Assembly (NCBI RefSeq): GCF_002101375.1
Contig: NZ_CP015207.1
Location: 982,001 to 1,046,000, forward strand
Reading direction: 5' to 3'
Length of the DNA: 64,000 nt
Source: Sporosarcina ureae
Lineage (GTDB): Bacteria > Bacillota > Bacilli > Bacillales_A > Planococcaceae
Below the pieces are notes generated by a model. It searched no databases. It saw only the letters and a list, made by a program, of their open reading frames with translations, and was not told where the DNA came from. Of the stretch, positions 1 to 64,000 are shown one piece after another; position 1 is the first letter of the stretch, and every line of letters begins with the position of its first letter. The translations under genes were made by a program, and so were the position numbers.

Positions 1-448
1 CGGGCTGTAGTAACTGAAGTAAGTCTTTATCTCCCGATACCACTGTCAATTTCGCTTCGTCTTTCCACGTTTCAATCAGCGAACCAATCAGATCATCCGC
101 TTCCATATTCTTGATCCCATAACTTTTCCACCCTAGTGTTTCCGATACTTCCCGTGCCATATCAAATTGGGGAATTAATTCCGGCGCTGGTGCAGGACGA
201 TGTGCTTTATAGTCTGCGAATAATTCATTACGGAATGTTTTGGATCCCATATCCCAACACACCGCTAAATGTGTCGGTTGGAAAATTGAGATGGCACTCA
301 TCGTATGCCGCGCGAATCCTTGTACGCCATTCGTTGGTACATCCAATGCATTGCGGAAAAACTGCCCGCTATGTGCCGTCGCAAAAAATGAACGGAATAA
401 CAAAGCCATTCCATCCACTACTAAAATATGCGGTTTATTTTCATTCAT
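1..448 (-). CDS. 5'-3' exonuclease (PolA N-terminal-like), partial
   Basis: The N-terminal 149 residues are visible; the C-terminus lies beyond the left edge. The protein has the FEN/5'-3' exonuclease layout. VVDGMALLFRSFF (residues 10-22) carries the first metal-binding Asp. YKAHR (80-84) is the conserved helical-arch element. EADD (116-119) and SGDKD (138-142) supply the acidic metal ligands. Stand-alone members such as B. subtilis YpcP are about 290 residues and back up PolA in removing RNA primers and flaps. The ATG at 448 is preceded by an AAAGGAAG-type ribosome binding site. Confidence 0.88.
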   Translation of the reverse strand, partial: MNENKPHILVVDGMALLFRSFFATAHSGQFFRNALDVPTNGVQGFARHTMSAISIFQPTHLAVCWDMGSKTFRNELFADYKAHRPAPAPELIPQFDMAREVSETLGWKSYGIKNMEADDLIGSLIETWKDEAKLTVVSGDKDLLQLLQP

Positions 449-562
449 TCTAATCCACTTCCTTTGTTAATAGTTTAGCACAGCTGTCGTACGAAGAGAT
501 AATAAGGTCAAATAACCAACAGACTGCATATGATAAAACGAATAGAAAAGGAGGCGTAATAG

Positions 563-1078
563 TTGAATCCACAAGATGAATTTATGGGGTATCCGCACTT
601 TACAGATTCATGGCAAGGTGCTGACCCGCAAGGCTTCTCCACAGCGCAATCGTTTTCTTCATGGCAACCTTGGTTTCCGGGGATGCAAGGACCTCAAAGT
701 TTCCCAGGTATGCAATGGTTTCCGAGTATGCCCGGCTTCCCTGCATCACCTAGTTTTCCACAGCAACCGAATTTCCCTGGACATCAGCCAAGTCGGCCAG
801 GGAATCCAGCCGGTCAGGCAGCTGCTCCTACTTCCCCGCCACCGAATCAAATCCCGAGCTATCCAGAATTTCAGACGTTTGCGGTTGATCCGGGTGCCAT
901 AGCAGGTTGTTTGTATCGCTTTACGTATGTATGGACTTCACGACGTAATGGATTCTGGTTTTATCCAACATTTGTCGGTCGACAATCCGTCGCAGGGTTT
1001 CAGTGGAATCCACGCAGATTCCGCTGGGAGTATATAGGCATTGATTTGCAACGTATTGATCAGTTTCGTTGTGTGTAA
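563..1078 (+). CDS. Pro/Gly-rich repeat protein with conserved C-terminal domain (copy 1)
   Basis: 171 residues from a TTG start with AAAGGAGG about 9 bases upstream. Residues 1-110 are low complexity, rich in Pro, Gly, Phe, Trp and Gln, with motifs such as FPGMQ and FPGHQP. The last 60 residues form a compact aromatic domain (IAGCLYRFTYVWTS, GFWFYPTFVGR, FRWEYIGIDL) ending in Arg-Cys-Val. The same domain ends the next gene, so the two are tandem paralogues. No signal peptide or membrane segment is seen. The composition and the nearby coat genes suggest a spore-surface or other structural protein, but I do not recognise a named family. Confidence 0.8.
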   Translation: MNPQDEFMGYPHFTDSWQGADPQGFSTAQSFSSWQPWFPGMQGPQSFPGMQWFPSMPGFPASPSFPQQPNFPGHQPSRPGNPAGQAAAPTSPPPNQIPSYPEFQTFAVDPGAIAGCLYRFTYVWTSRRNGFWFYPTFVGRQSVAGFQWNPRRFRWEYIGIDLQRIDQFRCV

Positions 1079-1103
1079 TGAGTCTAAATGAAGGAGTGAT
1101 AGT

Positions 1104-1739
1104 TTGAATCAGCAAGACGAAGGCATGTGGTATCCGAAGCTACCTGACGGATATCCAAGTCAGCAGAATGAAGCACACCATCAACAGTATCGTCCGCCAT
1201 ATGGCCAACAACAGCAGGGGTGGCCAGGTGGGTATCCAGGATATCCACCACCAAATCAACAAAACCCGCAATGGCCTCCTAGTTATCCAGGTCACCAACA
1301 AGGGTATCCACCGCAGCATCAACCGGGTTATCCAAGTTATCCAAGTTCCCCTCATCAACCGGCTTATCCAGGACACCCTGCGTTTCCCGGACATCCAGGT
1401 CAGCAAGGATATCCAGGACATCATCAACAGCATGGGAACCACGGACATCATCAAGGACAGCCAGGAGGTCATCCACAGCAAAGTGCACCGACTTCCGCTC
1501 CTCCCAATCAAATACCGAGCTATCCGGATGCCCAACTACGCGCAGTGGATCCGGGCGGCATAGCAGGTTGCTTGTATCGGTATACGTATGTATGGACTTC
1601 ACGAAACAAAGGGTTCTGGTACTACCCGACATTCGTCGGTAGAACTTCGATCGCAGGATATCGATGGGATCCACGTCAGTACCGCTGGGAGTATTATGGA
1701 TTAGACTTGCAGAAGATCGATTCATTCAGGTGTATGTGA
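1104..1739 (+). CDS. Pro/Gly/His/Gln-rich repeat protein with conserved C-terminal domain (copy 2)
   Basis: 211 residues from a TTG start with AAGGAGTG upstream, 25 bases after copy 1. The N-terminal 145 residues consist of YPGH, GYPG and GHPG repeats rich in His and Gln, longer than in copy 1. The C-terminal 60 residues (IAGCLYRYTYVWTS, FWYYPTFVGRTS, YRWEYYGLDL) closely match copy 1. Copy 2 keeps Cys near the end and in IAGC, so a disulfide or cross-link is possible. An intrinsic terminator follows, consistent with a two-gene transcription unit. The function is unknown; a spore coat or exosporium role is only an inference. Confidence 0.8.
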   Translation: MNQQDEGMWYPKLPDGYPSQQNEAHHQQYRPPYGQQQQGWPGGYPGYPPPNQQNPQWPPSYPGHQQGYPPQHQPGYPSYPSSPHQPAYPGHPAFPGHPGQQGYPGHHQQHGNHGHHQGQPGGHPQQSAPTSAPPNQIPSYPDAQLRAVDPGGIAGCLYRYTYVWTSRNKGFWYYPTFVGRTSIAGYRWDPRQYRWEYYGLDLQKIDSFRCM

Positions 1740-1768
1740 ACTGAAATGTAGTGATTCGAAAGCGTTCT

Positions 1769-1806
1769 AAGAGAAGCCTGACGATTTGTCAGGTTTCTCT
1801 TATTTT
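1769..1806 (+). terminator. Intrinsic terminator after tandem repeat-protein genes
   Basis: GAGAAGCCTGAC pairs with GTCAGGTTTCTC across a 5-base loop and is followed by TTATTTTT. Confidence 0.8.
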
Positions 1807-1880
1807 TCATCCATCTCCAAATACCTTCTTTATACTTTACGACCGGAACAAAGGCTCTTTAAACATGCAGTTTACATAGC

Positions 1881-1909
1881 TAAAAACCTAGTCACAAGAC
1901 TAGGCTTTT
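1881..1909 (-). terminator. Intrinsic terminator of the AlkD-like gene
   Basis: Read on the minus strand, GCCTAGTC / GACTAGG encloses a 4-base loop and is followed by TTTTTAG, directly after the stop codon of the gene at 1911. Confidence 0.75.
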
Positions 1910-1910
1910 G

Positions 1911-2597
1911 TTAGCGCCTTTTCATACTGCGGATCACTTTCTTCATTTCTTGGTCCACGCGCGTCGATTCCGTGATTTTCTGTAATGCTTTATTATACGT
2001 AAACAAATCCAATGAATTTCTCCCAGCTAAATAACTCATTGTGGGGTCAGGCAACTTCACAAAACAACTAGACAATGCCCAAGCCACTGCCATTTTGACG
2101 TAATAGCCTTCATGTTGCACGCGATCTAGCAAACCGAGTACTCTGTCGATATAGTCGGGTTCACTATAATAAATGAGCAGCATCACAATACCGAAGCGAA
2201 GTTCATATTCTTTCTCAGAATGTACATACGGTTGAAGAAATGACCAAACACGTTCCTTATTTTGCTTAGTGAATTTCAACCCCGAACAAAAACTGTCGCA
2301 TACGGACCAATTATCTATTTTCGGAACAAATTTCGCTACATATAGTAAGAGCTCTTCCACGTCCGCTGTAACGTAACCAATTACTAAGCCTTGTAACATC
2401 ACTTCTTCAAAATACTCATCATTCGCTGTCTGTAAATACGCTCGCCAATCATCTTTTGCAATCCTTTTTGCAAGTTTACGAAGTTCCGGCATTCGCACTC
2501 CAAGAATAGTATCGTTTGTCGGTATGAGTGCAGAGGAAAACTTCTGATAGTCTGTATCTATTTGATCAAAGATTTGTTTCCTGATGATATCGTGCAT
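1911..2597 (-). CDS. DNA alkylation repair protein, AlkD-like
   Basis: 228 residues of all-helical, HEAT-like repeats. The N-terminus (LGVRMPELRKLAKRIAKDDW) and the central YVKMAVAWALSSCFVK segment are characteristic of the AlkD/DUF1810-type DNA alkylation repair family. Family members bind 3-methyladenine or 7-methylguanine lesions and remove them without base flipping. The length fits the family's usual 220-240. The gene stands alone with its own terminator; the next gene upstream on the same strand (2622) encodes an unrelated coat protein, 24 bases away. Many AlkD homologues are non-catalytic, so the activity is inferred. Confidence 0.87.
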   Translation of the reverse strand: MHDIIRKQIFDQIDTDYQKFSSALIPTNDTILGVRMPELRKLAKRIAKDDWRAYLQTANDEYFEEVMLQGLVIGYVTADVEELLLYVAKFVPKIDNWSVCDSFCSGLKFTKQNKERVWSFLQPYVHSEKEYELRFGIVMLLIYYSEPDYIDRVLGLLDRVQHEGYYVKMAVAWALSSCFVKLPDPTMSYLAGRNSLDLFTYNKALQKITESTRVDQEMKKVIRSMKRR

Positions 2598-2621
2598 ATA
2601 AAATCTCCTAGTAGTTTGTAT

Positions 2622-3035
2622 TTATTTTTTCGGTTCAATAGTGGGTAATTTTTTATCAACTAGCTTAGGGGGAAGTGCTGTGATGGTGCAAAAACAATTG
2701 ATATTGACTATAATACAGCTTTTCGTCTTCTTGAGGGAGTAAAGTTCTTCGCAAGTGTCTACTGGATTGCCTTCCATATCGACTGGTTCCAATAAAGTTA
2801 AGGTTGCACAGCATGTATCCATATCGAATTTTTCCAATCTGAAATAAGGGGTCTTCATGCATTTATAATGGGCACTGAATGGTGTTTGTAATTCGCAATC
2901 ATGAAGTGTAAAGGGTATCGTATCGTAGACAGGAAACGAACAGACATATTGAAATCCTTGACTGAATGTAGCCATCAATTCTTGTTCTTCCAGTAATCTC
3001 TTCATCGCAACACAAATTACACTAGGAGTCGTCAT
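2622..3035 (-). CDS. Spore coat / exosporium protein, CotY/CotZ family
   Basis: 137 residues with ten cysteines, including Cys75-Cys76 in the diagnostic stretch YFRLEKFDMDTCCATLTLL. The segment CIIVNINCFCTITALPPKLVD matches the C-terminal half of B. subtilis CotY/CotZ and B. cereus ExsY. Those proteins self-assemble into disulfide-linked crusts or exosporium sheets. The N-terminus is shorter and less Cys-rich than in CotZ (148 aa), with no His-rich tail. It is made in the mother cell if it behaves like its relatives. Adjacent ATP-grasp coat-associated genes support a spore-surface role. Confidence 0.82.
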   Translation of the reverse strand: MTTPSVICVAMKRLLEEQELMATFSQGFQYVCSFPVYDTIPFTLHDCELQTPFSAHYKCMKTPYFRLEKFDMDTCCATLTLLEPVDMEGNPVDTCEELYSLKKTKSCIIVNINCFCTITALPPKLVDKKLPTIEPKK

Positions 3036-3142
3036 CGTTTTTCTTCCTTCCCTTCATATATACGTATCTACTATATATATGACAAGGCCGATAGAATGGT
3101 TGGGTGCGGTCATGCGTTCATTGATCATGTTTGGAATATACA

Positions 3143-4162
3143 TTAGGTCGGTTTATTTTGCTTGGCAACATATACAGCATAGGGAACTAAGTTCTTTGCT
3201 ATAGTAAATGCAAGTTCCTCATTTCCTGGTCTCCAATTCACTTCGAATATCCAAAGCTTATTATTTTCGTCGACACCTATATCAATGCCAAGCTCATCAA
3301 ATTCTATGTCAAAAGTACTTTCGAATTCATTGGTAAAACGTTCAGCAAACTTCTCTAAAGTCTGTCTCATATTCCTTCGTTCATCGCCAAATTCTCTTTC
3401 TAAAAACGATCTAAGCGTCCCCATACTGCCGCCACGTGAAAGATTACTAGTCACTCTGTCCATTGTACCGATCCGCGGATAAATAATCGAAATCATCCAT
3501 TTTCCTTCTCCGTTTTTCTGCACATGTAGTCTGAAATCATATGGATTGCCATCTTTAGTACGGCAGGATATATACGGCTGGACCAAATAGTCTTGCCCAC
3601 TGATTAAATCTTGAAGATCGGAAATAAGTTGTTTTCGATTTGTGGTTGTCTTCTCTGTATCGACGATCTTATGGAAATGCTCTCCATCTTGCTCGACGAA
3701 CCAAATCCCCCTTCCTTGACTGCCGGATACTGGTTTGATAATCACTTTTTTATATTTTTTCATAGCCTCCAACACGTCTTTAGGTTGCTCGATCCGGATC
3801 GATGGAATTAGATAGTCCACAAATTCTGGCATTTTACTAATCCTTCTATAGACACTCATTTTATTGCCGACTGAGTGTGAAGTGAAAGGAACGATCTTAC
3901 TTAATTTAATATAGACGTCCATTTCCTCATCGGTCTTCATCCCGCATGCATTGTATATGACATCCGGAAACTTCATTTCTTTTTCAACCCACTCGCCTTG
4001 TTCATATACATAACCTGAAATGACTTTCTTCTCAAAATTCACGCCTTGTGGTGAAAAGTAGTAAAAATTCACGCCTTCCATTTTAGCGACAGCTGCCCAG
4101 GCAAAAGCTTTATCTACTCTGCTCGGGTGTTTCCTTGAATGCAACATCGCCACTGTAATCAT
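3143..4162 (-). CDS. YheC/YheD-family endospore coat-associated ATP-grasp protein
   Basis: 339 residues. The N-terminal domain (TVAMLHSRKHPSRVDKAFAWA) and the ATP-grasp domain (KKVIIKPVSGSQGRGIWFVEQ, about residue 135; IDIGVDENNKLWIFEVNWRPG near the C-terminus) match the ATP-grasp YheC/D family. The acidic and Asn residues of the metal-ATP site (E-V-N) are present. Relatives are associated with the spore coat; the substrate is unknown, but ATP-grasp enzymes usually ligate a carboxylate to an amine. The gene lies 6 bases downstream of another ATP-grasp gene, so the two are probably co-transcribed. Confidence 0.85.
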   Translation of the reverse strand: MITVAMLHSRKHPSRVDKAFAWAAVAKMEGVNFYYFSPQGVNFEKKVISGYVYEQGEWVEKEMKFPDVIYNACGMKTDEEMDVYIKLSKIVPFTSHSVGNKMSVYRRISKMPEFVDYLIPSIRIEQPKDVLEAMKKYKKVIIKPVSGSQGRGIWFVEQDGEHFHKIVDTEKTTTNRKQLISDLQDLISGQDYLVQPYISCRTKDGNPYDFRLHVQKNGEGKWMISIIYPRIGTMDRVTSNLSRGGSMGTLRSFLEREFGDERRNMRQTLEKFAERFTNEFESTFDIEFDELGIDIGVDENNKLWIFEVNWRPGNEELAFTIAKNLVPYAVYVAKQNKPT

Positions 4163-4168
4163 CTGTTC

Positions 4169-5392
4169 TCACTCCTCATTAGATTCTATATAAAACTTAA
4201 TATTCTTCGCAGCATGCAAAGCGTTTCGTTTCGCTTTTGATGCTGTTTCGCCAGAAGCGATAACATAGCCATACCGACTTCCCATCGAAATAGGTGGTGT
4301 CATGAATGTCCCTTTACGTGGTTTCACGTAGACTTCGCGCACACCTTCATGCTTCTTTGCATAATTCTTCCCTGTCACTTTCAACAGCGTGCCATACGCG
4401 TTGACGGTAATATAATGCGTATAAATATGGTTTTCGTGCTTTCTTTTCAAATTTATTTCTTCACCCATACATAGTTTCAATGTCTCTTCCATTAAATTAA
4501 TACCATATGCCTCTTCTATCATGCGATTCATGGCGCCACCCGATATTCGTGGATTCAACTCAATCAACTTCCAGGTATCCCTGACATATCGTAACTCAAG
4601 GTGACAGGCTACATTTTTTGCTCCAAGGTCGTTGCAGATAGATTCCACTGCCTTAATAAGCTTGGCGTATAGGTTTCTCTCTAGTGATAGCTGAATTTCA
4701 TAACCAGTAATGATAAACTTCAAATCTTTTTGGATATCCTGTTTAATTACCGCAACTGGATGGAGTTCCCCCTCAACTACCACTAGTTCAACCAAATACT
4801 GTGGGCCATCCAAATACTCTTCAATGACAATTTGCTGGTTAGGATTTGCTTTCAACATACTCTTCATGACACGAGTCATTTCCTTTCGATCTTCAACGAG
4901 ATACACATCTCTAGATGCTTTTGAAAATGGCGATTTGACGATCAGAGGAAATGTCTCTTGCTCACTGATGAACTGCTTCAAATCCGTCGATGGTTCAAAA
5001 ATCATAAAATTGGGTGTCGCTTCGTTTGTAGCCAATGCGGTCCTAGTTAATGCTTTGTCCTCCATTTTCAGATAGGCATCAGCAGAAATTTTCGAATGAC
5101 AAAATTCATTTGCTAGATGAGCGGTCATCGATACAAACGGATCCACGAAACTGAAAATCCCCTTCAGTTTGAATCCCAACTTCTGTATTGCGTGAATATG
5201 TTCCCGGATCGTTTCTTCCGTTATGCTGTCCATGTGAATCATTTGCGTAACTTCCGGAAACTCTTCTCTTTGATCGATAAATCTCGCATTTTCGGTTAAC
5301 AACACGGTGGCATAGCCTAACCTTTCTGCAGCTTTTATCGCCTCCCTGCTCGAACCACTTTTCGTAGTTTCCACAAACAAAATAGTATTCAT
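4169..5392 (-). CDS. ATP-grasp domain carboxylate-amine ligase-like protein
   Basis: 407 residues from the ATG at 5392, preferred over an in-frame GTG at 5401 because the AAGGAG site abuts that GTG. The N-terminus (MNTILFVETTKSGSSREAIKAAERLGY) is a pre-ATP-grasp Rossmann-like fold. The ATP-grasp core includes PLIVKSPFSKASRDVYLVE and WKLIELNPRISGG (acidic metal ligands and Asn). The C-terminal region resembles the biotin-carboxylase/PurK-type C domain. It probably joins an amino or hydroxy acid to another group using ATP. It sits immediately upstream of the YheC/D-like gene, so the pair may build one spore-associated product. The substrate is unknown. Confidence 0.8.
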   Translation of the reverse strand: MNTILFVETTKSGSSREAIKAAERLGYATVLLTENARFIDQREEFPEVTQMIHMDSITEETIREHIHAIQKLGFKLKGIFSFVDPFVSMTAHLANEFCHSKISADAYLKMEDKALTRTALATNEATPNFMIFEPSTDLKQFISEQETFPLIVKSPFSKASRDVYLVEDRKEMTRVMKSMLKANPNQQIVIEEYLDGPQYLVELVVVEGELHPVAVIKQDIQKDLKFIITGYEIQLSLERNLYAKLIKAVESICNDLGAKNVACHLELRYVRDTWKLIELNPRISGGAMNRMIEEAYGINLMEETLKLCMGEEINLKRKHENHIYTHYITVNAYGTLLKVTGKNYAKKHEGVREVYVKPRKGTFMTPPISMGSRYGYVIASGETASKAKRNALHAAKNIKFYIESNEE

Positions 5393-5401
5393 TTCACACA
5401 C

Positions 5402-5705
5402 TCCTTAGCCAAAGCCTGTTAATCATTTGTATGTGTTAATAAAAATACAAACAAAACAGTCAGTTATTTTTGCGTTCTTTTATTCATATGATTGGTTACT
5501 GCTAGTCAGATAGGCCTTCGAACATGCGTGAATATAGTTTTTATGCTCGTGAAACATTGAATAAAAAGAGCAAGATAAGTAAAATACCATTGAATAATTC
5601 AGATTAGTAAGTATAATAGTATAATGTCAGTTAAAATAGTTTAAAAATTCTAATCAGTGGAACTACTTTCAACATAATTCATTGATCAGTAAGGAGAGAA
5701 CACCT
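5402..5705. other. Divergent AT-rich intergenic region
   Basis: About 300 bases between divergent genes. A TATAATAGTATAAT-like stretch near 5610-5625 could serve a rightward promoter for the FAD oxidase. No clear operator, riboswitch or small gene was found. Confidence 0.4.
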
Positions 5706-7106
5706 ATGACAGCGACTACTGAAAATATCGTCCAGTCTTTGCAAGAAGTATTAACCGAAGAACAAGTGACCATTAATGACACCGTGCGTGAACTTCACGG
5801 AAAAGATGAGTCTTACCATACAATGAAATTACCAGATATTGTCGTGTTCCCTTCTTGTACGGAAGATGTCAGCAAGATTATGCGCCTATCGAAAGAACTA
5901 AACGTAGCCGTCATACCGTTCGGACTCGGCTCAAGCCTAGAAGGTAGTGTCATTCCGGATAGTGGTGGAATCACGATCGACTTTTCAAACATGAACGCGA
6001 TTCTAGACGTACGGGCAGAAGATTTTCTCGTTACGGTACAACCAGGCGTCACGCGTACTCAATTAAATAAAGAACTGAAGAAACATGGATTGTTTTTCTC
6101 TGTCGATCCAGGGGCAGATGCGACACTTGGCGGTATGGCGGCAACGAATGCTAGCGGCACGACTTCCGTCAAGTACGGTGTCATGCGCGATCAAGTTCGC
6201 GATCTCGAAGTGGTCTTGGCAGATGGTACGGTCATCCATACCGGCAACAAAGCGGCTAAATCTGCATCTGGACTTCATTTAAATGGATTATTTGTTGGCT
6301 CAGAAGGAACACTAGGTTGCTTCACGGAGCTGACATTACGCGTCTATGGTATTCCTGAATTCACAACAGCCGCTCGTGCATCGTTCCCTACCGTTCATGA
6401 TGCAGTGGAAGCAGTCGTTTCTATCTTGCAAGCAGGCATTCCGATTGCGCGGGTAGAATTGGTGGATGAGCCATCTATTAAACAAGCGAATATCTTCAGT
6501 GAAACGAATTATCAAGAAAAACCCACATTATTCTTGGAATTCCATGGCAATGAAGCAGGGTTACAGCAAGATGTCGAATTCACGAAAGAAATCGTTGCAG
6601 ATCATCAGTGCACGGATATCGAATTTGAAACAGACAACGCCGAACGCAATCGACTATGGGAAGCCCGTCACAATCTGGCCTATGCCTATATTCATGGAAA
6701 TCCCGGCAAAAAACTAATGGTCACTGACGTCTGTCTACCGATTTCAGAACTGGCTGACGCGGTCAATCATGCACGTGAAGTAGTCGAGTCACTTGAAATG
6801 CCGGGTGGAATTGTCGGCCATGTAGGCGATGGCAACTTCCACGTCTTGCTGATGATGAATATGAATGATCCAGCAGAACTGGCGAAAGCCGATGAACTAA
6901 ACGAAAAAATCGTTCGCTATGCACTGGAGCGTGGCGGTACTTGTACCGGAGAGCACGGCGTCGGAATCGGCAAACAGAAATACCAGCAAGAAGAACATGG
7001 CGCTGCACTTCTGGTCATGCAGAAAATCAAGCGAGCACTCGATCCGGATAACTTACTCAATCCAAACAAGATTTTCCATTTAGATTCTGAGGTGATGAAA
7101 CCATGA
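5706..7106 (+). CDS. FAD-linked oxidase, GlcD / D-lactate dehydrogenase type
   Basis: 466 residues from the ATG at 5706, which has AAGGAGAG 10 bases upstream; an in-frame TTG at 5682 lies before that site and is not favoured. The FAD-binding PCMH domain shows PFGLGSSLEGSVIP and GGMAATNASGTTSVKYG. The C-terminal FAD-oxidase domain shows GHVGDGNFH and GEHGVGIGKQKY, typical of glycolate oxidase subunit GlcD and D-lactate dehydrogenase (cytochrome). It should oxidise a 2-hydroxyacid to a 2-oxoacid and pass electrons to the respiratory chain. The stop overlaps the start of a transporter gene (ATGA), so the two are translationally coupled. No GlcE or GlcF partner is present. Confidence 0.88.
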   Translation: MTATTENIVQSLQEVLTEEQVTINDTVRELHGKDESYHTMKLPDIVVFPSCTEDVSKIMRLSKELNVAVIPFGLGSSLEGSVIPDSGGITIDFSNMNAILDVRAEDFLVTVQPGVTRTQLNKELKKHGLFFSVDPGADATLGGMAATNASGTTSVKYGVMRDQVRDLEVVLADGTVIHTGNKAAKSASGLHLNGLFVGSEGTLGCFTELTLRVYGIPEFTTAARASFPTVHDAVEAVVSILQAGIPIARVELVDEPSIKQANIFSETNYQEKPTLFLEFHGNEAGLQQDVEFTKEIVADHQCTDIEFETDNAERNRLWEARHNLAYAYIHGNPGKKLMVTDVCLPISELADAVNHAREVVESLEMPGGIVGHVGDGNFHVLLMMNMNDPAELAKADELNEKIVRYALERGGTCTGEHGVGIGKQKYQQEEHGAALLVMQKIKRALDPDNLLNPNKIFHLDSEVMKP

Positions 7107-8083
7107 AGACACTTGAAGCAATCGGCTCAATCGCTGGAAAGTACTTTGCATTTTGGGTCATTCTAGTCGCTGTGATTGCGTTCATGTTCCCGACTCCTTT
7201 TCTCGGACTAGGTGCATACATCACGATTTTACTCGGCGTTGTCATGTTCGGCATGGGACTGACGTTACGTGCGGTGGACTTCAAAATCATTTTGACCAAT
7301 CCGTTACCCGTGATCATTGGTGTAGCCGCTCAATTTATTGTCATGCCATTGGCTGCATTCGGACTTGCCTATTTATTGAAACTACCACCTGAACTAGCAG
7401 CCGGTCTTGTATTGCTTGGATCTGTTCCAGGAGGTACCGCTTCAAATGTCATGGTCTATTTAGCAAAAGGAAATCTCGCATTATCTGTTGCGATGACATC
7501 CCTCTCTACTCTATTAGCACCACTTATCACGCCGCTATTATTACTATTGTTAGCTGGACAGTGGCTACCGGTGGATGCGTTGTCGATGTTCAAGTCAATC
7601 GTACAAGTCATCATCATTCCCATTGCGTTAGGACTACTCATCCAACGATTCTTCCCAAGAGGAGTTGCGAAAAGTGTAACCGTCGTACCGATTATTTCAG
7701 TTGTTGCGATTCTCATCATTGTCGCTGCGGTTACTTCCGCAAACGCAGGCAACGTCGCAAGCTCAGGTCTAATCGTATTTATCGCCGTGTTCTTGCATAA
7801 CGGGATCGGATTACTTCTTGGGTATTTGATTGCACTGGGGCTTGGATTGAACGAAAACGACAGACGAGCCATTTCACTTGAAGTGGGCATGCAAAACTCC
7901 GGACTGGGCGTAGCGCTTGCGACTGCGCACTTCGGACCCCTTGCTGCACTTCCAAGTGTATGGGGTGCGATCTGGCATAATATCTCGGGTCCAATTCTTG
8001 CGACAATCTGGTCGAAGAAGCCAACGAAGGATATCGAGGAACCGGAAGTTTTGATTCAAGCAAAAGCAAAAGTCAATGTATAG
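7103..8083 (+). CDS. Bile acid:sodium symporter (BASS) family transporter
   Basis: 326 residues with about nine to ten hydrophobic helices. The segments GLVLLGSVPGGTASNVMVYLAKGN and ISLEVGMQNSGLGVALA match the crossover motifs of the BASS family (ASBT/YocS-like), which use Na+ to import organic acids. The start overlaps the stop of the GlcD-like gene by 4 bases. I infer that it imports the hydroxyacid oxidised by that enzyme, such as lactate, glycolate or another 2-hydroxyacid. The substrate cannot be read from the sequence. Confidence 0.87.
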   Translation: MKTLEAIGSIAGKYFAFWVILVAVIAFMFPTPFLGLGAYITILLGVVMFGMGLTLRAVDFKIILTNPLPVIIGVAAQFIVMPLAAFGLAYLLKLPPELAAGLVLLGSVPGGTASNVMVYLAKGNLALSVAMTSLSTLLAPLITPLLLLLLAGQWLPVDALSMFKSIVQVIIIPIALGLLIQRFFPRGVAKSVTVVPIISVVAILIIVAAVTSANAGNVASSGLIVFIAVFLHNGIGLLLGYLIALGLGLNENDRRAISLEVGMQNSGLGVALATAHFGPLAALPSVWGAIWHNISGPILATIWSKKPTKDIEEPEVLIQAKAKVNV

Positions 8084-8090
8084 TAAACTG

Positions 8091-8132
8091 AAAATGCCAG
8101 ACTTCGATGTCTTTGTCGAAGTCTGGCATTTT
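8091..8132 (+). terminator. Intrinsic terminator after FAD oxidase-transporter operon
   Basis: A 16-bp perfect stem (AAAATGCCAGACTTCG / CGAAGTCTGGCATTTT) with a 10-base loop and T-rich 3' arm. Confidence 0.88.
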
Positions 8133-8269
8133 CTATCTATAAATAAAGAAAAAATTATTTTGTTGTTTTATTTGTAAAAATTAATTGTTTACTATTCTAC
8201 TAGTATGCTATCGTTAGTTTTTGGAGACGTACTAGGAAAAGCAATTATAGATTTGGAGAGATTATTGTA

Positions 8270-9403
8270 ATGAGAAAATGGCTTGTTGCTTCTTTGGCTT
8301 TTGTCTGGATTATAGGTGGCGTGATTTTGTGGAGCGATTGGAATAATAGAGAGCAAACATTATCTGCCAAAGCCGATGTAATAGCACAAAAAAATGCAGT
8401 AGACGGTACATCTGAAAAAATGAATAAAGTAGAACCAGATCAAAAATTAGAAGAAACGATTATTCATACGGCAACAATCGGTATGGTTGGCGATATATTA
8501 TTACATAATCCAATTTACACGTATCCTCACTTCGATTTTGCATTCGAAGCGGTAAAAGAGAAGATGACCAGTATTGATTTTCTCTTGGCAAATCAGGAAT
8601 CTATGCCTGGCGGTGTGGAACTTGGTTTATCTACCTATCCAAAGTTCAACAGTCCAAAACATATACTCCCCGCTTTACAAAATGTTGGCGTCGATATGGT
8701 TTCATTCGCCAACAATCACACGTTCGACAAAGGGGAAAATGGTGTGCGCAAGGCGATTGAACATGCGCAACAATATGGCATGCAGTATGTAGGTGCTTAT
8801 GAATCTTTTAAAGACCGCAAGACTCAACGAATTGTCGAAGTGAACGGCATCAAAATCGGAGTGCTCGCCTATACATACGGTACAAATGTAGAGATAGATT
8901 TGCATGACAAAGAGTACTTGGTGAACTACATCGATCGTGATCGAATGGAAAATGAAATCCAACAGATGAAGCCAATGGTAGACGTGACGATCGTATCGCT
9001 GCATTGGGGTCCTGAGTATCATCTCGAAACGTCCGAAGATCAAGCAGAGCTCGCGCAATTCGTTTCGGATGCGGGTGCTGACGTGCTGTTCGGACATCAC
9101 CCACATGTTCTACAACGCTATGGAGAAGTCGGACATACCAAAGTGTTCTTCTCGCTCGGCAATTTCTATTCTGCCCAACCGTTCGATTATACGAACTTCG
9201 GCGGAATCGCCAGACTGTCTGTAACGAAAGAACAAACGGGTGGGCAAAAGACTGTCACTATCGAAGATCCACGCTTTTTCCCGACTGGCGTCATCAAAGA
9301 TCAAAATAAGCGCTTTAAAGTCGTACCACTTAACAAAGCCCATTCCACCATTCATTACACTGAAGAATGGGTGGAAAACCATGTCGGTGTACCGAAATGG
9401 TAA
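8270..9403 (+). CDS. CapA family protein (PGA_cap metallophosphatase-like)
   Basis: 377 residues: an N-terminal membrane anchor or signal (residues 5-22), a charged linker, then a CapA/PgsA domain from about residue 70. Diagnostic motifs are MVGDILLH, LANQES, ANNHTFDKG, SLHWGPEY and FGHHPHVLQ, which form a calcineurin-like metal site. Relatives take part in poly-gamma-glutamate capsule synthesis or export, but no pgsB or pgsC is nearby, so it is an orphan. It is probably exposed on the outer face of the membrane. Confidence 0.88.
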   Translation: MRKWLVASLAFVWIIGGVILWSDWNNREQTLSAKADVIAQKNAVDGTSEKMNKVEPDQKLEETIIHTATIGMVGDILLHNPIYTYPHFDFAFEAVKEKMTSIDFLLANQESMPGGVELGLSTYPKFNSPKHILPALQNVGVDMVSFANNHTFDKGENGVRKAIEHAQQYGMQYVGAYESFKDRKTQRIVEVNGIKIGVLAYTYGTNVEIDLHDKEYLVNYIDRDRMENEIQQMKPMVDVTIVSLHWGPEYHLETSEDQAELAQFVSDAGADVLFGHHPHVLQRYGEVGHTKVFFSLGNFYSAQPFDYTNFGGIARLSVTKEQTGGQKTVTIEDPRFFPTGVIKDQNKRFKVVPLNKAHSTIHYTEEWVENHVGVPKW

Positions 9404-9411
9404 CGAGATAA

Positions 9412-9460
9412 AACAAATAACGCCTTTCTAATCAATCGATTAGAAAGGCGTTATTTGTTA
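9412..9460. terminator. Bidirectional intrinsic terminator
   Basis: Long hairpin (AATAACGCCTTTCTAATC / GATTAGAAAGGCGTTATT, 4-base loop) between convergent genes, with A- and T-rich flanks on both sides. Confidence 0.88.
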
Positions 9461-9469
9461 TGTACCTCA

Positions 9470-10042
9470 TTATTTACTTAACACGGTCTTTACATCTTTT
9501 ATCAACAATTCATTCTCAGTTTCTGTTAGACCATCGTATCTTTTCACAATTTCACCATCAGGATTAATTAAATAAAAATAATAGCTATGCGCACGTTGAT
9601 CTAATGCTCCACTTTCCAATATAGAAAGGAATGTGTTTCTCGATAATTCCTGAATCGTTTTAAAATCATAACCTGTCAAAAAACTCATCGTACGGAGATC
9701 GGCTCCAAAATCTGCAGCATAGTTCCTTAATACTTCTGGTGTATCATTTTCGGGATCTATACCAAATGAAACAATACGAGGTTCCAAACCATCTTCCTTT
9801 AATTTTTCTTGAATACCGACCATATTAGCGGTCGTTCTTGGGCATACTGTGATGCAGTTGGTATAGGAGAAATAGGCAATCCACCAATCACCCTTTAAAT
9901 CCTTCAAGCCAAGCGGTTCGTTGTCTTGTGTAGTAAATTCAAAGTCCGGCATCGTTTGGGACATATTCGTTTCGATCTTATTATTGCAGCCGCTTAGTAT
10001 AAGAATCATGGTCAAGAAAATAACAGCAAATTTTACTTTCAT
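9470..10042 (-). CDS. SCO1/SenC family copper lipoprotein (copy 1)
   Basis: 190 residues from the ATG at 10042, which has GGGAGGA upstream; an in-frame upstream start at 10132 lacks a site. A lipoprotein signal ends at LSGC (Cys19). The thioredoxin-like SCO domain has Cys63-x3-Cys67 (CITVC) and His152, the expected copper ligands. SCO proteins deliver Cu to the CuA site of cytochrome oxidase or act as thiol reductases on the outer membrane face. This copy is divergent from the subunit-3/GMC pair that begins at 10402. A near-identical paralogue at 18012 is linked to a second such pair. Confidence 0.9.
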   Translation of the reverse strand: MKVKFAVIFLTMILILSGCNNKIETNMSQTMPDFEFTTQDNEPLGLKDLKGDWWIAYFSYTNCITVCPRTTANMVGIQEKLKEDGLEPRIVSFGIDPENDTPEVLRNYAADFGADLRTMSFLTGYDFKTIQELSRNTFLSILESGALDQRAHSYYFYLINPDGEIVKRYDGLTETENELLIKDVKTVLSK

Positions 10043-10401
10043 AAATATCCTCCCTCTTTTGTATGTCGCAAAAAATAAAGTGATTCTTCTGCAACGGCCT
10101 ACTGTGTAGTATTGCACGTTTACTACAATCATGTTAAGTCTTAAATAATTGTATCATCTTTATTCCAACTTGACGCACGTGATCCATTTCACTCGAATCA
10201 TAATAGATAATGGCACTGTATTACAGTCTACTACTTCTTCACTTACTAAATCAAAAAACTTAAAAGAAATATGATAAAAGAATATATTGTTGTCTAAATA
10301 GGATAAATAAGGGCAGGATAAATAAGGATAACGTATGGAAATGACTACATGTTCTATGTACTAATCAATGAAAAAATTTTTATGTATATGGAGGGGTTAA
10401 A
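10043..10401. other. Divergent intergenic region with a short direct repeat
   Basis: About 360 bases between SCO copy 1 and the subunit-3 gene. It holds two exact copies of AGGATAAATAAGG (10300-10312 and 10315-10327), 15 bases apart start to start, which could be a regulator site or part of the promoter. No other gene was found here. Confidence 0.45.
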
Positions 10402-11205
10402 ATGGCGGATCAACAACCACCCAAAGACGTAAATGGAAAACCACAACACGAGCAAGACTTGGGACGGAGAAATTTCTTGAAAAATACCGGACTCGTTGCT
10501 GGTGGACTCGTCGGAGGATCTATTTTCGGGGGTCTACTCACAGGCGGTTTGGATAAGAAAAATGACAACATAGCGAAAAATGATAGCAATAAAGGTATCG
10601 AAGTAACGCAAGCACGTCAATTCTTCACGCGTCATCAAGATTTTAAAGTATTAAATGCAGCAACAGAACAAATTTTACCTGAGGACGAACTCGGTCCTGG
10701 CGCCATTAAGTTAGGTGTCCCTTATTATATTGACAAACAATTAGCAGGACGCTGGGGTGTCAACGCATACGACTATCGACAGGCTCCCTATGCAATTGAT
10801 TTGAAAGCAGCCGATCAAACGGCAGGGCCTGGCGGAGAACAATCGATTTTGGATCGTGGCATGATCTTCTTGCTAGGTCTTCGTAAAATGGACGAAGAAA
10901 GTCAAAAGCGTTTCGAAGTTACTTTTGACAAAGCAACCGAAGAGCAACAAATAGAAATCATGACGGACTTCGAGGCAAACAAAGTGAAAATGAAAGGCGT
11001 AAAAGCTTCAGAGTATTTCATTTTGTTAAAACAAGCGACATTAGAAGGCGCTTATTGTGATCCATTGTACGGCGGCAATATCAATATGGAAGGATGGAAA
11101 ATGAAAGAATTTCCGGGCGCTGTGGCTTCTTACGCTAACTATATTGAATCAGATGATTTTGCAAAGCTGGATCCCGTCAGTCTGCGAGATTACCAAGGGC
11201 ATTAA
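10402..11205 (+). CDS. Gluconate 2-dehydrogenase subunit 3 family protein, Tat-exported (copy 1)
   Basis: 267 residues. A twin-arginine signal (GRRNFLKN, residues 21-28, followed by a Gly-rich hydrophobic stretch) directs folded export. The mature part (AATEQILPEDELGPGAIKLGVPYYIDKQLAG; CDPLYGGN) matches the small subunit of membrane-bound gluconate and FAD-glucose dehydrogenases. This subunit acts as a hitch-hiker chaperone that carries the signal-less GMC subunit through Tat. The GMC gene follows 26 bases downstream. The usual third subunit, a cytochrome c, is absent. Confidence 0.9.
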   Translation: MADQQPPKDVNGKPQHEQDLGRRNFLKNTGLVAGGLVGGSIFGGLLTGGLDKKNDNIAKNDSNKGIEVTQARQFFTRHQDFKVLNAATEQILPEDELGPGAIKLGVPYYIDKQLAGRWGVNAYDYRQAPYAIDLKAADQTAGPGGEQSILDRGMIFLLGLRKMDEESQKRFEVTFDKATEEQQIEIMTDFEANKVKMKGVKASEYFILLKQATLEGAYCDPLYGGNINMEGWKMKEFPGAVASYANYIESDDFAKLDPVSLRDYQGH

Positions 11206-11231
11206 AATAGAAACCGTAAGGAGGATATAAA

Positions 11232-12986
11232 ATGGTAAAACAACTTAAAAAGGTAGATGCGGTTATCGTAGGTTCAGGATGGGTCGGTGGAATTGCAGCA
11301 GCGGAACTGACGAAAGCAGGATATAATGTAGTGATATTAGAACGAGGGAAAAACAAAAAGCATGAAGACTATATCGGTACGAAAGATGAGTTACGCTATT
11401 CTAAGCGATATGATCTCATGCAAGAATTGAATAAGGATACAATTACTTCACGTAACTCCATGAGTAAGGAAGCAATACCCGTTCGGAATAATATGAACGC
11501 ACGTCTTGGAAATCATACTGGAGGCGCAGGTGTTCACTGGAACGGGATAGCTTTCCGCTGGTTGCCATATGATTTCGAAATTTATAGTAAGACTGTAGAG
11601 CGCTATGGTAAAGATAAAATCCCTAAAGAATCGACCATGCAGGATTGGGGGATTACATATGATGAGCTCGAACCGTATTATGATCAATATGAAAAAACAG
11701 CTGCCATCTCAGGCGAAGAAAACCCAATTGGTCCTCCACGGTCTGATAAGTATCCTAATCCTCCTATGAAGGAAACGCCGAATATTCGTCTATTCACAAA
11801 AGCAACGAAAGCTCTTGGTTATCATCCCTATCGTATCCCTTCAGCTAATGCTTCACAAACATACACCAACCCTGATGGTGAAACGATCAATGGTTGCGTA
11901 TACTGTGCATTTTGTGAAGAGTATGGTTGTGACTTCGGAGCGAAAGCGGATCCGATCGGTACGGTACTCAAGACGGCACATAAAACAGGTAAGATGGAAA
12001 TTCGTAATGATGCGTTCGTGAATCGAGTAAGCCACGATGGAAAGAAAGCGAACGGATTAATCTATACCGATACCACGACTGGTGAAGAATTCGAACAACT
12101 AGCAGATATCGTAGTACTTGCAGGTTTCGTCTTTACGAATACGAAGTTGCTGTTACACTCTAAAATCGGGCAACCCTACGATCCGAAAACAGGACAAGGC
12201 ATCATCGGCAAGAACTTCACAGGCCACTTCAACAACTTGTCAACGTATATTGGCGCTCGTGGATTCTTCGAAGACAAGAAGTTCAATAATTTCATGGGTG
12301 CTGGCGGGATGGGTGCGACGATCGATGATTTCAGTGGGGACAATGAAGATCACACGAACCTAGACTTCTTGCATGGCTATGAAGTGCACTACAGTCAGCT
12401 TGGTTCACGTCCTATTGCCAATAACGCAGTTCCATATGATACACCTGGTTGGGGTAAAGAATTTAAAAAGAATTCAATAAAATATTATAATCGTAATCTA
12501 TTCATCACACCACAAAGTGGCTTCTTGCCGAACAAGAATACGTATATGGATTTGGACCCAATATATAAAGATGCACTCGGTAATCCACTTCTTCGTGTCA
12601 CCGTTGAATATGCAAAACAGGACATCGCACGTGCGAAAGCAGGCGTCGCACGTTGTGAAGAGATCATGAAAGAAATGGGCGCAGACAAAATGAACGTCGA
12701 TGTGGTGAAAGACGATACTGTATTTGACCATAAATTCTATACGGATCACTTCTTCGGTGGTGCCATTATGGGAGCTTCTCCTAAAAACTCCGCAGTCAAC
12801 ACCTACTCACAAATGTGGGATATGGAAAACCTATTCGTAGTAGGCGGGTCCTCATTCCCGCATAACAGTAATTACAACCCTACCGTTACGATTGGCGCAT
12901 TCGCTTATCGTGCAGCCGAAGGAATGATTAAATTCTTAAAAGAAGGCGGCAATGTAGCTGTAAAACCACTTGAAAAGAACGCTTAA
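11232..12986 (+). CDS. GMC-family FAD-dependent sugar/polyol dehydrogenase (copy 1)
   Basis: 584 residues with AAGGAGGAT upstream. The FAD-binding motif GSGWVG is at 14-19, GAGVHWNG is near residue 100, and the C-terminal GMC segments include TDHFFGG and NPTVTIGAFAYRAAEGM. Four cysteines (222, 225, 228, 233; NGCVYCAFC then GCDFG) sit where bacterial FAD-glucose dehydrogenase alpha subunits carry a 3Fe-4S cluster, so a cluster is plausible. It has no signal of its own and probably rides with subunit 3. The substrate is unknown: gluconate, glucose or another polyol are candidates. Confidence 0.9.
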   Translation: MVKQLKKVDAVIVGSGWVGGIAAAELTKAGYNVVILERGKNKKHEDYIGTKDELRYSKRYDLMQELNKDTITSRNSMSKEAIPVRNNMNARLGNHTGGAGVHWNGIAFRWLPYDFEIYSKTVERYGKDKIPKESTMQDWGITYDELEPYYDQYEKTAAISGEENPIGPPRSDKYPNPPMKETPNIRLFTKATKALGYHPYRIPSANASQTYTNPDGETINGCVYCAFCEEYGCDFGAKADPIGTVLKTAHKTGKMEIRNDAFVNRVSHDGKKANGLIYTDTTTGEEFEQLADIVVLAGFVFTNTKLLLHSKIGQPYDPKTGQGIIGKNFTGHFNNLSTYIGARGFFEDKKFNNFMGAGGMGATIDDFSGDNEDHTNLDFLHGYEVHYSQLGSRPIANNAVPYDTPGWGKEFKKNSIKYYNRNLFITPQSGFLPNKNTYMDLDPIYKDALGNPLLRVTVEYAKQDIARAKAGVARCEEIMKEMGADKMNVDVVKDDTVFDHKFYTDHFFGGAIMGASPKNSAVNTYSQMWDMENLFVVGGSSFPHNSNYNPTVTIGAFAYRAAEGMIKFLKEGGNVAVKPLEKNA

Positions 12987-13000
12987 TTTTACTAACTACA

Positions 13001-13046
13001 TACGCCATCACCATGTCTGAATTGACAAGGTGATGGCGTATTTTTT
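13001..13046 (+). terminator. Intrinsic terminator after GMC copy 1
   Basis: TACGCCATCACC pairs with GGTGATGGCGTA and is followed by TTTTTTG. Confidence 0.85.
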
Positions 13047-13075
13047 GTGTAAGAATACATCATAACTCTATGAAG

Positions 13076-13555
13076 TCACTTAATATGCAATATAACTTCT
13101 TCTTTCAAACTGGATAAAATCGGTGAACGTTCAACTGCAGTAGCCGCGATTTCAGCCAGTTGTCCTTTATTCGTAGTGGACTCAGCCGATAAAACGATCA
13201 TCGGTTTCATAATGCCGCTATTGCCGCTTTGAATTCCTAGAAACGGCGCTTTATCGCATACGCCAGTGAAAACGATTTCCGCTCGATCTACAGTCACTCC
13301 TTGATTATACGCTTCCAAATGGAATGTAACACCGAAACTAGTAGTTGCTGCAGCGATTAATAATTCAATCGGCATGACTTGTTTTTCTCCTGGCTTCGCA
13401 ATGCCTTCCAGATCAATTTCCTGTAGATCTTTCGTTTCAAGTGACATCATTTCCCCTACTACATACTGGCTTGTCCCTTGCCATTCACTAATTGCGAGTG
13501 ACGGATCTTGCTCTATCAATTTCTTCATTATATTCATAATTTTTGTTGTGCTCAT
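13076..13555 (-). CDS. OsmC-like protein lacking both redox cysteines
   Basis: 159 residues with the OsmC/Ohr fold pattern: MPIELLIAAATTSFG aligns with the family's PxELLxAAxxxC motif, and AVERSPIL aligns with the AxxxCPV motif. Both catalytic cysteines are replaced by Ser (Ser73 and Ser144). The only Cys is at 100, in a different place. True OsmC/Ohr proteins reduce organic peroxides through those two cysteines, so this protein should not do so and may bind a ligand instead. It is transcribed alone. Confidence 0.75.
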   Translation of the reverse strand: MSTTKIMNIMKKLIEQDPSLAISEWQGTSQYVVGEMMSLETKDLQEIDLEGIAKPGEKQVMPIELLIAAATTSFGVTFHLEAYNQGVTVDRAEIVFTGVCDKAPFLGIQSGNSGIMKPMIVLSAESTTNKGQLAEIAATAVERSPILSSLKEEVILHIK

Positions 13556-13700
13556 ATTTTAATGCCTCCAGATTGTTCTCATGGTGTCTATTATACATGT
13601 ATAACATTGATTTGCTAATAAGGTATGCATTGCGCTTTATCGATTGTCTAGTGATAGGATAACAAATTTCTAGTACTAACAAGAAGTATAGAACTTAAAC

Positions 13701-13802
13701 TTATGACGTGTTGTCTGTTACTACATAATCTATGTATGTGATGATGAGCCTCATCAAGACTGTAGCACATCTCGCTTGATAAACTGATCCATCAAATGTC
13801 AT
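13701..13802 (-). CDS. Candidate 33-residue small protein
   Basis: An ATG at 13802 follows a near-perfect ribosome binding site (AAAGGAGG, 8 bases upstream) and opens a 33-codon frame ending at TAA. The predicted product begins MTFDGSVYQARCATV and contains a short hydrophobic stretch (VLMRLIITYIDYVV). I recognise no family. The strong site in an otherwise empty 550-base region is the main argument that it is real. Confidence 0.42.
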   Translation of the reverse strand: MTFDGSVYQARCATVLMRLIITYIDYVVTDNTS

Positions 13803-13854
13803 AGCTGACTCCTCCTTTGTACACTATATAGAGTCAGAAAGAGAAAAGAATACA

Positions 13855-13881
13855 GCGTGTGGAAATATTTTTTCCACACGC
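13855..13881. repeat. Perfect 11-bp inverted repeat
   Basis: GCGTGTGGAAA / TTTCCACACGC with a 5-base loop. A T-rich run follows 8 bases later on the plus strand, so it may be a weak terminator. It also lies 5' of the small ORF at 13802 and could be its regulatory element. The rest of 13882-14048 shows nothing recognisable. Confidence 0.5.
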
Positions 13882-14048
13882 ACTATATCTTTTTTTGTAG
13901 TGTGTTTAAGTTCTTAGGTTATTGCTAGTAGCAAAATCGTCTCTTGGAGTGGAACAAAACGTTCGCTTGAAGAGATTGGTTTACTCTTCTCGTCATACCT
14001 ACTTGAACAGTCGCTGTTTCAATTTCTATAGTTAATAATTTTATCAAT

Positions 14049-14090
14049 AAAAACAGTAGACAAATTTCATTAAAATTTTGTCTACCGTTT
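14049..14090 (-). terminator. Intrinsic terminator of helical hypothetical gene
   Basis: On the minus strand, AAACGGTAGACAAA pairs with TTTGTCTACTGTTT and is followed by TTATTG. It lies just after the stop of the gene at 14116. Confidence 0.72.
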
Positions 14091-14115
14091 GAATATTTCT
14101 TTATTTTTTTATAAT

Positions 14116-14508
14116 TTATTTTTGGAACATGCTTTCAATCAATTCTTCCATATCTTCCGCAGCATGCAGTTCTTTCGACTGAAGGGCGTCGAGCTCACCG
14201 CTCTCCATCGCTTCCACGCTGAACTTCTCCGTCTTCTCTTCTACACAATGGACGAATACCGTATAGGCTTCTTTTAGTTCATTGCCTTCTGTTTCAAAGG
14301 CATTTGGAACTTCCAACGCATTCATGTCTGCGAGGATCTGCTTGAACTCTTCCACTTTAACTAGCCATTGTTCTTTCATTGCGGGTATATCCAGCTCTTG
14401 TTTCGAAATGAATTGTTCGGAAATGCCTTCATACTCTTCTGACGCTATGATTAAGCGTTCGTGTAATCCAATAATTTTCTGTAAATAATCTTTTCTACTG
14501 AGTGCCAT
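14116..14508 (-). CDS. Hypothetical helical protein
   Basis: 130 residues, very acidic (many Glu) and predicted to be almost entirely helical with coiled-coil character (LHERLIIASEEYEGISEQFISKQ; LKEAYTVFVHCVEEKTEKF). No signal or membrane segment is seen. It is monocistronic with its own terminator, and its 5' leader region contains the two hairpin repeats at 14690 and 14820. The family is not recognised. Confidence 0.7.
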   Translation of the reverse strand: MALSRKDYLQKIIGLHERLIIASEEYEGISEQFISKQELDIPAMKEQWLVKVEEFKQILADMNALEVPNAFETEGNELKEAYTVFVHCVEEKTEKFSVEAMESGELDALQSKELHAAEDMEELIESMFQK

Positions 14509-14689
14509 AGTATCATCTCCTAGTATGAGTATACTCGTTTAGTATTTCATCATACATCTCCCAATGCAAAGAGGAAAGTCTAGACACTTGTTCGGTACTT
14601 TTCAACATTGAAATGCTTGTCTTTTGACCAACGATAACGAATTCTGTTTCTGCATCACTAGTCTTCTATTTCACCCATTATGTATACAC

Positions 14690-14754
14690 ACCAGACCGGC
14701 TCTATATAGCGAGCGGTTGGTTGACGGCTTATGCAAAACAGCTGCCGGTCTGGT
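14690..14754. repeat. Hairpin repeat, copy A
   Basis: Ends form a perfect 11-bp stem (ACCAGACCGGC / GCCGGTCTGGT). The 43-base interior contains GCGAGCGGTTGGTTGACGGC, shared exactly with copy B at 14820. Compared with B, stem positions 6 and 8 change with compensation (A-T to G-C; C-G to T-A), so the fold is under constraint. It could be a structured RNA, a paired terminator or a palindromic mobile repeat. Confidence 0.7.
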
Positions 14755-14819
14755 ATGTTTTCTATTTCTTGCTTCGATAGTGCTTCCCATTGTTCTTGCT
14801 CATGTTACATATAATGAAA

Positions 14820-14883
14820 ACCAGGCTGGCTCTATAAGCGAGCGGTTGGTTGACGGCTTGTGCTGAACAGGTGCCAACCTGGT
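14820..14883. repeat. Hairpin repeat, copy B
   Basis: Same element as copy A, 130 bases downstream in the same orientation. The stem ACCAGGCTGGC / GCCAACCTGGT has one mismatch, and the interior is nearly the same. On the minus strand the second arm is followed by TTTTC, so this copy might also end the sigma/anti-sigma transcript. Confidence 0.7.
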
Positions 14884-14928
14884 TTGCGTGAAAATGTATG
14901 CATCACCTCCTTTACAGTGTATAAGACA

Positions 14929-16005
14929 TTATTCCTCCACTATCCATTGCCCGGAGCTTGCATCCCTTCCCATAGTGAACACTTGCTCCACGACGCCTTC
15001 ACGTCCATATTGATAACGAATTTCTACTTTATCATCGGCAATCGGAATGGCTCGACGATACGCTGCCTCCAGGAAAAGCTCTCCAATTCGGCTTGATTGT
15101 GCAAATACCGAAGACTCAGGCAACTTATCCAATCCTGTAAGCTGGTCGTATAAATATAAATCAAAGTACTGCTCGGCTGTATAGTCGCTTTTGAGCTGAT
15201 CTGTCAGATAATCTATATAGATAGAGTCGGTTTTTTCTTCGGTTGCCACACCAATCAGTTTGCCGTAAATCTTGTGTATAGGTGTGATGGTCGCTCCTTG
15301 CACAGTGTCTTTTGCCGGGAAATGATTTAATAATAAGTATTCCCGGGCATTTAACAACTGGTCATAGCCACCCGCAATCGTTACATTTTGCTCCTTATAT
15401 CGATCCATTAGTTCGGATGATACCTCGTTACCGTTGACTTTTAGTTTGCCGTTTTGCAGTACAACTCGATCTCCAGGAACCGCAACGACTTCATAATAGA
15501 CACCCGCATACGTCGGTAAGTGGCTATTCGTATTCGTAAATGTGCGTACCACATCTCCCGGATCATAGACGGAGGCATCATACAAGTCTGCCTTACGTTC
15601 TATCACTGGATGATACGTATCGGGGCTCCACTGTAGTGAAAAGGAATCGTCATCAACATATAATAGACCGTCTACTTTCTTTACTACAGGTAATGAAGAA
15701 AATTCTTCGTAATCTATAGTGGATAGTTGATCTTTCTTTTGTAAAGCAGAAATTAACGCCATGTCGTCAAGCGGATCATACGGCGTTCCTGGACCTTGAT
15801 CAGAAGAGAATTGATTATCTGACACTAGATTAAACACTAGCAACAAAGCCACTACCGGTAGTGCTGCGGTGACCAGCAGCGCTTGCCAAGAAAACCGTCT
15901 CCTTTGCGAAGGTTGAAGGGTTTCATGTACCCGCTGTTTGATTCGTCGTTCCTGTTCCGTCGTATCTCCCATCATCTGGTCCAGTTTTTGTTTAAAATCA
16001 TTCAT
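14929..16005 (-). CDS. Probable anti-sigma factor with signal-peptidase-I-like extracytoplasmic domain
   Basis: 358 residues: a charged N-terminal cytoplasmic segment, one membrane helix (about 41-62), and a large outer domain. The stretch YYEVVAVPGDRVVLQNGKLKVNG (about residues 170-192) resembles the peptidase S26 (signal peptidase I) fold. No SMxPT catalytic serine motif precedes DPGDVV, so proteolysis is unlikely. The start overlaps the end of the ECF sigma gene by 8 bases, the usual arrangement for a sigma factor and its membrane anti-sigma. The anti-sigma role is inferred from topology and context. Confidence 0.72.
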   Translation of the reverse strand: MNDFKQKLDQMMGDTTEQERRIKQRVHETLQPSQRRRFSWQALLVTAALPVVALLLVFNLVSDNQFSSDQGPGTPYDPLDDMALISALQKKDQLSTIDYEEFSSLPVVKKVDGLLYVDDDSFSLQWSPDTYHPVIERKADLYDASVYDPGDVVRTFTNTNSHLPTYAGVYYEVVAVPGDRVVLQNGKLKVNGNEVSSELMDRYKEQNVTIAGGYDQLLNAREYLLLNHFPAKDTVQGATITPIHKIYGKLIGVATEEKTDSIYIDYLTDQLKSDYTAEQYFDLYLYDQLTGLDKLPESSVFAQSSRIGELFLEAAYRRAIPIADDKVEIRYQYGREGVVEQVFTMGRDASSGQWIVEE

Positions 16006-16498
16006 AGGTTTCTACCTCCTCTTTCACAAAGAATTCCTTAAGTTGCAACTTGGCTCTTCGTAATCTAGTCTTGACAGTATTTTCATTGAGCCCAAGAAAT
16101 TCCGCGATCTCCGCAATTGATTGTTCGTCATAATAATATAGCAGTAATGGCTCGCGGTATTTCAAAGGCAGCTGGAATAAATGCTTTTCAAGTGAAGCCA
16201 GTTGTTCTTTCTCCAATAGTTGTTGTTCCGAGCTTTTGGAAGATACAAAAATCGTCTCGAACACCACATCTTTTTTATGCTTCCAGGAGCGCAAATAATC
16301 TTTTGCACGATTAGCAGTCATTTTGGTTAAGTACGTTTTAATAGACGCTTCATTACGGAACTGGTCACTCTTCTGGAAATACGTAACGAAGACTTCTTGT
16401 ACGACATCTTCCGCAGTTGACCAGTTTTTCACGTATAAATAAGCGATACGCACTAAATAACGCGAATGCTCATTCATGATTTGATCCATTTCATTCAT
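15998..16498 (-). CDS. ECF-type RNA polymerase sigma factor
   Basis: 166 residues. Region 2 (RIAYLYVKNWSTAEDVVQEVF) and region 4 (LPLKYREPLLLYYYDEQSIAEIAEFLGLNENTVKTRLRRAKLQLK) are complete, and the length is typical of group 4 sigma factors (SigW/SigX/SigV-like). It lies 19 bases after a polysaccharide deacetylase gene and overlaps the probable anti-sigma gene, so the three form one operon. The start lacks a strong ribosome binding site, which suggests translational coupling to the upstream gene. It probably controls a cell-envelope response and its own operon. Confidence 0.92.
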   Translation of the reverse strand: MNEMDQIMNEHSRYLVRIAYLYVKNWSTAEDVVQEVFVTYFQKSDQFRNEASIKTYLTKMTANRAKDYLRSWKHKKDVVFETIFVSSKSSEQQLLEKEQLASLEKHLFQLPLKYREPLLLYYYDEQSIAEIAEFLGLNENTVKTRLRRAKLQLKEFFVKEEVETYE

Positions 16499-16517
16499 TT
16501 GGGCTAGTCACTCTCTT

Positions 16518-17807
16518 CTATGGCCATCTCATGTCTCCGTCAACATACGTTGCAAAATCCTTAAATGACCTTTTTTCTGTCATGCCAAAGCGGTTCACTT
16601 CATAATTGGATCGATCCATATTGGCATATCCTTCGACTGTTGTGTAGCCGATCAGTAATCCTACTTCTTTCGCTGCCGCAATGAACTCTTCATTATATTG
16701 TCCATAGGGATAAGCGATGGAAAGCGCTGAAGGCACGTGTTGTAAATTTTTCTGTAAGTCTTCAATGATTTCTTCTTCTGTATGTTCGAATACTAAACCT
16801 GCACCACTTTCTCTACCTAGTTCATGCAATGCACATGTGTGGGCTTCGAACTGAAATACATCTTTCATTTCGTTTAGGTCTTCCACATTCAAATACTTCA
16901 GTAGGCCTCCCCCGTCAAATGCCGGACCGCCTTTTTCTCTATCCATACGAGATGAAATAATATGTTGAGACGAAGTAAAGCCATATTGTTTCAAGATAGG
17001 ATAGGCGTATTCTTTAGATGACAATAAACCATCATCAAATGTAATAATCAACGCTTTCGCTGGCACAACGAGTCGGCCTTCCAAATAATCATATAATTGT
17101 TGTGAAGTCAAAGTCGTAAATTGCTCATCTGCCAAATATGCCATCTGCTTTTCAAAGCTTTCAAGTGAAATCGTGCTGATCTCCGTTTTCATCTCTTTAC
17201 GGGGGAGCACTTGGTGATACAGCAGTACCGGTAAGCCTTCATCCATTTCTACTGAAGGTTTATGGATATAACCAGCGCGCTCACCCACTTTGATGAGATA
17301 CCAGTCTTTATCTTCCTCTATAACAGGATAGCGATAGCCTTTTCTTAATTGGATGAGAACATCACTTTCAAGATTCGCTTCCGTATAGACAGGTGTTGGT
17401 TGAGCCGTTTTTACAGCACCCAATCGTTCTGTATGTAAAGGAGTTTTCATCACATGCTTTTCTACTTTTGCCTGACCTTTACGAATGAAGGCTGGCATCT
17501 TACCTACTCGAATTTCGTAATATTCCTCATCTTCTCCTACGAGCGCAACCGGTTGATTGGCTTGCAGTTCACCAATTTGCTTTAAGTTCTCTTGCTTCAT
17601 AAAAATCGGTTGAGTGTTTGTCAGCGTCAATACCTGATCAAATTCTTTTTCTGTAATGAATGGTTTACTTTGTATCGTTTCTGCAAAAGCTGTCGCTGAT
17701 TGCTCATGGAACAATGGTACTTCATTCAAATTCCACTTGGCTTCATTTCCCATTATAAATAACAGTAAGCTCGCAAGTAACAGCAGACAACTATATATTT
17801 TCTTCAT
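16518..17807 (-). CDS. Exported polysaccharide deacetylase with SH3-like repeats
   Basis: 429 residues. An N-terminal signal or anchor (residues 4-20) is followed by two SH3b-like segments (about 75-185). The NodB domain begins at GLPVLLYHQVLPR (191). Metal and catalytic motifs are present: TFDDG (256-260) and HTCALH (323-328, the H-x4-H pair), then YPYGQYNEEF. It should deacetylate a cell-wall polymer such as peptidoglycan or PNAG. As the first gene of the sigma/anti-sigma operon it links the operon to envelope maintenance. Confidence 0.9.
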   Translation of the reverse strand: MKKIYSCLLLLASLLLFIMGNEAKWNLNEVPLFHEQSATAFAETIQSKPFITEKEFDQVLTLTNTQPIFMKQENLKQIGELQANQPVALVGEDEEYYEIRVGKMPAFIRKGQAKVEKHVMKTPLHTERLGAVKTAQPTPVYTEANLESDVLIQLRKGYRYPVIEEDKDWYLIKVGERAGYIHKPSVEMDEGLPVLLYHQVLPRKEMKTEISTISLESFEKQMAYLADEQFTTLTSQQLYDYLEGRLVVPAKALIITFDDGLLSSKEYAYPILKQYGFTSSQHIISSRMDREKGGPAFDGGGLLKYLNVEDLNEMKDVFQFEAHTCALHELGRESGAGLVFEHTEEEIIEDLQKNLQHVPSALSIAYPYGQYNEEFIAAAKEVGLLIGYTTVEGYANMDRSNYEVNRFGMTEKRSFKDFATYVDGDMRWP

Positions 17808-17950
17808 GTGAATCCCCCTATTATCATTTGCGCACCGTATAGACGGAGGATTCCTGAAAAAGTTTCAAAAATATTTTAGTAAGTTTTTTGACGATGCTTG
17901 TTGTTCAGAACCAATGTGACTTTCCAAAGCCCTTCTATTTCTTCACGTGA

Positions 17951-17988
17951 AAAAGCACTCTTTCGCTCTTAGTAGAACGAAAGACTGC
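17951..17988 (-). terminator. Intrinsic terminator of SCO copy 2 operon
   Basis: On the minus strand GCAGTCTTTCGTTCT pairs, with one mismatch, with AGAGCGAAAGAGTGC and is followed by TTTTTC. Confidence 0.75.
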
Positions 17989-18011
17989 CTTCTGATTGCA
18001 TACACGGAACT

Positions 18012-18590
18012 CTACTTCCCTAAAACTTTCTTCACATCCGCCACCAGCAACTCATTATCTGTATCGCTCATACCGTTATACTGCTTCACAATCTCTCCGT
18101 CAGGATTAATCAAATAAAAGAAAAAGCTATGTGATCGCTGGTCAAGCGCTCCTTTTTCCAGCATGGCTTTAAACGTAGTAACCGATAAATCTCGTATTTC
18201 TTCAAAATCATAACCAGTTAAAAACGTCATCGTCTGTAGATCAGCACCATAGTCTTTTGCATATTCTCGTAAAACTTCCGGTGTATCATTTTCCGGATCG
18301 ATGCTGAATGAAATGATAGGAGGTGTTAAACCTTCACTTTTTAATGCTTCCTGAATACCAACCATATTAGCAGTGGTCCTCGGGCAAACGGTCGTGCAAT
18401 GTGTATAGGAGAAATAAGAAATCCACCAATCACCAGTCAAGTCAGCCAAGCCTAGTTTATTTTCATCTTGCGTAGTGTATTCAAAATCTGGTATTTTCTC
18501 TGACCTATTCGTTTCGATGGTATGATTGCAGGCACTCAGTAAAAGGACGGCTGCCAGTAGGAGTAGGACGGCTCGTATGTTCATAGGCAT
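18012..18590 (-). CDS. SCO1/SenC family copper lipoprotein (copy 2)
   Basis: 192 residues; lipobox LSAC (Cys21); thioredoxin-like fold with Cys65-x3-Cys69 (CTTVC) and His154. It is closely similar to the SCO at 9470, for example in PDFEYTTQD, DWWISYFSYT, CPRTTANMVGIQE and TFLTGYDFEEI. Here it lies 63 bases downstream of GMC copy 2 on the same strand, so it probably belongs to the subunit 3-GMC-SCO operon. That is stronger evidence than copy 1 for a functional link between this SCO and the dehydrogenase. Confidence 0.9.
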   Translation of the reverse strand: MPMNIRAVLLLLAAVLLLSACNHTIETNRSEKIPDFEYTTQDENKLGLADLTGDWWISYFSYTHCTTVCPRTTANMVGIQEALKSEGLTPPIISFSIDPENDTPEVLREYAKDYGADLQTMTFLTGYDFEEIRDLSVTTFKAMLEKGALDQRSHSFFFYLINPDGEIVKQYNGMSDTDNELLVADVKKVLGK

Positions 18591-18653
18591 ATTACCTCGC
18601 TTTAGTATGTATGAAAGAAAGGAGAGAGGTAATCCCTCTCTCCTTTTGTAGTA

Positions 18654-20414
18654 TTATGCTTTTGCTGTTTCCTTTTCTTTAACTAACTGGCCTCCGCCAG
18701 TCTCTAAAAACTTGATCATACCTTCTGCGGCACGGTAAGCTAGTGCGCCAACTGTCGCTGTTGGATTGGAACTACCCATAAGTGGGAATGAAGAAGCCCC
18801 CACTACGAATAAATTGTCCATGTCCCATACTTGTGAATAATTGTTTACAGCAGACGTTTCGGGACGATCCCCCATGACTACACCGCCACCTGTATGGTCA
18901 GATAATGACGACTTATCAAACTCTGTTTCCTCTGTAATTTCAGGAATCGTAATATGGTCTGCGCCCATTTGTTCCAGTAACTCTTTCGCTCTTTGATGCG
19001 CATATCGTACAATGTTTCGGTCTTGATCATGGAACTTGCTCGTGACGCGCAGTAATGGATCACCGAACATATCTTTGTACGTCGGATCCAAGTCCATATA
19101 GTTTTCTCGCCAAGCAAGGGCACCGTTTTGTTGCTGAACATCTATACGACGGTTCGCATAGAAAATAGACTTGTCTTTAAATTCTTTCCCCCAAGATGGA
19201 ACGTCTGCAGGAACATGGTTATTCGTAATCGGTCGATCTCCTCTTTGAGATGTCCGCAAACAGAAACCATGCAAGAAATCGAGTTTCGTATGATCAAGTT
19301 GCTCCACATTGAAATCATCCAATGTCACGCCGAGCGCACCGGTACCTGCATAGCGATTGAATTTCTTCTCATCAAAGAATCCACGGACACGCGTATGCGT
19401 CAAGTTGCGCTGGTGAGCAGTCAAGTGGCTACCGATCACGCCTGTTCCATCTTTCGGATTGTATGGCTTGCCAATTTCAGATAACAGCATGAGGCGAGTA
19501 TTCGTGAAGGTAAATCCGGCAACCACGACGATATCTGCCGGTTGAATGAACTCTTCTCCTGTTTCTGTGTCTACATATTTAATACCAACTGCTTTGCCAT
19601 TTTCATGTACAATCCGAACCGCATACGAATTATTACGCAACTCATAATTACCACTTTTATGTGCTGTAGCTAAAACCGTAACAATCGGATCTGCTTTCGC
19701 TCCGAAGTCACAACCGAACGCTTCACAAAATGCACAGTACACACATCCGTTAATCGTCTCACCGTCAGGGTTAGTATACGTCTCAGATATGTTAGCAGAA
19801 GGAATACGATACGGATGATAGCCCAAATCTTTTGCCGCTTTCGTAAAGGTACGAATGATATCCGTTTCTTTCATCGGCGGTGTCGGGTATTCATCCGAAC
19901 GCTGACCCGGTCGCAATGGATCTGGTTCACCTGAGATGCCGGCAGTTTTTTCAAACTGATCGTAATACTTCTCCAGCTCATCATATGTAATACCCCAATC
20001 TTGGAGTTGCATATCTTTCGGGATGATTTTTTCTCCATATTTTTCTACCGTTTTCGTATGGAATTCGAAATCCGTTGGAAGCCAACGATATACCATGCCG
20101 TTCCAGTGAACACCTGAACCGCCAGTAGCCGTACCATTGATCGCATTTGTATCGTTACTGCGGTTTGGTGTCGCCGTTTCGTCTAGCGTATTACGAATCG
20201 TCAACGTTTCTTTATTCAATTCTTGGAACATGAGCTTCCGCACATCGTAGCGAAGTTCATCCTTCGCGCCAACGAAATCTTCTCGTTTTTGCGCTTTCCC
20301 TCTTTCTAAACCTACTACTTTATATCCTTTTTTCGTTAATTCAGCTGCCGCAATACCGCCTGCCCAGCCTGAACCGACGATGACTGCATCTACTTTATCT
20401 AATGTTTTTACCAT
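18654..20414 (-). CDS. GMC-family FAD-dependent sugar/polyol dehydrogenase (copy 2)
   Basis: 586 residues, paralogous along its whole length to the protein at 11232. The FAD motif GSGWAG is at 14-19. The four cysteines are conserved (224, 227, 230, 235). Near the C-terminus the first copy has FPHNSNYNPT while this one has FPLMGSSNPT, a difference close to the active site that may change substrate choice. SDHTGGG supplies the conserved His. It is exported, if at all, with the Tat partner encoded 23 bases upstream. Confidence 0.9.
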   Translation of the reverse strand: MVKTLDKVDAVIVGSGWAGGIAAAELTKKGYKVVGLERGKAQKREDFVGAKDELRYDVRKLMFQELNKETLTIRNTLDETATPNRSNDTNAINGTATGGSGVHWNGMVYRWLPTDFEFHTKTVEKYGEKIIPKDMQLQDWGITYDELEKYYDQFEKTAGISGEPDPLRPGQRSDEYPTPPMKETDIIRTFTKAAKDLGYHPYRIPSANISETYTNPDGETINGCVYCAFCEAFGCDFGAKADPIVTVLATAHKSGNYELRNNSYAVRIVHENGKAVGIKYVDTETGEEFIQPADIVVVAGFTFTNTRLMLLSEIGKPYNPKDGTGVIGSHLTAHQRNLTHTRVRGFFDEKKFNRYAGTGALGVTLDDFNVEQLDHTKLDFLHGFCLRTSQRGDRPITNNHVPADVPSWGKEFKDKSIFYANRRIDVQQQNGALAWRENYMDLDPTYKDMFGDPLLRVTSKFHDQDRNIVRYAHQRAKELLEQMGADHITIPEITEETEFDKSSLSDHTGGGVVMGDRPETSAVNNYSQVWDMDNLFVVGASSFPLMGSSNPTATVGALAYRAAEGMIKFLETGGGQLVKEKETAKA

Positions 20415-20437
20415 TCTTTTCTCCCCTTTCTTGTAGT

Positions 20438-21214
20438 TTATTTAGGTTGGTAATCTGTAAGGCTCACTTGATCCATTTTCACGAACTTATCTTCTTCTAT
20501 CATATGGGCATACGATGCGATGGCGCCTGGATATTCTTTCATTTTCCAGCCTTTCATATCTCGATTGCCTCCGTACAATGGATCACAATACGCGCCTTCA
20601 AGCGTAGTAGAACGCAACAAATTAAAGAATCCTTTCGAACTAATACCTTTGATTTCCACTTTGTCATCTGCAAAATCCGTCATAATTTCTAATTGCTGAT
20701 CTTCCGTCGCTTTAACAAAATTAGTATCAAATCGTTTTAGACTCTCGACATCCATTGTTCGTAATCCATTAATGAAAATCTGGCCACGATCGAGACTAGA
20801 GTCTGCAGCCGAAGCTTTAGAACCTATAAAAGGACCTTGTCTGTAATCGCCTACATTGGATCCATAAGGACCTGCCAACTGTTTGTCAATATAATACGGA
20901 ACGCCTAATTCTATCGCTCCAGGACCGTTATGATCTTCAGGGAAAATCCGCTCCACTGCCTGCTCCAAAATAGCGAAATCGGCAATACGAGTGAAGTACA
21001 TACGCGCTTCTTCATAGCGCTTCTCTTTCACGCTTTCCTTAGTCGCAGTGGAAGTCGAATTATTATTTTTCGATCGACTGCTAAACAGACCTCCAAGCAA
21101 TGCACCACCGGCTACACCTCCGACAGCAATTCCTGTGTTCTTGACGAAACTGCGGCGTCCCGGATCAGAAACTTCGTTCGTATTCTTCGGGTTATTCGAA
21201 TTATTATCAGCCAT
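20438..21214 (-). CDS. Gluconate 2-dehydrogenase subunit 3 family protein, Tat-exported (copy 2)
   Basis: 258 residues with a twin-arginine signal (GRRSFVKNTG, Arg20-Arg21) and a mature domain like copy 1 (IFPEDHNGPGAIELGVPYYIDKQLAGPYG; CDPLYGGN). First gene of the minus-strand operon 21214 to 18012. The extreme N-terminus is Asn-rich and differs from copy 1, while the mature parts stay close. Confidence 0.9.
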   Translation of the reverse strand: MADNNSNNPKNTNEVSDPGRRSFVKNTGIAVGGVAGGALLGGLFSSRSKNNNSTSTATKESVKEKRYEEARMYFTRIADFAILEQAVERIFPEDHNGPGAIELGVPYYIDKQLAGPYGSNVGDYRQGPFIGSKASAADSSLDRGQIFINGLRTMDVESLKRFDTNFVKATEDQQLEIMTDFADDKVEIKGISSKGFFNLLRSTTLEGAYCDPLYGGNRDMKGWKMKEYPGAIASYAHMIEEDKFVKMDQVSLTDYQPK

Positions 21215-21604
21215 TAGCTTGTCCTCCTTTAATAGGTAAATAGTTCAACACTACACTAGCGATCCATACTGAAATATATGCGCAATCAGTAAAATAATGA
21301 ATGCGTTTACACTGAGGCGTTCATTATGTATTTGTTGACAACGCTAGTAGAAAACAGAACACTCCACTCTCTAGTAGATCAAATAGAAAATACTCCGCTT
21401 ACTAAACGGACTGTTCTATGCATAGTGTAAATCTTAAGTCCTGACTTTTCAAACTATTAACCTTTTTTCAATTATTATTGAAAATAAGCCTATCATCTAG
21501 TCAGGCATAGATCCGTATTTTTGCTTCAAAGTTCTTCAGTCGATAGTTCTCCAAATGTAACATCATTTCCACTTGTTCTCATACACTATAATGAGGTGAA
21601 AAAT
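21215..21604. other. Divergent intergenic region with an inverted repeat
   Basis: About 390 bases upstream of both subunit-3 copy 2 and cwlJ. It contains the inverted repeat ATAATGAATGC / GCGTTCATTAT (21294-21304 and 21317-21327, one mismatch), without a T-run, so an operator is more likely than a terminator. No further gene was found. Confidence 0.45.
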
Positions 21605-22045
21605 ATGGCGAGAGTCAAATACCGAGATTCAGATGTCGATTTAATGGCTAGAATGATGAGAGCCGAAGCCGAAGCCGAAGGAAATCAAGGAATGTTATAT
21701 GTCGGAAATGTCATCGTCAATCGTGCAGTAGCCGATTGTCTGGACTTCAATGATGTACGGTCCATATATGATGTCATTTTCCAAATACAAGGGAATAATT
21801 ATTCATTTGAAGCGGTTCAAAAAGGAAACTTATTTTATCAACGTGCAAGAGAATCTGAAAAGAAATTAGCTAGAAGGAATTTAACTAATTGGCGAGAACA
21901 TCCGGCTCACTATGCGCTATGGTACTTCAATCCCTATGGTCCCTGCCCGCCCACTTGGTATGATCAACCGTTTACAGGGCAGTTTAAAAACCATTGTTTC
22001 TATGAACCGCTACCCGGAACTTGTGACAGTGTGTACATGGGATAA
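21605..22045 (+). CDS. cwlJ: Spore cortex-lytic / germination hydrolase CwlJ
   Basis: 146 residues from the ATG at 21605 (TGAGGTGA just upstream; an in-frame upstream start has no site). The sequence follows B. subtilis CwlJ closely: DVDLMARMMRAEAEAEG with the catalytic Glu, GMLYVGNVIVNR, FYQRARESEKKLARR, ALWYFNPYGPCPPTWYDQPF and FKNHCFYEP. CwlJ is a coat-located, SleB-type cortex hydrolase activated by Ca-DPA during germination. Its usual partner gerQ is not adjacent. Length matches the family (about 142). Confidence 0.94.
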   Translation: MARVKYRDSDVDLMARMMRAEAEAEGNQGMLYVGNVIVNRAVADCLDFNDVRSIYDVIFQIQGNNYSFEAVQKGNLFYQRARESEKKLARRNLTNWREHPAHYALWYFNPYGPCPPTWYDQPFTGQFKNHCFYEPLPGTCDSVYMG

Positions 22046-22123
22046 TGTAAATACCCTTGACTAGACTCGATTGAACATTTTAGTTGAAGATGATAAACTG
22101 GTCCTATGAATACAATCGAACGT

Positions 22124-22172
22124 AAAAAGTAACCACCTTCCACTGGGTCAGGGTAGAAGGTGGTTACTTTTC
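22124..22172. terminator. Intrinsic terminator after cwlJ
   Basis: AAAAGTAACCACCTTC pairs with GAAGGTGGTTACTTTT across a 14-base loop. Confidence 0.85.
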
Positions 22173-22214
22173 TATTTACTACACTGAATAGCTTTTACAT
22201 AGGAGGTATTACTC

Positions 22215-24800
22215 GTGCAAATTATTACATCACACGTCAATACAGACTTCGACGCACTCGCTTCGATGATTGCTGCAAAAAAATTGTATCCAGATGCACA
22301 GCTAATTATTTCAGATAAGCTCGAAAGCCGCGTACAACGTTTTTTAAATATGTACCGGGATGTCTTCGACTTTGTGCCGAGCGCTCGAGTGAACTGGGAA
22401 CAAGTGACGGAAATGATTATCGTCGATGTCGCATCTTTATCTAGAATAGGTAAACTTCCTGACGATTTCGATGCATCCACGCGCAAAATCATCGTCTACG
22501 ACCATCACCAACAAGGCGAAAACGACGTGCAGTCTGATAAAGGCAACGTGGAATTAACCGGCGCTGCAGTCACGTTACTTATTGAAGAAATACGCAAACA
22601 AAATATAGCTATTTCCAGCTTTGAAGCGTCACTATTTGGACTCGGTCTGTATACAGATACAGGGAATTTTACATATGCAAACACCACAGTACGAGACATG
22701 CAGGCAGCTGCCTATTTACTTGAACAAGGAATGAGCCTGGAAATGGTCGCTAGTTTCGCTGAGGAAACATTAACATCCGAACAGCAAGATATATTGGATC
22801 AGCTGCTTACACATACAGAAATTCATGAAGTTGACGGTCTCGAGATTGCCATAAGTACACATGAACTGGATCATTTCGTCAACGGCCTTGCCTTAATTAC
22901 CACAAAAGTTTTAGGAGTCAAAGGTACGGATGCGGTTATTGCTGTCGTTAAAATGAAAAACACAGTATGCGTCGTTGGTCGTGCGAATTCAGAACGAATC
23001 ACGTTGCAACCCATCCTGAAAAAGCTTGGTGGCGGCGGGCATCAACATGCAGGTTCCGCCACGGTAAAAAAAGGAGATAAAGAAGCAATTCTTGAAGACA
23101 TCAACAACAGTTTGGAAACGATGCTACGCCCAGCGATTACCGCCAAAGAGTTGATGACTTCTCCTGTTAAAACATTAACTCCCGAGACGACGATTGAAGA
23201 AGCTGGCCGTCGTATGTACCGCTACGGACATTCAGGCTACCCTATCGTCGAAAATGGAAAACTAGTCGGACTCATTACTCGACGCGATCTCGATAAAGCG
23301 AATCACCATGGACTGGGCCATGCGCCTGTCAAAGCGTATATGACGACTAAACTCTACACAATCGGACCGGATGCTTCACTCGAAGAAATTCAAGAACTCG
23401 TCATTGCACACAACATCGGTCGGTTGCCTGTTATTGAGAATGAAGAAATCGTCGGGATTGTGACTCGATCTAATATTATCCAAGTGCTATATAGTGATAT
23501 GACGGAAAACAAAAAAGCAACAAGTACTCTCTCTTCCAATGACTTGATTGAAAAAATGAAAAAGCAATTATCCGAAGAGGCTTTACAGCAGTTGAAAGAA
23601 ATCGGAGAAACGGCCAGTCGTATTCATATGCCTGTTTATTTAATTGGCGGGATCGTACGAGATATTTTATTGGACAAGCCAAATTATGACATCGATATTG
23701 TAGCGGAAGGTAATGGAATCGAATTGGCGAATCGTATGTTGGAAACACATGGTGGCGACGTCATGGAACATGAAAGCTTTGGTACGGCGACATGGAATAC
23801 GCCATCCGGTTTATCGATCGATATCGTGTCGTCTCGACTCGAATATTACGAACAGCCTGCCGCTTTACCTGAGATTGAGACATCTGTTCTTGGCGATGAT
23901 TTGCAGCGACGTGATTTCACGATCAACGCCATGGCCATTCGTCTGAATGCCGAATCATTCGGTGAATTGATTGATCCATTTGGCGGACAAAACGATCTAC
24001 GCGAGAAGAAAATCAAAATCCTTCATAATATGAGTTTTGTCGAAGACCCTACCCGCATTTTTCGAGCGGTTCGCTTTGAACAACGGTTCGGATTTTCGAT
24101 GGATGAGCAGACTGAAAAATTGGCACTCGAGTCTATCGACAAAGTAATCCACTTGTCACCACAACGCATTAACGAAGAAATGATCCGTTTATTTACGGAA
24201 GGCAGTCCGAAAGAAGTGATCCGACGCCTGTTCAACTTGAATGTTTGGCAACAGTTCGGTGTAAACGAAAAACAGCTAGATGCCTCAGTCGTTACGGCTG
24301 AAAGTTTAGAGCAACTTTACAACGAACAAGTACGTAAGATTTCTAATTTAAAGATCGCTGAAAAACCTAGTTGGTTCAATTACTTTTTACTACCATTCTA
24401 TTGTAATGATAGTTTGTATGCCGCAGAAAAATTCACGTTACGAAAAAACAGGAAAAAACTTTTGGAAGAAGTCATGGCGTTACAAAAACATGAACAATGG
24501 AAAGAACCCACACAAACTGGCGACTACCATCTGTTTTTACACGACTTCTCCGACGAAGCCATCTTGTTTATTCTAGTGGCCAATCACGTGCCTTATCTGG
24601 AATCTGTTATTGCGTATTTATACAATCGAAACACCCTTCAAAGCTATTTGAACGGTGCCGATTTAGTAAAAGCGGGACTCAAGCCAGGCCCAACCTTTTC
24701 TAAGATTTTGCTTCAGTTGGAAGTGAGTCAGCTAAATGGAGAAGTTTCATCGAAAGAGGATGCCGATCAATGGTTGGAAGAGTATTTGTGTACGCTGTAA
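22215..24800 (+). CDS. DHH phosphoesterase - CBS pair - tRNA nucleotidyltransferase fusion
   Basis: 861 residues from a GTG with AGGAGGT upstream. The DHH domain has HVNTDFDA (7-14) and VYDHH (94-98), followed by a DHHA1 region (GGGGHQHAGSATVKKGD). Two CBS domains span about 305-430 (ELMTSPVKTL; AYMTTKLYTI). The class II nucleotidyltransferase begins near residue 475 with the GG-x9-DxD signature (IGGIVRDIL, then YDIDIV) and includes RRDFTINAMA. The same architecture occurs in Aquifex-type A-adding enzymes and some CCA-adding relatives. It probably adds or repairs tRNA 3' ends, with CBS sensing of adenine nucleotides. Confidence 0.9.
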   Translation: MQIITSHVNTDFDALASMIAAKKLYPDAQLIISDKLESRVQRFLNMYRDVFDFVPSARVNWEQVTEMIIVDVASLSRIGKLPDDFDASTRKIIVYDHHQQGENDVQSDKGNVELTGAAVTLLIEEIRKQNIAISSFEASLFGLGLYTDTGNFTYANTTVRDMQAAAYLLEQGMSLEMVASFAEETLTSEQQDILDQLLTHTEIHEVDGLEIAISTHELDHFVNGLALITTKVLGVKGTDAVIAVVKMKNTVCVVGRANSERITLQPILKKLGGGGHQHAGSATVKKGDKEAILEDINNSLETMLRPAITAKELMTSPVKTLTPETTIEEAGRRMYRYGHSGYPIVENGKLVGLITRRDLDKANHHGLGHAPVKAYMTTKLYTIGPDASLEEIQELVIAHNIGRLPVIENEEIVGIVTRSNIIQVLYSDMTENKKATSTLSSNDLIEKMKKQLSEEALQQLKEIGETASRIHMPVYLIGGIVRDILLDKPNYDIDIVAEGNGIELANRMLETHGGDVMEHESFGTATWNTPSGLSIDIVSSRLEYYEQPAALPEIETSVLGDDLQRRDFTINAMAIRLNAESFGELIDPFGGQNDLREKKIKILHNMSFVEDPTRIFRAVRFEQRFGFSMDEQTEKLALESIDKVIHLSPQRINEEMIRLFTEGSPKEVIRRLFNLNVWQQFGVNEKQLDASVVTAESLEQLYNEQVRKISNLKIAEKPSWFNYFLLPFYCNDSLYAAEKFTLRKNRKKLLEEVMALQKHEQWKEPTQTGDYHLFLHDFSDEAILFILVANHVPYLESVIAYLYNRNTLQSYLNGADLVKAGLKPGPTFSKILLQLEVSQLNGEVSSKEDADQWLEEYLCTL

Positions 24801-24811
24801 CGAAAAAACGC

Positions 24812-24860
24812 AAAACACCTGGCAAGCTAGAGTGTCACTCTAACTTGCCAGGTGTTTTTC
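24812..24860. terminator. Bidirectional intrinsic terminator
   Basis: AAAACACCTGGCAAG and CTTGCCAGGTGTTTT flank an inner stem TAGAGTG/CACTCTA; convergent genes lie on both sides. Confidence 0.88.
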
Positions 24861-24878
24861 TCTTACTAAAAAATTCCC

Positions 24879-26213
24879 TTACTTTGAACCCGCCCTAAAT
24901 CCTGATTTATCATAACCGTATTTGTCATAACCACTTCGATCATAGCCAAGCTTATTGAAACCTTTTCGGTCATAGCGGTCCGCATCATAGCCCGACTTAT
25001 CATACCCCTGATCATCCCGGTCCGTTCCATTTCGATGGAGTCCTTGCGGAGTGAAGCCATTGCAGTCGAATCCTTTGGTATCATATTTTGTACCATTGGC
25101 ATGTTTGCCATCCCGATTAAAACCATAGCGATCATAACCGAATCGGTTGTAGCCTTCTTTATTAAAACCGTTCTTATCATAACCTTGTAGATTAAAACCT
25201 TTTTTATCATACCCTTGTCGATTTCGACCATTCTTCCCAAAACCTTCTCGATCGACGCCTGCTTTATTAAAGCCATCTCGATTATAACCTTCTCGGTCTA
25301 TACCCTGTTTATTGAAACCTTGGGCATCATATCCTTCCGAATCATAACCAAGCGAATTCAAGCCTGATGCATCGTATCCCGCTCGGTCAAAGCCATCACG
25401 ATTGTAACCGTGCTGATCATAACCTTCTTCATCATACGTCTTTTCACTAATATGTGCGCCATCGCGGGTAAACCCTTCACGATTGTATCCTCTTTTATTG
25501 AAACCTTGTGCATCATAGCCTGCTTGATCAAAGCCGTGGTCATCGAACGGACTATTATTTAAATGAACACCTTGAAAATCAAAGCCTTTGCTGTCATACA
25601 TCGTACCGTTCATATGCTTGCGATCACGATTAAATCCTCGTTTATCATAGCCGAATTTATTATAGCCTTGGCGATTAAAACCGTTCTTATCGTAACCTAG
25701 CTTATTAAATCCATCCGTTCCATACCCTTGCGCACTCACACCGTATTTATTGAAACCGTACTTGTCATACCCTTGCTTATTGAAACCCGCACGGTTGAAG
25801 CCATGGACGTCATAACCGTCTCTGTTATAGCCATTCTTGTGAAAGCCTTGTCGATTGAAACCATCTACTTTATAGCCTTCTCTGTCATACCCTTGGACGT
25901 TATAACCGCTTTTATTATACCCGTCTGCATCATAACCATAACGATCATAACCCGTTCGATCAAAGCCCGCTTTATTATAGCCTGTGGCCCTAAATCCTTC
26001 TTTGTCATAGCCTTGATTATTATAGCCGTTTTTGTCAAAGCCCTGTGCATCAAAGCCATACTTATCAAAACCACTGGCATTAAATCCTTGTTCATTAAAC
26101 CCATGACGATCATAACCAAACTTATTAAAGCCGCGTCTGTCAAAACCTTCACTATTGTAAATTGTCGTATCTCGTTCTATGTTTTTATCTCTTAACGGAT
26201 CCCCATAATTCAT
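24879..26213 (-). CDS. G[FY][DN]xx pentapeptide tandem-repeat protein
   Basis: 444 residues from the ATG at 26213 (CGGAGG 6 bases upstream; the in-frame GTG at 26228 overlaps that site). Almost the whole protein is a five-residue tandem repeat, Gly-[Phe/Tyr]-[Asp/Asn]-x-x, about 70 times, for example GFNKF GYDRH GFNEQ. The array is broken three or four times by a related insert of the form RDGxHxNGTxYDxxG. No signal peptide, sortase motif or membrane segment is visible. It ends GFRAGSK. The regular aromatic-Gly spacing suggests an extended structural or adhesive fibre, perhaps spore-associated, but I recognise no characterised family. Confidence 0.8.
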   Translation of the reverse strand: MNYGDPLRDKNIERDTTIYNSEGFDRRGFNKFGYDRHGFNEQGFNASGFDKYGFDAQGFDKNGYNNQGYDKEGFRATGYNKAGFDRTGYDRYGYDADGYNKSGYNVQGYDREGYKVDGFNRQGFHKNGYNRDGYDVHGFNRAGFNKQGYDKYGFNKYGVSAQGYGTDGFNKLGYDKNGFNRQGYNKFGYDKRGFNRDRKHMNGTMYDSKGFDFQGVHLNNSPFDDHGFDQAGYDAQGFNKRGYNREGFTRDGAHISEKTYDEEGYDQHGYNRDGFDRAGYDASGLNSLGYDSEGYDAQGFNKQGIDREGYNRDGFNKAGVDREGFGKNGRNRQGYDKKGFNLQGYDKNGFNKEGYNRFGYDRYGFNRDGKHANGTKYDTKGFDCNGFTPQGLHRNGTDRDDQGYDKSGYDADRYDRKGFNKLGYDRSGYDKYGYDKSGFRAGSK

Positions 26214-26377
26214 GTCGTACCTCCGCACACTATGTTATCGAATTCACTCTCTCTATGCATCATACTACAAAAAGAGGGTAAACTCACCAAGTTTTGCAAG
26301 GTGATCGGTGAAGTGTGGTGATTTAACCCGAACTAGAGAGTATATATATGACTTACTATGCAGTGTAGTGGGTAGAG

Positions 26378-27298
26378 CTATTCCTTAAACATATGCTTCT
26401 TATGCCATTTCAAATACGGCTTGTTCTTCTCCGTTCGGTTCACTCTCATCTTGCTATGCAATCCATACTTCTCATAATCCCCTTCAGGAATGCTAGATGA
26501 AATATGAATCGTACCTGTTCCGTCAAACGCAATGAAGCCGTTATGATAGAGCGCATCATGATTGCGACAGAGAAGGACGCCGTTGTTCGGATCGATGCGT
26601 TCGTTATTGGTGCAATCTTTCCATGGTTTAGCGTAGCTAGCTTGCAATAATTCCGGTAGCCCGATATCGCATAGAGCGCACTGATCATTCCATAGCTGCA
26701 TGAGCTCGTTGCGGAAACGCTGATGGCCCATTCGCACTTTCGTTTTCGTTTCCGATTCGGATTCAGCAAGTACCGGAATGAGGAAATCATGCTCCGTCTT
26801 CTGAACGGTCCCCATGACGAACTCCAGTTGTTCCTCATCGATTTCATAAATATTTAAATCTGCAATCAACTCAACTAATTTAATAGTCAGTTCTTCATTG
26901 CATGGGAAGAGATAGCCTTGATTTCCATTGCCGTTCTCTTGAAACGCAGAATACTTAATCGGCAATAATGGTAGAAGTTCATCTAAACAATCCACAATCG
27001 TTAACGGTTGATCGAGTTCGTGATACTCCACTTCCACTAAGTACCCATTGGCGTCTTCACTGGCTGCCAAGGGAATCGCAGACGGCTTTCGCTCCTCGCG
27101 GTAACTGGACTTCGCTACACTTATGGCGACTATATCCCCTTTTACATAATGAAAAATACGGTCTCCTTCACGCACTTCTTTCATCCGTTCCCAAAAATGA
27201 TGAACATTGCCTATACTGTCTTGCTGCAATGACCAAAGCACACCTAACTCTTTCTCTTCATCGTATGTCCGTCCTTGCATAACGATATAACTTTGCAT
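26378..27298 (-). CDS. EVE-like / HNH endonuclease, candidate modification-dependent nuclease
   Basis: 306 residues. The N-terminal 75 residues (YIVMQGRTYDEEKELGVLWS; GDRIFHYVKGDIVAISVAKS) resemble an EVE/PUA-type domain that reads modified bases. The C-terminal HNH domain has Cys207-x2-Cys210, ASYAKPW (220-226), IDPNNGVLLCRNHDALYHNGFI, with the Asn and second His present. Most relatives have ASHIxPW; here the His is Tyr222, so activity is uncertain. The combination fits type IV (McrA-like) restriction of modified DNA. No methylase is adjacent. Confidence 0.75.
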   Translation of the reverse strand: MQSYIVMQGRTYDEEKELGVLWSLQQDSIGNVHHFWERMKEVREGDRIFHYVKGDIVAISVAKSSYREERKPSAIPLAASEDANGYLVEVEYHELDQPLTIVDCLDELLPLLPIKYSAFQENGNGNQGYLFPCNEELTIKLVELIADLNIYEIDEEQLEFVMGTVQKTEHDFLIPVLAESESETKTKVRMGHQRFRNELMQLWNDQCALCDIGLPELLQASYAKPWKDCTNNERIDPNNGVLLCRNHDALYHNGFIAFDGTGTIHISSSIPEGDYEKYGLHSKMRVNRTEKNKPYLKWHKKHMFKE

Positions 27299-27692
27299 CG
27301 TGCTTCACTCCTTTGCGAACTGATGTATTTCTTCTCTCTTGATTATAACGAAACTGACTACCTTTCAACAGCCGATTGATTAATCGCATGGCGTTACCTT
27401 TCTATTCAGTTAAAACAATGACTAGTGAAATACAAAATTCTCAGACATTTACGCTAGATAAAACTTTTTACTTAGTTCATTCTTTAATAAGGTCTCCCAC
27501 TCCTTACGAATATGAGGGACTACTACATTGTAATGCGGTTATTTTATCTGCTTCAGCGTTACGAAATGTCCATTCATTTGAATCACAACAGCTCTTCATG
27601 CAACTAAGCCCCCTCTATATGCAGGTCACTGTAAAAGCTATTGTTCGATTTCCATGACCGTGATACGATTCAGCCATGAAGACTAACTGGGG
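27299..27692. other. Intergenic region upstream of the LytTR-ABC cassette
   Basis: About 390 bases between divergent genes. A 93-codon frame at 27376-27657 lacks a ribosome binding site and has unusual composition, so I do not call it. This stretch should hold the promoter and LytTR target sites of the cassette, but no clear direct repeats are evident. Confidence 0.4.
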
Positions 27693-28139
27693 GTGACGAC
27701 CATACGGCTGAAAATTGAAGAATCCACTAAATTTCAGGAGATTGAAATCACCATTAAATGTCCTGAATTGGATGAACGCTTATCCCGGCTTATCCAGCAG
27801 ATCAATCAAATGATGTATAGCTTTACAGTTACACAAGATGACGCTGTGTATTCGATACAATCCAGTGATGTTCTATATATCGAGACAGTGGACAATGCCT
27901 CTTTTTTATACACACAAGAAGACGTCTATGAAAGCGAACTAAAGCTTTATGAATTTGAGAATCAATTGAAAAATACACGATTTCTACGAGTCAGCAAACA
28001 TATGATAGTCAATACATCCAAAATAGAAAGTGTGCGTGCGTTATTGAATGGGCGATTTGAAGCCACCTTAGAAAACGGTGAAATGATCATCGTGAATCGA
28101 CACTACGCAAAAATATTCCGAAAGCATTTCCTAGGATGA
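27693..28139 (+). CDS. LytTR-family DNA-binding regulator
   Basis: 148 residues. The C-terminal LytTR domain is clear: VYSIQSSDVLYIETVDNASFLYT, LKNTRFLRVSKHMIVNTSKIESV, and NRHYAKIFRKHFLG at the end. There is no receiver domain, as in regulators that pair with DUF3021 membrane proteins. The start is uncertain: the GTG at 27693 sits inside the best ribosome binding site (GGGGGTGA), which points to a rare ATA start at 27702. It is followed at once by the DUF3021 gene and an ABC exporter, which it probably controls. Confidence 0.88.
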   Translation: MTTIRLKIEESTKFQEIEITIKCPELDERLSRLIQQINQMMYSFTVTQDDAVYSIQSSDVLYIETVDNASFLYTQEDVYESELKLYEFENQLKNTRFLRVSKHMIVNTSKIESVRALLNGRFEATLENGEMIIVNRHYAKIFRKHFLG

Positions 28140-28140
28140 G

Positions 28141-28572
28141 GTGATCCAGTTGAAAAATCTTTTACTCTATATAAGCGGGGCTTGCTTCGCATTTACATTC
28201 AGCACGATCGTCTACTCTTTATTCCGGTTACTTGGGATCTTCCCTCCACTGACAGAAAAGATGACTCTTTCCATACTAGTCATTTCTATCATCATTACGA
28301 TTCTTATTTTTCTTTCACATCAATTACCAATAGAGAATCCGATATGGGTGTATGTGCTAGAAGCTAGCTGTGTCGTGACTGTGATGATCGTAGCCGGTGC
28401 ATTTTTCGACTTATATCCTTTCGGGTTGTATAACCTAGTGATGGCTGTACTAGTGGGGCTTATTGCGTATGGTTCTGTTATTGTACTGATTTACTTGAAC
28501 AATAAAGCAGACGAGTTAAAAATAAATCACACGATCTTGCAGAGGAGGAATCGGGATGCAAACGATCATTGA
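28141..28572 (+). CDS. DUF3021 family four-helix membrane protein
   Basis: 143 residues from a GTG at 28141, or from a TTG at 28150 that better fits the GAGGTGATCC site. Four hydrophobic helices are predicted (about 7-30, 40-60, 68-92, 98-120), as in DUF3021 proteins that accompany LytTR regulators and may restrain them at the membrane. The gene begins one base after the regulator stop and overlaps the ABC ATPase gene by 17 bases. Confidence 0.85.
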   Translation: MIQLKNLLLYISGACFAFTFSTIVYSLFRLLGIFPPLTEKMTLSILVISIIITILIFLSHQLPIENPIWVYVLEASCVVTVMIVAGAFFDLYPFGLYNLVMAVLVGLIAYGSVIVLIYLNNKADELKINHTILQRRNRDANDH

Positions 28573-29467
28573 AGTGGAAAATGTCAGTAAATCTTTCGGT
28601 CATGTGAAAGCAGTTGACGAGTTGAATTTCTACGTGACAAAAGGAAGTCTATTCTCATTTCTTGGAACGAACGGTGCCGGAAAATCTACCGTGATTTCTA
28701 TTATTTTAACTGTGCTCCAACCGGACAGCGGCTCCGTAACGGTCAACGGATATACGGTTGGTAAAGAAGATGAATTCATTCGAAAAGAGATCGGAGTCGT
28801 CTTCCAAGAAAGCTTGTTAGATCCACTATTGTCTGTACAAGAGAACTTGGCAATTCGTGCACAATTATATGGAATGGCGAAGCATGAAATACTGTCTGCC
28901 ATACAGCGATGCGCTGAAATTGTAGATATTCATTCCATCTTAAAGCAACGATACGGCAAATTATCTGGCGGCCAGAAGCGAAGAGTCGATATCGCACGTG
29001 CCCTTCTCCATCAACCCAAAATTTTGTTGCTCGATGAACCGACAACAGGACTCGATCCTCAAAGTCGTCAGCAAATCTGGAAAATGATCGGACACTTACA
29101 AAAAGAGCATGGTATGACCGTTTTTCTGACGACACATTATATAGAAGAAGCCGCGAATTCGGATTTTGTTATAGTCATAAAAGAAGGACGGATTATCGCC
29201 AAAGGCACTCCGATTGATTTAAAACAGCAATACTCTGCTGATCGCTTATTCATTACGACAACCGATCACACTGCACTGTGCACGCAATTTCTACATGATC
29301 ATGTGCTGTTTCAAGAAGAAACTGGCGGATACACAATCGATTTACCGAATACGATAGCAGCTATTCCTATGTTACATACATACCAATCGCTTATTACGTC
29401 TTTTGAAGTACGAAAATCTAGTTTGGATGATGTCTTTATCCGTATTCATGATCGAGAGGGTGTGTAG
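28556..29467 (+). CDS. ABC transporter ATP-binding protein (ABC-2 exporter type)
   Basis: 303 residues with AGGAGGAAT upstream. Walker A GTNGAGKST, Q-loop VFQES, signature LSGGQKRR, Walker B ILLLDEPTTGLDP and H-loop TTHY are all present, followed by a C-terminal extension. The family exports drugs, antibiotics or lipids. It is paired with the permease that begins 3 bases after its stop. Confidence 0.93.
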   Translation: MQTIIEVENVSKSFGHVKAVDELNFYVTKGSLFSFLGTNGAGKSTVISIILTVLQPDSGSVTVNGYTVGKEDEFIRKEIGVVFQESLLDPLLSVQENLAIRAQLYGMAKHEILSAIQRCAEIVDIHSILKQRYGKLSGGQKRRVDIARALLHQPKILLLDEPTTGLDPQSRQQIWKMIGHLQKEHGMTVFLTTHYIEEAANSDFVIVIKEGRIIAKGTPIDLKQQYSADRLFITTTDHTALCTQFLHDHVLFQEETGGYTIDLPNTIAAIPMLHTYQSLITSFEVRKSSLDDVFIRIHDREGV

Positions 29468-29470
29468 ACG

Positions 29471-30325
29471 ATGCTAGTTTTCGCTAAAAGGAATGTACTG
29501 CTCTATTTTCGGGATAAGTCTGCAGTGTTTTTCTCATTGCTAGCTGTGTTCATCTTGATTGCACTCTATGTATTCTTTCTTGGTGATCTGATCGCGGATG
29601 GAGTGCCAGACTTTCCAGCAAAGCATTGGCTGTTGCTGTCTTGGATTATTGCGGGGATCGTCACGGTTACGAGTGTGACGACCACATTAGGCGCATTCAG
29701 TGTGATGGTAAACGACCAAGCAACCAATGCCTATAAAGATTTCCGTGTCACACCAATTAAACAATCCGTATTACTCGGTGGCTATATAATTAGCTCACTC
29801 TCCATAGGATTTCTGATGTGCAGTATGACTCTTCTTGTAGCAAACGCTATGCTTTTCGCCACTGGGGAGCCGGTACTTTCATTCATACAAATCATTCAAT
29901 CGGTAGGCGTCATATTTCTAGCCGTTTTGACTGCTGGTTCCATGATCTCTCTACTCGTTATTTTCTTTAAAACCTCCCCTGCATTCGCTGCGGCAAGCAC
30001 AGTAATTGGTACATTAGTCGGTTTTCTTACAGGTATCTACATTCCAATCGGCACTTTACCTGCCTACTTACAAAGTTTGATACACATCTTCCCCATCTCA
30101 CATATCGCTGCTTTGCTTCGCCAAATTCTCATGGACGCTCCTATGGCCGAAGCATTCGCTCAAGCACCCGTTGAAGTGAAAGAAAGCTTTCAGTTGAATA
30201 TGGGCGTGTTCTTCAAAGTAAATGGATGGCAAATCTCTCCATTCGTCAGTGTCGTGTATCTCTTACTAATCACCATCATTTTCTTTATACTTTCAGTGAG
30301 TGTGATGAAATATAGTAGAAGATAA
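29471..30325 (+). CDS. ABC-2 type permease
   Basis: 284 residues with six predicted helices in the ABC-2 arrangement: an N-terminal amphipathic stretch (FAKRNVLLYFRDKSAVFF), TM1 near residue 20, and a core of helices (GVIFLAVLTAGSMISLLVIFF; ASTVIGTLVGFLTGIYIP). It completes the LytTR-DUF3021-ABC cassette, whose relatives answer envelope stress or antimicrobial peptides. The exported substrate cannot be predicted. Confidence 0.9.
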   Translation: MLVFAKRNVLLYFRDKSAVFFSLLAVFILIALYVFFLGDLIADGVPDFPAKHWLLLSWIIAGIVTVTSVTTTLGAFSVMVNDQATNAYKDFRVTPIKQSVLLGGYIISSLSIGFLMCSMTLLVANAMLFATGEPVLSFIQIIQSVGVIFLAVLTAGSMISLLVIFFKTSPAFAAASTVIGTLVGFLTGIYIPIGTLPAYLQSLIHIFPISHIAALLRQILMDAPMAEAFAQAPVEVKESFQLNMGVFFKVNGWQISPFVSVVYLLLITIIFFILSVSVMKYSRR

Positions 30326-30423
30326 GTATTAAACCATTAAACGGTATCCACTCCATAAACAATTCAGAATGTTTATGCTATGATACGCATAACCAATATC
30401 ACTCTAGTAAAAGAGGTGAATGA

Positions 30424-30975
30424 ATGGATTTCATTGCTTGGACGATTATTGCTTGTGAAATAGGCTTTTGGGTCGTTATTCTTGCGGGCCTCATTACACG
30501 ATATGTATGTAATAAAAAACGGCTCGGTTTGTTTTTTCTAGCGTTAACACCAGTCATCGATTTACTATTGTTAGTCGTCACGGCTTCCGATCTTTATAAT
30601 GGCGCTGTGGCTACACAAGTTCATGCCATTGCGGCGATTTATCTCGGCGTATCAATCGCATTCGGAAAAAGTATGATTCGCTGGGCGGATGAACGCTTTC
30701 TTTACTACGTCAAGAAGCAAGGCACAAAACCAGCGAAGAAAACAGGATATGCACATGCACGCCATTCCGTGAAAGGTGCGTTGCAACATGTACTAGCGTT
30801 TATCATCGGTGGCGGGTTTTTGGTTGCAATGATTTACCTAATTGGAGATGCCAACAAAACGGAAGCACTCTCTCAAATGTTGAAGCTTTGGGCGCTCATC
30901 GTAGGCCTTGATATGGTGATCTCACTCTCCTACTTCATTTGGCCAAGGGCTGAAAAAGTTCAGCGGTATAGGTAA
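30424..30975 (+). CDS. Conserved integral membrane protein (YmcC-like)
   Basis: 183 residues with AAGAGGTG upstream. Five hydrophobic helices are predicted, with a conserved-looking cytoplasmic loop (AFGKSMIRWADERFLYYVKKQG) in the middle. From memory it resembles the uncharacterised B. subtilis membrane protein YmcC, which I could not verify. It lies about 100 bases after the ABC permease and has its own terminator, so it need not belong to the cassette. Confidence 0.75.
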   Translation: MDFIAWTIIACEIGFWVVILAGLITRYVCNKKRLGLFFLALTPVIDLLLLVVTASDLYNGAVATQVHAIAAIYLGVSIAFGKSMIRWADERFLYYVKKQGTKPAKKTGYAHARHSVKGALQHVLAFIIGGGFLVAMIYLIGDANKTEALSQMLKLWALIVGLDMVISLSYFIWPRAEKVQRYR

Positions 30976-31038
30976 CGTGCTGTTTTTATGGAGATATGGG
31001 TTTGGTACATGGAAAGAAACTATTAAATGCGTGGCAAA

Positions 31039-31078
31039 TGGGGACACGATTCGTGTATGAATCGGTGTCCTCTATTTT
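31039..31078 (+). terminator. Intrinsic terminator after membrane protein gene
   Basis: GGGGACACGATTC pairs with GAATCGGTGTCC around a 6-base loop, followed by TCTATTTTTATT. Confidence 0.75.
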
Positions 31079-31306
31079 TATTGTTGTATCAAAATTATAG
31101 ATGCATATCGATAGTAAATGGTCTTAATTTGCTTACTAATTGATGAATGGAATGGTTTCCTAGAATACATTTTTATGAAAATTAAAAACTTCGAAGTAGA
31201 AAAGGAATTTTATGCTAAAATGGATTATAAGAGGTTGGTTTATTAAGCAAGCGGCCAGATTACTTCAATAAAAGTTTATCTTGGATTTCGGAAGGGGTAA
31301 TAAAAT

Positions 31307-31753
31307 ATGATAGTAATAAGCGATAAAGACATAAAAGGCGAAGATTATCGTTCTCTAATTGAATTAGCCTTGAAAAAATGTGATACATTTGCATTTGTCA
31401 AGAGAAGAGATATGATGGCAGATGAAGAATTGGCAATGAAATACCATTATAAATTAGTTAGAAATATTCAAGAGGCATTTATTGAAAGGAAAGAACAATC
31501 AGAATGGGAAGTAACTAAACTTTTAGAAGCAACAGCGTATGTATTTTATTATGAGTTAAATGAACAAACAAAGCATTTTTTACAAACGAAAAGTAATTCA
31601 TTATTTGATTGGATTTCACCTTTACCAGAAGATTTAATGTTTTTTAGTGGAGATGATGTTTGGCTTGCAGTTTGTTCTCATGAACACTTTTTTGTTATTA
31701 GCGAGGAATTTAATGACTTTGATGACGTAATTAAATCTATAAAAAATGCTTAA
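31307..31753 (+). CDS. Hypothetical cytoplasmic protein
   Basis: 148 residues with GGAAGGGG upstream. The sequence is AT-rich and acidic (ALKKCDTFAFVKRRDMMADEELAMKYHYKLVRNIQEAF; FFSGDDVWLAVCSHEHFFVISEEFNDFDDVIKSIKNA). No motif, signal or membrane segment is seen. Codon use is more AT-rich than in neighbouring genes, which may indicate a different origin. I do not recognise the family. Confidence 0.7.
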   Translation: MIVISDKDIKGEDYRSLIELALKKCDTFAFVKRRDMMADEELAMKYHYKLVRNIQEAFIERKEQSEWEVTKLLEATAYVFYYELNEQTKHFLQTKSNSLFDWISPLPEDLMFFSGDDVWLAVCSHEHFFVISEEFNDFDDVIKSIKNA

Positions 31754-31806
31754 ATGATTCTCATGATAACTTATTGAACTAACGGGCGCATTACATGGAG
31801 ATCATT

Positions 31807-31835
31807 GAGCTGTTAAGACAGCTCTTATTCTAATT
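31807..31835 (+). terminator. Probable weak terminator after 31307 gene
   Basis: GAGCTGT / ACAGCTC with a 4-base TAAG loop, followed by the partly T-rich TTATTCTAATT. Confidence 0.5.
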
Positions 31836-31987
31836 CAATTAAAGGGACAGAATAGTAGTTAAAAAAGATTAGAACGTTGTCTGTGGATAAATATATGTAG
31901 TAAAATAGGAGTTTTATGGCGAACCATATATTTATTGCAAAAAAAGTGGATTAATATTCAAATAAATGAGTTATTGAGGTTTAGAAG

Positions 31988-32131
31988 ATGAAAAATAATA
32001 GAAAAAAACGAAACGGCTTTTTTAAAGATATCCTAATTGAGCTTAGGGATTCCATCTTATTTGAAGTGGCTTGGAACGTCTTGATGTTTATGCCAAGAAT
32101 GATAATTCGTTTAATAAAGAACATTTGGTAA
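31988..32131 (+). CDS. Small basic protein, 47 residues
   Basis: An ATG preceded by GAGG opens a 47-codon frame. The product has a Lys/Arg-rich N-terminus (KNNRKKRNG), then an amphipathic to hydrophobic helix (VAWNVLMFMPRMIIRLI) and ends in Trp. The length and pattern suggest a membrane-associated micropeptide. No named family is recognised. From 32132 to 32265 nothing certain is seen apart from a short gene-like fragment. Confidence 0.6.
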   Translation: MKNNRKKRNGFFKDILIELRDSILFEVAWNVLMFMPRMIIRLIKNIW

Positions 32132-32265
32132 AGTAGTTAATCGAAAGAATTTAGAAGAGTGCTGCATAATCCTCATCTGTAAAATCTAAGTCTTTCCCCT
32201 GACGTTCAAGTAAAAGCCTCAGAATTCATAAATTCAAAGACCCCAATATGTATTATAGAACCAAA

Positions 32266-32323
32266 ATAAAAGCCTACACCCCAATCTCTATTTTGTAAGT
32301 AGAGGCTGGAGGTTAGGCTTTTT
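32266..32323 (-). terminator. Intrinsic terminator of glyoxalase genes
   Basis: On the minus strand, AAGCCTAACCTCCAG pairs imperfectly with TTGGGGTGTAGGCTT, with an internal stem, followed by TTTATTTT. Confidence 0.65.
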
Positions 32324-32349
32324 ACAATCAGTATTGTATGTAGAACTTT

Positions 32350-32730
32350 TTAGTGCTTACGCTTAACTTCGATTCTATAGCCATCAGGGTCAGTAACAAA
32401 GAAGTAAGAAGGTGTTCCACCTGCAAGTCCTTTCAAGTCACCTGTTTCATAAGAAGAAGCTTTACAAATTTCATGCATTTTTTCTAAATCATCTACTGTT
32501 ACGCCTAAATGACTGAAACCATTTCCTATAACATATGGTTCTGCATCATAATTATACGTAAGTTCTATTTGTACGGAAGAACCTGGTGAATTTAGGTAGA
32601 TCAAATCAAATTTATGCTCAGGGAATTCTCTGCGACTGGCTACTTCAAAATCAAAAAGCTCCGTATAAAAATCTAAAGTAGCATCAATATCCCTAACGCG
32701 TAAACAAATTTCAACGAGTACTTGGTTCAT
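32350..32730 (-). CDS. VOC family glyoxalase I-like protein
   Basis: 126 residues from the ATG at 32730; the upstream in-frame ATG at 32739 overlaps the GGAGGATG site. Compared with E. coli GloA, three of four metal ligands are visible: Glu in IELTYN, His in FSHLGVTVDD and Glu in DPDGYRIEVKR. The first ligand, normally His in LHTMLRV, is Glu here (LVEICLRV). Glyoxalase I converts the thiol adduct of methylglyoxal to an acyl thiol. A glyoxalase II-like gene lies 88 bases upstream on the same strand, supporting a methylglyoxal detoxification unit. Confidence 0.87.
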   Translation of the reverse strand: MNQVLVEICLRVRDIDATLDFYTELFDFEVASRREFPEHKFDLIYLNSPGSSVQIELTYNYDAEPYVIGNGFSHLGVTVDDLEKMHEICKASSYETGDLKGLAGGTPSYFFVTDPDGYRIEVKRKH

Positions 32731-32818
32731 CACTATCATCCTCCATCATTTTATTGACCTTATCTTATCATAGATACTATATCAGTTCACTTTATGCGAT
32801 TGCATAAAGTTAGTTATC

Positions 32819-33520
32819 CTAGAAGTTATCACGCGCGTTACGTAATTCGATAAAGTCTTCCAATGTTTCCGCTTGCAGAAAGAGGTTAATTTCCTTCTCC
32901 CTGCCGATTGTTGTCGGAAGCGTTGGCTGTCCTTTCGCACGCAATTCCCGAACTTCTTCCAATGAGTTGGAGATTTTTTTATGATCGGGATGCATTTCGT
33001 ATGCAAAACGTAAATTAGTTTCGGTATACTCGTGACCCGGATAAACTTGTATATCATCATCCAAGCGCTTAAATTTCTGCAAAGTTTCATATTGAGATTC
33101 GTAATCGCCGGTAAAAACCCGACCACATCCTGCTGAAAACAAGGCATCCCCGCAAAAGAGATGATTTCCCATTAAAAAACTGATATGGCCATGCGTATGA
33201 CCTCCTGATTCGTAGACTTGGAAAGTTTGGCTCAACAAGTTAAAGGAGTCCCCTTCCTTTACAACACTATTCACCAAGTCTTTCGTTTCTTTCGGTCCAT
33301 AAACAAGACTTTCCGGATGACTCGCTAGAATCTCCCGTACCCCGCCAGTATGATCTTCATGCATATGAGTTAAAAGAATGGCCGCCAAACGAAGCTGCTT
33401 TTCTTCCAGGTAATCAAGGACACCTTTCGCTTCTCCTGGATCCACCACCACTACCTCTGTTTCTTCTTGAATGCACCATATATAATTATCAGAAAAGGCG
33501 TTGATTGGATGAATAATCAC
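32819..33520 (-). CDS. MBL-fold hydrolase, glyoxalase II-like
   Basis: 233 residues. The binuclear metal motif THMHEDHTGG and the downstream His/Asp ligands (SGGHTHGH, LFCGDALFSAGCGRVF, YPGHEYT) match hydroxyacylglutathione hydrolase. The C-terminal helical domain is present. Bacilli lack glutathione, so the thiol is probably bacillithiol, or the hydrolase accepts another acyl thiol. It precedes the glyoxalase I-like gene. Confidence 0.88.
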   Translation of the reverse strand: MIIHPINAFSDNYIWCIQEETEVVVVDPGEAKGVLDYLEEKQLRLAAILLTHMHEDHTGGVREILASHPESLVYGPKETKDLVNSVVKEGDSFNLLSQTFQVYESGGHTHGHISFLMGNHLFCGDALFSAGCGRVFTGDYESQYETLQKFKRLDDDIQVYPGHEYTETNLRFAYEMHPDHKKISNSLEEVRELRAKGQPTLPTTIGREKEINLFLQAETLEDFIELRNARDNF

Positions 33521-33761
33521 TTTATGATTCCTCCCCTTGTTATATAGTTAATTTGCGGTTTGGAGACGCTTTTCCCCTTCCACCGACAAGTTTTAATTTA
33601 TCCTGCTATCATAACACAGAGATTATTATTACACATGAAGGATACCACCTCCTCTGTCTGTAATTCAATCAGTTATGACGAAAAACCTTTTTTCTCTTCG
33701 AAGTCTTATTTATATAATTGTTTTCGTATTAAAGTCATACTTATTAGAGGGAGGTGAAATG

Positions 33762-34370
33762 ATGAATTTGAAAAAAGGTTGGAGCAAATTTATATGGATA
33801 GTTTCAGGGATATTGTTAGTACTACTATTGGGGACTGTCTTTTTATTCATGGAACTTAGAGCATCATTGATACCAGATGAAAAAGAAATGGAAAAGGCAA
33901 CTGAACAAGCAGAACAATACCTCCAAACAAAATATCCAGAAATGAAATACGAAATTTCAGATGTCTCTTATAATAGTGAACAGAAATCCGGAAATTACGA
34001 TTATGCTGCAATGGTTATTGATACAGAGACACAAAAATCGTTTATGGTTTATGAAAACAGAAAAACTGGAAAAATGGAAGATGATATATCAATTCAGGAA
34101 GAAGAAGAATTCCTTAAACAAGTAAAACCTAAAATTGATAGTTATATAAATCAAAAATTCGGTGAAGCAAAAGGGATATCTCTTACGGCATCTTATGAGG
34201 TAGGAGGTATACCTTCGCTTAATATTGGGCTAAATAACAATAAAGAAGAAGTAAGCGAAGAAATGTTTTTATCTTTTATTAATTATCTGCAGAATGAATT
34301 GAAAATCGAACATGCACATGTATCGATTATGTATGACAATGAAAATGAATTATGGAATAAAAGCTATTAA
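33762..34370 (+). CDS. Hypothetical membrane-anchored protein
   Basis: 202 residues. Of two adjacent ATG codons (33759 and 33762) the second is better spaced from GGGAGGTGA. A single N-terminal membrane helix (about 11-33) is followed by an outer domain rich in Glu, Lys and Tyr (KYPEMKYEISDVSYNSEQKSGNYDYAAMVID). The layout fits a small surface protein with a PepSY-like or cystatin-like fold, though I cannot assign it. It is not clearly linked to the next lipoprotein gene. Confidence 0.68.
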   Translation: MNLKKGWSKFIWIVSGILLVLLLGTVFLFMELRASLIPDEKEMEKATEQAEQYLQTKYPEMKYEISDVSYNSEQKSGNYDYAAMVIDTETQKSFMVYENRKTGKMEDDISIQEEEEFLKQVKPKIDSYINQKFGEAKGISLTASYEVGGIPSLNIGLNNNKEEVSEEMFLSFINYLQNELKIEHAHVSIMYDNENELWNKSY

Positions 34371-34452
34371 TAACTTGTTAAAGCCACATTTTATAATCAG
34401 ATAAATGTAACTTTTACTCATTTTCCCTCTAATTTTAGTGTAGCTAACAAAC

Positions 34453-34482
34453 AAAGCATTGAAATACCCAATGCTTTTTTAA
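34453..34482 (+). terminator. Intrinsic terminator after membrane-anchored protein gene
   Basis: AAAGCATTG pairs with CAATGCTTT, followed by TTTT. Confidence 0.75.
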
Positions 34483-34626
34483 ACCAATCATATATAGAGA
34501 ATAGGAGAAATATTACTAGCTATTCATTCTGAAATAAAGATTGTACCGCTAAAGGGTCACTATGCTGAATAAAGTGTTGTAACTAAACTATAAAAGAACA
34601 GTCTACTACGATAGGAGGGGAAGTTA

Positions 34627-35007
34627 ATGAAAAAATCACTTACTTTATTCGTCGCATGGAGTTTCCTAATAGCTGGTTGCGGGCAAGAACAAGCAAATGA
34701 CACGGAAGATCAGGATAGTACTTCGAAACAACAAGAAGGCATTATTGTTGATATAAGAGAGACTCAAGATGGGCGGAGCCAAATACTAGTTGTACCAAAT
34801 ATCAGTGTAGAAGATATATCTAATAAGAAAGAAGATGAGTTACTAAACCTTGCTCAAGAAAAAGAGGGAGCATATTACGGTTTTGAAACTAGTAAGTACA
34901 AAGAATTAGAAGTGGGAGCCCACGTAATTGTTTATTGGAACGGAGCTCAATTAGATTCTGATCCCCCTCAACGTGGAATAGAAAAGATAGATGTAGTTCC
35001 AAAATAA
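34627..35007 (+). CDS. DUF3221-like lipoprotein
   Basis: 126 residues with AGGAGGGG upstream. A lipoprotein signal ends at IAGC (Cys18). The mature part (GIIVDIRETQDGRSQILVVPN; YYGFETSKYKELEVGAHVIVYWNG) is a small beta domain like those of DUF3221 lipoproteins, which are common and uncharacterised in Bacillus. It is anchored to the outer membrane face; the function is unknown. Confidence 0.78.
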   Translation: MKKSLTLFVAWSFLIAGCGQEQANDTEDQDSTSKQQEGIIVDIRETQDGRSQILVVPNISVEDISNKKEDELLNLAQEKEGAYYGFETSKYKELEVGAHVIVYWNGAQLDSDPPQRGIEKIDVVPK

Positions 35008-35102
35008 CTGACTAATATATGGCGGTTTCTCGGCATCATATAGTCCCAACTTTCCTCCGTAATCGGGGGCGTTTACAGAATAATGTTTGAAGTATTCACA
35101 TA

Positions 35103-35240
35103 GTTGATCGAAGCGGTTGCCGGCTCTGGGGGGATCAGAGGGACAGGTGAAACACCCCGGCGAAGCGGACGGGTGTGGTTAACCGCCCTCCCATAAGACA
35201 CGCGTCCGGCTGTAGCGCAGATCAACGAGTTCCAACCGCA
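35103..35240. other. GC-rich, structured non-coding region
   Basis: This stretch is much richer in G and C than the flanking AT-rich DNA and has no credible frame. Several long-range pairings are possible: GTTGATC 35103-35109 with GATCAAC 35220-35226; GCGGTT 35113-35118 with AACCGC 35181-35186; ACACCC 35152-35157 with GGGTGT 35171-35176; CGGACG 35166-35171 with CGTCCG 35203-35208. It may be a structured RNA or the remnant of one, such as an intron or mobile element end. Confidence 0.5.
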
Positions 35241-35304
35241 ATCGCATCCCTTTCAATGTCAAGACACTAATTTTATAAATGTAGTATGAATAGAGGTGAA
35301 GTAT

Positions 35305-35748
35305 ATGAAATTTCCGAGAAAACTTCTTATCGCTATACTTTCCGCAATCGTATTTTCTTTATCCTTAGCTTTTAACGAATACACCCCCTTAGCGAAACAA
35401 CAAGCCGACGTTGGGTACTTTCCTTATGACGCATTATTCGTACTCTATTTTCTTTATTCAATACCCATATATATAATTGCTGGGATACCGTATTCGTATT
35501 ATGTAGATATATATTTTGACAAGTTCACGTTTCGGAATGAAGTTCAAAAATATAGCATGTACTTCCTTATCTATATAGTAGGTGGATTAGTCATTGTAGG
35601 GATACTATTACTCACTTCATTATTGATAGATGGAGACATTTCAGGTTTGCTGCTATCTAATATATTCATACTGGGTGTTTTTGCCTCTTTACTATTTTTC
35701 CACATTTCATTGCTTTTTAATAAAGTATTAAAAAAACTAGCGAGATAA
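35305..35748 (+). CDS. Hypothetical four-helix membrane protein
   Basis: 147 residues from the ATG at 35305 (GAGGTGA 5 bases upstream; an in-frame GTG at 35296 lies within that site). Four hydrophobic helices are predicted (about 7-24, 40-60, 84-106, 112-136). No charged or catalytic motif points to a function. A terminator follows at once. Confidence 0.7.
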   Translation: MKFPRKLLIAILSAIVFSLSLAFNEYTPLAKQQADVGYFPYDALFVLYFLYSIPIYIIAGIPYSYYVDIYFDKFTFRNEVQKYSMYFLIYIVGGLVIVGILLLTSLLIDGDISGLLLSNIFILGVFASLLFFHISLLFNKVLKKLAR

Positions 35749-35778
35749 AAAGAGAGCCTAAACAAACGGCTCTCTTCC
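35747..35778. terminator. Bidirectional intrinsic terminator
   Basis: AGAGAGCC / GGCTCTCT with a 9-base loop between convergent genes; A- and T-rich flanks on both sides. Confidence 0.78.
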
Positions 35779-35789
35779 CATAATCTACT

Positions 35790-36275
35790 TCAATTATTCT
35801 TCTGATAGTACTGCCGTTGCAACTCTCGCACTTGCTCCGCATACCCTTCTACCGGCCCCACTACTTCGATAGCAGGCACCATTTCTTGAATTGGATAACT
35901 CTTTACAGGAGCAGGCGTAGTGACACCCATTTCTTTCTTCCACTGCATTAACTGTTTCGATGAACTCGCATAGACAATTCGTCCCAAACCGACTAAACCA
36001 TGCGCTGTCGCACACATCGGGCAATGTTCACCTGACGTAAATACTGTCGCTTTCGCTCTGTCTTCTGCGTCCATATGATCTGCCGCCCATCGCGCTAAAG
36101 CAAATTCCGGATGCTGCGTCGGGTCGCCACCACTTGTACGATTATGGTCTTCAGCTAACACTTCACCACTTGCCGAAACCAACACCGAACCAAATGGCTG
36201 ATCTCCTTTACGTAGTGCCATTTCTGCTAATTCGACAGATCGTTGTACATGCTTTAATTCGCTTTCTTGTAACAT
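35790..36275 (-). CDS. Nucleoside/guanine deaminase-like protein
   Basis: 161 residues of the cytidine-deaminase fold. The zinc site has HPEFALA (His ligand and catalytic Glu) and EHCPMC (two Cys ligands). Spacing and length fit guanine deaminase and related nucleoside deaminases better than tRNA adenosine deaminase. It probably deaminates a free purine or nucleoside in salvage. The gene is monocistronic. Confidence 0.88.
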   Translation of the reverse strand: MLQESELKHVQRSVELAEMALRKGDQPFGSVLVSASGEVLAEDHNRTSGGDPTQHPEFALARWAADHMDAEDRAKATVFTSGEHCPMCATAHGLVGLGRIVYASSSKQLMQWKKEMGVTTPAPVKSYPIQEMVPAIEVVGPVEGYAEQVRELQRQYYQKNN

Positions 36276-36383
36276 GAATGAATCCCTCCTTATTCTTCAC
36301 TTCCCTTTATAGCACTTCTTTTAACATACTTACATCGTTATGTTTACCATTCTTTCATCTACTAGGTATCAATCATCATATTC

Positions 36384-36411
36384 CTACTTATGTAGTTTAC
36401 ATAGAAAGTAG
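36384..36411. promoter_or_regulatory. Inverted repeat in the alcohol dehydrogenase promoter region
   Basis: TATGTA-GTT-TACATA, flanked by CTACTT and AAGTAG, forms a 28-base dyad 41 bases before the ADH start. It overlaps a TTTACA -35-like box. The size and placement fit a regulator operator, possibly MerR-type, but no regulator gene is adjacent. Confidence 0.4.
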
Positions 36412-36452
36412 ACGGGTACAAAATAAACACAACGCAAAAAGGATGTGATGGT

Positions 36453-37586
36453 ATGAAAGCAGTAACATTTCAAGGAAAGAAGTCGATGGTCACTAAAGAA
36501 GTGAAAGCTCCGAGTATCCAAGAAACTAGTGATGTAATCGTACGCATTACGACAAGTGGTATTTGTGGATCGGATTTGCATCTGTATCATGGCGGGATTG
36601 TGCCCGAGCAAGATTATGTAGTGGGTCATGAACCGATGGGAATTGTCGAAGAAGTAGGTTCTGAAGTGAAAACCGTAAAGAAAGGCGACCGGGTCGTCAT
36701 TCCGTTTAATATAGGGTGCGGTGAATGTTTCTTTTGCCAACATGAAATGGAAAGTCAATGTGATGAATCCAATCCACATGGAGAAGTTGGAGGACTATTC
36801 GGATTTGCTGAGCCAAATGGAAACTTCCCAGGTGGCCAAGCCGAATATTTACGTGTTCCATATGCGGACTTCACGTCATTTAAAGTTCCAGAAAATAGCG
36901 AGCTAGATGACGAGCATCTCGCTTTACTATCTGATGTCATTCCTACAGCCTATTGGAGTGTCCTTCATAGCGGCTTGAAAAAGGGCGATACAGCCATTAT
37001 TTTAGGTTCCGGTCCAATTGGATTAATGGCACAAAAATTTGCATGGATGCAAGGTGCCAAACGAGTCATTTCGGTAGACCATGTCGATTATCGCTTGAAG
37101 CATGCGGAAAAGACTAATAAAGTAGAAACCTATAATTTTAAAGAACATGACGATATTGGCAAATTATTGCATGAAGAAACGAAAGGCGGCGCAGACGTCG
37201 TCATTGATGGTGTAGGTATGGATGGAACAGTGCAACCAGGTGAAACATTTGGGTCCAGTGGAGATAACCAATTCGGAACGATCAGCCCGATTATCACCGC
37301 CTCACAAGTCGTACGGAAGTTCGGTACGGTGCAATTAACGGGTGTTTATGCGACGGATGCGAACAATTTCCCACTTGGCGATTTCTTCACACGCAACGTT
37401 TCCTTAAAAATGGGACAAGCACCCGTTATTCACTTAATGCCTGAGCTATATAAAAAAATCGAAGCAAAAGAATTCGATCCGACAGATATTATTACCCACA
37501 AAGTAAAATTGGAAGACGCTGCAGATGCATATGCCATTTTTGATAAGAAAGAAGACGGTTGTATCAAAGTACTTATCCAACCGTAA
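36453..37586 (+). CDS. Zinc-dependent alcohol / formaldehyde dehydrogenase-like protein
   Basis: 377 residues of the medium-chain dehydrogenase family. The catalytic zinc site has GICGSDLHLYHGG and GHEPMGIVEEVG. The structural zinc site has CGECFFCQHEMESQC. The Rossmann motif is GSGPIG. An extra insert around residues 245-280 and the overall length match glutathione-independent formaldehyde dehydrogenase-like enzymes. It probably oxidises small alcohols or aldehydes with NAD. It has its own terminator. Confidence 0.9.
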   Translation: MKAVTFQGKKSMVTKEVKAPSIQETSDVIVRITTSGICGSDLHLYHGGIVPEQDYVVGHEPMGIVEEVGSEVKTVKKGDRVVIPFNIGCGECFFCQHEMESQCDESNPHGEVGGLFGFAEPNGNFPGGQAEYLRVPYADFTSFKVPENSELDDEHLALLSDVIPTAYWSVLHSGLKKGDTAIILGSGPIGLMAQKFAWMQGAKRVISVDHVDYRLKHAEKTNKVETYNFKEHDDIGKLLHEETKGGADVVIDGVGMDGTVQPGETFGSSGDNQFGTISPIITASQVVRKFGTVQLTGVYATDANNFPLGDFFTRNVSLKMGQAPVIHLMPELYKKIEAKEFDPTDIITHKVKLEDAADAYAIFDKKEDGCIKVLIQP

Positions 37587-37591
37587 ACTAT

Positions 37592-37624
37592 AAAAACGCG
37601 ATGGTTGGTTCATCGCGTTTTTAA
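37592..37624 (+). terminator. Intrinsic terminator after alcohol dehydrogenase
   Basis: AAAACGCGATG pairs with CATCGCGTTTT around a short loop, followed by TAAG. Confidence 0.82.
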
Positions 37625-37691
37625 GTATAAATAATAGGCTATTCACTAACAGCTTTATATATATTTGATTGAAGATCCCCACTCACCTACC

Positions 37692-37808
37692 TTTCTTCAA
37701 AGCCCCATATTCTTCGCGATAATCACTTTCATAATTTCATTAGTACCAACATAAATCGAATTGACCGCTACATCCCGATATCTTCGTCCTGAAGCGACTT
37801 GGCTGCAA
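37692..37808 (-). pseudogene. Acyl-CoA dehydrogenase C-terminal remnant
   Basis: A minus-strand frame reads RYRDVAVNSIYVGTNEIMKVIIAKNMGL followed by TGA. This is the C-terminal signature of acyl-CoA dehydrogenases (family form: RDxRVxxIYGGTNEIMKxII). Only about 35 residues survive. It abuts and partly overlaps, in another frame, the TetR fragment just upstream, so one deletion probably fused the start of one gene to the end of another. Confidence 0.75.
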
Positions 37809-37908
37809 TATCTTCCATCGTAGTGGCATGATATCCCTTTTCCGCAATAACACTCATTGCAGATTCTTGGATCTCTTCCTTTTTCTTTTCTACTTTCTTC
37901 TCTTTATT
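37780..37908 (-). pseudogene. TetR/AcrR N-terminal remnant
   Basis: A minus-strand frame reads KKEEIQESAMSVIAEKGYHATTMEDIAAKS, the helix-turn-helix of TetR regulators, then hits a stop at codon GM-TAG. The start is missing: 37911 begins a palindromic repeat element instead. With the acyl-CoA dehydrogenase fragment downstream, this suggests a lost fatty-acid-degradation region with a FadR-like regulator. Confidence 0.72.
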
Positions 37909-37910
37909 AC

Positions 37911-37970
37911 AGGTGCCAGGTCCCTAAACAATTCTGAATTGTGCCTAAGTTGTGTGTGGACCTGGTACCT
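37911..37970. repeat. REP-like palindromic element (copy 1)
   Basis: AGGTGCCAGGTCCC and GGACCTGGTACCT close an imperfect palindrome with inner CAATTCTGAATTG. The family consensus is an outer stem GGTACCAGGTCC / GGGACCTGGTACC around an inner ACACAATTCA / TGAATTGTGT hairpin with a one-sided bulge. That layout resembles REP sequences moved by Y1 (RAYT) transposases. This copy replaces the 5' end of the TetR remnant. Confidence 0.75.
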
Positions 37971-38030
37971 AAACATGGTAAGATATCTATAGATAGTGAA
38001 GGAAACAGGGGATTAAAAGGGGGGATATGA

Positions 38031-38594
38031 ATGCAAGGATACATTGCTGTAACAACAATCACCATATTCATCATACTGGTGATTATTCGGTCAATCCAGT
38101 TAAAGAAATTCGGTATTAAAGTATTTAAATTCGGCAAAATGGACAAAAAAGATTTCATCATACCGCCCTTTGCTTTGCTTTTATTATATGTAATTATTTC
38201 AAACGTCTTCCATTTCCCAAGGCTAGGAACAGAGCTATTTTACTATGAAGTGGTCAGTTGGATTGGTGTGGTTTTATGCTTCGGTGGGCTCTTGTTATTC
38301 GTTTACAGTTTACTTTCATTTGGCAAAAGCTTTAGAGTTGGCATAGATGAAGAGAATCCAGGTTCTTTGATTACTACTGGCGCTTTTTCCATCAGTCGAA
38401 ATCCAATATTTACTGCTTTTGGGATGGTCTTATTGGGTGAGTTCCTCATTTATCCGAATTGGATTGTATTAGTATATTTGATCTTAGGTTTTTGGTTATT
38501 TAATCGACAAGTTCTACTCGAAGAACAATCTTTAGTAAAAATTTACGGCGAGGCGTATACACAATATTGCCAACATGTTCGTCGATACATATAA
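38031..38594 (+). CDS. Isoprenylcysteine carboxyl methyltransferase-like membrane protein
   Basis: 187 residues with five or so helices. The C-terminal part holds the ICMT/PEMT-type signature: GSLITTGAFSISRNPIFTAF, then EEQSLVKIYGEAYTQYCQHVRRYI, which binds S-adenosylmethionine at the membrane. Bacterial members methylate unknown lipids or small amphiphiles. It is followed 27 bases later by a small membrane protein gene with its own ribosome binding site, so the two may be co-transcribed. Confidence 0.85.
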   Translation: MQGYIAVTTITIFIILVIIRSIQLKKFGIKVFKFGKMDKKDFIIPPFALLLLYVIISNVFHFPRLGTELFYYEVVSWIGVVLCFGGLLLFVYSLLSFGKSFRVGIDEENPGSLITTGAFSISRNPIFTAFGMVLLGEFLIYPNWIVLVYLILGFWLFNRQVLLEEQSLVKIYGEAYTQYCQHVRRYI

Positions 38595-38621
38595 CTGGTA
38601 CCACGAAAAGGAGCGTGTAAA

Positions 38622-38798
38622 ATGAATAAATTTCAAAAACGCACTGTTTATATTTCAATTGTCGCACTTGCTTTCTTCTTAGCATTGTCTTTACTGACAA
38701 AGAATTGGGGGTTCTTTTTATGGAGTTTAATACCTATTTTTATAGTATTGATGACTACGTTTTCCACAAAGTTCAATAAAAGAAATGATGGAAAATAA
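38622..38798 (+). CDS. Small two-helix membrane protein, 58 residues
   Basis: An ATG with AAAAGGAGCG upstream opens a 58-codon frame (MNKFQKRTVYISIVALAFF, then LLTKNWGFFLWSLIPIFIVLMTTF). Two hydrophobic helices joined by a short turn and a basic C-terminus (KFNKRNDGK) are predicted. It may assist the methyltransferase encoded just upstream. No family is recognised. Confidence 0.65.
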   Translation: MNKFQKRTVYISIVALAFFLALSLLTKNWGFFLWSLIPIFIVLMTTFSTKFNKRNDGK

Positions 38799-38819
38799 AT
38801 AATTTGGTATCCATTAATA

Positions 38820-38953
38820 AAGCACCAGATCCTCAAACAATTTAGCATTGTCAAGAATCTAGCGCCTATCAAAAATCTGCAGCGAAGCTAGTTTTAAGTA
38901 CTTGGTCGTGACACAATCCTGAATGATTCAAGAATTGTGTGTTTACCGTGTAC
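38820..38953. repeat. Two degenerate REP-like elements
   Basis: AGCACCAGATCC ... AATCTAGCGCCT (38820-38867) and GTACTTGGTCGTGACACAAT ... AATTGTGTGTTTACCGTGTAC (38898-38953) look like decayed copies of the family described at 37911. Confidence 0.5.
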
Positions 38954-38965
38954 TCAAATTCTCTC

Positions 38966-40639
38966 TTACTTAAAATTCGTATAAAACTCTTCTGGCACTA
39001 CTTGTAAATCAATTCCCCAAAGCAGAGGTAATAGGAAGTAGGCAGCCAATACAATCAGTATGAGTACAAACACATTAATGATGAATCCGACTCGTACCAT
39101 TTCTCCTAAACGGAGCTTATTCGTTCCGAAAATGATAGCGTTAGGAGGTGTGCCGACCGGTAACATGAAAGCACAGTTTGCAGCCATAGCAGCTGGTACC
39201 ATCAAAGCATATGGATGTATATGCATAGATAGTGCAAGTGCTGCCAATACAGGAAGAATCATTGTTGCTGTTGCCGTATTAGATGTAAACTCCGTCAATG
39301 CCAGCACCAGTAAAGAGGAAGCAGTAATAATAGTGATTATATGGAACCCATCCAAAGCTGTCAGTTGTGATCCAATCCATTCAGAAAGTCCCGTTTCTCG
39401 AAAACCTGCTGCAATGGCAAGTCCTCCTCCAAATAATAGCAATACTCCCCATGGAATTTCTTTTGAATCTTCCCATGCTAGAATTCGTTTGCCGATTTTC
39501 TTGGAAGTGGGTATAGCAAACAGCAATGCCGCTGCTACTACCGCAATCATGCCGTCTTTTAAACCTGGAAGAATGTTAATCCAAAGAAATTCACGTGTGA
39601 TCCACATAAACGCTGCAAAAGCGAAGACTGCACTCACCGCTTTTTCTTCAAACGATGTCTTCCCTAATGCCTTTCGTTCTTCGGTAATTACTTCTTTTCC
39701 ACCGGGAAGACCTTTGATATTCATCTTAAATGCAAAGCGCCCAAGATAAATCCAAGTAGAAAACAAAAGTACTATGACAATCGGTACTGCGACGAGCATC
39801 CAGCCCGCAAAGGAAATCTCAACATCGAATAATTCCTTAACTTGTGCCGCTAGAATAATATTGGGCGGTGTACCTATAAGCGTCCCGAGCCCGCCAATCG
39901 TTCCCGCATAACCAATTCCGAAAATAAGTGCCTTTTCAAACTTCGGCAATTCCTTTTCTTCCGGAGTGCCTTTTAACGCAGCAGCTACCTGGGCTGTAAT
40001 CGCCAATCCCATAGGAATCATCATCATAACCGCTGCTGTATTCGAAACCCACATAGATAGGAATGCTGTAGCTATCATGAAACCGAGCAAGATTCTTTGG
40101 GTCCCTGTACCAATGAAAGCGATAATGGCCAATGCCAGCCGTTTATGCAAGTTCCATTTCTCCATTGCTGTAGCAATGAAAAAACCACCTAAAAACAAGT
40201 AAATAATGTCATTGCCGTAGGAAGACGTTACCACATCGGCTTCCATAGCACCTGTCACTGGTAATAGAAAAATGGGAAGCAGCGATGTGACCGGGATTGG
40301 AATCGCTTCCGTAACCCACCATGTCGCTACCCACAGTGTCACAGCCAGTACTGATTTAGCTTCTGGATTCATCCCTTCAGGAGATAAAAAGAACATCATA
40401 ATGATAAATAAAAGCGGACCCAGAATGAGACCTACCAATTGGACGGTAGAATAGGACGAACTTTTACCTGAGTTCTGATTAGGGGGTTGGGGTGAAATCT
40501 GTTCCCTTTCTGCAGCTTCATGATGATTTGCTGCCGTTAGATTTTTCTTATACGAAAAGAAATTTAGTAAATCTTTTGCCTGGTCATGTGAACGCCATAA
40601 TTTCTGCCAGGTAGTTGATGCGACTTCCTTCATTGTCAT
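38966..40639 (-). CDS. SLC13/DASS family sodium:anion (dicarboxylate) symporter
   Basis: 557 residues. After an 80-residue cytoplasmic N-terminus there are about 11-12 helices, with DASS motifs: TWWVTEAIPIPVTSLLPI, YLFLGGFFIATAMEKW, MWVSNTAAVMMMIP, GLGTLIGTPPN, TEFTSNTATATMILP and MLPVGTPPNAIIFGT. The paired SNT and GTPPN motifs bind Na+ and carboxylate. Malate, succinate or citrate are likely substrates. A DcuS/DcuR-like two-component system lies upstream on the same strand and probably controls it, as MalKR controls maeN in B. subtilis. Confidence 0.92.
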   Translation of the reverse strand: MTMKEVASTTWQKLWRSHDQAKDLLNFFSYKKNLTAANHHEAAEREQISPQPPNQNSGKSSSYSTVQLVGLILGPLLFIIMMFFLSPEGMNPEAKSVLAVTLWVATWWVTEAIPIPVTSLLPIFLLPVTGAMEADVVTSSYGNDIIYLFLGGFFIATAMEKWNLHKRLALAIIAFIGTGTQRILLGFMIATAFLSMWVSNTAAVMMMIPMGLAITAQVAAALKGTPEEKELPKFEKALIFGIGYAGTIGGLGTLIGTPPNIILAAQVKELFDVEISFAGWMLVAVPIVIVLLFSTWIYLGRFAFKMNIKGLPGGKEVITEERKALGKTSFEEKAVSAVFAFAAFMWITREFLWINILPGLKDGMIAVVAAALLFAIPTSKKIGKRILAWEDSKEIPWGVLLLFGGGLAIAAGFRETGLSEWIGSQLTALDGFHIITIITASSLLVLALTEFTSNTATATMILPVLAALALSMHIHPYALMVPAAMAANCAFMLPVGTPPNAIIFGTNKLRLGEMVRVGFIINVFVLILIVLAAYFLLPLLWGIDLQVVPEEFYTNFK

Positions 40640-40730
40640 CCCTCCGAAAACGCTTTCTTATTAGTTCAACTATAAGAGGGACTATTCAGAAATTATATAT
40701 TATGTAATCAAACAAATACTTTTGTAACTA

Positions 40731-40760
40731 AAATAAGCAACTCAAGCAGTTGCTTATTTC
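40731..40760 (-). terminator. Intrinsic terminator of the two-component operon
   Basis: AAATAAGCAACT pairs with AGTTGCTTATTT across a 6-base loop, downstream of the response regulator stop and upstream of the transporter. Confidence 0.8.
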
Positions 40761-40802
40761 TGTCGCCAAACTGCCCGGAAGCTTATTAATACACCATGTA
40801 TA

Positions 40803-41519
40803 TTAATTTTTAAGCAACGACTGAAGGATATCTGCTTTTTCAGGGAACAGTTGGTAATTTGTTAACGGACGACCTGTTCCTTGATAAACTATATGGCTAT
40901 CGATTAGTTTATGTTCAACCAGATAGTGTAAATACTTTCGTGTGGATACACTTGAAATCCCGACATCTTCTGCGAGTTCTGCTGTAGAAAATATAGTTCC
41001 TTGCCTTCCAATGATCTGCTTCGCAATACGTGTGAATGTCGTTTTCGTTAGTCCTTTTGGCAATTCAATTGCTTCACTTTTTTTTCTATCTATCGTCTGA
41101 AGTAAATTATCAATTTCATCCTGACTGATTTTCTCATGCTGATTCATCAAATGATATTGCTTTTTAAATTGCAACAAAGCGTTTTGAAAGCGTTCAAAAG
41201 TAAATGGTTTTATAAGATAATCAACCGCTCCATAGCGAAGCGCTTGTTGCACAGACTCTTTATCATTGGCAGCTGTAATTAGAATAACATCTAGCGAGTC
41301 GCCCTCTTTTCGAAGCTCCTTTAACAGATCTAGTCCGGTGGGTCCTTTCATATAGACATCAAGTAAAATGAGATCCACTTTTGACAACTCAAGAAACTTC
41401 CGACCTTCTGCTACATTTTTTGCAAAACCAGCAACCATGAAACCTGGAATACTTTCCAAATAAATTCCGTTGAATTTCGCTACCATTGGATCATCTTCTA
41501 TAATTAATACTTGTATCAT
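40803..41519 (-). CDS. Response regulator, CitB/DcuR/MalR type
   Basis: 238 residues. The receiver domain (IIEDDPMVAKFNG; LILLDVYMKGPTGL with phospho-acceptor Asp near residue 54; DYLIKPF) is followed by a C-terminal winged helix (STAELAEDVGISSVSTRKYLHYL) typical of the CitB/DctR subfamily. It overlaps the histidine kinase gene by 4 bases. It probably binds the DASS transporter promoter. Confidence 0.92.
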   Translation of the reverse strand: MIQVLIIEDDPMVAKFNGIYLESIPGFMVAGFAKNVAEGRKFLELSKVDLILLDVYMKGPTGLDLLKELRKEGDSLDVILITAANDKESVQQALRYGAVDYLIKPFTFERFQNALLQFKKQYHLMNQHEKISQDEIDNLLQTIDRKKSEAIELPKGLTKTTFTRIAKQIIGRQGTIFSTAELAEDVGISSVSTRKYLHYLVEHKLIDSHIVYQGTGRPLTNYQLFPEKADILQSLLKN

Positions 41520-43117
41520 GATTCTTCACCTTTGTATGGAACACTTACAATAAATTGTGTGCCTTTTCCTTTCGTAGAAGATATAGTCCAAATGCCATCC
41601 AATTCATCCAATGCAATTTTAGCTAGATACAGCCCATAACCGCGTCCTTCACCTTTTGAAGACATCCCCTGTTCAAATACTTCTTCAATATTCTCTACGA
41701 GGATTCCAGGTCCATTATCATATACGCTGAATTCTAATCGGGACTCTTCATAATTAAGTGTCAATTGTAACTCGCCATCGACACGATCACTCACTGCTTC
41801 ACAAGCATTGTCTATTAAGTTTCCTAGTATCGTAATAATCTTATCCATATGCTCAACCTTTTTTAACGGAGGTAGCGGATGATCTCCATGTAACTTAATC
41901 TTTATCCCTGAGTCGCGTAATTCGCTTAACTTACTCATTAAATAGCCTGCAATGACGGGATCTTTGACTAGTCTTGAAACGATGCCTGTTTCCGTTTGGT
42001 AAGCATCTGAAATATAGGCGGTATACATTTTTAACTCATCATAGGATTTCGTATGAACCATCGCCATGATAATATGCAGTTTATTCATAAACTCATGCGT
42101 TTGATACCTCAGCGTTTCAGCGTATACCCTAGCCCCAGATAGCTGTTCCACCAGCGAGGTTAATTCGGATTTATCACGAAATATAGCAAGCGCTCCAACT
42201 AAGCTATCGTTAGAAATGACAGGTACTTGGGTAACCACGACATCCAGTCCATTTAATTTAAGCTCTTGATCATACTGAGGTTTTTTATGTTCGAGCATCT
42301 GCTGAAGTGGTAGCGAAGGAATAAAGGACTGAATAGGCTTTCCAACGGGGTTACCTCCCACGCCTGCATTACGGAAAAGCGTGATTGCTGCTTGATTCAC
42401 TAAGACAATTTCTGCCTTGTCATTAATGGCGACAATCCCATCGCTGACCGCTTCAAGCATCGACTCCCTTTCACGAAGTTGTTGAGCGATTTCCCTTGGT
42501 TCAAGTCCAAATAAAGTACGCTTCACTTTTTTCGCTAATAAAATGGCGCCAAATAAGCCAATCAATAAACCAAAGCCAATCCCGATAAAGCTCGCATTAA
42601 TACTAGCTAAAACACTAGTGCGGACATTATCCATCATAATACCAACAGCAACCACACCTATAATTTGGCCTTCAGACATGATCGGTACAAACGCTCTCAT
42701 TGACTTACCTAATGTTCCTGTAGCCATAGACGTGTACTGCTCTCCCGCAAATGCCTTGTCTTCGTCACCACCTACAAAGTATTGGCCGATGCGCTCAGCT
42801 ACTGGATGGGACAGGCGGATACGTTCATTATTCATTACTACGATGTATTCAACTTGTGTGTCGTTTTGCACAGATTTAGTGAACGTCTGGATATCTTCAA
42901 TTGGTCCTTTTCCCGTCAATCCATCAATCACTGACTGCGCATGACTGATAGTAACGGCAATATTCATCGCCTTTTCCGATTGAGATATCCTTGCTTGATC
43001 AGCTGCATTGCTACCAATTAAATAACCGGCTACTGACAGAGAAACAAGAACAACCATACACACCAAAGCCGTTAACCATACTTGCATACTAATCGGCTTT
43101 TTATTTAGTTTTTTCAT
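41516..43117 (-). CDS. Sensor histidine kinase, DcuS/CitA/MalK type
   Basis: 533 residues. A PASC-type ligand-sensing domain lies between two membrane helices (16-36 and about 172-192). It is followed by a PAS domain (MLEAVSDGIVAINDKAEIVLVN), an H-box (YQTHEFMNKLHIIMAM), and the N, G1 and G2 boxes (LGNLIDNACEAV, DNGPGI, GRGYGLYL). Dicarboxylates or citrate are the expected ligands. It is co-transcribed with the response regulator. Confidence 0.92.
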   Translation of the reverse strand: MKKLNKKPISMQVWLTALVCMVVLVSLSVAGYLIGSNAADQARISQSEKAMNIAVTISHAQSVIDGLTGKGPIEDIQTFTKSVQNDTQVEYIVVMNNERIRLSHPVAERIGQYFVGGDEDKAFAGEQYTSMATGTLGKSMRAFVPIMSEGQIIGVVAVGIMMDNVRTSVLASINASFIGIGFGLLIGLFGAILLAKKVKRTLFGLEPREIAQQLRERESMLEAVSDGIVAINDKAEIVLVNQAAITLFRNAGVGGNPVGKPIQSFIPSLPLQQMLEHKKPQYDQELKLNGLDVVVTQVPVISNDSLVGALAIFRDKSELTSLVEQLSGARVYAETLRYQTHEFMNKLHIIMAMVHTKSYDELKMYTAYISDAYQTETGIVSRLVKDPVIAGYLMSKLSELRDSGIKIKLHGDHPLPPLKKVEHMDKIITILGNLIDNACEAVSDRVDGELQLTLNYEESRLEFSVYDNGPGILVENIEEVFEQGMSSKGEGRGYGLYLAKIALDELDGIWTISSTKGKGTQFIVSVPYKGEES

Positions 43118-43168
43118 TTTTTCACCTATGGATTGTTTAAATTAAGTTCTACTATTGTAATCATATAG

Positions 43169-43200
43169 CAAAAAGAGAAGCGTGTGTAGCGCTTCTCTTA
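43169..43200 (-). terminator. Intrinsic terminator of the YdjM-like gene
   Basis: On the minus strand, AAGAGAAGCG / CGCTTCTCTT is followed by TTTGC. It lies beyond a REP-like copy that sits between it and the stop codon. Confidence 0.75.
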
Positions 43201-43205
43201 AGTGA

Positions 43206-43257
43206 GTACCAAATACTAACACAATTCTGAATTGCTCTTAAGTTGTGTCGGGACCTC
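43206..43257. repeat. REP-like palindromic element (copy 2)
   Basis: GTACC at the left, CACAATTCTGAATTG in the middle, and GTTGTGTCGGGACCTC at the right. The right edge contains the stop codon of the YdjM-like gene, so this insertion may have changed that protein's last residues. Confidence 0.6.
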
Positions 43258-43897
43258 AAAACTCCCGATTCCACAAAGGCAAAAACCATTTAACCCCGCG
43301 CCGATTAACAGGAAGAATTTTCATATCCGCAAGCATATGACTAACATACCCAGCAAGCCCTGCAGCAACCAGACCGTCGATCGGCCACTGCATATACAAA
43401 TGCTTCAAAATATACGCATAAAAGACAATCCCTATAATAGAATGCGTATACGATCTATGTGGCAAGAACGACGCAATAATAATATAACTACCAGCGAGTA
43501 AAATACCTAGCGACTGGTCAAGGACAAAACCGAGAAGCATGACGAGGATACCGGTAATGGTGAGCATCCGTCGCTGTGTGATGAGTCGCGACACAATGAG
43601 CAACAGAAGTCCGATACCTCCATACAGATAAATATCTTGGCTCAGTCCTTCTGTAAATACTTGATAGATGAGCGTCAGCAGAATAACGATGCCAGCAGTT
43701 TCCATAAGCCATTTGCTAACTTTCTTACTAAGTGTGATGCTGTTGCTCGCGAGTCCGTTCGTATCGAGATCCGGAACGACTCCGGATATTCCGCCAACTG
43801 CCGCGCCAATCAACGCAGTCTGGATGTCCGGCTGCACAGCGTATCCCGCAATGGCGCCGACCGCTGTGCCGATAAATAAATGTGAAGTGCCTTTCAT
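43256..43897 (-). CDS. YdjM-like membrane-bound metal-dependent hydrolase (DUF457 type)
   Basis: 213 residues. The N-terminus MKGTSHLFIGTAVGAIAGY with His6 and VVPDLDTNG, and the later LPHRSYTHSIIG and YVSHMLAD, supply the conserved His/Asp of the YdjM/DUF457 hydrolase family. Several membrane helices are predicted. The E. coli namesake is LexA-controlled. A LexA-box-like sequence lies 40-53 bases upstream here. The C-terminus ends at the edge of a REP-like repeat. Confidence 0.82.
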   Translation of the reverse strand: MKGTSHLFIGTAVGAIAGYAVQPDIQTALIGAAVGGISGVVPDLDTNGLASNSITLSKKVSKWLMETAGIVILLTLIYQVFTEGLSQDIYLYGGIGLLLLIVSRLITQRRMLTITGILVMLLGFVLDQSLGILLAGSYIIIASFLPHRSYTHSIIGIVFYAYILKHLYMQWPIDGLVAAGLAGYVSHMLADMKILPVNRRGVKWFLPLWNREF

Positions 43898-43936
43898 ATG
43901 TAAACCTCTCTAGCTGTATAGTGTACGGTCGAATTC

Positions 43937-43950
43937 AGAACGTATATTCG
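43937..43950 (-). promoter_or_regulatory. Possible LexA/SOS-like box upstream of YdjM-like gene
   Basis: AGAACGTATATTCG matches the Gram-positive consensus CGAACRNRYGTTYG at 12 of 14 positions; mismatches fall at positions 1 and 10. Family members are DNA-damage inducible in some species. Confidence 0.3.
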
Positions 43951-44066
43951 TTCCGTCTTTTCTAGTATAACGATTGATAGCTGAAATGGTAAACATTCTG
44001 CTACGTCAGGAATACAGTAGCCCTTGATCCCTCCGTTTCTATGCAGCAAACTCCCTGCACACAATC

Positions 44067-44098
44067 AAAAAACGACTGGACACTAGCCCAGTCGTTTC
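44067..44098 (-). terminator. Intrinsic terminator of atoE
   Basis: On the minus strand, AAACGACTGG / CCAGTCGTTT is followed by TTTGATTG. Confidence 0.8.
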
Positions 44099-44106
44099 AA
44101 GTTCAC

Positions 44107-45420
44107 TTAGAAGAAATACAAACCGATACTAATAATAACCCCACTCACTAACAGTATGAAAAGACAGAAGCCCATAATATCCTTTGCGCGAAGTCCCGCA
44201 ATGGCGAGTGCCGGCAAAGCCCAGAACGGTTGAATCATGTTGGTCCATGCATCGCCCCACGCAATAGCCATAGCTGTTTTTGAATAGCTAACGCCAAGTG
44301 TTTGCGCGGCATCGAGCATGATAGGAGCTTGCACTGCCCACTGACCGCCACCCGATGGTACAAAAAAGTTCACTAGGCCCGCCGCATAGAACGTAAACAA
44401 TGGAAACGTACTTGCCGTCGAAATGGAAACAAACCATTCGGACATGACGCCAGCAAGTCCTGAAGCAACCATCATGCCCATAATTCCTGCATAGAACGGG
44501 AATTGGATGATGATGCCACCGGCTGTTTTAACTGCAGTTGTAACCGCGGCAAGAAAACGTTTCGGTGTCCCGTGGAAAATAATGCCGAGTACTAGGAAAA
44601 TAAAATTCACAATGTTTAAGTTTAAATCGAATCCTTTGGTTAGGAAATGCTGAATGAGATAAATGAGACCGAGTGCGCCGATCAGCATGGAAATACTTAC
44701 ACTGTTTTCCAGTCTGCTAGCCGGCGTGTTATCTGTACTTTTCTCCACTTCAATATGTTCTTCTAATAGTTTCGGATCGACAGTAACGGTATCTTCAGGC
44801 TTTGGCATCATAAAACGATTCAAAATCGGAATGGCAATGAGTAGCGCCACGACAATAATCATATTATACGTTGAAAAGATTGTTTCAGATGTGCGAACGA
44901 CACCCATTATGTCAGCGAATGGATGATCTGCAGTCGCGATCGAAAGTGGAATGGTTCCACCTAAACCACCATGCCAAATAATCATACCGGAATAAGCACT
45001 TGCAATTAAAAGACGGTAGTCAACATTGGGTACTTTCTTTGCAATTTCCTTCGCGAAAAGGGCACCAATGACCAGACCGAACCCCCAGTTAATCCAACAA
45101 GCGATCAGTGCGACAACGGAAACAAGTATAATTGCGGAGCCAGGCGATTTTGCAACCCCTGCCAGCGTGCTCAATAGTTTCTTGAATATAGGGCTAATGG
45201 CCAAAACGTATCCTGCAACTAGCACGATCACCATTTGCATCGTGAACGATAACAGTCCCCAGAAGCCATCTCCCCAATGAACAATCATGTCGAGTGGACC
45301 CGAATCGGTGAATCCAAGACCGAGCGCGAATACAACCAGCGTTAAAATGGCAACGAAAATATACGGGTCTGGTAAATACCGCTCCATTAATGTGTTAGAC
45401 CATCTAGTTAACAGTTTCAT
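44107..45420 (-). CDS. atoE: Short-chain fatty acid transporter AtoE-like
   Basis: 437 residues with about 11 helices. WSNTLMERYLPDPYIFVAILTLVVF at the N-terminus, ACWINWGFGLVIGALFAKEIAKKV, and FFVPSGGGQWAVQAP are hallmarks of the AtoE family, which imports acetoacetate or butyrate. The ato/sco catabolic operon lies 8 kb downstream at 53.6-59.1 kb, with its own GntP permease. This gene is transcribed alone. Confidence 0.88.
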   Translation of the reverse strand: MKLLTRWSNTLMERYLPDPYIFVAILTLVVFALGLGFTDSGPLDMIVHWGDGFWGLLSFTMQMVIVLVAGYVLAISPIFKKLLSTLAGVAKSPGSAIILVSVVALIACWINWGFGLVIGALFAKEIAKKVPNVDYRLLIASAYSGMIIWHGGLGGTIPLSIATADHPFADIMGVVRTSETIFSTYNMIIVVALLIAIPILNRFMMPKPEDTVTVDPKLLEEHIEVEKSTDNTPASRLENSVSISMLIGALGLIYLIQHFLTKGFDLNLNIVNFIFLVLGIIFHGTPKRFLAAVTTAVKTAGGIIIQFPFYAGIMGMMVASGLAGVMSEWFVSISTASTFPLFTFYAAGLVNFFVPSGGGQWAVQAPIMLDAAQTLGVSYSKTAMAIAWGDAWTNMIQPFWALPALAIAGLRAKDIMGFCLFILLVSGVIISIGLYFF

Positions 45421-45671
45421 ACTAACCCTCCTATATCCTTAATTTCCATACAGATTTTTCTGTTAACTCAGTCTATATCCATTGAACTTATAAGTCTATC
45501 ATTTCATCTAGTAATCGGTTAATCCCGATTGAAAGCGATGCTGACTTCTTATCTCTATACCCACTGCGCAAGAACATGCTCTGAACTCAACTTGACGCAA
45601 GTATCCTGTATGTTTTTTTATACTTCCGGGTAATTTCTTCACAGTCTGTTTTACTAGAGTCACGCTATAGC
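45421..45671. other. Intergenic region upstream of atoE
   Basis: About 250 bases. A half-matching catabolite-response-like sequence (TTGAAAGCGATGC, 45529-45541) is present but too weak to call. Nothing else is seen. Confidence 0.3.
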
Positions 45672-45701
45672 AAATAGAGAAGCATACATAATGCCTCTCC
45701 T
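45672..45701 (-). terminator. Intrinsic terminator of the KstD-like gene
   Basis: On the minus strand GGAGAGGCAT / ATGCTTCTCT, with one mismatch, around a TATGT loop, followed by ATTTGC. Confidence 0.6.
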
Positions 45702-45754
45702 AAGCCAATTTTGTGATGACTTGGCACTTTATCTTGTCGCACAGCTCCATACCA

Positions 45755-47413
45755 CTAGTTCCCTTTGCAATGAAGGGCTGCGATATAACCGAATGTCATT
45801 CCAGGTCCGATTGTCGCACCAGGTCCCGGGTAGGATTCTCCCATGACGGCAGCTGAGCAATTGCCGCATGCATACAGTCCTTTGATTGGCGTGCCATCCT
45901 CTTTCAATACGCGGGCTTGAGTATCCATGACGACTCCGCCTTTTGTTCCAATATCACCGGGATATATTTTTAATCCGTAGAATGGCCCTTTGTTCAGCTC
46001 ATCTAAGTTGGGATTTTTCAGCGTAGGATCGCCGTAATACAGATCATGCTGGGTTTCACCTCTATGGAAATCCAAATCCTTTCCTGTCTCCGCAAAGCCA
46101 TTGAACCGATCCACTGTCTTCACGAGATTTCCATTCGGTATCGCTAATTTCTCTTCCAATCCTGCAATCGTGTCGCTTTTTAGAACCACACCGTGTTCAT
46201 AATAGGCTTTAGGAAAATCCTGTCCCGGAAACAATCCCGCAAATAAATGCCGTTTCTTCGCCTTATGATCGAGGATGATCCATGAATGAATGGCCTTTCC
46301 GTCGGTTCTGTCATTGTGTGCATACATCGTATCCACAAATTCGTGATATGGCGTCGGCTCATTGATATAGCGGTTCCCGTCTTGATCTGTGATAATCATC
46401 GATGGAATTGCCCGGTCAGCCACTAAGAAGAAAGGCATTCCTGTATGATCAATGATAGACGGCGCTCCCCAAACTTTGTCCATGAAGCCGAATTTCGCGC
46501 CAAGCTTCTCGGCCGGATCCAATAAATCTCCCGTTTGTCCTGGTGGAGAGGATGTCCAATTTTTATCCGTCGGAGCCGGAAGATACTTCTCACGATACGA
46601 TTGCTTCTGAGAGAAACCACCAGACGCGAAAATGACTCCTTTCGATGCCTTCACACGCGCTTCCTTGCCATCTTTCATAATCGTAATACCGACAATTAAA
46701 TCGTCTTCAATAATAAAATCGATGAACGGGCTATCTAGCCAAAGCTCGCCACCCAATTCTTTGTACGTCAACGCGAGTCTACCGATCAACGCTTGGCCCA
46801 AAGCTGAATAGTTGGCTCTAAAAATCAAGTGCTTGACTAGACGCCAACCGAGCGTCAGACTTCTCGTCTTTCCTTTCCATGTTCTAGTAATCATATTAAT
46901 ATGACGGAAATCTTGACCTGTCATGACAAATCCTTTCGTATCCATCGCGGGCGGCTTCATCCGCTCTCTCCAATCGCCTAGCTGATTAAGATTAAAGACC
47001 GTGGGCTCAATGGAACGCCCTTCTCCCTTTCCGCCTGCCAAATGAGGATAGTAGTCCGAGTAGTCTTTTGCATACGTAAACCGCATATGCTCGGAAGTTT
47101 CATGGAGATAGTCAAGCATCTCGATTCCTTTATTCAAATAGGTCTCTTTCATCTCGTCCGAAGTGTTGTCGCCGACCGTCGCGCCCAAATACGTCATGGC
47201 CTCTTGAAAACTGTCCTTTACTCCCCCTTCGACCAAATAGCGGTTGTTCGGAATCCATATCCCGCCTCCCGAAAGTGCCGACGCCCCTCCGAATCGTGAT
47301 TCCTTTTCAATTAGGATCGTCTTCAAGCCCTCTTTCTTTCCTGTGATCGCGGCCGTAAACCCAGATGCTCCAGAACCGACTACAATTACATCATATTCGT
47401 AATCCCACTTCAT
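45755..47413 (-). CDS. kstD: 3-ketosteroid delta-1-dehydrogenase-like flavoprotein
   Basis: 552 residues from the ATG at 47413 (AAAGGGGG upstream). The FAD motif is VVGSGASG. The C-terminal block GPFYGLKIYPGDIGTKGG, then GLYACGNCSAAVMGESYPGPGATIGPGMTFGYIAALH, is diagnostic of 3-ketosteroid 1-dehydrogenases, including the catalytic Tyr before PGD. No other steroid genes are near, so the substrate may be another cyclic enone precursor. It has no signal peptide and is transcribed alone. Confidence 0.85.
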   Translation of the reverse strand: MKWDYEYDVIVVGSGASGFTAAITGKKEGLKTILIEKESRFGGASALSGGGIWIPNNRYLVEGGVKDSFQEAMTYLGATVGDNTSDEMKETYLNKGIEMLDYLHETSEHMRFTYAKDYSDYYPHLAGGKGEGRSIEPTVFNLNQLGDWRERMKPPAMDTKGFVMTGQDFRHINMITRTWKGKTRSLTLGWRLVKHLIFRANYSALGQALIGRLALTYKELGGELWLDSPFIDFIIEDDLIVGITIMKDGKEARVKASKGVIFASGGFSQKQSYREKYLPAPTDKNWTSSPPGQTGDLLDPAEKLGAKFGFMDKVWGAPSIIDHTGMPFFLVADRAIPSMIITDQDGNRYINEPTPYHEFVDTMYAHNDRTDGKAIHSWIILDHKAKKRHLFAGLFPGQDFPKAYYEHGVVLKSDTIAGLEEKLAIPNGNLVKTVDRFNGFAETGKDLDFHRGETQHDLYYGDPTLKNPNLDELNKGPFYGLKIYPGDIGTKGGVVMDTQARVLKEDGTPIKGLYACGNCSAAVMGESYPGPGATIGPGMTFGYIAALHCKGN

Positions 47414-47551
47414 AAAAATCCCCCTTTGTTTATGACTTCCCATGCTTATATGTAGGCAACTCCACCGGTCTAGTAATCTAGTCGCCTTTAAGCTTGCATG
47501 TAAATTATATGCATGCTTACAGCTTACTAGTATGTATTATTGTAAATAAAA

Positions 47552-47600
47552 GGTAGGAACTGCTCAACCATTGTAAATTGGTTGAGAAAGCGCTACTTTT
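47552..47600. repeat. Inverted repeat in the kstD-amidohydrolase intergenic region
   Basis: CTCAACCA (47563-47570) and TGGTTGAG (47579-47586) form a perfect 8-bp stem with outer GTAG / CTAC, followed by TTTT on the plus strand. It lies between two divergent starts, where a terminator is unexpected. It could be an operator, or a leader hairpin of the amidohydrolase gene. Confidence 0.5.
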
Positions 47601-47795
47601 GAATCATTTATTGAAATATCTATGCAAATCTCCACATAGCAGATGGCCAGACTACTTACATTCATAGTACATCTTGACCGTTGACAATATATAGAATTCT
47701 CTGTAAATTATTACTAGCAAGATATTTTTTCCAGGAAAGGAGAAAATGGATAAAAAGCAGAAACTTACTTACATATATGGAAAAGAGGATGGATT

Positions 47796-49535
47796 ATGGC
47801 TAACAAACTGATGATCACCACCACGCTTGTACTCGCTAGTGTAATTCTACTAGGTCTTTCTGCAAAAACTTTACCGAAGAAATTGGACCCCCTTGCTCCC
47901 GACACCATCTACCATAACGGAACTGTCTTGACGATGGACAGCGATGAATCTTCGGCTGAAGCCATCGCTGTAAAAAACGGCAAAGTCATTGCAGTCGGTA
48001 CTGACAAAGAGATGAGTCAATTGCAAGGACGGGATACCGTCATGAAAGACTTAAAAGGAAAAACGATACTTCCCGGATTTTATGATACGCATAGTCATTT
48101 CCCAGCTTCCGGATTACATGACATCGTCTTTGCTGATTTGAACAGCCCACCCGTCGGCGAGATTACTAGCATCGCAGATTTGATTGATGTTATGAAAGAG
48201 TGGGGGAAAGATGCTGCAGAAGGTGAATGGATACAAGGTCAAGGTTATGATCAAACGCTTATGAAAGAAGGAAGACATCCGACACGCGAGGATTTGGATA
48301 AGATTTCAACTACGCATCCCATCCACATCATGCATTCATCCGGCCATTTAGCTGTCGTAAATTCGAAAGCATTACAATTGGCAGGAATTACGAAAGAAAC
48401 AGCCGACCCTAAAGGCGGCACGATAGTCAGAGATCCGAAAACAGGAGAACCGAATGGAATTTTAGAGGAGCATGCGACGGATCTAGTGAGCAAGATCATT
48501 CCTCCTATTACACAAGAACAAAATGAAAGCGCTACAATTCATGCCGTGGAACAATATGCCTCAGCAGGTGTGACGACTTCCATTATTGCAGGTGTAGATA
48601 AAGCCGCTATGAGAAACCTTCAAAATCTTATAGAACGCAATGTAATTCCTATTCGAATCACCGCCATGGGAGCTGGCTGGGGTGGAATGATATCGCCTGG
48701 TGAAGAAGGTGGATTCACGACAGGATTCGGTAGCGACAGGTTCAAACTAGGACCAGTAAAAATTTCTTATGATGGCTCTATCCAAGGGTACACGGGGTAT
48801 TTAACAGAACCCTATCATAAGACACCTGCTAATGACCCTGATTATAAAGGGTATCCTGGAATGGATAAAGAAGTACTGATCGAACGCGTAAAAACTCTCC
48901 ATCAAGCTGGATACCAAATTGCAGTTCACGGAAATGGCGATGCGGCCATTGACGATATTATTGAAGCATACCGGATCGCTCAAGAAGAATTTCCGCGCCC
49001 TGATGCCCGCCATAGAATCGAACATGCACAAATGGTTAGAGAAGATCAGCTGGATTCCATGAAAGAACTCGGGATCACCCCATCCTACTTCGTCTCCCAC
49101 ACGTATTATTGGGGTGATCAGCATCGAGACACATTTATGGGCCCAGAGCGCGCTTCTAGAATGAGCCCTCTCCAATCGACAATTGACAGAGACATCAAGT
49201 TTTCTATCCATTTAGATACATTCGTTGTGCCGATGTCTCCGCTACAGGCTATTTGGTCAGCAGTAAACAGGACATCAAGAAGTGGTGAAATCATTGGTCC
49301 TGAACAACGAATCACGCCTATGCAAGCACTCAAGTCCGTAACAAGCGATGCGGCTTGGCAAAACTTCGAAGAACAGAAGAAAGGTTCAATCGAAGTCGGA
49401 AAACTAGCAGATTTCGTGATTTTGGATGAAAATCCACTAACGGTCAAGCCTGAAAAAATCAAGGATATCCGTGTACATGAAACGATAGTCAATGATCAGA
49501 TCATTTTCCCCGTCTCGACTAGCAGTAGTAAGTAA
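47796..49535 (+). CDS. Exported amidohydrolase family protein (YtcJ-like)
   Basis: 579 residues. A signal or anchor helix (5-22) is followed by an amidohydrolase-3 domain: ILPGFYDTHSHFP (HxH metal site), AVHGNGDAAIDDI and HRIEHAQMV, with the catalytic-Asp region near the C-terminus (PMQALKSVTSDAAW; KLADFVILDENPL). Members hydrolyse imides, formamides or cyclic amides. Location outside the cytoplasm is unusual for this family. It may act on an exogenous nitrogen source. Confidence 0.87.
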   Translation: MANKLMITTTLVLASVILLGLSAKTLPKKLDPLAPDTIYHNGTVLTMDSDESSAEAIAVKNGKVIAVGTDKEMSQLQGRDTVMKDLKGKTILPGFYDTHSHFPASGLHDIVFADLNSPPVGEITSIADLIDVMKEWGKDAAEGEWIQGQGYDQTLMKEGRHPTREDLDKISTTHPIHIMHSSGHLAVVNSKALQLAGITKETADPKGGTIVRDPKTGEPNGILEEHATDLVSKIIPPITQEQNESATIHAVEQYASAGVTTSIIAGVDKAAMRNLQNLIERNVIPIRITAMGAGWGGMISPGEEGGFTTGFGSDRFKLGPVKISYDGSIQGYTGYLTEPYHKTPANDPDYKGYPGMDKEVLIERVKTLHQAGYQIAVHGNGDAAIDDIIEAYRIAQEEFPRPDARHRIEHAQMVREDQLDSMKELGITPSYFVSHTYYWGDQHRDTFMGPERASRMSPLQSTIDRDIKFSIHLDTFVVPMSPLQAIWSAVNRTSRSGEIIGPEQRITPMQALKSVTSDAAWQNFEEQKKGSIEVGKLADFVILDENPLTVKPEKIKDIRVHETIVNDQIIFPVSTSSSK

Positions 49536-49540
49536 CTCAA

Positions 49541-49580
49541 ATAAGGGAAAAGCTTTTTGAAGCTTTTCCCTTATTGCTTT
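49541..49580 (+). terminator. Intrinsic terminator after amidohydrolase gene
   Basis: AATAAGGGAAAAGCTT / AAGCTTTTCCCTTATT, perfect 16-bp stem with a 4-base loop. Confidence 0.88.
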
Positions 49581-49771
49581 TCCTCACCTTCTAAAAGGTA
49601 GATCACATTTGCCAGCTGTGCTACATCCATTCAACATGGTTTTAACATTTTATTGGCACGTAGTATACTTCGCTTAGTTAGACATTAAACTATATAGTTG
49701 ATTCAACTTTAATTAGGGCGTATATTGGCCTTGTACAAATTAATAAATACTGACATAAAAGGAGTGTTTTC

Positions 49772-50545
49772 ATGATAGGAATTATGGAAGGTAAAGCAGG
49801 ATTAGTTACAGCATCGGGGTCAGGAATAGGTAGAGCAACTGCAGTCGCATTGGCAAAAGCGGGTGCGAAAGTCATGATTTCAGATGTGAGTGAAGAAACA
49901 GGGCACGAAACTGTACAAATTATTAAAGACCTTGGCGGTGAAGCAGCCTTTTTCAAATGTGACGTAAGTGACGAGGAGCAAGTAATTCAACTCGTCAATA
50001 AAACGGTTGAAACATTTGGCAAGCTCGACTTTGCCCATAACAATGCGGGCATTAACAAAGGGCAAAAGCCAATTGGTGAATTGGATTCAAAAGACTGGGA
50101 TATTACATTGAAAGTCAATTTGTACGGCACATTTTACTGCATCAAGCATGAAGTAAATGCTATGCTGAAAACTGGCGGTGGTGCAATCGTCAACACATCA
50201 TCAGGTTCGGGTCTTCAAGGCTCTCCAAATATGGCACCATATACTGCATCCAAACATGCTATTACCGGTTTAACTAAGTCAGTTGCATTGGAATACGGTC
50301 AAAAAGGAATTACGATTAACTCAATCGCTCCAGGTGCTACGATTACACCAGCGATTGAAAACTGGTCTAAAACTTCCACTGCACAATACGAGGCAGTACT
50401 TGCATCCCTTCCAGCTGGAAGAATGTCTACCGCAGAAGAACAAGCAAATGCCGTCGTATTCCTATGCTCAGACCTTGCAAGATCCATTAGTGGTGTAACA
50501 CTTGCAGTAGATGGCGGATATACCGCGGGTAATATGCAACAGTAA
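49772..50545 (+). CDS. Short-chain dehydrogenase/reductase (SDR)
   Basis: 257 residues with AAAAGGAGTG upstream. Cofactor motif SGSGIGRA, structural NNAG, and catalytic Ser/Tyr/Lys (NTSSGSG, YTASKHA) are all present. It is a classical SDR of the 3-oxoacyl reductase/glucose dehydrogenase type; the acidic residue at the end of beta-2 (MISDVSEE) favours NAD. The substrate is unknown. Monocistronic. Confidence 0.9.
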   Translation: MIGIMEGKAGLVTASGSGIGRATAVALAKAGAKVMISDVSEETGHETVQIIKDLGGEAAFFKCDVSDEEQVIQLVNKTVETFGKLDFAHNNAGINKGQKPIGELDSKDWDITLKVNLYGTFYCIKHEVNAMLKTGGGAIVNTSSGSGLQGSPNMAPYTASKHAITGLTKSVALEYGQKGITINSIAPGATITPAIENWSKTSTAQYEAVLASLPAGRMSTAEEQANAVVFLCSDLARSISGVTLAVDGGYTAGNMQQ

Positions 50546-50560
50546 TTTATATAAATTATA

Positions 50561-50600
50561 GAAAAAGTGGATCAGGTAGGAAACCTGGTCCACTCTTTTT
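50561..50600 (+). terminator. Intrinsic terminator after SDR gene
   Basis: AAAAAGTGGATCAGGT pairs with ACCTGGTCCACTCTTTTT with one bulge and a short loop. Confidence 0.82.
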
Positions 50601-50622
50601 ATTGTTTGGCACTTACCTGAGA

Positions 50623-51288
50623 TTACAGACTCGGTATGCTGTGAACTAAACTCCATGAATTACTATCCGTCAATTCATTCATTTTCACTTCAATATCTCC
50701 GCCTAAATAAAGTGTTTCGCCTTGTACTGCGATAACCATCGCCTGTAGAGGGGGAACACTGTTGTTAGATTGGTAGACATCACCTACTTTAGGTATATGC
50801 GCTTCAGGTGTGAGGATTTCCAACTGTTCGTTTCCATGTTCAGTTATATAATTGACATCTGGTACTTCCAAATCAATAATATTCGCGCCTTCCTTAAACC
50901 CAGGGATCATCACCCAATATTCATTATGTTTAATTCCATTGGATTTATTGCTGATGACGCCGTTTCGTTCAATGGAAGACACCATTTCAATCGCGTGGAG
51001 ATAGTGATAATCTAAAGAATCTGGCTGAGGGTTGATGATTAAAATATAATCGCCTACTTTAGCCTTCTCATCTTTATGCAATGTATACCGTTTATGATTC
51101 ACTACAAAACTGTCCATATGTTTTGGTTTATACAAAGTAATTTCTTTAGCCGTTGCCAGTTGTTGTTCAAAATCTTCTAGTCGAACCAAGTGAACCGACT
51201 GCTTAAAAAAAGCTTTCACAGAGTAGACTTGATGCAGCTTATTTTGGTAATACACAAATTGGCCTTTTCTAACATTTAAAAGATTCAA
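50623..51288 (-). CDS. Hypothetical protein with repeated small beta domains
   Basis: 221 residues from a TTG with AAGGTGTG upstream. The sequence suggests two or three SH3/KOW-like beta modules (VRKGQFVYYQNKLHQVYSVK; KVGDYILIINPQPDSL; PKVGDVYQSNNSVPPLQAMVIAV). No signal or membrane segment. I recognise no named family. Confidence 0.72.
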   Translation of the reverse strand: MNLLNVRKGQFVYYQNKLHQVYSVKAFFKQSVHLVRLEDFEQQLATAKEITLYKPKHMDSFVVNHKRYTLHKDEKAKVGDYILIINPQPDSLDYHYLHAIEMVSSIERNGVISNKSNGIKHNEYWVMIPGFKEGANIIDLEVPDVNYITEHGNEQLEILTPEAHIPKVGDVYQSNNSVPPLQAMVIAVQGETLYLGGDIEVKMNELTDSNSWSLVHSIPSL

Positions 51289-51537
51289 TGGAATTCACAC
51301 CTTCTTAAGTATTTTCTGATGGCAACTATCTTTTCTTCAGAATATAAACACATCATAACAATAATTATGGATTTACGATATTAAATCGGATCGTTTATAA
51401 CATATTTCCCTAACGATTGTGTTAGATGAATACAAAAAACTCCAAGCAATAAATGCTGAGAGTTCTCCACGTATGCATATGATCCGTGCCAGTACCATTC
51501 AAAATAGTTCTCGAGTTATACGAGCACTTAATTTCAC

Positions 51538-51687
51538 TTATTCATCTGCTTGTTTTTGCTTTTTTTCCAAATACGCCGTACGTATTTTTTCAAGATGCTT
51601 CTTTTTATCAAATTGCGCTGGCTTGTTCTTTTCATGATACTTCGCTACAGACGCCTTGCCTTTGCTATCCAATTGATACTTTCCCAT
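51538..51687 (-). CDS. Small basic protein, 49 residues
   Basis: An ATG at 51687 with AGGTG upstream opens a 49-codon frame (MGKYQLDSKGKASVAKYHEK, continuing to AYLEKKQKQADE). The product is highly charged, Lys-rich and helical with no hydrophobic segment, like small spore or nucleoid-associated proteins. No match is certain. Confidence 0.62.
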   Translation of the reverse strand: MGKYQLDSKGKASVAKYHEKNKPAQFDKKKHLEKIRTAYLEKKQKQADE

Positions 51688-51855
51688 ATGATTCACCTAC
51701 TATTCTTGTCGTCTTGAGAGAACATCTATTCAACTTATACATGTTACCTTATTTTACCAAACAGACCTTCTTACTTTATTAGTATACCCTAAATCTTACG
51801 GATAATAGTAAAAAATAAATAATGTATGTGAATGAATTGTATATGGACGTGACAC

Positions 51856-52776
51856 CTACTTTACTACTGGCTCCATCACCGTCAACGTTCGATTCACCGT
51901 ATCCATCCGAACATTCGCCCCAATAGGAACTGTGGCTTTATAGAAACTATGTGCGCTGGCTAGGTTGGTCAATAAAGGTTTGCCTAGTGGAACTAGAAAT
52001 TCATTGATCAAATCTTCGTAGCTTTTCCCGTAGGCAGATTGACAGTTCGTGCATTGTCCCATAATGATGCCTACACAATCATCAAATTTCCCTGCCATCG
52101 CCAAGTGATTTAAGTATCGATACACCGTATTGACCGGCTCGTGCGTTTCTTCCAACAGAAGAATTCGGCCTTCTGTATTAATCTCAAACGATGTGCCTAA
52201 TGTGCCCACGAATGACGTGAGATTCCCGCCTACAATCGGTCCTGTAACGTTTCCTGGAACTAATCCAATCAACGGAACTTCAGGCGGGTTCATAATCTGC
52301 CAAGGCGCCTTAACATTTGATGTCGCTGTAAAGAATTGATTGAAATTATATGAAGGCGTTCCTGGACTAAAGTCTAACAATAACAAACTTTGAAAACTGA
52401 TCAGATCAGCATATTCAAACAATACATTTAATAAAATCGTAATGTCGCTATATCCCGAAACAATTTTAGGATTTTGCTTAATGACGTTGAAATCAAGATA
52501 TGGTAAAATCCCTGCCACCCCGACTCCACCGCGAGTAGGTAAAATCCATTTCACTTCTGGATTTTTAAACATCTTCATTAAATCCGAAGCCCTTTGCCGA
52601 GGAGTCGCTGCAAGAAATCCATTAGCGGAATACACATGCTCTCCCACCACGACTTTATATCCCATTCCTTGCAACATCCGAATCCCTTCCGTAATGCGAT
52701 TAGCCGCCAGCGGACTTCCAAGCGTTACAATGCCTACTGTGTCGCCTCTTTTTAATTGTTGCGGTTTCGTAGTCAT
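51856..52776 (-). CDS. LD-carboxypeptidase family (peptidase S66)
   Basis: 306 residues. The Ser nucleophile lies in SGYSDIT, Glu in LLLEETHEPVNTVYRYL and His in ASAHSFYKATVPIGA, forming the Ser-Glu-His triad of S66 LD-carboxypeptidases and MccF-like immunity proteins. It cleaves an L-D bond of peptidoglycan peptides or an acyl-amino bond, in the cytoplasm. No microcin genes are near. Its neighbours give no operon context. Confidence 0.88.
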   Translation of the reverse strand: MTTKPQQLKRGDTVGIVTLGSPLAANRITEGIRMLQGMGYKVVVGEHVYSANGFLAATPRQRASDLMKMFKNPEVKWILPTRGGVGVAGILPYLDFNVIKQNPKIVSGYSDITILLNVLFEYADLISFQSLLLLDFSPGTPSYNFNQFFTATSNVKAPWQIMNPPEVPLIGLVPGNVTGPIVGGNLTSFVGTLGTSFEINTEGRILLLEETHEPVNTVYRYLNHLAMAGKFDDCVGIIMGQCTNCQSAYGKSYEDLINEFLVPLGKPLLTNLASAHSFYKATVPIGANVRMDTVNRTLTVMEPVVK

Positions 52777-52861
52777 GAACTAGTAGCTCCTCTCCCCTAG
52801 TCAGTAGCACAAACTTTTTCTTTTGTATTAGCATATGTTTGTGTGGCTTTTTTGGGGACTG

Positions 52862-52977
52862 GAAACGGTACCAGGGGAACGAAAACGGTTGCGAACGGTA
52901 CCTGCGAACGGTACCAGGTCCCCACACAACTCTCGTTCAATTCAGAATTGTTTCCGAATTGTGTAGGGACCTGGTAC
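52862..52977. repeat. REP-like palindromic element (copy 3) with extra GGTACC repeats
   Basis: The full palindrome is 52910-52977 (GTACCAGGTCC ... GGACCTGGTAC, inner AATTCAGAATTG). Just left of it are additional GGTACC units with GAAC-type spacers, giving a short tandem of the palindrome end. The rest of 52978-53123 is AT-rich with no gene. Confidence 0.7.
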
Positions 52978-53123
52978 TTAATAAAAAAACTACAGGCAAA
53001 CCCCATAATCTCGGAGTTCGTCTGCAGTCTGAAACTTTGCATATCAAGGGTGTTGACCGTGCATAGTTATGATTAGATTGTACATCATTAAAAAGTAATG
53101 AGATGACTAAGAACTATTGTGAA

Positions 53124-53399
53124 TTACTCGCCTTTTTTCATTTGGGTTTCATTCAATTGTTGCTTGATCAAATCCAACTGCCCCTTTTGTTGCTGAATCA
53201 TATCTAACTCTTTGTTATATTGCTTTGCATTCATAAACGCGTTTTCAGCTCGCTCGATTGCATTAAATGCATGCTCGATTGCCATCTCTTCTGGATGGGA
53301 CATCGCTTGTTTTACTGCACGATCTGCTTTATCTACCGAATTACTAAAAAACGTGCCCGGATGATCCTTTTTCCAACTTGGACCAGAATCCTTTGCCAT
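53124..53399 (-). CDS. Hypothetical helical protein
   Basis: 91 residues from the ATG at 53399, with GGGAGGCGGAG upstream; an earlier in-frame ATG (53417) lies before that site. The protein is predicted all-helical and Gln/Lys/Asn-rich (AIEHAFNAIERAENAFMNAKQYNKELDMIQQQKGQLDLIKQQL), with coiled-coil heptads in the C-terminal half. No family is recognised. It is monocistronic. Confidence 0.66.
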   Translation of the reverse strand: MAKDSGPSWKKDHPGTFFSNSVDKADRAVKQAMSHPEEMAIEHAFNAIERAENAFMNAKQYNKELDMIQQQKGQLDLIKQQLNETQMKKGE

Positions 53400-53489
53400 A
53401 TACTCCGCCTCCCACATATAAAATAAATGATAACAGGCTTAGTATCGCAATTTATAGTGGAAGTATACGCAGAAAGGTTCAATTTTAAA

Positions 53490-53554
53490 GGTACCAGGTC
53501 CGCACACAATTCTAGAACAATTCAGAATTTATCCTTATGTTGGAAACCTGGTAT
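53490..53554. repeat. REP-like palindromic element (copy 4)
   Basis: GGTACCAGGTCCGCACACAA at the left, ACAATTCAGAAT in the middle, and GGAAACCTGGTATC at the right; located just after the thiolase stop codon. The right arm is partly decayed. Confidence 0.7.
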
Positions 53555-53573
53555 CTGATTTGAGTAATCAATA

Positions 53574-54755
53574 TCACAATGTTGTATTCTCCAATAAAAC
53601 AGCTATCCCTTGTCCTCCGCCAATACATAGGCTTGCTATGCCATATTTCACATTTCGTTTTTGCATTTCCAATGCAAGTGTGTATGTAATACGCGCACCG
53701 CTCGCCCCCACTGGATGCCCAAGTGCTACTGCACCTCCATTGACATTCACTTTTTCTTGATCAATTTCTAATTCTTTTAATACAGCTAACGATTGTGCTG
53801 CAAATGCTTCATTAATTTCAAATAAACCGATGTCATCCACAGATAAATTTGCTTTTTTCAATACTTTTCGAATTGCGGGAGCTGGACCAATCCCCATTAT
53901 TGCCGGATTAACACCCGCCATTGCGTAAGCAGAGATTTTAGCTAGCGAAGATAACTTATGCTCTTTTAAAAAATCTTCTGAGACAAGCACAACTGCTGCA
54001 GCACCATCATTAATACCGCTCGCATTTCCTGCTGATACAGTCCCCCCCTCTTTAAATGCAGGCCTTAGTTTCGCTAAGGATTCCAGGGAAATTCCTTCAC
54101 GAATATGCTCATCCATCATTACCTCAACTGTTCCTTTTCGCGTTTTCACCGATACGGGTACAATTTCTTCTCTAAAACGACCAGATCGATTCGCCTTAGT
54201 TGCGCGTTGATGTGAATTATAGGCAAATACATCTTGTTCTTCACGAGAAATACTGTATTTCTCGGCTAAGTTTTCAGCCGTCATTCCCATCCCACAGCCC
54301 GCCACTTCATCATATAAAGTACCCCATAACATATCTTCTACGATTGGTGCTTGATTTGGCGAACCAAAACGTGTCCCGCGTAATACTTGAGGTGCTTGGC
54401 TCATATTTTCTGTTCCACCTGCAATTGACGCCTGAACATTACCGAGTTCGATTTCCTGTGTTGCAGTTATAATCGCCTGCAAGCCCGAGCCACATAATCG
54501 ATTCACTGTAAGTGCTGTACTCTCTTCAGATAATCCACTTTTCAACCCAATATGACGGGCTAAATAAGCTGAAGCTGTTGTCGTTTGAATAATATTTCCA
54601 AATACAATCTCATCAATTAGTTTTACGTCCACTCCTGAACGTTGCAGCGCCCCCGTTACAGCAGCTATACCAAGATTAATATCTGTCGTATTAGCAAATG
54701 CCCCTCCAAAATTACAAAATGCAGTTCTACTACCATTTACAATATACGCTGACAT
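53574..54755 (-). CDS. Acetyl-CoA C-acetyltransferase (thiolase)
   Basis: 393 residues from the ATG at 54755 (AGGAGG 8 bases upstream; a TTG at 54761 is too close). Thiolase motifs are present: active-site Cys in NRLCGSGLQAI, NGGAVALGHPVGASGARI, and the second Cys in SLCIGGGQGIA. It splits acetoacetyl-CoA into two acetyl-CoA, the last step of the operon's pathway, and may also work in the synthetic direction. Last gene of the operon that starts at 59127. Confidence 0.92.
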   Translation of the reverse strand: MSAYIVNGSRTAFCNFGGAFANTTDINLGIAAVTGALQRSGVDVKLIDEIVFGNIIQTTTASAYLARHIGLKSGLSEESTALTVNRLCGSGLQAIITATQEIELGNVQASIAGGTENMSQAPQVLRGTRFGSPNQAPIVEDMLWGTLYDEVAGCGMGMTAENLAEKYSISREEQDVFAYNSHQRATKANRSGRFREEIVPVSVKTRKGTVEVMMDEHIREGISLESLAKLRPAFKEGGTVSAGNASGINDGAAAVVLVSEDFLKEHKLSSLAKISAYAMAGVNPAIMGIGPAPAIRKVLKKANLSVDDIGLFEINEAFAAQSLAVLKELEIDQEKVNVNGGAVALGHPVGASGARITYTLALEMQKRNVKYGIASLCIGGGQGIAVLLENTTL

Positions 54756-54773
54756 AAACAATTCCTCCTCTAT

Positions 54774-55520
54774 TTACATTCCGCCTGAAACATTCAACGC
54801 TTCACCAGTTATTCCTGTAGCTTGATTTGAAGATATAAAGAATACACTGTTTGCAATTTCGTCTGCAGTAATAAAACGCTGCATCGCTTGTTTGGGATAT
54901 ACGATTTCATCCAGTGCATCTGCTTCCGACATACCTTTACTCTCTTCAAGATCTTTTAATTGTTGAATAATCAAAGGTGTTTTTACTGGACCCGGTAGCA
55001 CAGCATTCACAGTTATTCCATGCATTGCTCCTTCAAGCGCAGCGACACGCGTTAATCCAATAACACCATGTTTTGCTGCCACATATGCTACTTTTTCTGG
55101 TGTTGCCATTTCACCATGAACTGATGAAATATTTACAATACGACCGTGTTGCTGCTTTTTCATATAAGGGAATGCATATTTGGTCATTAAGAATGGACCT
55201 TTTAACATTACATCTTGCAACATGTCCCATTTATCCTCTGGAAAATCTTCAATTTTAGCTCGGTATTGTATACCAGCATTATTCACAAGAACATGAAGCT
55301 CATTTTCTCTACAAATTGTATCAATAGCATGTTGGACAGAAGCGGAATTTGAAACATCTAGCTCAAGGGCTTCGGCTTTTCCTGGATATAACTCAGCTAC
55401 TGTCTGCGCCACTTCAAACTTTATATCCGCAGCAAATACATAATCTCCTTCTTCAACAAATTTCCTTACCATTGCCGCTCCTAAGCCGCCCCCTGCACCC
55501 GTCACTAATATATTACGCAT
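54774..55520 (-). CDS. 3-hydroxybutyrate dehydrogenase-like SDR
   Basis: 248 residues from the ATG at 55520. SDR motifs: TGAGGGLGAAM, NNAG, YVAAKHGV (Tyr-x3-Lys) and the SSVHGEMA stretch seen in D-3-hydroxybutyrate dehydrogenases. It should oxidise 3-hydroxybutyrate to acetoacetate with NAD. It corresponds to yxjF in the B. subtilis scoAB-yxjC-yxjF cluster. Its start overlaps the stop of the upstream gene by 8 bases, so they are coupled. Confidence 0.85.
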   Translation of the reverse strand: MRNILVTGAGGGLGAAMVRKFVEEGDYVFAADIKFEVAQTVAELYPGKAEALELDVSNSASVQHAIDTICRENELHVLVNNAGIQYRAKIEDFPEDKWDMLQDVMLKGPFLMTKYAFPYMKKQQHGRIVNISSVHGEMATPEKVAYVAAKHGVIGLTRVAALEGAMHGITVNAVLPGPVKTPLIIQQLKDLEESKGMSEADALDEIVYPKQAMQRFITADEIANSVFFISSNQATGITGEALNVSGGM

Positions 55521-56469
55521 GATCCATCGTCCCCTCTCTTTTGTTGAAAACATTTAGTTGTTGGATTAACGAACGATCACGATCAATTACGTAGTCGTCC
55601 AATCCTTTTCCTGGATAGTCAAAAAAGCCTTTTGATGATTTGACGCCTAAATCCCCTCGACTAATTTTGTTTTTAATAACAGAAAACGAGCGTATATCGG
55701 ATTCTATTTCAGGCTGTAATTGCTCCATTACAATGTCCCAAATATCCAATCCCCCGAAATCCATAATCTTCAGTAATCCGCTTGACGCGAAACGGAAACC
55801 GGGTCCTGCAAAAATCGCACATTCTAAATCTGACTCAGAAACTACGCCATCTTCTAATAATGATAATGCTTCACGCGCCAATGCAATTTGGATACGATTG
55901 GCTACAAGACCCGGTACTTCCCGATGCACTTCAATCGTCACTTTTCCCATTTCTTTCATAAACGACTCTACTTCATCGTACGTCTCCTGCTTGGTATGAG
56001 GGCCTTTTAAAAGTTCTACTAGCGGAATAATATGCGCTGGATTAAAAAAATGTGTTAGCATCACTTTGTCTTTGTGTTTTACTACATGACAAATGATATC
56101 TGAAATTCTTAAACTCGAAGTGTTGGAACATAAAATCGTATGTTCCTCGCAAATTGTATCTAGTTGCTTAAAAATCTCTTGTTTCACTTCAAGATTTTCT
56201 AATGCAGATTCAATAACTAGATCACAGTCAGCAACATCTTCAATTTTCATCGTACAAGTTAACCGACTTGTAATACTTTCATCCGATTCACTAAAGAGAG
56301 TTCCTTCTTCACGAAAAATAGCGAGATACGTTTTTAATTTCCCCCTTGCTACTTGCAAAGTTTCTTCGCATACATCTTGCAATATTACCGACATGCCATT
56401 TGTAATAAACTGAAAAGCTATACCGAATCCCATTGTTCCTGCGCCGATAACTCCAATTTTTTTAATCAT
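55513..56469 (-). CDS. 3-hydroxyacyl-CoA (3-hydroxybutyryl-CoA) dehydrogenase
   Basis: 318 residues. NAD motif GAGTMGFGIAFQF at 9-21, CSNTSSLRISDI and the catalytic His-containing THFFNPAHIIPLVE, plus EVPGLVANRIQIALAREALSLL. It interconverts 3-hydroxyacyl-CoA and 3-oxoacyl-CoA, complementing the SDR that acts on free 3-hydroxybutyrate. It is about 35 residues longer than the usual 282-residue butyryl type, with an Arg/Gly-containing C-terminal tail. Confidence 0.9.
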   Translation of the reverse strand: MIKKIGVIGAGTMGFGIAFQFITNGMSVILQDVCEETLQVARGKLKTYLAIFREEGTLFSESDESITSRLTCTMKIEDVADCDLVIESALENLEVKQEIFKQLDTICEEHTILCSNTSSLRISDIICHVVKHKDKVMLTHFFNPAHIIPLVELLKGPHTKQETYDEVESFMKEMGKVTIEVHREVPGLVANRIQIALAREALSLLEDGVVSESDLECAIFAGPGFRFASSGLLKIMDFGGLDIWDIVMEQLQPEIESDIRSFSVIKNKISRGDLGVKSSKGFFDYPGKGLDDYVIDRDRSLIQQLNVFNKREGTMDHA

Positions 56470-56488
56470 CTTATTTCCTCCTTCGATG

Positions 56489-57799
56489 TCAGTATAGTAG
56501 AACTGCCATTATTAACATTGGAATACTGGCAATTAAAGGTGCGACAACAGAAACCGCAAAAATATGTTTATAAGCGTCTTTATGTGTTAGTTTTGAAGCT
56601 ACCAATATTGTAATTACAGCTCCATTATGTGGTAGTGAATCCAGACCTCCCGAGGCAACAGCCATGACCCTGTGCATAGCTTCCGGATTTAATCCTAAAT
56701 TTAAGTAAGTAGATGATAGCGCTTCCATAGCGATTGCTAAACCACCACTTGAAGATCCAGTAATGCCTGCAAGTGCTGTTGTTGCGACGAATAATGATAT
56801 AATTGGACTGCCTGGAATTTGAGTCATCGCTTCATTAAATAGACCAAAACCTGCAGTAATTGCGATAACAGAACCATACCCAACATCTGCACTCGTATTC
56901 ACAATCGGTAATACTGCTAGTACCGCACCTTCATTAAGAGTGTTTTTCTTTATTTCAATATGTTTCCAGAATAGTATAGTAGCCAACACAACCACACCCA
57001 TTAACGTATAGACAATATCAACTTTGAAGAGATTTAGAACAACAAGTAAAGTAATAGGAGGAATTAAACTAACTACAAAATTGGGTAAAGTACGCCCTTC
57101 ATAAATATCCTTAATCTCTATAGATCCGCCTTTATCGTGATTTGTCATATTTTCATATGTTTCATTTCGCTGCTCTGAACGTTTTAATGCGAACTTCATA
57201 TACCAAAGGTTAATCGTAATGACTAATAATGTCGCAATAATCCCTAGTAGTGGTGCTGCCGTAACTGATGTCCCAAGGTACTTTGTTGGAATAATGTTCT
57301 GTACGGAAGGTGTTCCCGGCAACATGGTCATCGTGAATGTTCCAATCCCTGTAAAAAAAGGTGCCATAAATAGATGCCATGGAATATCCAATTCTTTGAA
57401 TAAAGGTTTTGCAATAGGTAATACTGCAAAAATTACCACAAATAGACTTACTCCACCATACGTTAGAAATGCACAAATAATCATAATAGCCACTAACACT
57501 CTGAACTTGCTATTTTTTCCAGTTAAACGAAGCAAAAGAGTAGCAATTTGACGAGCTGCACCACTATCATCCATTAGCTTTCCAAACATTGATGCTAATA
57601 AGAATATTAGAAAATACTTTTGAACATATCCTATAAAACCAGTCATATAGGTATTTTGGAATGTGTCTAAAATCGAAAATCCATTCGTTACCATCACAAA
57701 TAAACTAACAACGGGAGCTATAATGATAATACTAAATCCTCTCAAAGCAAGTACGATTAAAAGAACTAATGAAATGACAATTGTAATTAAACTCCACAT
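56489..57799 (-). CDS. GntP family permease (3-hydroxybutyrate/acetoacetate import)
   Basis: 436 residues with about 12 helices. The pattern (LLASMFGKLMDDSGAARQIA; TYGGVSLFVVIFAVLPIA; GITGSSSGGLAIAME; SGGLDSLPHNGAVITIL) fits the GntP/citrate-transporter superfamily. The B. subtilis homologue in the equivalent cluster, YxjC, is a GntP-type permease implicated in 3-hydroxybutyrate uptake. Here it lies between scoB and the hydroxyacyl-CoA dehydrogenase genes, which strongly suggests import of a short hydroxy or keto acid. Confidence 0.88.
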   Translation of the reverse strand: MWSLITIVISLVLLIVLALRGFSIIIIAPVVSLFVMVTNGFSILDTFQNTYMTGFIGYVQKYFLIFLLASMFGKLMDDSGAARQIATLLLRLTGKNSKFRVLVAIMIICAFLTYGGVSLFVVIFAVLPIAKPLFKELDIPWHLFMAPFFTGIGTFTMTMLPGTPSVQNIIPTKYLGTSVTAAPLLGIIATLLVITINLWYMKFALKRSEQRNETYENMTNHDKGGSIEIKDIYEGRTLPNFVVSLIPPITLLVVLNLFKVDIVYTLMGVVVLATILFWKHIEIKKNTLNEGAVLAVLPIVNTSADVGYGSVIAITAGFGLFNEAMTQIPGSPIISLFVATTALAGITGSSSGGLAIAMEALSSTYLNLGLNPEAMHRVMAVASGGLDSLPHNGAVITILVASKLTHKDAYKHIFAVSVVAPLIASIPMLIMAVLLY

Positions 57800-57821
57800 C
57801 TACTCACCCCCTAATAGTTGT

Positions 57822-58454
57822 TTATTTTTGTTTTAACGGTAAACCTATTCTTCTTTGTAATTCTACAAATTTTAAATCCCCATATATATCGTCTACAAAG
57901 ATCTCATTCTCGTGAAAGGTAAAGCTTGCGTACTCCGTAACAAATTGATTAACACGCCGTTCGCCACTTGAATCAAGCGTTAGTGATTCAACTAATTTGG
58001 GAATACCGTCTTTTGTAAAAAGCGTACTCGCTACAATTACTTTTTTTGCCCCAGCAACCAAATCCATTGCCCCACCTACACCTAAAATCGGCTGATTGGG
58101 TACAGACCAGTTTGCAATCTCACCATAGCGGTCAACTTCAAGTGTTCCTAAAATAGCTACATCAATATGTTTCCCCCTAATCATTGCAAACGAGAAAGCG
58201 CTATCAAAAAATGATGCCTCCGATGTAATTGAGACAGGTTCTTTCCCAGCATCTATTAGATCGATATCTATATCATCCTCATGTGGTGGTGGCCCCATAC
58301 CCAACAACCCATTTTCAGTCTGCAAATACACCCTTTTATCCGCTATATATTTAGAAACAAGCGTTGGAATACCTACTCCTAGATTTACTACATCGCCATC
58401 TTTCAGCTCTTGTGCAATACGCTTTGCAATCAAGTCACGACTAGTTAACTTCAA
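57822..58454 (-). CDS. scoB: 3-oxoacid CoA-transferase subunit B
   Basis: 210 residues. The catalytic glutamate lies in QTENGLLGMGPPP, with GVGIPTLVSKYI at the start and GGAMDLVAGAKKVIV later, as in ScoB/AtoA-type subunits. The pair transfers CoA from succinyl- or acetyl-CoA to acetoacetate. The gene overlaps scoA by 14 bases. Confidence 0.93.
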   Translation of the reverse strand: MKLTSRDLIAKRIAQELKDGDVVNLGVGIPTLVSKYIADKRVYLQTENGLLGMGPPPHEDDIDIDLIDAGKEPVSITSEASFFDSAFSFAMIRGKHIDVAILGTLEVDRYGEIANWSVPNQPILGVGGAMDLVAGAKKVIVASTLFTKDGIPKLVESLTLDSSGERRVNQFVTEYASFTFHENEIFVDDIYGDLKFVELQRRIGLPLKQK

Positions 58455-59127
58455 TATATTCCCCGCCTTTTTTGGTGTATTTACTTTTCACAACATAATC
58501 CACAAAGATATGTGGTGTAACGATTTCTTCTGGACTAAGCTCACCAACCTCAACAATCTCATCTACTTCTGCTATAACTATTTCTGCTGCAGTAGCCATA
58601 ATGGGATTAAAGTTCCTAGCCGTTGTATGGTAAACTAAATTGCCTGCTTTATCTGCTTTTGATGCTTTAATAAGGGCAATATCACCTTTAATCATTTTTT
58701 CAAATAAATAACGGACACCATCAATTTCGCGTACTTCCTTCCCTTCAGCTAGCCTCGTTCCAACAGCTGTCGGTGTATAAAAGCCACCAATTCCGGCCCC
58801 ACCACACCGAATTGCTTCTGCTAATGTTCCTTGAGGTATTAATTCAATCTCCAATTCTCCGACTGACCATGCATTTACTGCTTCTTTGTTTATCGTAAAA
58901 AAAGACCCCACTGCTTTTCTAATTTTGCCAGCCTCAAAAACTTTATGCAACCCTTTCCCATAATCCCCTAAGTTATTACTGACTACTTCATAACTTCCCG
59001 CTTCAAACTTGGCTATCGCATCCAACACTGTTAAAGGGGTACCAGAAATTCCAAATCCCCCTATCAACAAACGCATACGTTCCTTAAATAATGACTCAAG
59101 TTCTTCAGCACATCTTAACTTCTCCAC
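58441..59127 (-). CDS. scoA: 3-oxoacid CoA-transferase subunit A
   Basis: 228 residues. LLIGGFGISGTP, SNNLGDYGKGLHKVFEAGKIRK and GGAGIGGFYTPTAVGTRLAEGKE are characteristic of ScoA/AtoD. It is the first gene of the six-gene operon; GGAGGTGTTGTG lies just upstream. An operator-like palindrome and a minus-strand promoter precede it. Confidence 0.93.
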   Translation of the reverse strand: MEKLRCAEELESLFKERMRLLIGGFGISGTPLTVLDAIAKFEAGSYEVVSNNLGDYGKGLHKVFEAGKIRKAVGSFFTINKEAVNAWSVGELEIELIPQGTLAEAIRCGGAGIGGFYTPTAVGTRLAEGKEVREIDGVRYLFEKMIKGDIALIKASKADKAGNLVYHTTARNFNPIMATAAEIVIAEVDEIVEVGELSPEEIVTPHIFVDYVVKSKYTKKGGEYIEVN

Positions 59128-59142
59128 TACACAACACCTCCA

Positions 59143-59191
59143 TAGACTAGACTACAGTCTAATGATATAATGAAGATATCGCAAAAGTCAA
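59143..59191. promoter_or_regulatory. Overlapping divergent promoters for tetR and the sco operon
   Basis: Plus strand: TAGACT (59143-59148), 17-base spacer, TATAAT (59166-59171), driving tetR. Minus strand: TTGACT (59191-59186), 16-base spacer, TATATC (59169-59164), driving scoA. The two -10 boxes overlap on opposite strands. Confidence 0.5.
59148..59161. promoter_or_regulatory. TetR-type operator palindrome
   Basis: TAGACTACAGTCTA is a perfect 14-bp palindrome (arms TAGACT and AGTCTA around AC) in the 99-base gap between scoA and the divergent tetR gene. It lies between the -10 box and the start of scoA and overlaps the tetR -35/spacer, so one bound repressor would block both promoters. 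Confidence 0.65.
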
Positions 59192-59226
59192 ACTATTTTC
59201 GCAATTACATTAAAAGGGAGATACTT

Positions 59227-59826
59227 ATGGAGAATTTAGAAAAAAAAACAGTACAAGGGGTAAAAACCCAGCTTCATATTATGAATGTAGCACTTGATCT
59301 TTTCAAAAGTCTTGGTTACGAAAAGGTTTCAGTAGATCGAATTGTCAAAGAGAGCGGGACTTCTAAAGGGTCTTTTTATCAACACTTCCCTTCCAAATCA
59401 AGTATTTTTATGATGCGTTTTATGGAGATGGACGAACATTATGTATATATTTATGAGGAAGTAAAGGAGAAGTACTCTTCAGCCGTAGAGCGCTTGGAAG
59501 CCTTTTATCTTGCTGTATTTCGATGTATCGAAAAAGAATTAGGTAAAGATTTAATGCGTGTTATCTACTCGGCAGCAATTATAAGTAATGAACATACTTT
59601 TTTTACAAATGAAAAACGGAAATTGTATGTTATCCTTCGACAGATTATTGAAGAAGGAAAAAGAGATAACTCTATTCAAAACATTAGCTCCACAAATGAC
59701 TTCTTTCAAACTATTATACAAAGTATGATGGGAGCCATTTATTTTTGGGGATTACAATTAGATGACTCAAGTCTCGAGGATATGGGGAAACCACTTATCA
59801 AGCATCTTGTTACGGGTCTACATTAA
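59227..59826 (+). CDS. TetR/AcrR family regulator of the ketone-body operon
   Basis: 199 residues from the ATG at 59227 (AAGGGAG upstream; an in-frame start at 59170 lies within the promoter). The helix-turn-helix is clear (VALDLFKSLGYEKVSVDRIVKESGTSKGSFYQHFPSKSSIF). The C-terminal ligand domain is helical, with DFFQTIIQSMMGAIYFWGLQ near the end. It is divergent from scoA, probably represses itself and the operon, and responds to an acyl-CoA or short acid. Confidence 0.9.
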   Translation: MENLEKKTVQGVKTQLHIMNVALDLFKSLGYEKVSVDRIVKESGTSKGSFYQHFPSKSSIFMMRFMEMDEHYVYIYEEVKEKYSSAVERLEAFYLAVFRCIEKELGKDLMRVIYSAAIISNEHTFFTNEKRKLYVILRQIIEEGKRDNSIQNISSTNDFFQTIIQSMMGAIYFWGLQLDDSSLEDMGKPLIKHLVTGLH

Positions 59827-59855
59827 TGTATATGCATGTAGTGCAAAAAATAAAT

Positions 59856-59924
59856 GGTGCCAAGTCCATGCAAACCTCTAAGTAGATTTAGCAATAATTC
59901 TGATTTGTGTGGGTACCGGGCACC
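59856..59924. repeat. REP-like palindromic element (copy 5)
   Basis: GGTGCCAAGTCC and GGGTACCGGGCACC at the ends; the interior is more decayed than in other copies. It lies just after the tetR stop and before its terminator. Confidence 0.6.
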
Positions 59925-59933
59925 TTAAAACAC

Positions 59934-59976
59934 AAAAAACTCCGCCAGTTTGCATAAACCTGCGGAGTCTTTTTTA
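59934..59976 (+). terminator. Intrinsic terminator after tetR
   Basis: ACTCCGC / GCGGAGT with a 16-base loop, followed by TTTTTT. Confidence 0.72.
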
Positions 59977-60018
59977 GAGTATTTGGATGCATAGTTTTGT
60001 ACACAACTATCTGTGAAA

Positions 60019-60282
60019 TCAGTCCCCTACGATATCTAAACACCACGTGAAATTTTCCCACGCCGAATACCAGCCGGTGAAAAGTTCGTGCGAATCATCC
60101 CAACGAACTTCAAATTTCTTTTGACCGTCAACCTCTACTAAATACAGCGCCAATGTAGAATCTTCCTTAGCGACCGCCAACTTCATGCCGTTTTGAAGTT
60201 CTTCTTCAGTGAATGGCACATCAGACACCGATCGCAACTGTGCTTGCTCGAATACTTGCTTATTACTAATTCTATATTTCAT
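60019..60282 (-). CDS. Hypothetical small protein
   Basis: 87 residues with GGAGGG upstream. It begins MKYRISNKQVFEQAQ and contains two tryptophan-rich short segments (FEVRWDDSHELFTGWYSAWENFTWCLDIVGD). Soluble, no motif recognised. It is convergent with the tetR gene. Confidence 0.65.
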   Translation of the reverse strand: MKYRISNKQVFEQAQLRSVSDVPFTEEELQNGMKLAVAKEDSTLALYLVEVDGQKKFEVRWDDSHELFTGWYSAWENFTWCLDIVGD

Positions 60283-60393
60283 AAAGACCCTCCACTAAAA
60301 CATTTATTCATATGCACACTCGTACCTCTACAGTATTTTATAAGAGTACAGAAGTATATTTTATACGTATTTACTCGTGAAATCAAATACAAA

Positions 60394-60464
60394 AGGTACC
60401 AGGTCCACACACAATTCCAGAACAATTCAGAATCGTTTCTGATTTGTGCTGGGACCTGGCACCT
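60394..60464. repeat. REP-like palindromic element (copy 6)
   Basis: AGGTACCAGGTCC and GGGACCTGGCACCT close a nearly complete copy, with ACAATTCAGAAT inside. It lies upstream of the opuC-like operon leader. Confidence 0.75.
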
Positions 60465-60496
60465 AATCGATTCTTGAACAAACTTTACTAATATGT

Positions 60497-60596
60497 TGAG
60501 ATATTATCTCAGACGACTTTCTTAATTTATTAAGGAGTGACGTCTATTTTTAAATCCTAATTTCAAAATCTTTTAGAAATCAGGATTTGCTTTTAA
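60497..60596 (+). promoter_or_regulatory. Leader of the opuC-like operon with terminator-like hairpin
   Basis: Three hairpins precede the first gene: TGAGAT/ATCTCA (60497-60511); CTTAAT/ATTAAG (60521-60534) enclosed by GACG/CGTC (60512-60544); and AAATCCTAATTTC / GAAATCAGGATTT (60552-60588) followed by GCTTTTAA. The last looks like an intrinsic terminator, only 20 bases before the ribosome binding site, so the operon may be controlled by attenuation. Confidence 0.5.
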
Positions 60597-60615
60597 TTAC
60601 ATACAGGAGGTACTT

Positions 60616-61752
60616 ATGCTTAAGTTTGAAAACGTTACCAAAGTGTACGAAGGTGGATTTCAAGCCGTGAAATCTGTCAACTTCGAGATTGCTGAAGGTG
60701 AATTACTAGTTCTGATAGGACCTAGTGGTTCAGGTAAGTCTACTACAATGAAAATGATTAACCGGATTATTCCACACACCAGTGGGAAAATTTCTATCAA
60801 CGGCAAAGATATCAAATCTTACAACGCCGCTGAACTCCGCAGAAATATTGGTTATGTCATTCAACAAATCGGTCTTTTTCCTCATTATACGATTGAAAAG
60901 AATATTTCTATTGTACCCCAACTCAAAAATTGGGATGAAAAAGAAATTAAAACACGTGTAATAGAATTACTTGAATTAGTCGGGCTTGATCCCGAAATAT
61001 ATGCTACACGTTATCCGAAAGAATTATCAGGTGGACAACAACAACGTGTCGGCATTGCGAGAGCGCTTGCAGCGGATCCGGATGTTATTTTAATGGATGA
61101 ACCATTCAGTGCGCTTGATCCCATTACACGTGAACAGCTGCAAGAAGAATTACTTAAGCTACACAAAAAGTTAAAGAAGACCATTGTCTTTGTTACACAC
61201 GACATGGACGAAGCGTTAAAGATGGGCGATCGTATTGCTATTATGAAAGACGGCAATTTACTTCAGTTAGACACTCCAGAGAAATTACTACACGAACCCG
61301 CTCACGGCTTTGTAGAAGAATTTATGGGTAAGCATCGAATTATCCAAAACCCTGAACTGATGCCTGTTACGGAAATAATGGCAGAGAAGGTTGTCACTAC
61401 CCGTTCCAACATTTCTCCAGAACGAGCCATTTCGCTTATACGTCAACGAAAAATAACAGATCTTCTCGTCTTAGATGATCATAAGAAGCTACTCGGGATT
61501 GTTTCTGCTTACGATTTAATTAAAAATGTAGATGGCATTAAAACCATTGATGAAGTGATGAAGCCAGCCGTACCTTTTTTAGTGGATACGGCAACAGCGA
61601 AAGATGCCATTATCATGATGGATACCTCACCGTTCGGCATGATTCCAATTGTCGATGAACATCATACACTGGTAGGACTCGTCAACCGTGGCTCCTTACT
61701 CTCTGCGATGTCTAGTCAATGGACAGATAAGGGGGCCGATCTACATGAATGA
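60616..61752 (+). CDS. opuCA: Osmoprotectant ABC transporter ATP-binding protein (OpuCA-like)
   Basis: 378 residues with AGGAGGT upstream. Walker A GPSGSGKST, signature LSGGQQQR, Walker B VILMDEPFSALDP and VTHDMDEA are present, then two CBS domains (about 255-365: VTEIMAEKVVTT; IDEVMKPAVPF) typical of the glycine betaine/proline/choline family. CBS domains sense ionic strength or nucleotides. It overlaps the permease gene by 8 bases. Confidence 0.92.
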   Translation: MLKFENVTKVYEGGFQAVKSVNFEIAEGELLVLIGPSGSGKSTTMKMINRIIPHTSGKISINGKDIKSYNAAELRRNIGYVIQQIGLFPHYTIEKNISIVPQLKNWDEKEIKTRVIELLELVGLDPEIYATRYPKELSGGQQQRVGIARALAADPDVILMDEPFSALDPITREQLQEELLKLHKKLKKTIVFVTHDMDEALKMGDRIAIMKDGNLLQLDTPEKLLHEPAHGFVEEFMGKHRIIQNPELMPVTEIMAEKVVTTRSNISPERAISLIRQRKITDLLVLDDHKKLLGIVSAYDLIKNVDGIKTIDEVMKPAVPFLVDTATAKDAIIMMDTSPFGMIPIVDEHHTLVGLVNRGSLLSAMSSQWTDKGADLHE

Positions 61753-62398
61753 TTTAAATATATGGCAACAACTGGTGGAACAAACCAAATTGCGATGGCC
61801 GGAAGTGCTCGAAGCAACGTCCATCCATATTCAACTCGTATTCTTCTCGATGATCCTCGCGGTGCTCATTGCTGTAACGCTCGGGATTCTCATTACGCGC
61901 GTACCAAAACTTAAAACTGGAGTCCTTGGCGCGGCAGGCATCATGCAAACCATCCCTAGTTTAGCTGTACTGGGTTTTATGATTCCTATCTTCGGAATTG
62001 GCGTGAAAACCGCAATTGCTGCGTTATTCCTTTACTCTTTACTGCCTATTATGCGAAACACATACACGGGAATTAAAGACGTGGATCCAGCTACAATCGA
62101 AGCCGCGAGAGGTATGGGTATGACGAGCATGCAAATTTTGTTTAAAGTAGAATTGCCTCTTGCAATCCCTATTATTATGGCCGGAATTCGAACAGCTGCG
62201 GTCATTAACGTCGGTAACGCGACACTGGCAGCATTCATCGGAGCAGGTGGGCTCGGCGACTTCATTTTCCTCGGAATTACACGTGGAATTGACGGATTGA
62301 TTTTACTTGGAGCCATTCCAGCGGCGATCCTTGCGATTGCCCTTGAAACGTTCTTTAGCGCCGTTGAACGTTGGACGACGCCGGAAGGATTGAAATGA
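61745..62398 (+). CDS. opuCB: Osmoprotectant ABC transporter permease (OpuCB-like)
   Basis: 217 residues from the ATG at 61745. Five or six helices with the inner-membrane-component motif around EAARGMGMTSMQILFKVELPLAIP, matching OpuCB/OpuCD. It probably forms a homodimer, because the second permease gene of typical opuC operons is missing. The start overlaps the upstream gene and the stop overlaps the next start (ATGA). Confidence 0.91.
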   Translation: MNDLNIWQQLVEQTKLRWPEVLEATSIHIQLVFFSMILAVLIAVTLGILITRVPKLKTGVLGAAGIMQTIPSLAVLGFMIPIFGIGVKTAIAALFLYSLLPIMRNTYTGIKDVDPATIEAARGMGMTSMQILFKVELPLAIPIIMAGIRTAAVINVGNATLAAFIGAGGLGDFIFLGITRGIDGLILLGAIPAAILAIALETFFSAVERWTTPEGLK

Positions 62399-63291
62399 TG
62401 TTAAAAAACAAACTTACACTATCGCTTGTCACAATCTTACTGGCCAGCCTACTTTCAGGCTGTATATTCAATGAAAAAGATTCACTTAGACTCGGTTCCC
62501 GGAATAATACCGAAAGTATTATTTTGTCTCACGTAATGGGACAATTAATTGAGGATAGATTAGGTATAGATATTCTCTACAAAGAAAACCTGGGTGGCTC
62601 GTCGGTCGTTTGGAACGCCATGACAAATGACCATATCGATGTCATCCCTGACTATACGGGAACTATTGTGGTGACGTATTACCACGAAGAACCCGGGACA
62701 GCTGAAGAAACATTAGCAACGACCAAACGACTTGTCGCGGGTGACCATATCACCGCACTCGGTACGTTCGGATTCAATAATACGTATACACTAGCATTGG
62801 ATGAGGCGAAAGCTGAAGAGCTCGGCCTTGTGACGTTTAGTGATTTCGCTAAAGTTTCGAAAGACTTTACATTGGGCGCAGTGTTCGAATTTATTGACCG
62901 GCCAGATGGATTACCTGGTTTCCAAACGGAATATGACATTGCGTTTAAAGATGTCAAAGGAATGGACCACGGCATGATGTATCGCGCGATTGGTGCAAAT
63001 GAAGTAGATGTTATTAACTCCTACACGACAGATGGACAGCTGGCGATTGCGAATCTACGCGTGTTAGAAGATGACAAATCGTACTTCCCTCCCTACCACG
63101 CACTGCCGTTAGTACGGGATGAAACACTCAAAGAATACCCAGAACTTAAAGAAATTCTCGGCCTTCTCGAAGGTAAAATCGATGAAGAGACCATGCAAGT
63201 CATGAATGGAAAAGTCGATAATGACGGTATTATGGTTGAACTCGTCGCCAAGGAATTTTTGGTGGATAGTGGGTTAATTGAAGAGAAGTAA
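62395..63291 (+). CDS. opuCC: Osmoprotectant-binding lipoprotein (OpuCC-like)
   Basis: 298 residues from ATG 62395 (a second ATG follows at once). The lipobox LLSGC places the lipidated Cys near residue 21. The solute-binding domain has GSRNNTESIILSHVMGQLIEDRLG, then IDVIPDYTGTIVVTYY, typical of the OpuAC/OpuCC glycine-betaine binding family. It binds betaine, choline, carnitine or related compounds. Last gene of the operon, with its own terminator. Confidence 0.91.
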   Translation: MMLKNKLTLSLVTILLASLLSGCIFNEKDSLRLGSRNNTESIILSHVMGQLIEDRLGIDILYKENLGGSSVVWNAMTNDHIDVIPDYTGTIVVTYYHEEPGTAEETLATTKRLVAGDHITALGTFGFNNTYTLALDEAKAEELGLVTFSDFAKVSKDFTLGAVFEFIDRPDGLPGFQTEYDIAFKDVKGMDHGMMYRAIGANEVDVINSYTTDGQLAIANLRVLEDDKSYFPPYHALPLVRDETLKEYPELKEILGLLEGKIDEETMQVMNGKVDNDGIMVELVAKEFLVDSGLIEEK

Positions 63292-63295
63292 ATGG

Positions 63296-63340
63296 AAACA
63301 GCGCATTTCTTGTGTGTAAACAAGAAATGCGCTGTTTTTT
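63296..63340 (+). terminator. Intrinsic terminator after the opuC-like operon
   Basis: ACAGCGCATTTCTTG pairs with CAAGAAATGCGCTGT, followed by TTTTT. Confidence 0.87.
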
Positions 63341-63348
63341 CGTAGACG

Positions 63349-63416
63349 GTACCAGGTCCGCACACAACTTCAACACAATTCAGAATAGTTTATGAATTGT
63401 GTCGGGACCTGGTACC
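63349..63416. repeat. REP-like palindromic element (copy 7)
   Basis: The best preserved copy: GGTACCAGGTCC and GGGACCTGGTACC at the ends, ACACAATTCA / TGAATTGTGT inside, with a one-sided bulge of about 11 bases. Confidence 0.8.
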
Positions 63417-63516
63417 CGTTTCAAAATAGAACCATATGTAGTGCTTCCTTTACTGATATACTAAAGGTAACGATTGTTAAGAATATACTACCTATTAGTA
63501 CAAGTGAGGGATGATA

Positions 63517-64000
63517 GTGAGAAAAGCTTGGAAGTTAGCAGACTTTAGAAAATTGAGTGGTATGGAGATTCCACTATATATCTTGATGTTTTTTGCCGTC
63601 CCAATAAGCTTGACCTTTCATAGCAAATTACCGATTTTATTTATTTTCTATATGGTATTCGCGATCGTCTTATTTTTAGCCATATGGTATCGCAAACATA
63701 AAAAGGAAAGAACTTATCCAAAATATTACGGAATTTCACTCTCGTTCTTTCTAACAGTCTCCATTGCCGCTTTTTATTCTTTACTTACTCCGAATTTAAA
63801 CGCAGCAGGATATGGCTACGTGATAGGCTTCTTTGCTTATCTGGCAGCGGTATATATTTTACTGATTTATTTATTTAACTTCATTTACTTCCTTGTACTT
63901 AAGCGAGTGTTTCCTTCAGAAAAGGAAAACAATGAGGATGAAGTAGAGGAATTGAGCTTGAAAGAAATCTCAAAAACTATGGACTTGGATAGACAAAAGC
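63517..64000 (+). CDS. Hypothetical membrane protein, partial
   Basis: The first 161 residues are visible from a GTG at 63517 (GAGGG upstream). Five hydrophobic helices are predicted (about residues 18-36, 38-58, 70-88, 100-125, 127-145), followed by an acidic tail (SEKENNEDEVEELSL). The C-terminus lies beyond the window. No family is recognised. Confidence 0.7.
   Translation, partial: MRKAWKLADFRKLSGMEIPLYILMFFAVPISLTFHSKLPILFIFYMVFAIVLFLAIWYRKHKKERTYPKYYGISLSFFLTVSIAAFYSLLTPNLNAAGYGYVIGFFAYLAAVYILLIYLFNFIYFLVLKRVFPSEKENNEDEVEELSLKEISKTMDLDRQK

Follow-up and report, generated by a model that had tools for sequence, protein, structure and literature searches.

Phylogeny and active-site residues show that nearly all of the SCO lipoproteins encoded beside one class of flavoprotein dehydrogenase, a pair of gluconate 2-dehydrogenase subunit 3 (S3) and GMC flavoprotein, form a branch of the SCO family that appears specialized for these S3-GMC dehydrogenases. 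The reading we favor, at a probability of roughly 0.45, is that S3 and GMC would make up a Tat-exported FAD/Fe-S dehydrogenase that hands its electrons to a housekeeping acceptor, with the SCO as its dedicated redox or maturation partner. We hold more tentatively the proposal that this branch has left oxidase assembly and now acts as a redox partner, either maturase or electron acceptor, that replaces the cytochrome c subunit. To our knowledge, nearly all that is known of SCO proteins concerns their delivery of copper to respiratory oxidases, and it has long been asked whether the family serves other functions.

Two gene sets with different histories

The window, a stretch of 64,000 nucleotides from the 3.35 Mb chromosome of a soil bacterium of the Sporosarcina ureae group (relatives: S. 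ureae DSM 2281 and Sporosarcina sp. P32b), contains two sets of these genes. Set 1 (9470-12986) consists of an SCO gene on the minus strand and of S3 and GMC genes on the plus strand; set 2 (21214-18012) has S3, GMC, and SCO in this order, all on the minus strand. The first-pass annotation had assigned each set an S3, a GMC with four cysteines, and an SCO lipoprotein, and both the coordinates and the Pfam matches agree with it (SCO1-SenC, 2e-28 and 1e-28; Gluconate_2-dh3, 4e-27 and 5e-30; GMC_oxred_C, 1e-19 and 3e-20 for the two sets). Protein identity between the sets is 61% for GMC, 54% for S3, and about 67-71% for SCO.

In set 1, the lipoprotein SCO1 (9470..10042, minus strand; ~190 aa) has the lipobox LSGC, the signature YTNCITVCPRTT, and the His ligand. 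Translation most likely begins at 10042, which gives 190 aa, right after a strong Shine-Dalgarno sequence; 10132 only marks the longest open reading frame. An intergenic region (10043..10401) common to the divergent SCO1 and S3-1 genes provides a Shine-Dalgarno sequence for both. S3-1 (10402..11205, plus strand), a Tat-targeted member of the gluconate 2-dehydrogenase subunit 3 family (PF13618), carries the twin-arginine motif RRNFLK (10465..10482) and, further on, Cys219 (11056..11058) in the context EGAY-C-DPLYGGN. GMC1 (11232..12986, plus strand), related to the large subunits of fructose and FAD-glucose dehydrogenases and without a signal peptide of its own, has a four-cysteine motif, C222-x2-C225-x2-C228-x4-C233 (11895..11930), presumed to be an Fe-S site. 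The neighbors of set 1 encode a PGA_cap family protein (8270-9403), a bile-acid-symporter family (PanS-like) transporter (7103-8083), and an OsmC-like protein (13076-13555), and have no evident tie to the dehydrogenase.

Set 2, entirely on the minus strand, begins with S3-2 (20438..21214), a Tat-targeted protein of the same family, with the twin-arginine motif RRSFVK (21140..21157) and Cys210 (20585..20587), again in the context EGAY-C-DPLYGGN. The second GMC flavoprotein, GMC2 (18654..20414), has its cysteine motif, C224-x2-C227-x2-C230-x4-C235, at 19710..19745. Then comes a terminator- or attenuator-like hairpin (18622..18640), followed by the lipoprotein SCO2 (18012..18590), with the lipobox LSAC, the signature YTHCTTVCPRTT, and the ligands C65, C69, and H154. 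Both SCO proteins thus display the CxxxC and His ligands and the lipoprotein anchor that define the family; lipoboxes and twin-arginine motifs alike were read from the sequence. Tat export had been proposed for S3, and the motifs GRRNFLK and GRRSFVK, which are confined to S3, point the same way: both GMC N-termini start directly with the FAD-binding Rossmann fold.

In view of the trees, we dropped the idea that sets 1 and 2 are one duplicated three-gene cassette. The SCO of set 1 is the sister of that of set 2, and orthologues of the set-1 GMC at nine loci of other Sporosarcina have no SCO, which together mark the set-1 SCO as a later copy and show that an SCO of the set-2 type was apparently copied beside GMC1 within the S. 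ureae group. The earlier idea that the link had survived rearrangement must therefore be given up, as the copy arrived beside a GMC lineage that elsewhere does without SCO. SCO1 has also outlasted its neighbor. In P32b (G094), a large internal deletion has left 143 aa of GMC1 (L130, 7448-7879), with S3-1 and SCO1 intact; in a second genome, G103, S3-1 and GMC1 are gone and SCO1 persists, and set 2 is still present in both. This weakens an exclusive bond between SCO1 and GMC1.

Phylogeny, signature, and spread of the linked SCOs

We built a maximum-likelihood tree of 103 SCO sequences, 29 of them GMC-linked. Twenty-seven of the 29 fall into one clade (99/94), the other two lie beside it, and the sole unlinked member of the clade is SCO1 of G103, the genome without S3-1 and GMC1. 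The clade goes back to essentially a single origin and seems to have been transferred between families. Its members also differ at the active site. Position 62, three residues before Cys65, is Tyr in 30/30 sequences (the 29 linked plus SCO1 of G103) versus 1/73 others, where Phe prevails (72/73); position 72, the third residue past the second Cys, carries Thr in 27/30 versus 1/73 others, where Met is found in 70/73, with ancestry ignored in both counts. The signature of the linked SCOs is thus YTxCxxxC(PxT), replacing FTxCxxxC(PxM), and the copper ligands Cys65, Cys69, and His154 are kept in all of them. The closest characterized relative, Bacillus SCO/YpmQ (BsSCO), is likewise a lipoprotein with a thioredoxin fold that binds copper through CxxxC and a His (its solved structure is matched at E = 4e-38), but it has the FTxCxxxC(PxM) form, whereas the proteins described here are linked to dehydrogenase genes and have YTxCxxxC(PxT). 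SCO1 and SCO2 evolve under purifying selection (dN/dS 0.08-0.12). Distances between SCOs correlate with those between their GMCs (r 0.71; 0/5000 permutations as high), a correlation to which shared ancestry contributes, and SCO diverges faster than GMC, e.g., 64% versus 90% identity.

The linkage is recurrent, but it is a minority condition. The host genome has six S3-GMC pairs and an SCO neighbor only at the two of the window (0/4 elsewhere); with four SCOs, six pairs, and 3.35 Mb, rough arithmetic gives ~0.05 chance neighbors, against two seen. In a partial sample of the same family (121 genomes; 137 GMC places in 69 genomes), 9/137 places are SCO-linked among the hits listed, all in Sporosarcina. 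A second family, also sampled in part (159 genomes, including Oceanobacillus indicireducens and a Pseudogracilibacillus MAG), yielded 15/113 linked GMC places among the hits listed, and all 15 loci were confirmed; one genome of the survey, G648, has eight GMCs, three of them SCO-linked. The ‘constant’ linkage of the first-pass annotation is therefore contradicted, as four of the six host pairs and the great majority of places in both families have no SCO. Across loci, the linkage recurs in four arrangements, with SCO in line after or before the dehydrogenase genes, convergent with them, or divergent from them, and SCO-linked GMCs occupy several separate places in the GMC tree, which indicates that SCO was repeatedly gained or lost beside GMC. 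By these comparisons, the association of SCO with S3-GMC goes beyond chance. No paper tying SCO to GMC or subunit 3 was found in a search that mostly lay outside the subscription literature, which is weak evidence of novelty.

The dehydrogenase and its electron acceptor

The best solved-structure matches of GMC1 and GMC2 are the large subunits of fructose and FAD-glucose dehydrogenases. Both proteins contain the catalytic His and the NPT motif, and thus the His/Asn pair of these enzymes. The four cysteines, C-x2-C-x2-C-x4-C, are invariant in 14/14 aligned relatives, so the conservation ascribed to them earlier holds; the spacing differs from that of fructose dehydrogenase (CC-x4-C-x3-C). In Burkholderia cepacia glucose dehydrogenase, three of the four Cys are ligands of a 3Fe-4S cluster, and the remaining one is joined to the small subunit by a disulfide directly beside the cluster (PMC6719666). 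From this homology, and from the roles of the B. cepacia cysteines, the GMC subunit likely holds an Fe-S cluster. Like the dehydrogenases of B. cepacia (FAD-glucose) and Gluconobacter japonicus (fructose), the window sets combine a GMC, with a Cys cluster suited to a surface Fe-S center, and a small exported partner; unlike them, they encode no multi-heme cytochrome c subunit, and the small subunit matches no solved structure by sequence or fold. A fold search with a predicted S3 model (mean pLDDT only 66.5) gave no PDB match below E = 2, and an S3 profile run against PDB sequences returned signal-peptide noise only.

A Cys just before the conserved DPLYGGN of S3 is shared by the S. ureae-group sets and the BP05/E16_8 lineage, and nearly all other S3 proteins have Ser or Ala; Cys219 of S3-1 is missing from the SCO-less set-1 orthologues, the BP05/E16_8 lineage excepted. 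A disulfide between this Cys and GMC, close to the cluster, is possible, and the residue occurs in 13/29 SCO-linked versus 1/42 unlinked S3, a count that ignores shared ancestry. As a general reason for SCO, however, it was rejected. Many linked sets do not have the Cys and BP05/E16_8 has it with no clade SCO, so a subunit disulfide cannot be the general SCO target; the residue is a lead at the Sporosarcina level only. A comparison of GMC residues found none that cleanly marks SCO linkage, the best difference being 0.54.

In a mostly SCO-linked clade of GMCs (eight loci), the catalytic His has given way to Glu, and those members that were aligned show QQT in place of NPT. The genes are intact, and the chemistry of this clade may differ from that of the usual GMC enzymes. 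Separately, a Bacillales MAG (L042, 7214-15852) has at least four S3 genes in a tandem array, together with three full GMC genes.

The gene arrangement resembles that of the gluconate 2-dehydrogenases of Pantoea and Rhizobium (PF13618), which share the S3-GMC pair, the Tat signal on S3, and a GMC identity of 40-42%. In these relatives, a larger cytochrome c gene directly follows GMC, whereas no cytochrome c subunit is co-encoded at either window set. As stated in the first pass, no CxxCH protein adjoins either set, and no cytochrome c adjoins any of the six host S3-GMC pairs. The missing cytochrome is nonetheless not peculiar to these sets. Thermus and the haloarchaeon Halorussus also have two-gene S3-GMC pairs with no cytochrome gene at the locus, although no SCO was seen in their loci. 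The gluconate dehydrogenase of Campylobacter jejuni, Cj0414/Cj0415, is likewise a two-gene pair for which no cytochrome gene is known at the locus. Deinococcus has the order S3-GMC-tatA-cyt c, with a small cytochrome c in the slot that holds SCO in the linked Bacillota. Elsewhere in the host chromosome lie genes for small cytochromes c (a lipoprotein of 114 aa and a membrane-anchored protein of 131 aa), unlinked to the sets, and small cytochromes c are present in 20/20 SCO-linked genomes. The simplest acceptor would be such a housekeeping cytochrome c or menaquinone.

Genes of the Tat pathway often accompany the pair. A Pfam-confirmed tatA lies within 2.6 kb of 29/107 GMC loci, usually ~100 bp downstream of GMC, and the orders seen include S3-GMC-tatA-SCO, SCO-S3-GMC-tatA, and S3-GMC-SCO divergent from tatA-tatC. 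tatA is embedded in many S3-GMC operons, another pair of the host genome (L029) among them, which suggests dedicated Tat components.

A possible role for the linked SCO

The functional tie between SCO and the dehydrogenase proposed in the first pass stands in part: the clade, its active-site signature, the four gene orders, and the purifying selection favor it, but the linkage is not constant and the SCO of set 1 came late. In our preferred reading, S3 with its Tat signal would carry the folded GMC out of the cell, as the family architecture and the tatA genes of many homologous operons suggest, and the exported GMC would oxidize an alcohol or sugar-type substrate outside. Electrons would pass from FAD through the four-Cys Fe-S cluster to a housekeeping acceptor from outside the locus, the likeliest candidates being menaquinone and a small c-type cytochrome bound to the membrane. 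SCO would then be a dedicated thiol/copper redox partner of the exported enzyme, a sub-stoichiometric helper and not a structural subunit. It might, for instance, control the redox state of cysteines at the S3-GMC interface and about the surface Fe-S cluster, or assist electron exit.

Expression signals are consistent with a helper. SCO is divergent in set 1 and in line with the operon in set 2, as first described, with the caveat that the hairpin separates GMC2 from SCO2. Hairpins of different sequence lie between GMC and SCO in the window and at eight further loci, i.e., most of the in-line loci tested, with intergenic fold energies of about -20 to -36 kcal/mol where present; three loci with a short GMC-SCO gap have none. 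This suggests that the hairpin lowers SCO expression relative to GMC: by ending part of the transcripts, it would leave less SCO, as would be expected of a helper more than of a subunit. Against such a partner role, most S3-GMC pairs have no SCO linked to them, SCO1 has survived the loss of GMC1 (although set 2 persists in those genomes), and SCO diverges faster than GMC.

The best-surviving alternative, which we consider rather unlikely, makes the linked SCO an ordinary CuA assembly factor for the caa3 oxidase, co-located for co-regulation with a dehydrogenase whose electrons exit via cytochrome c and caa3. Bacillus YpmQ is required for caa3 (PMC9145763), and the retention of all copper ligands and the persistence of SCO1 without GMC1 fit such a factor. 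So does the finding that 19/20 linked genomes encode a COX2 that includes a cytochrome c domain; among these 20, no linked SCO was found in a genome without a CuA oxidase, the sole miss being an 80% complete MAG. Yet most linked genomes also carry separate unlinked SCOs, so that the oxidase's need for SCO is already satisfied. Moreover, the linked SCOs adjoin GMC and not oxidase genes, and a distinct clade with its own signature is unexpected for a plain duplicate.

It is improbable, in our judgment, that SCO is the dehydrogenase's own electron acceptor, replacing the cytochrome c subunit, with its copper or thiol pair relaying electrons between the Fe-S cluster and the respiratory chain. The slot after GMC (and tatA) does hold cytochrome c in Deinococcus, Rhizobium, and Pantoea and SCO in the linked Bacillota, and the kept copper ligands are compatible with the proposal, but that slot can also be empty, as neither gene accompanies most of the pairs in Bacillota, haloarchaea, and Thermus. 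Some loci have SCO upstream or on the other strand, and the hairpin before most in-line SCOs is unsuited to a stoichiometric subunit. Least probable of all is that a mobile S3-GMC segment picked up SCO a single time and has since carried it along with no functional tie: its essentially single origin, apparent movement between families, and patchy linkage would fit, but the linkage has persisted across several GMC lineages and all four gene orders, duplication of SCO created a new link next to GMC1, the signature is conserved, and selection is purifying.

An SCO branch that sits beside one dehydrogenase class, with active-site residues of its own, makes the question of other SCO jobs testable. 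It also bears on how electrons leave the cytochrome-less two-subunit GMC dehydrogenases of Gram-positive bacteria, and is relevant to the biosensor enzymes of this class.
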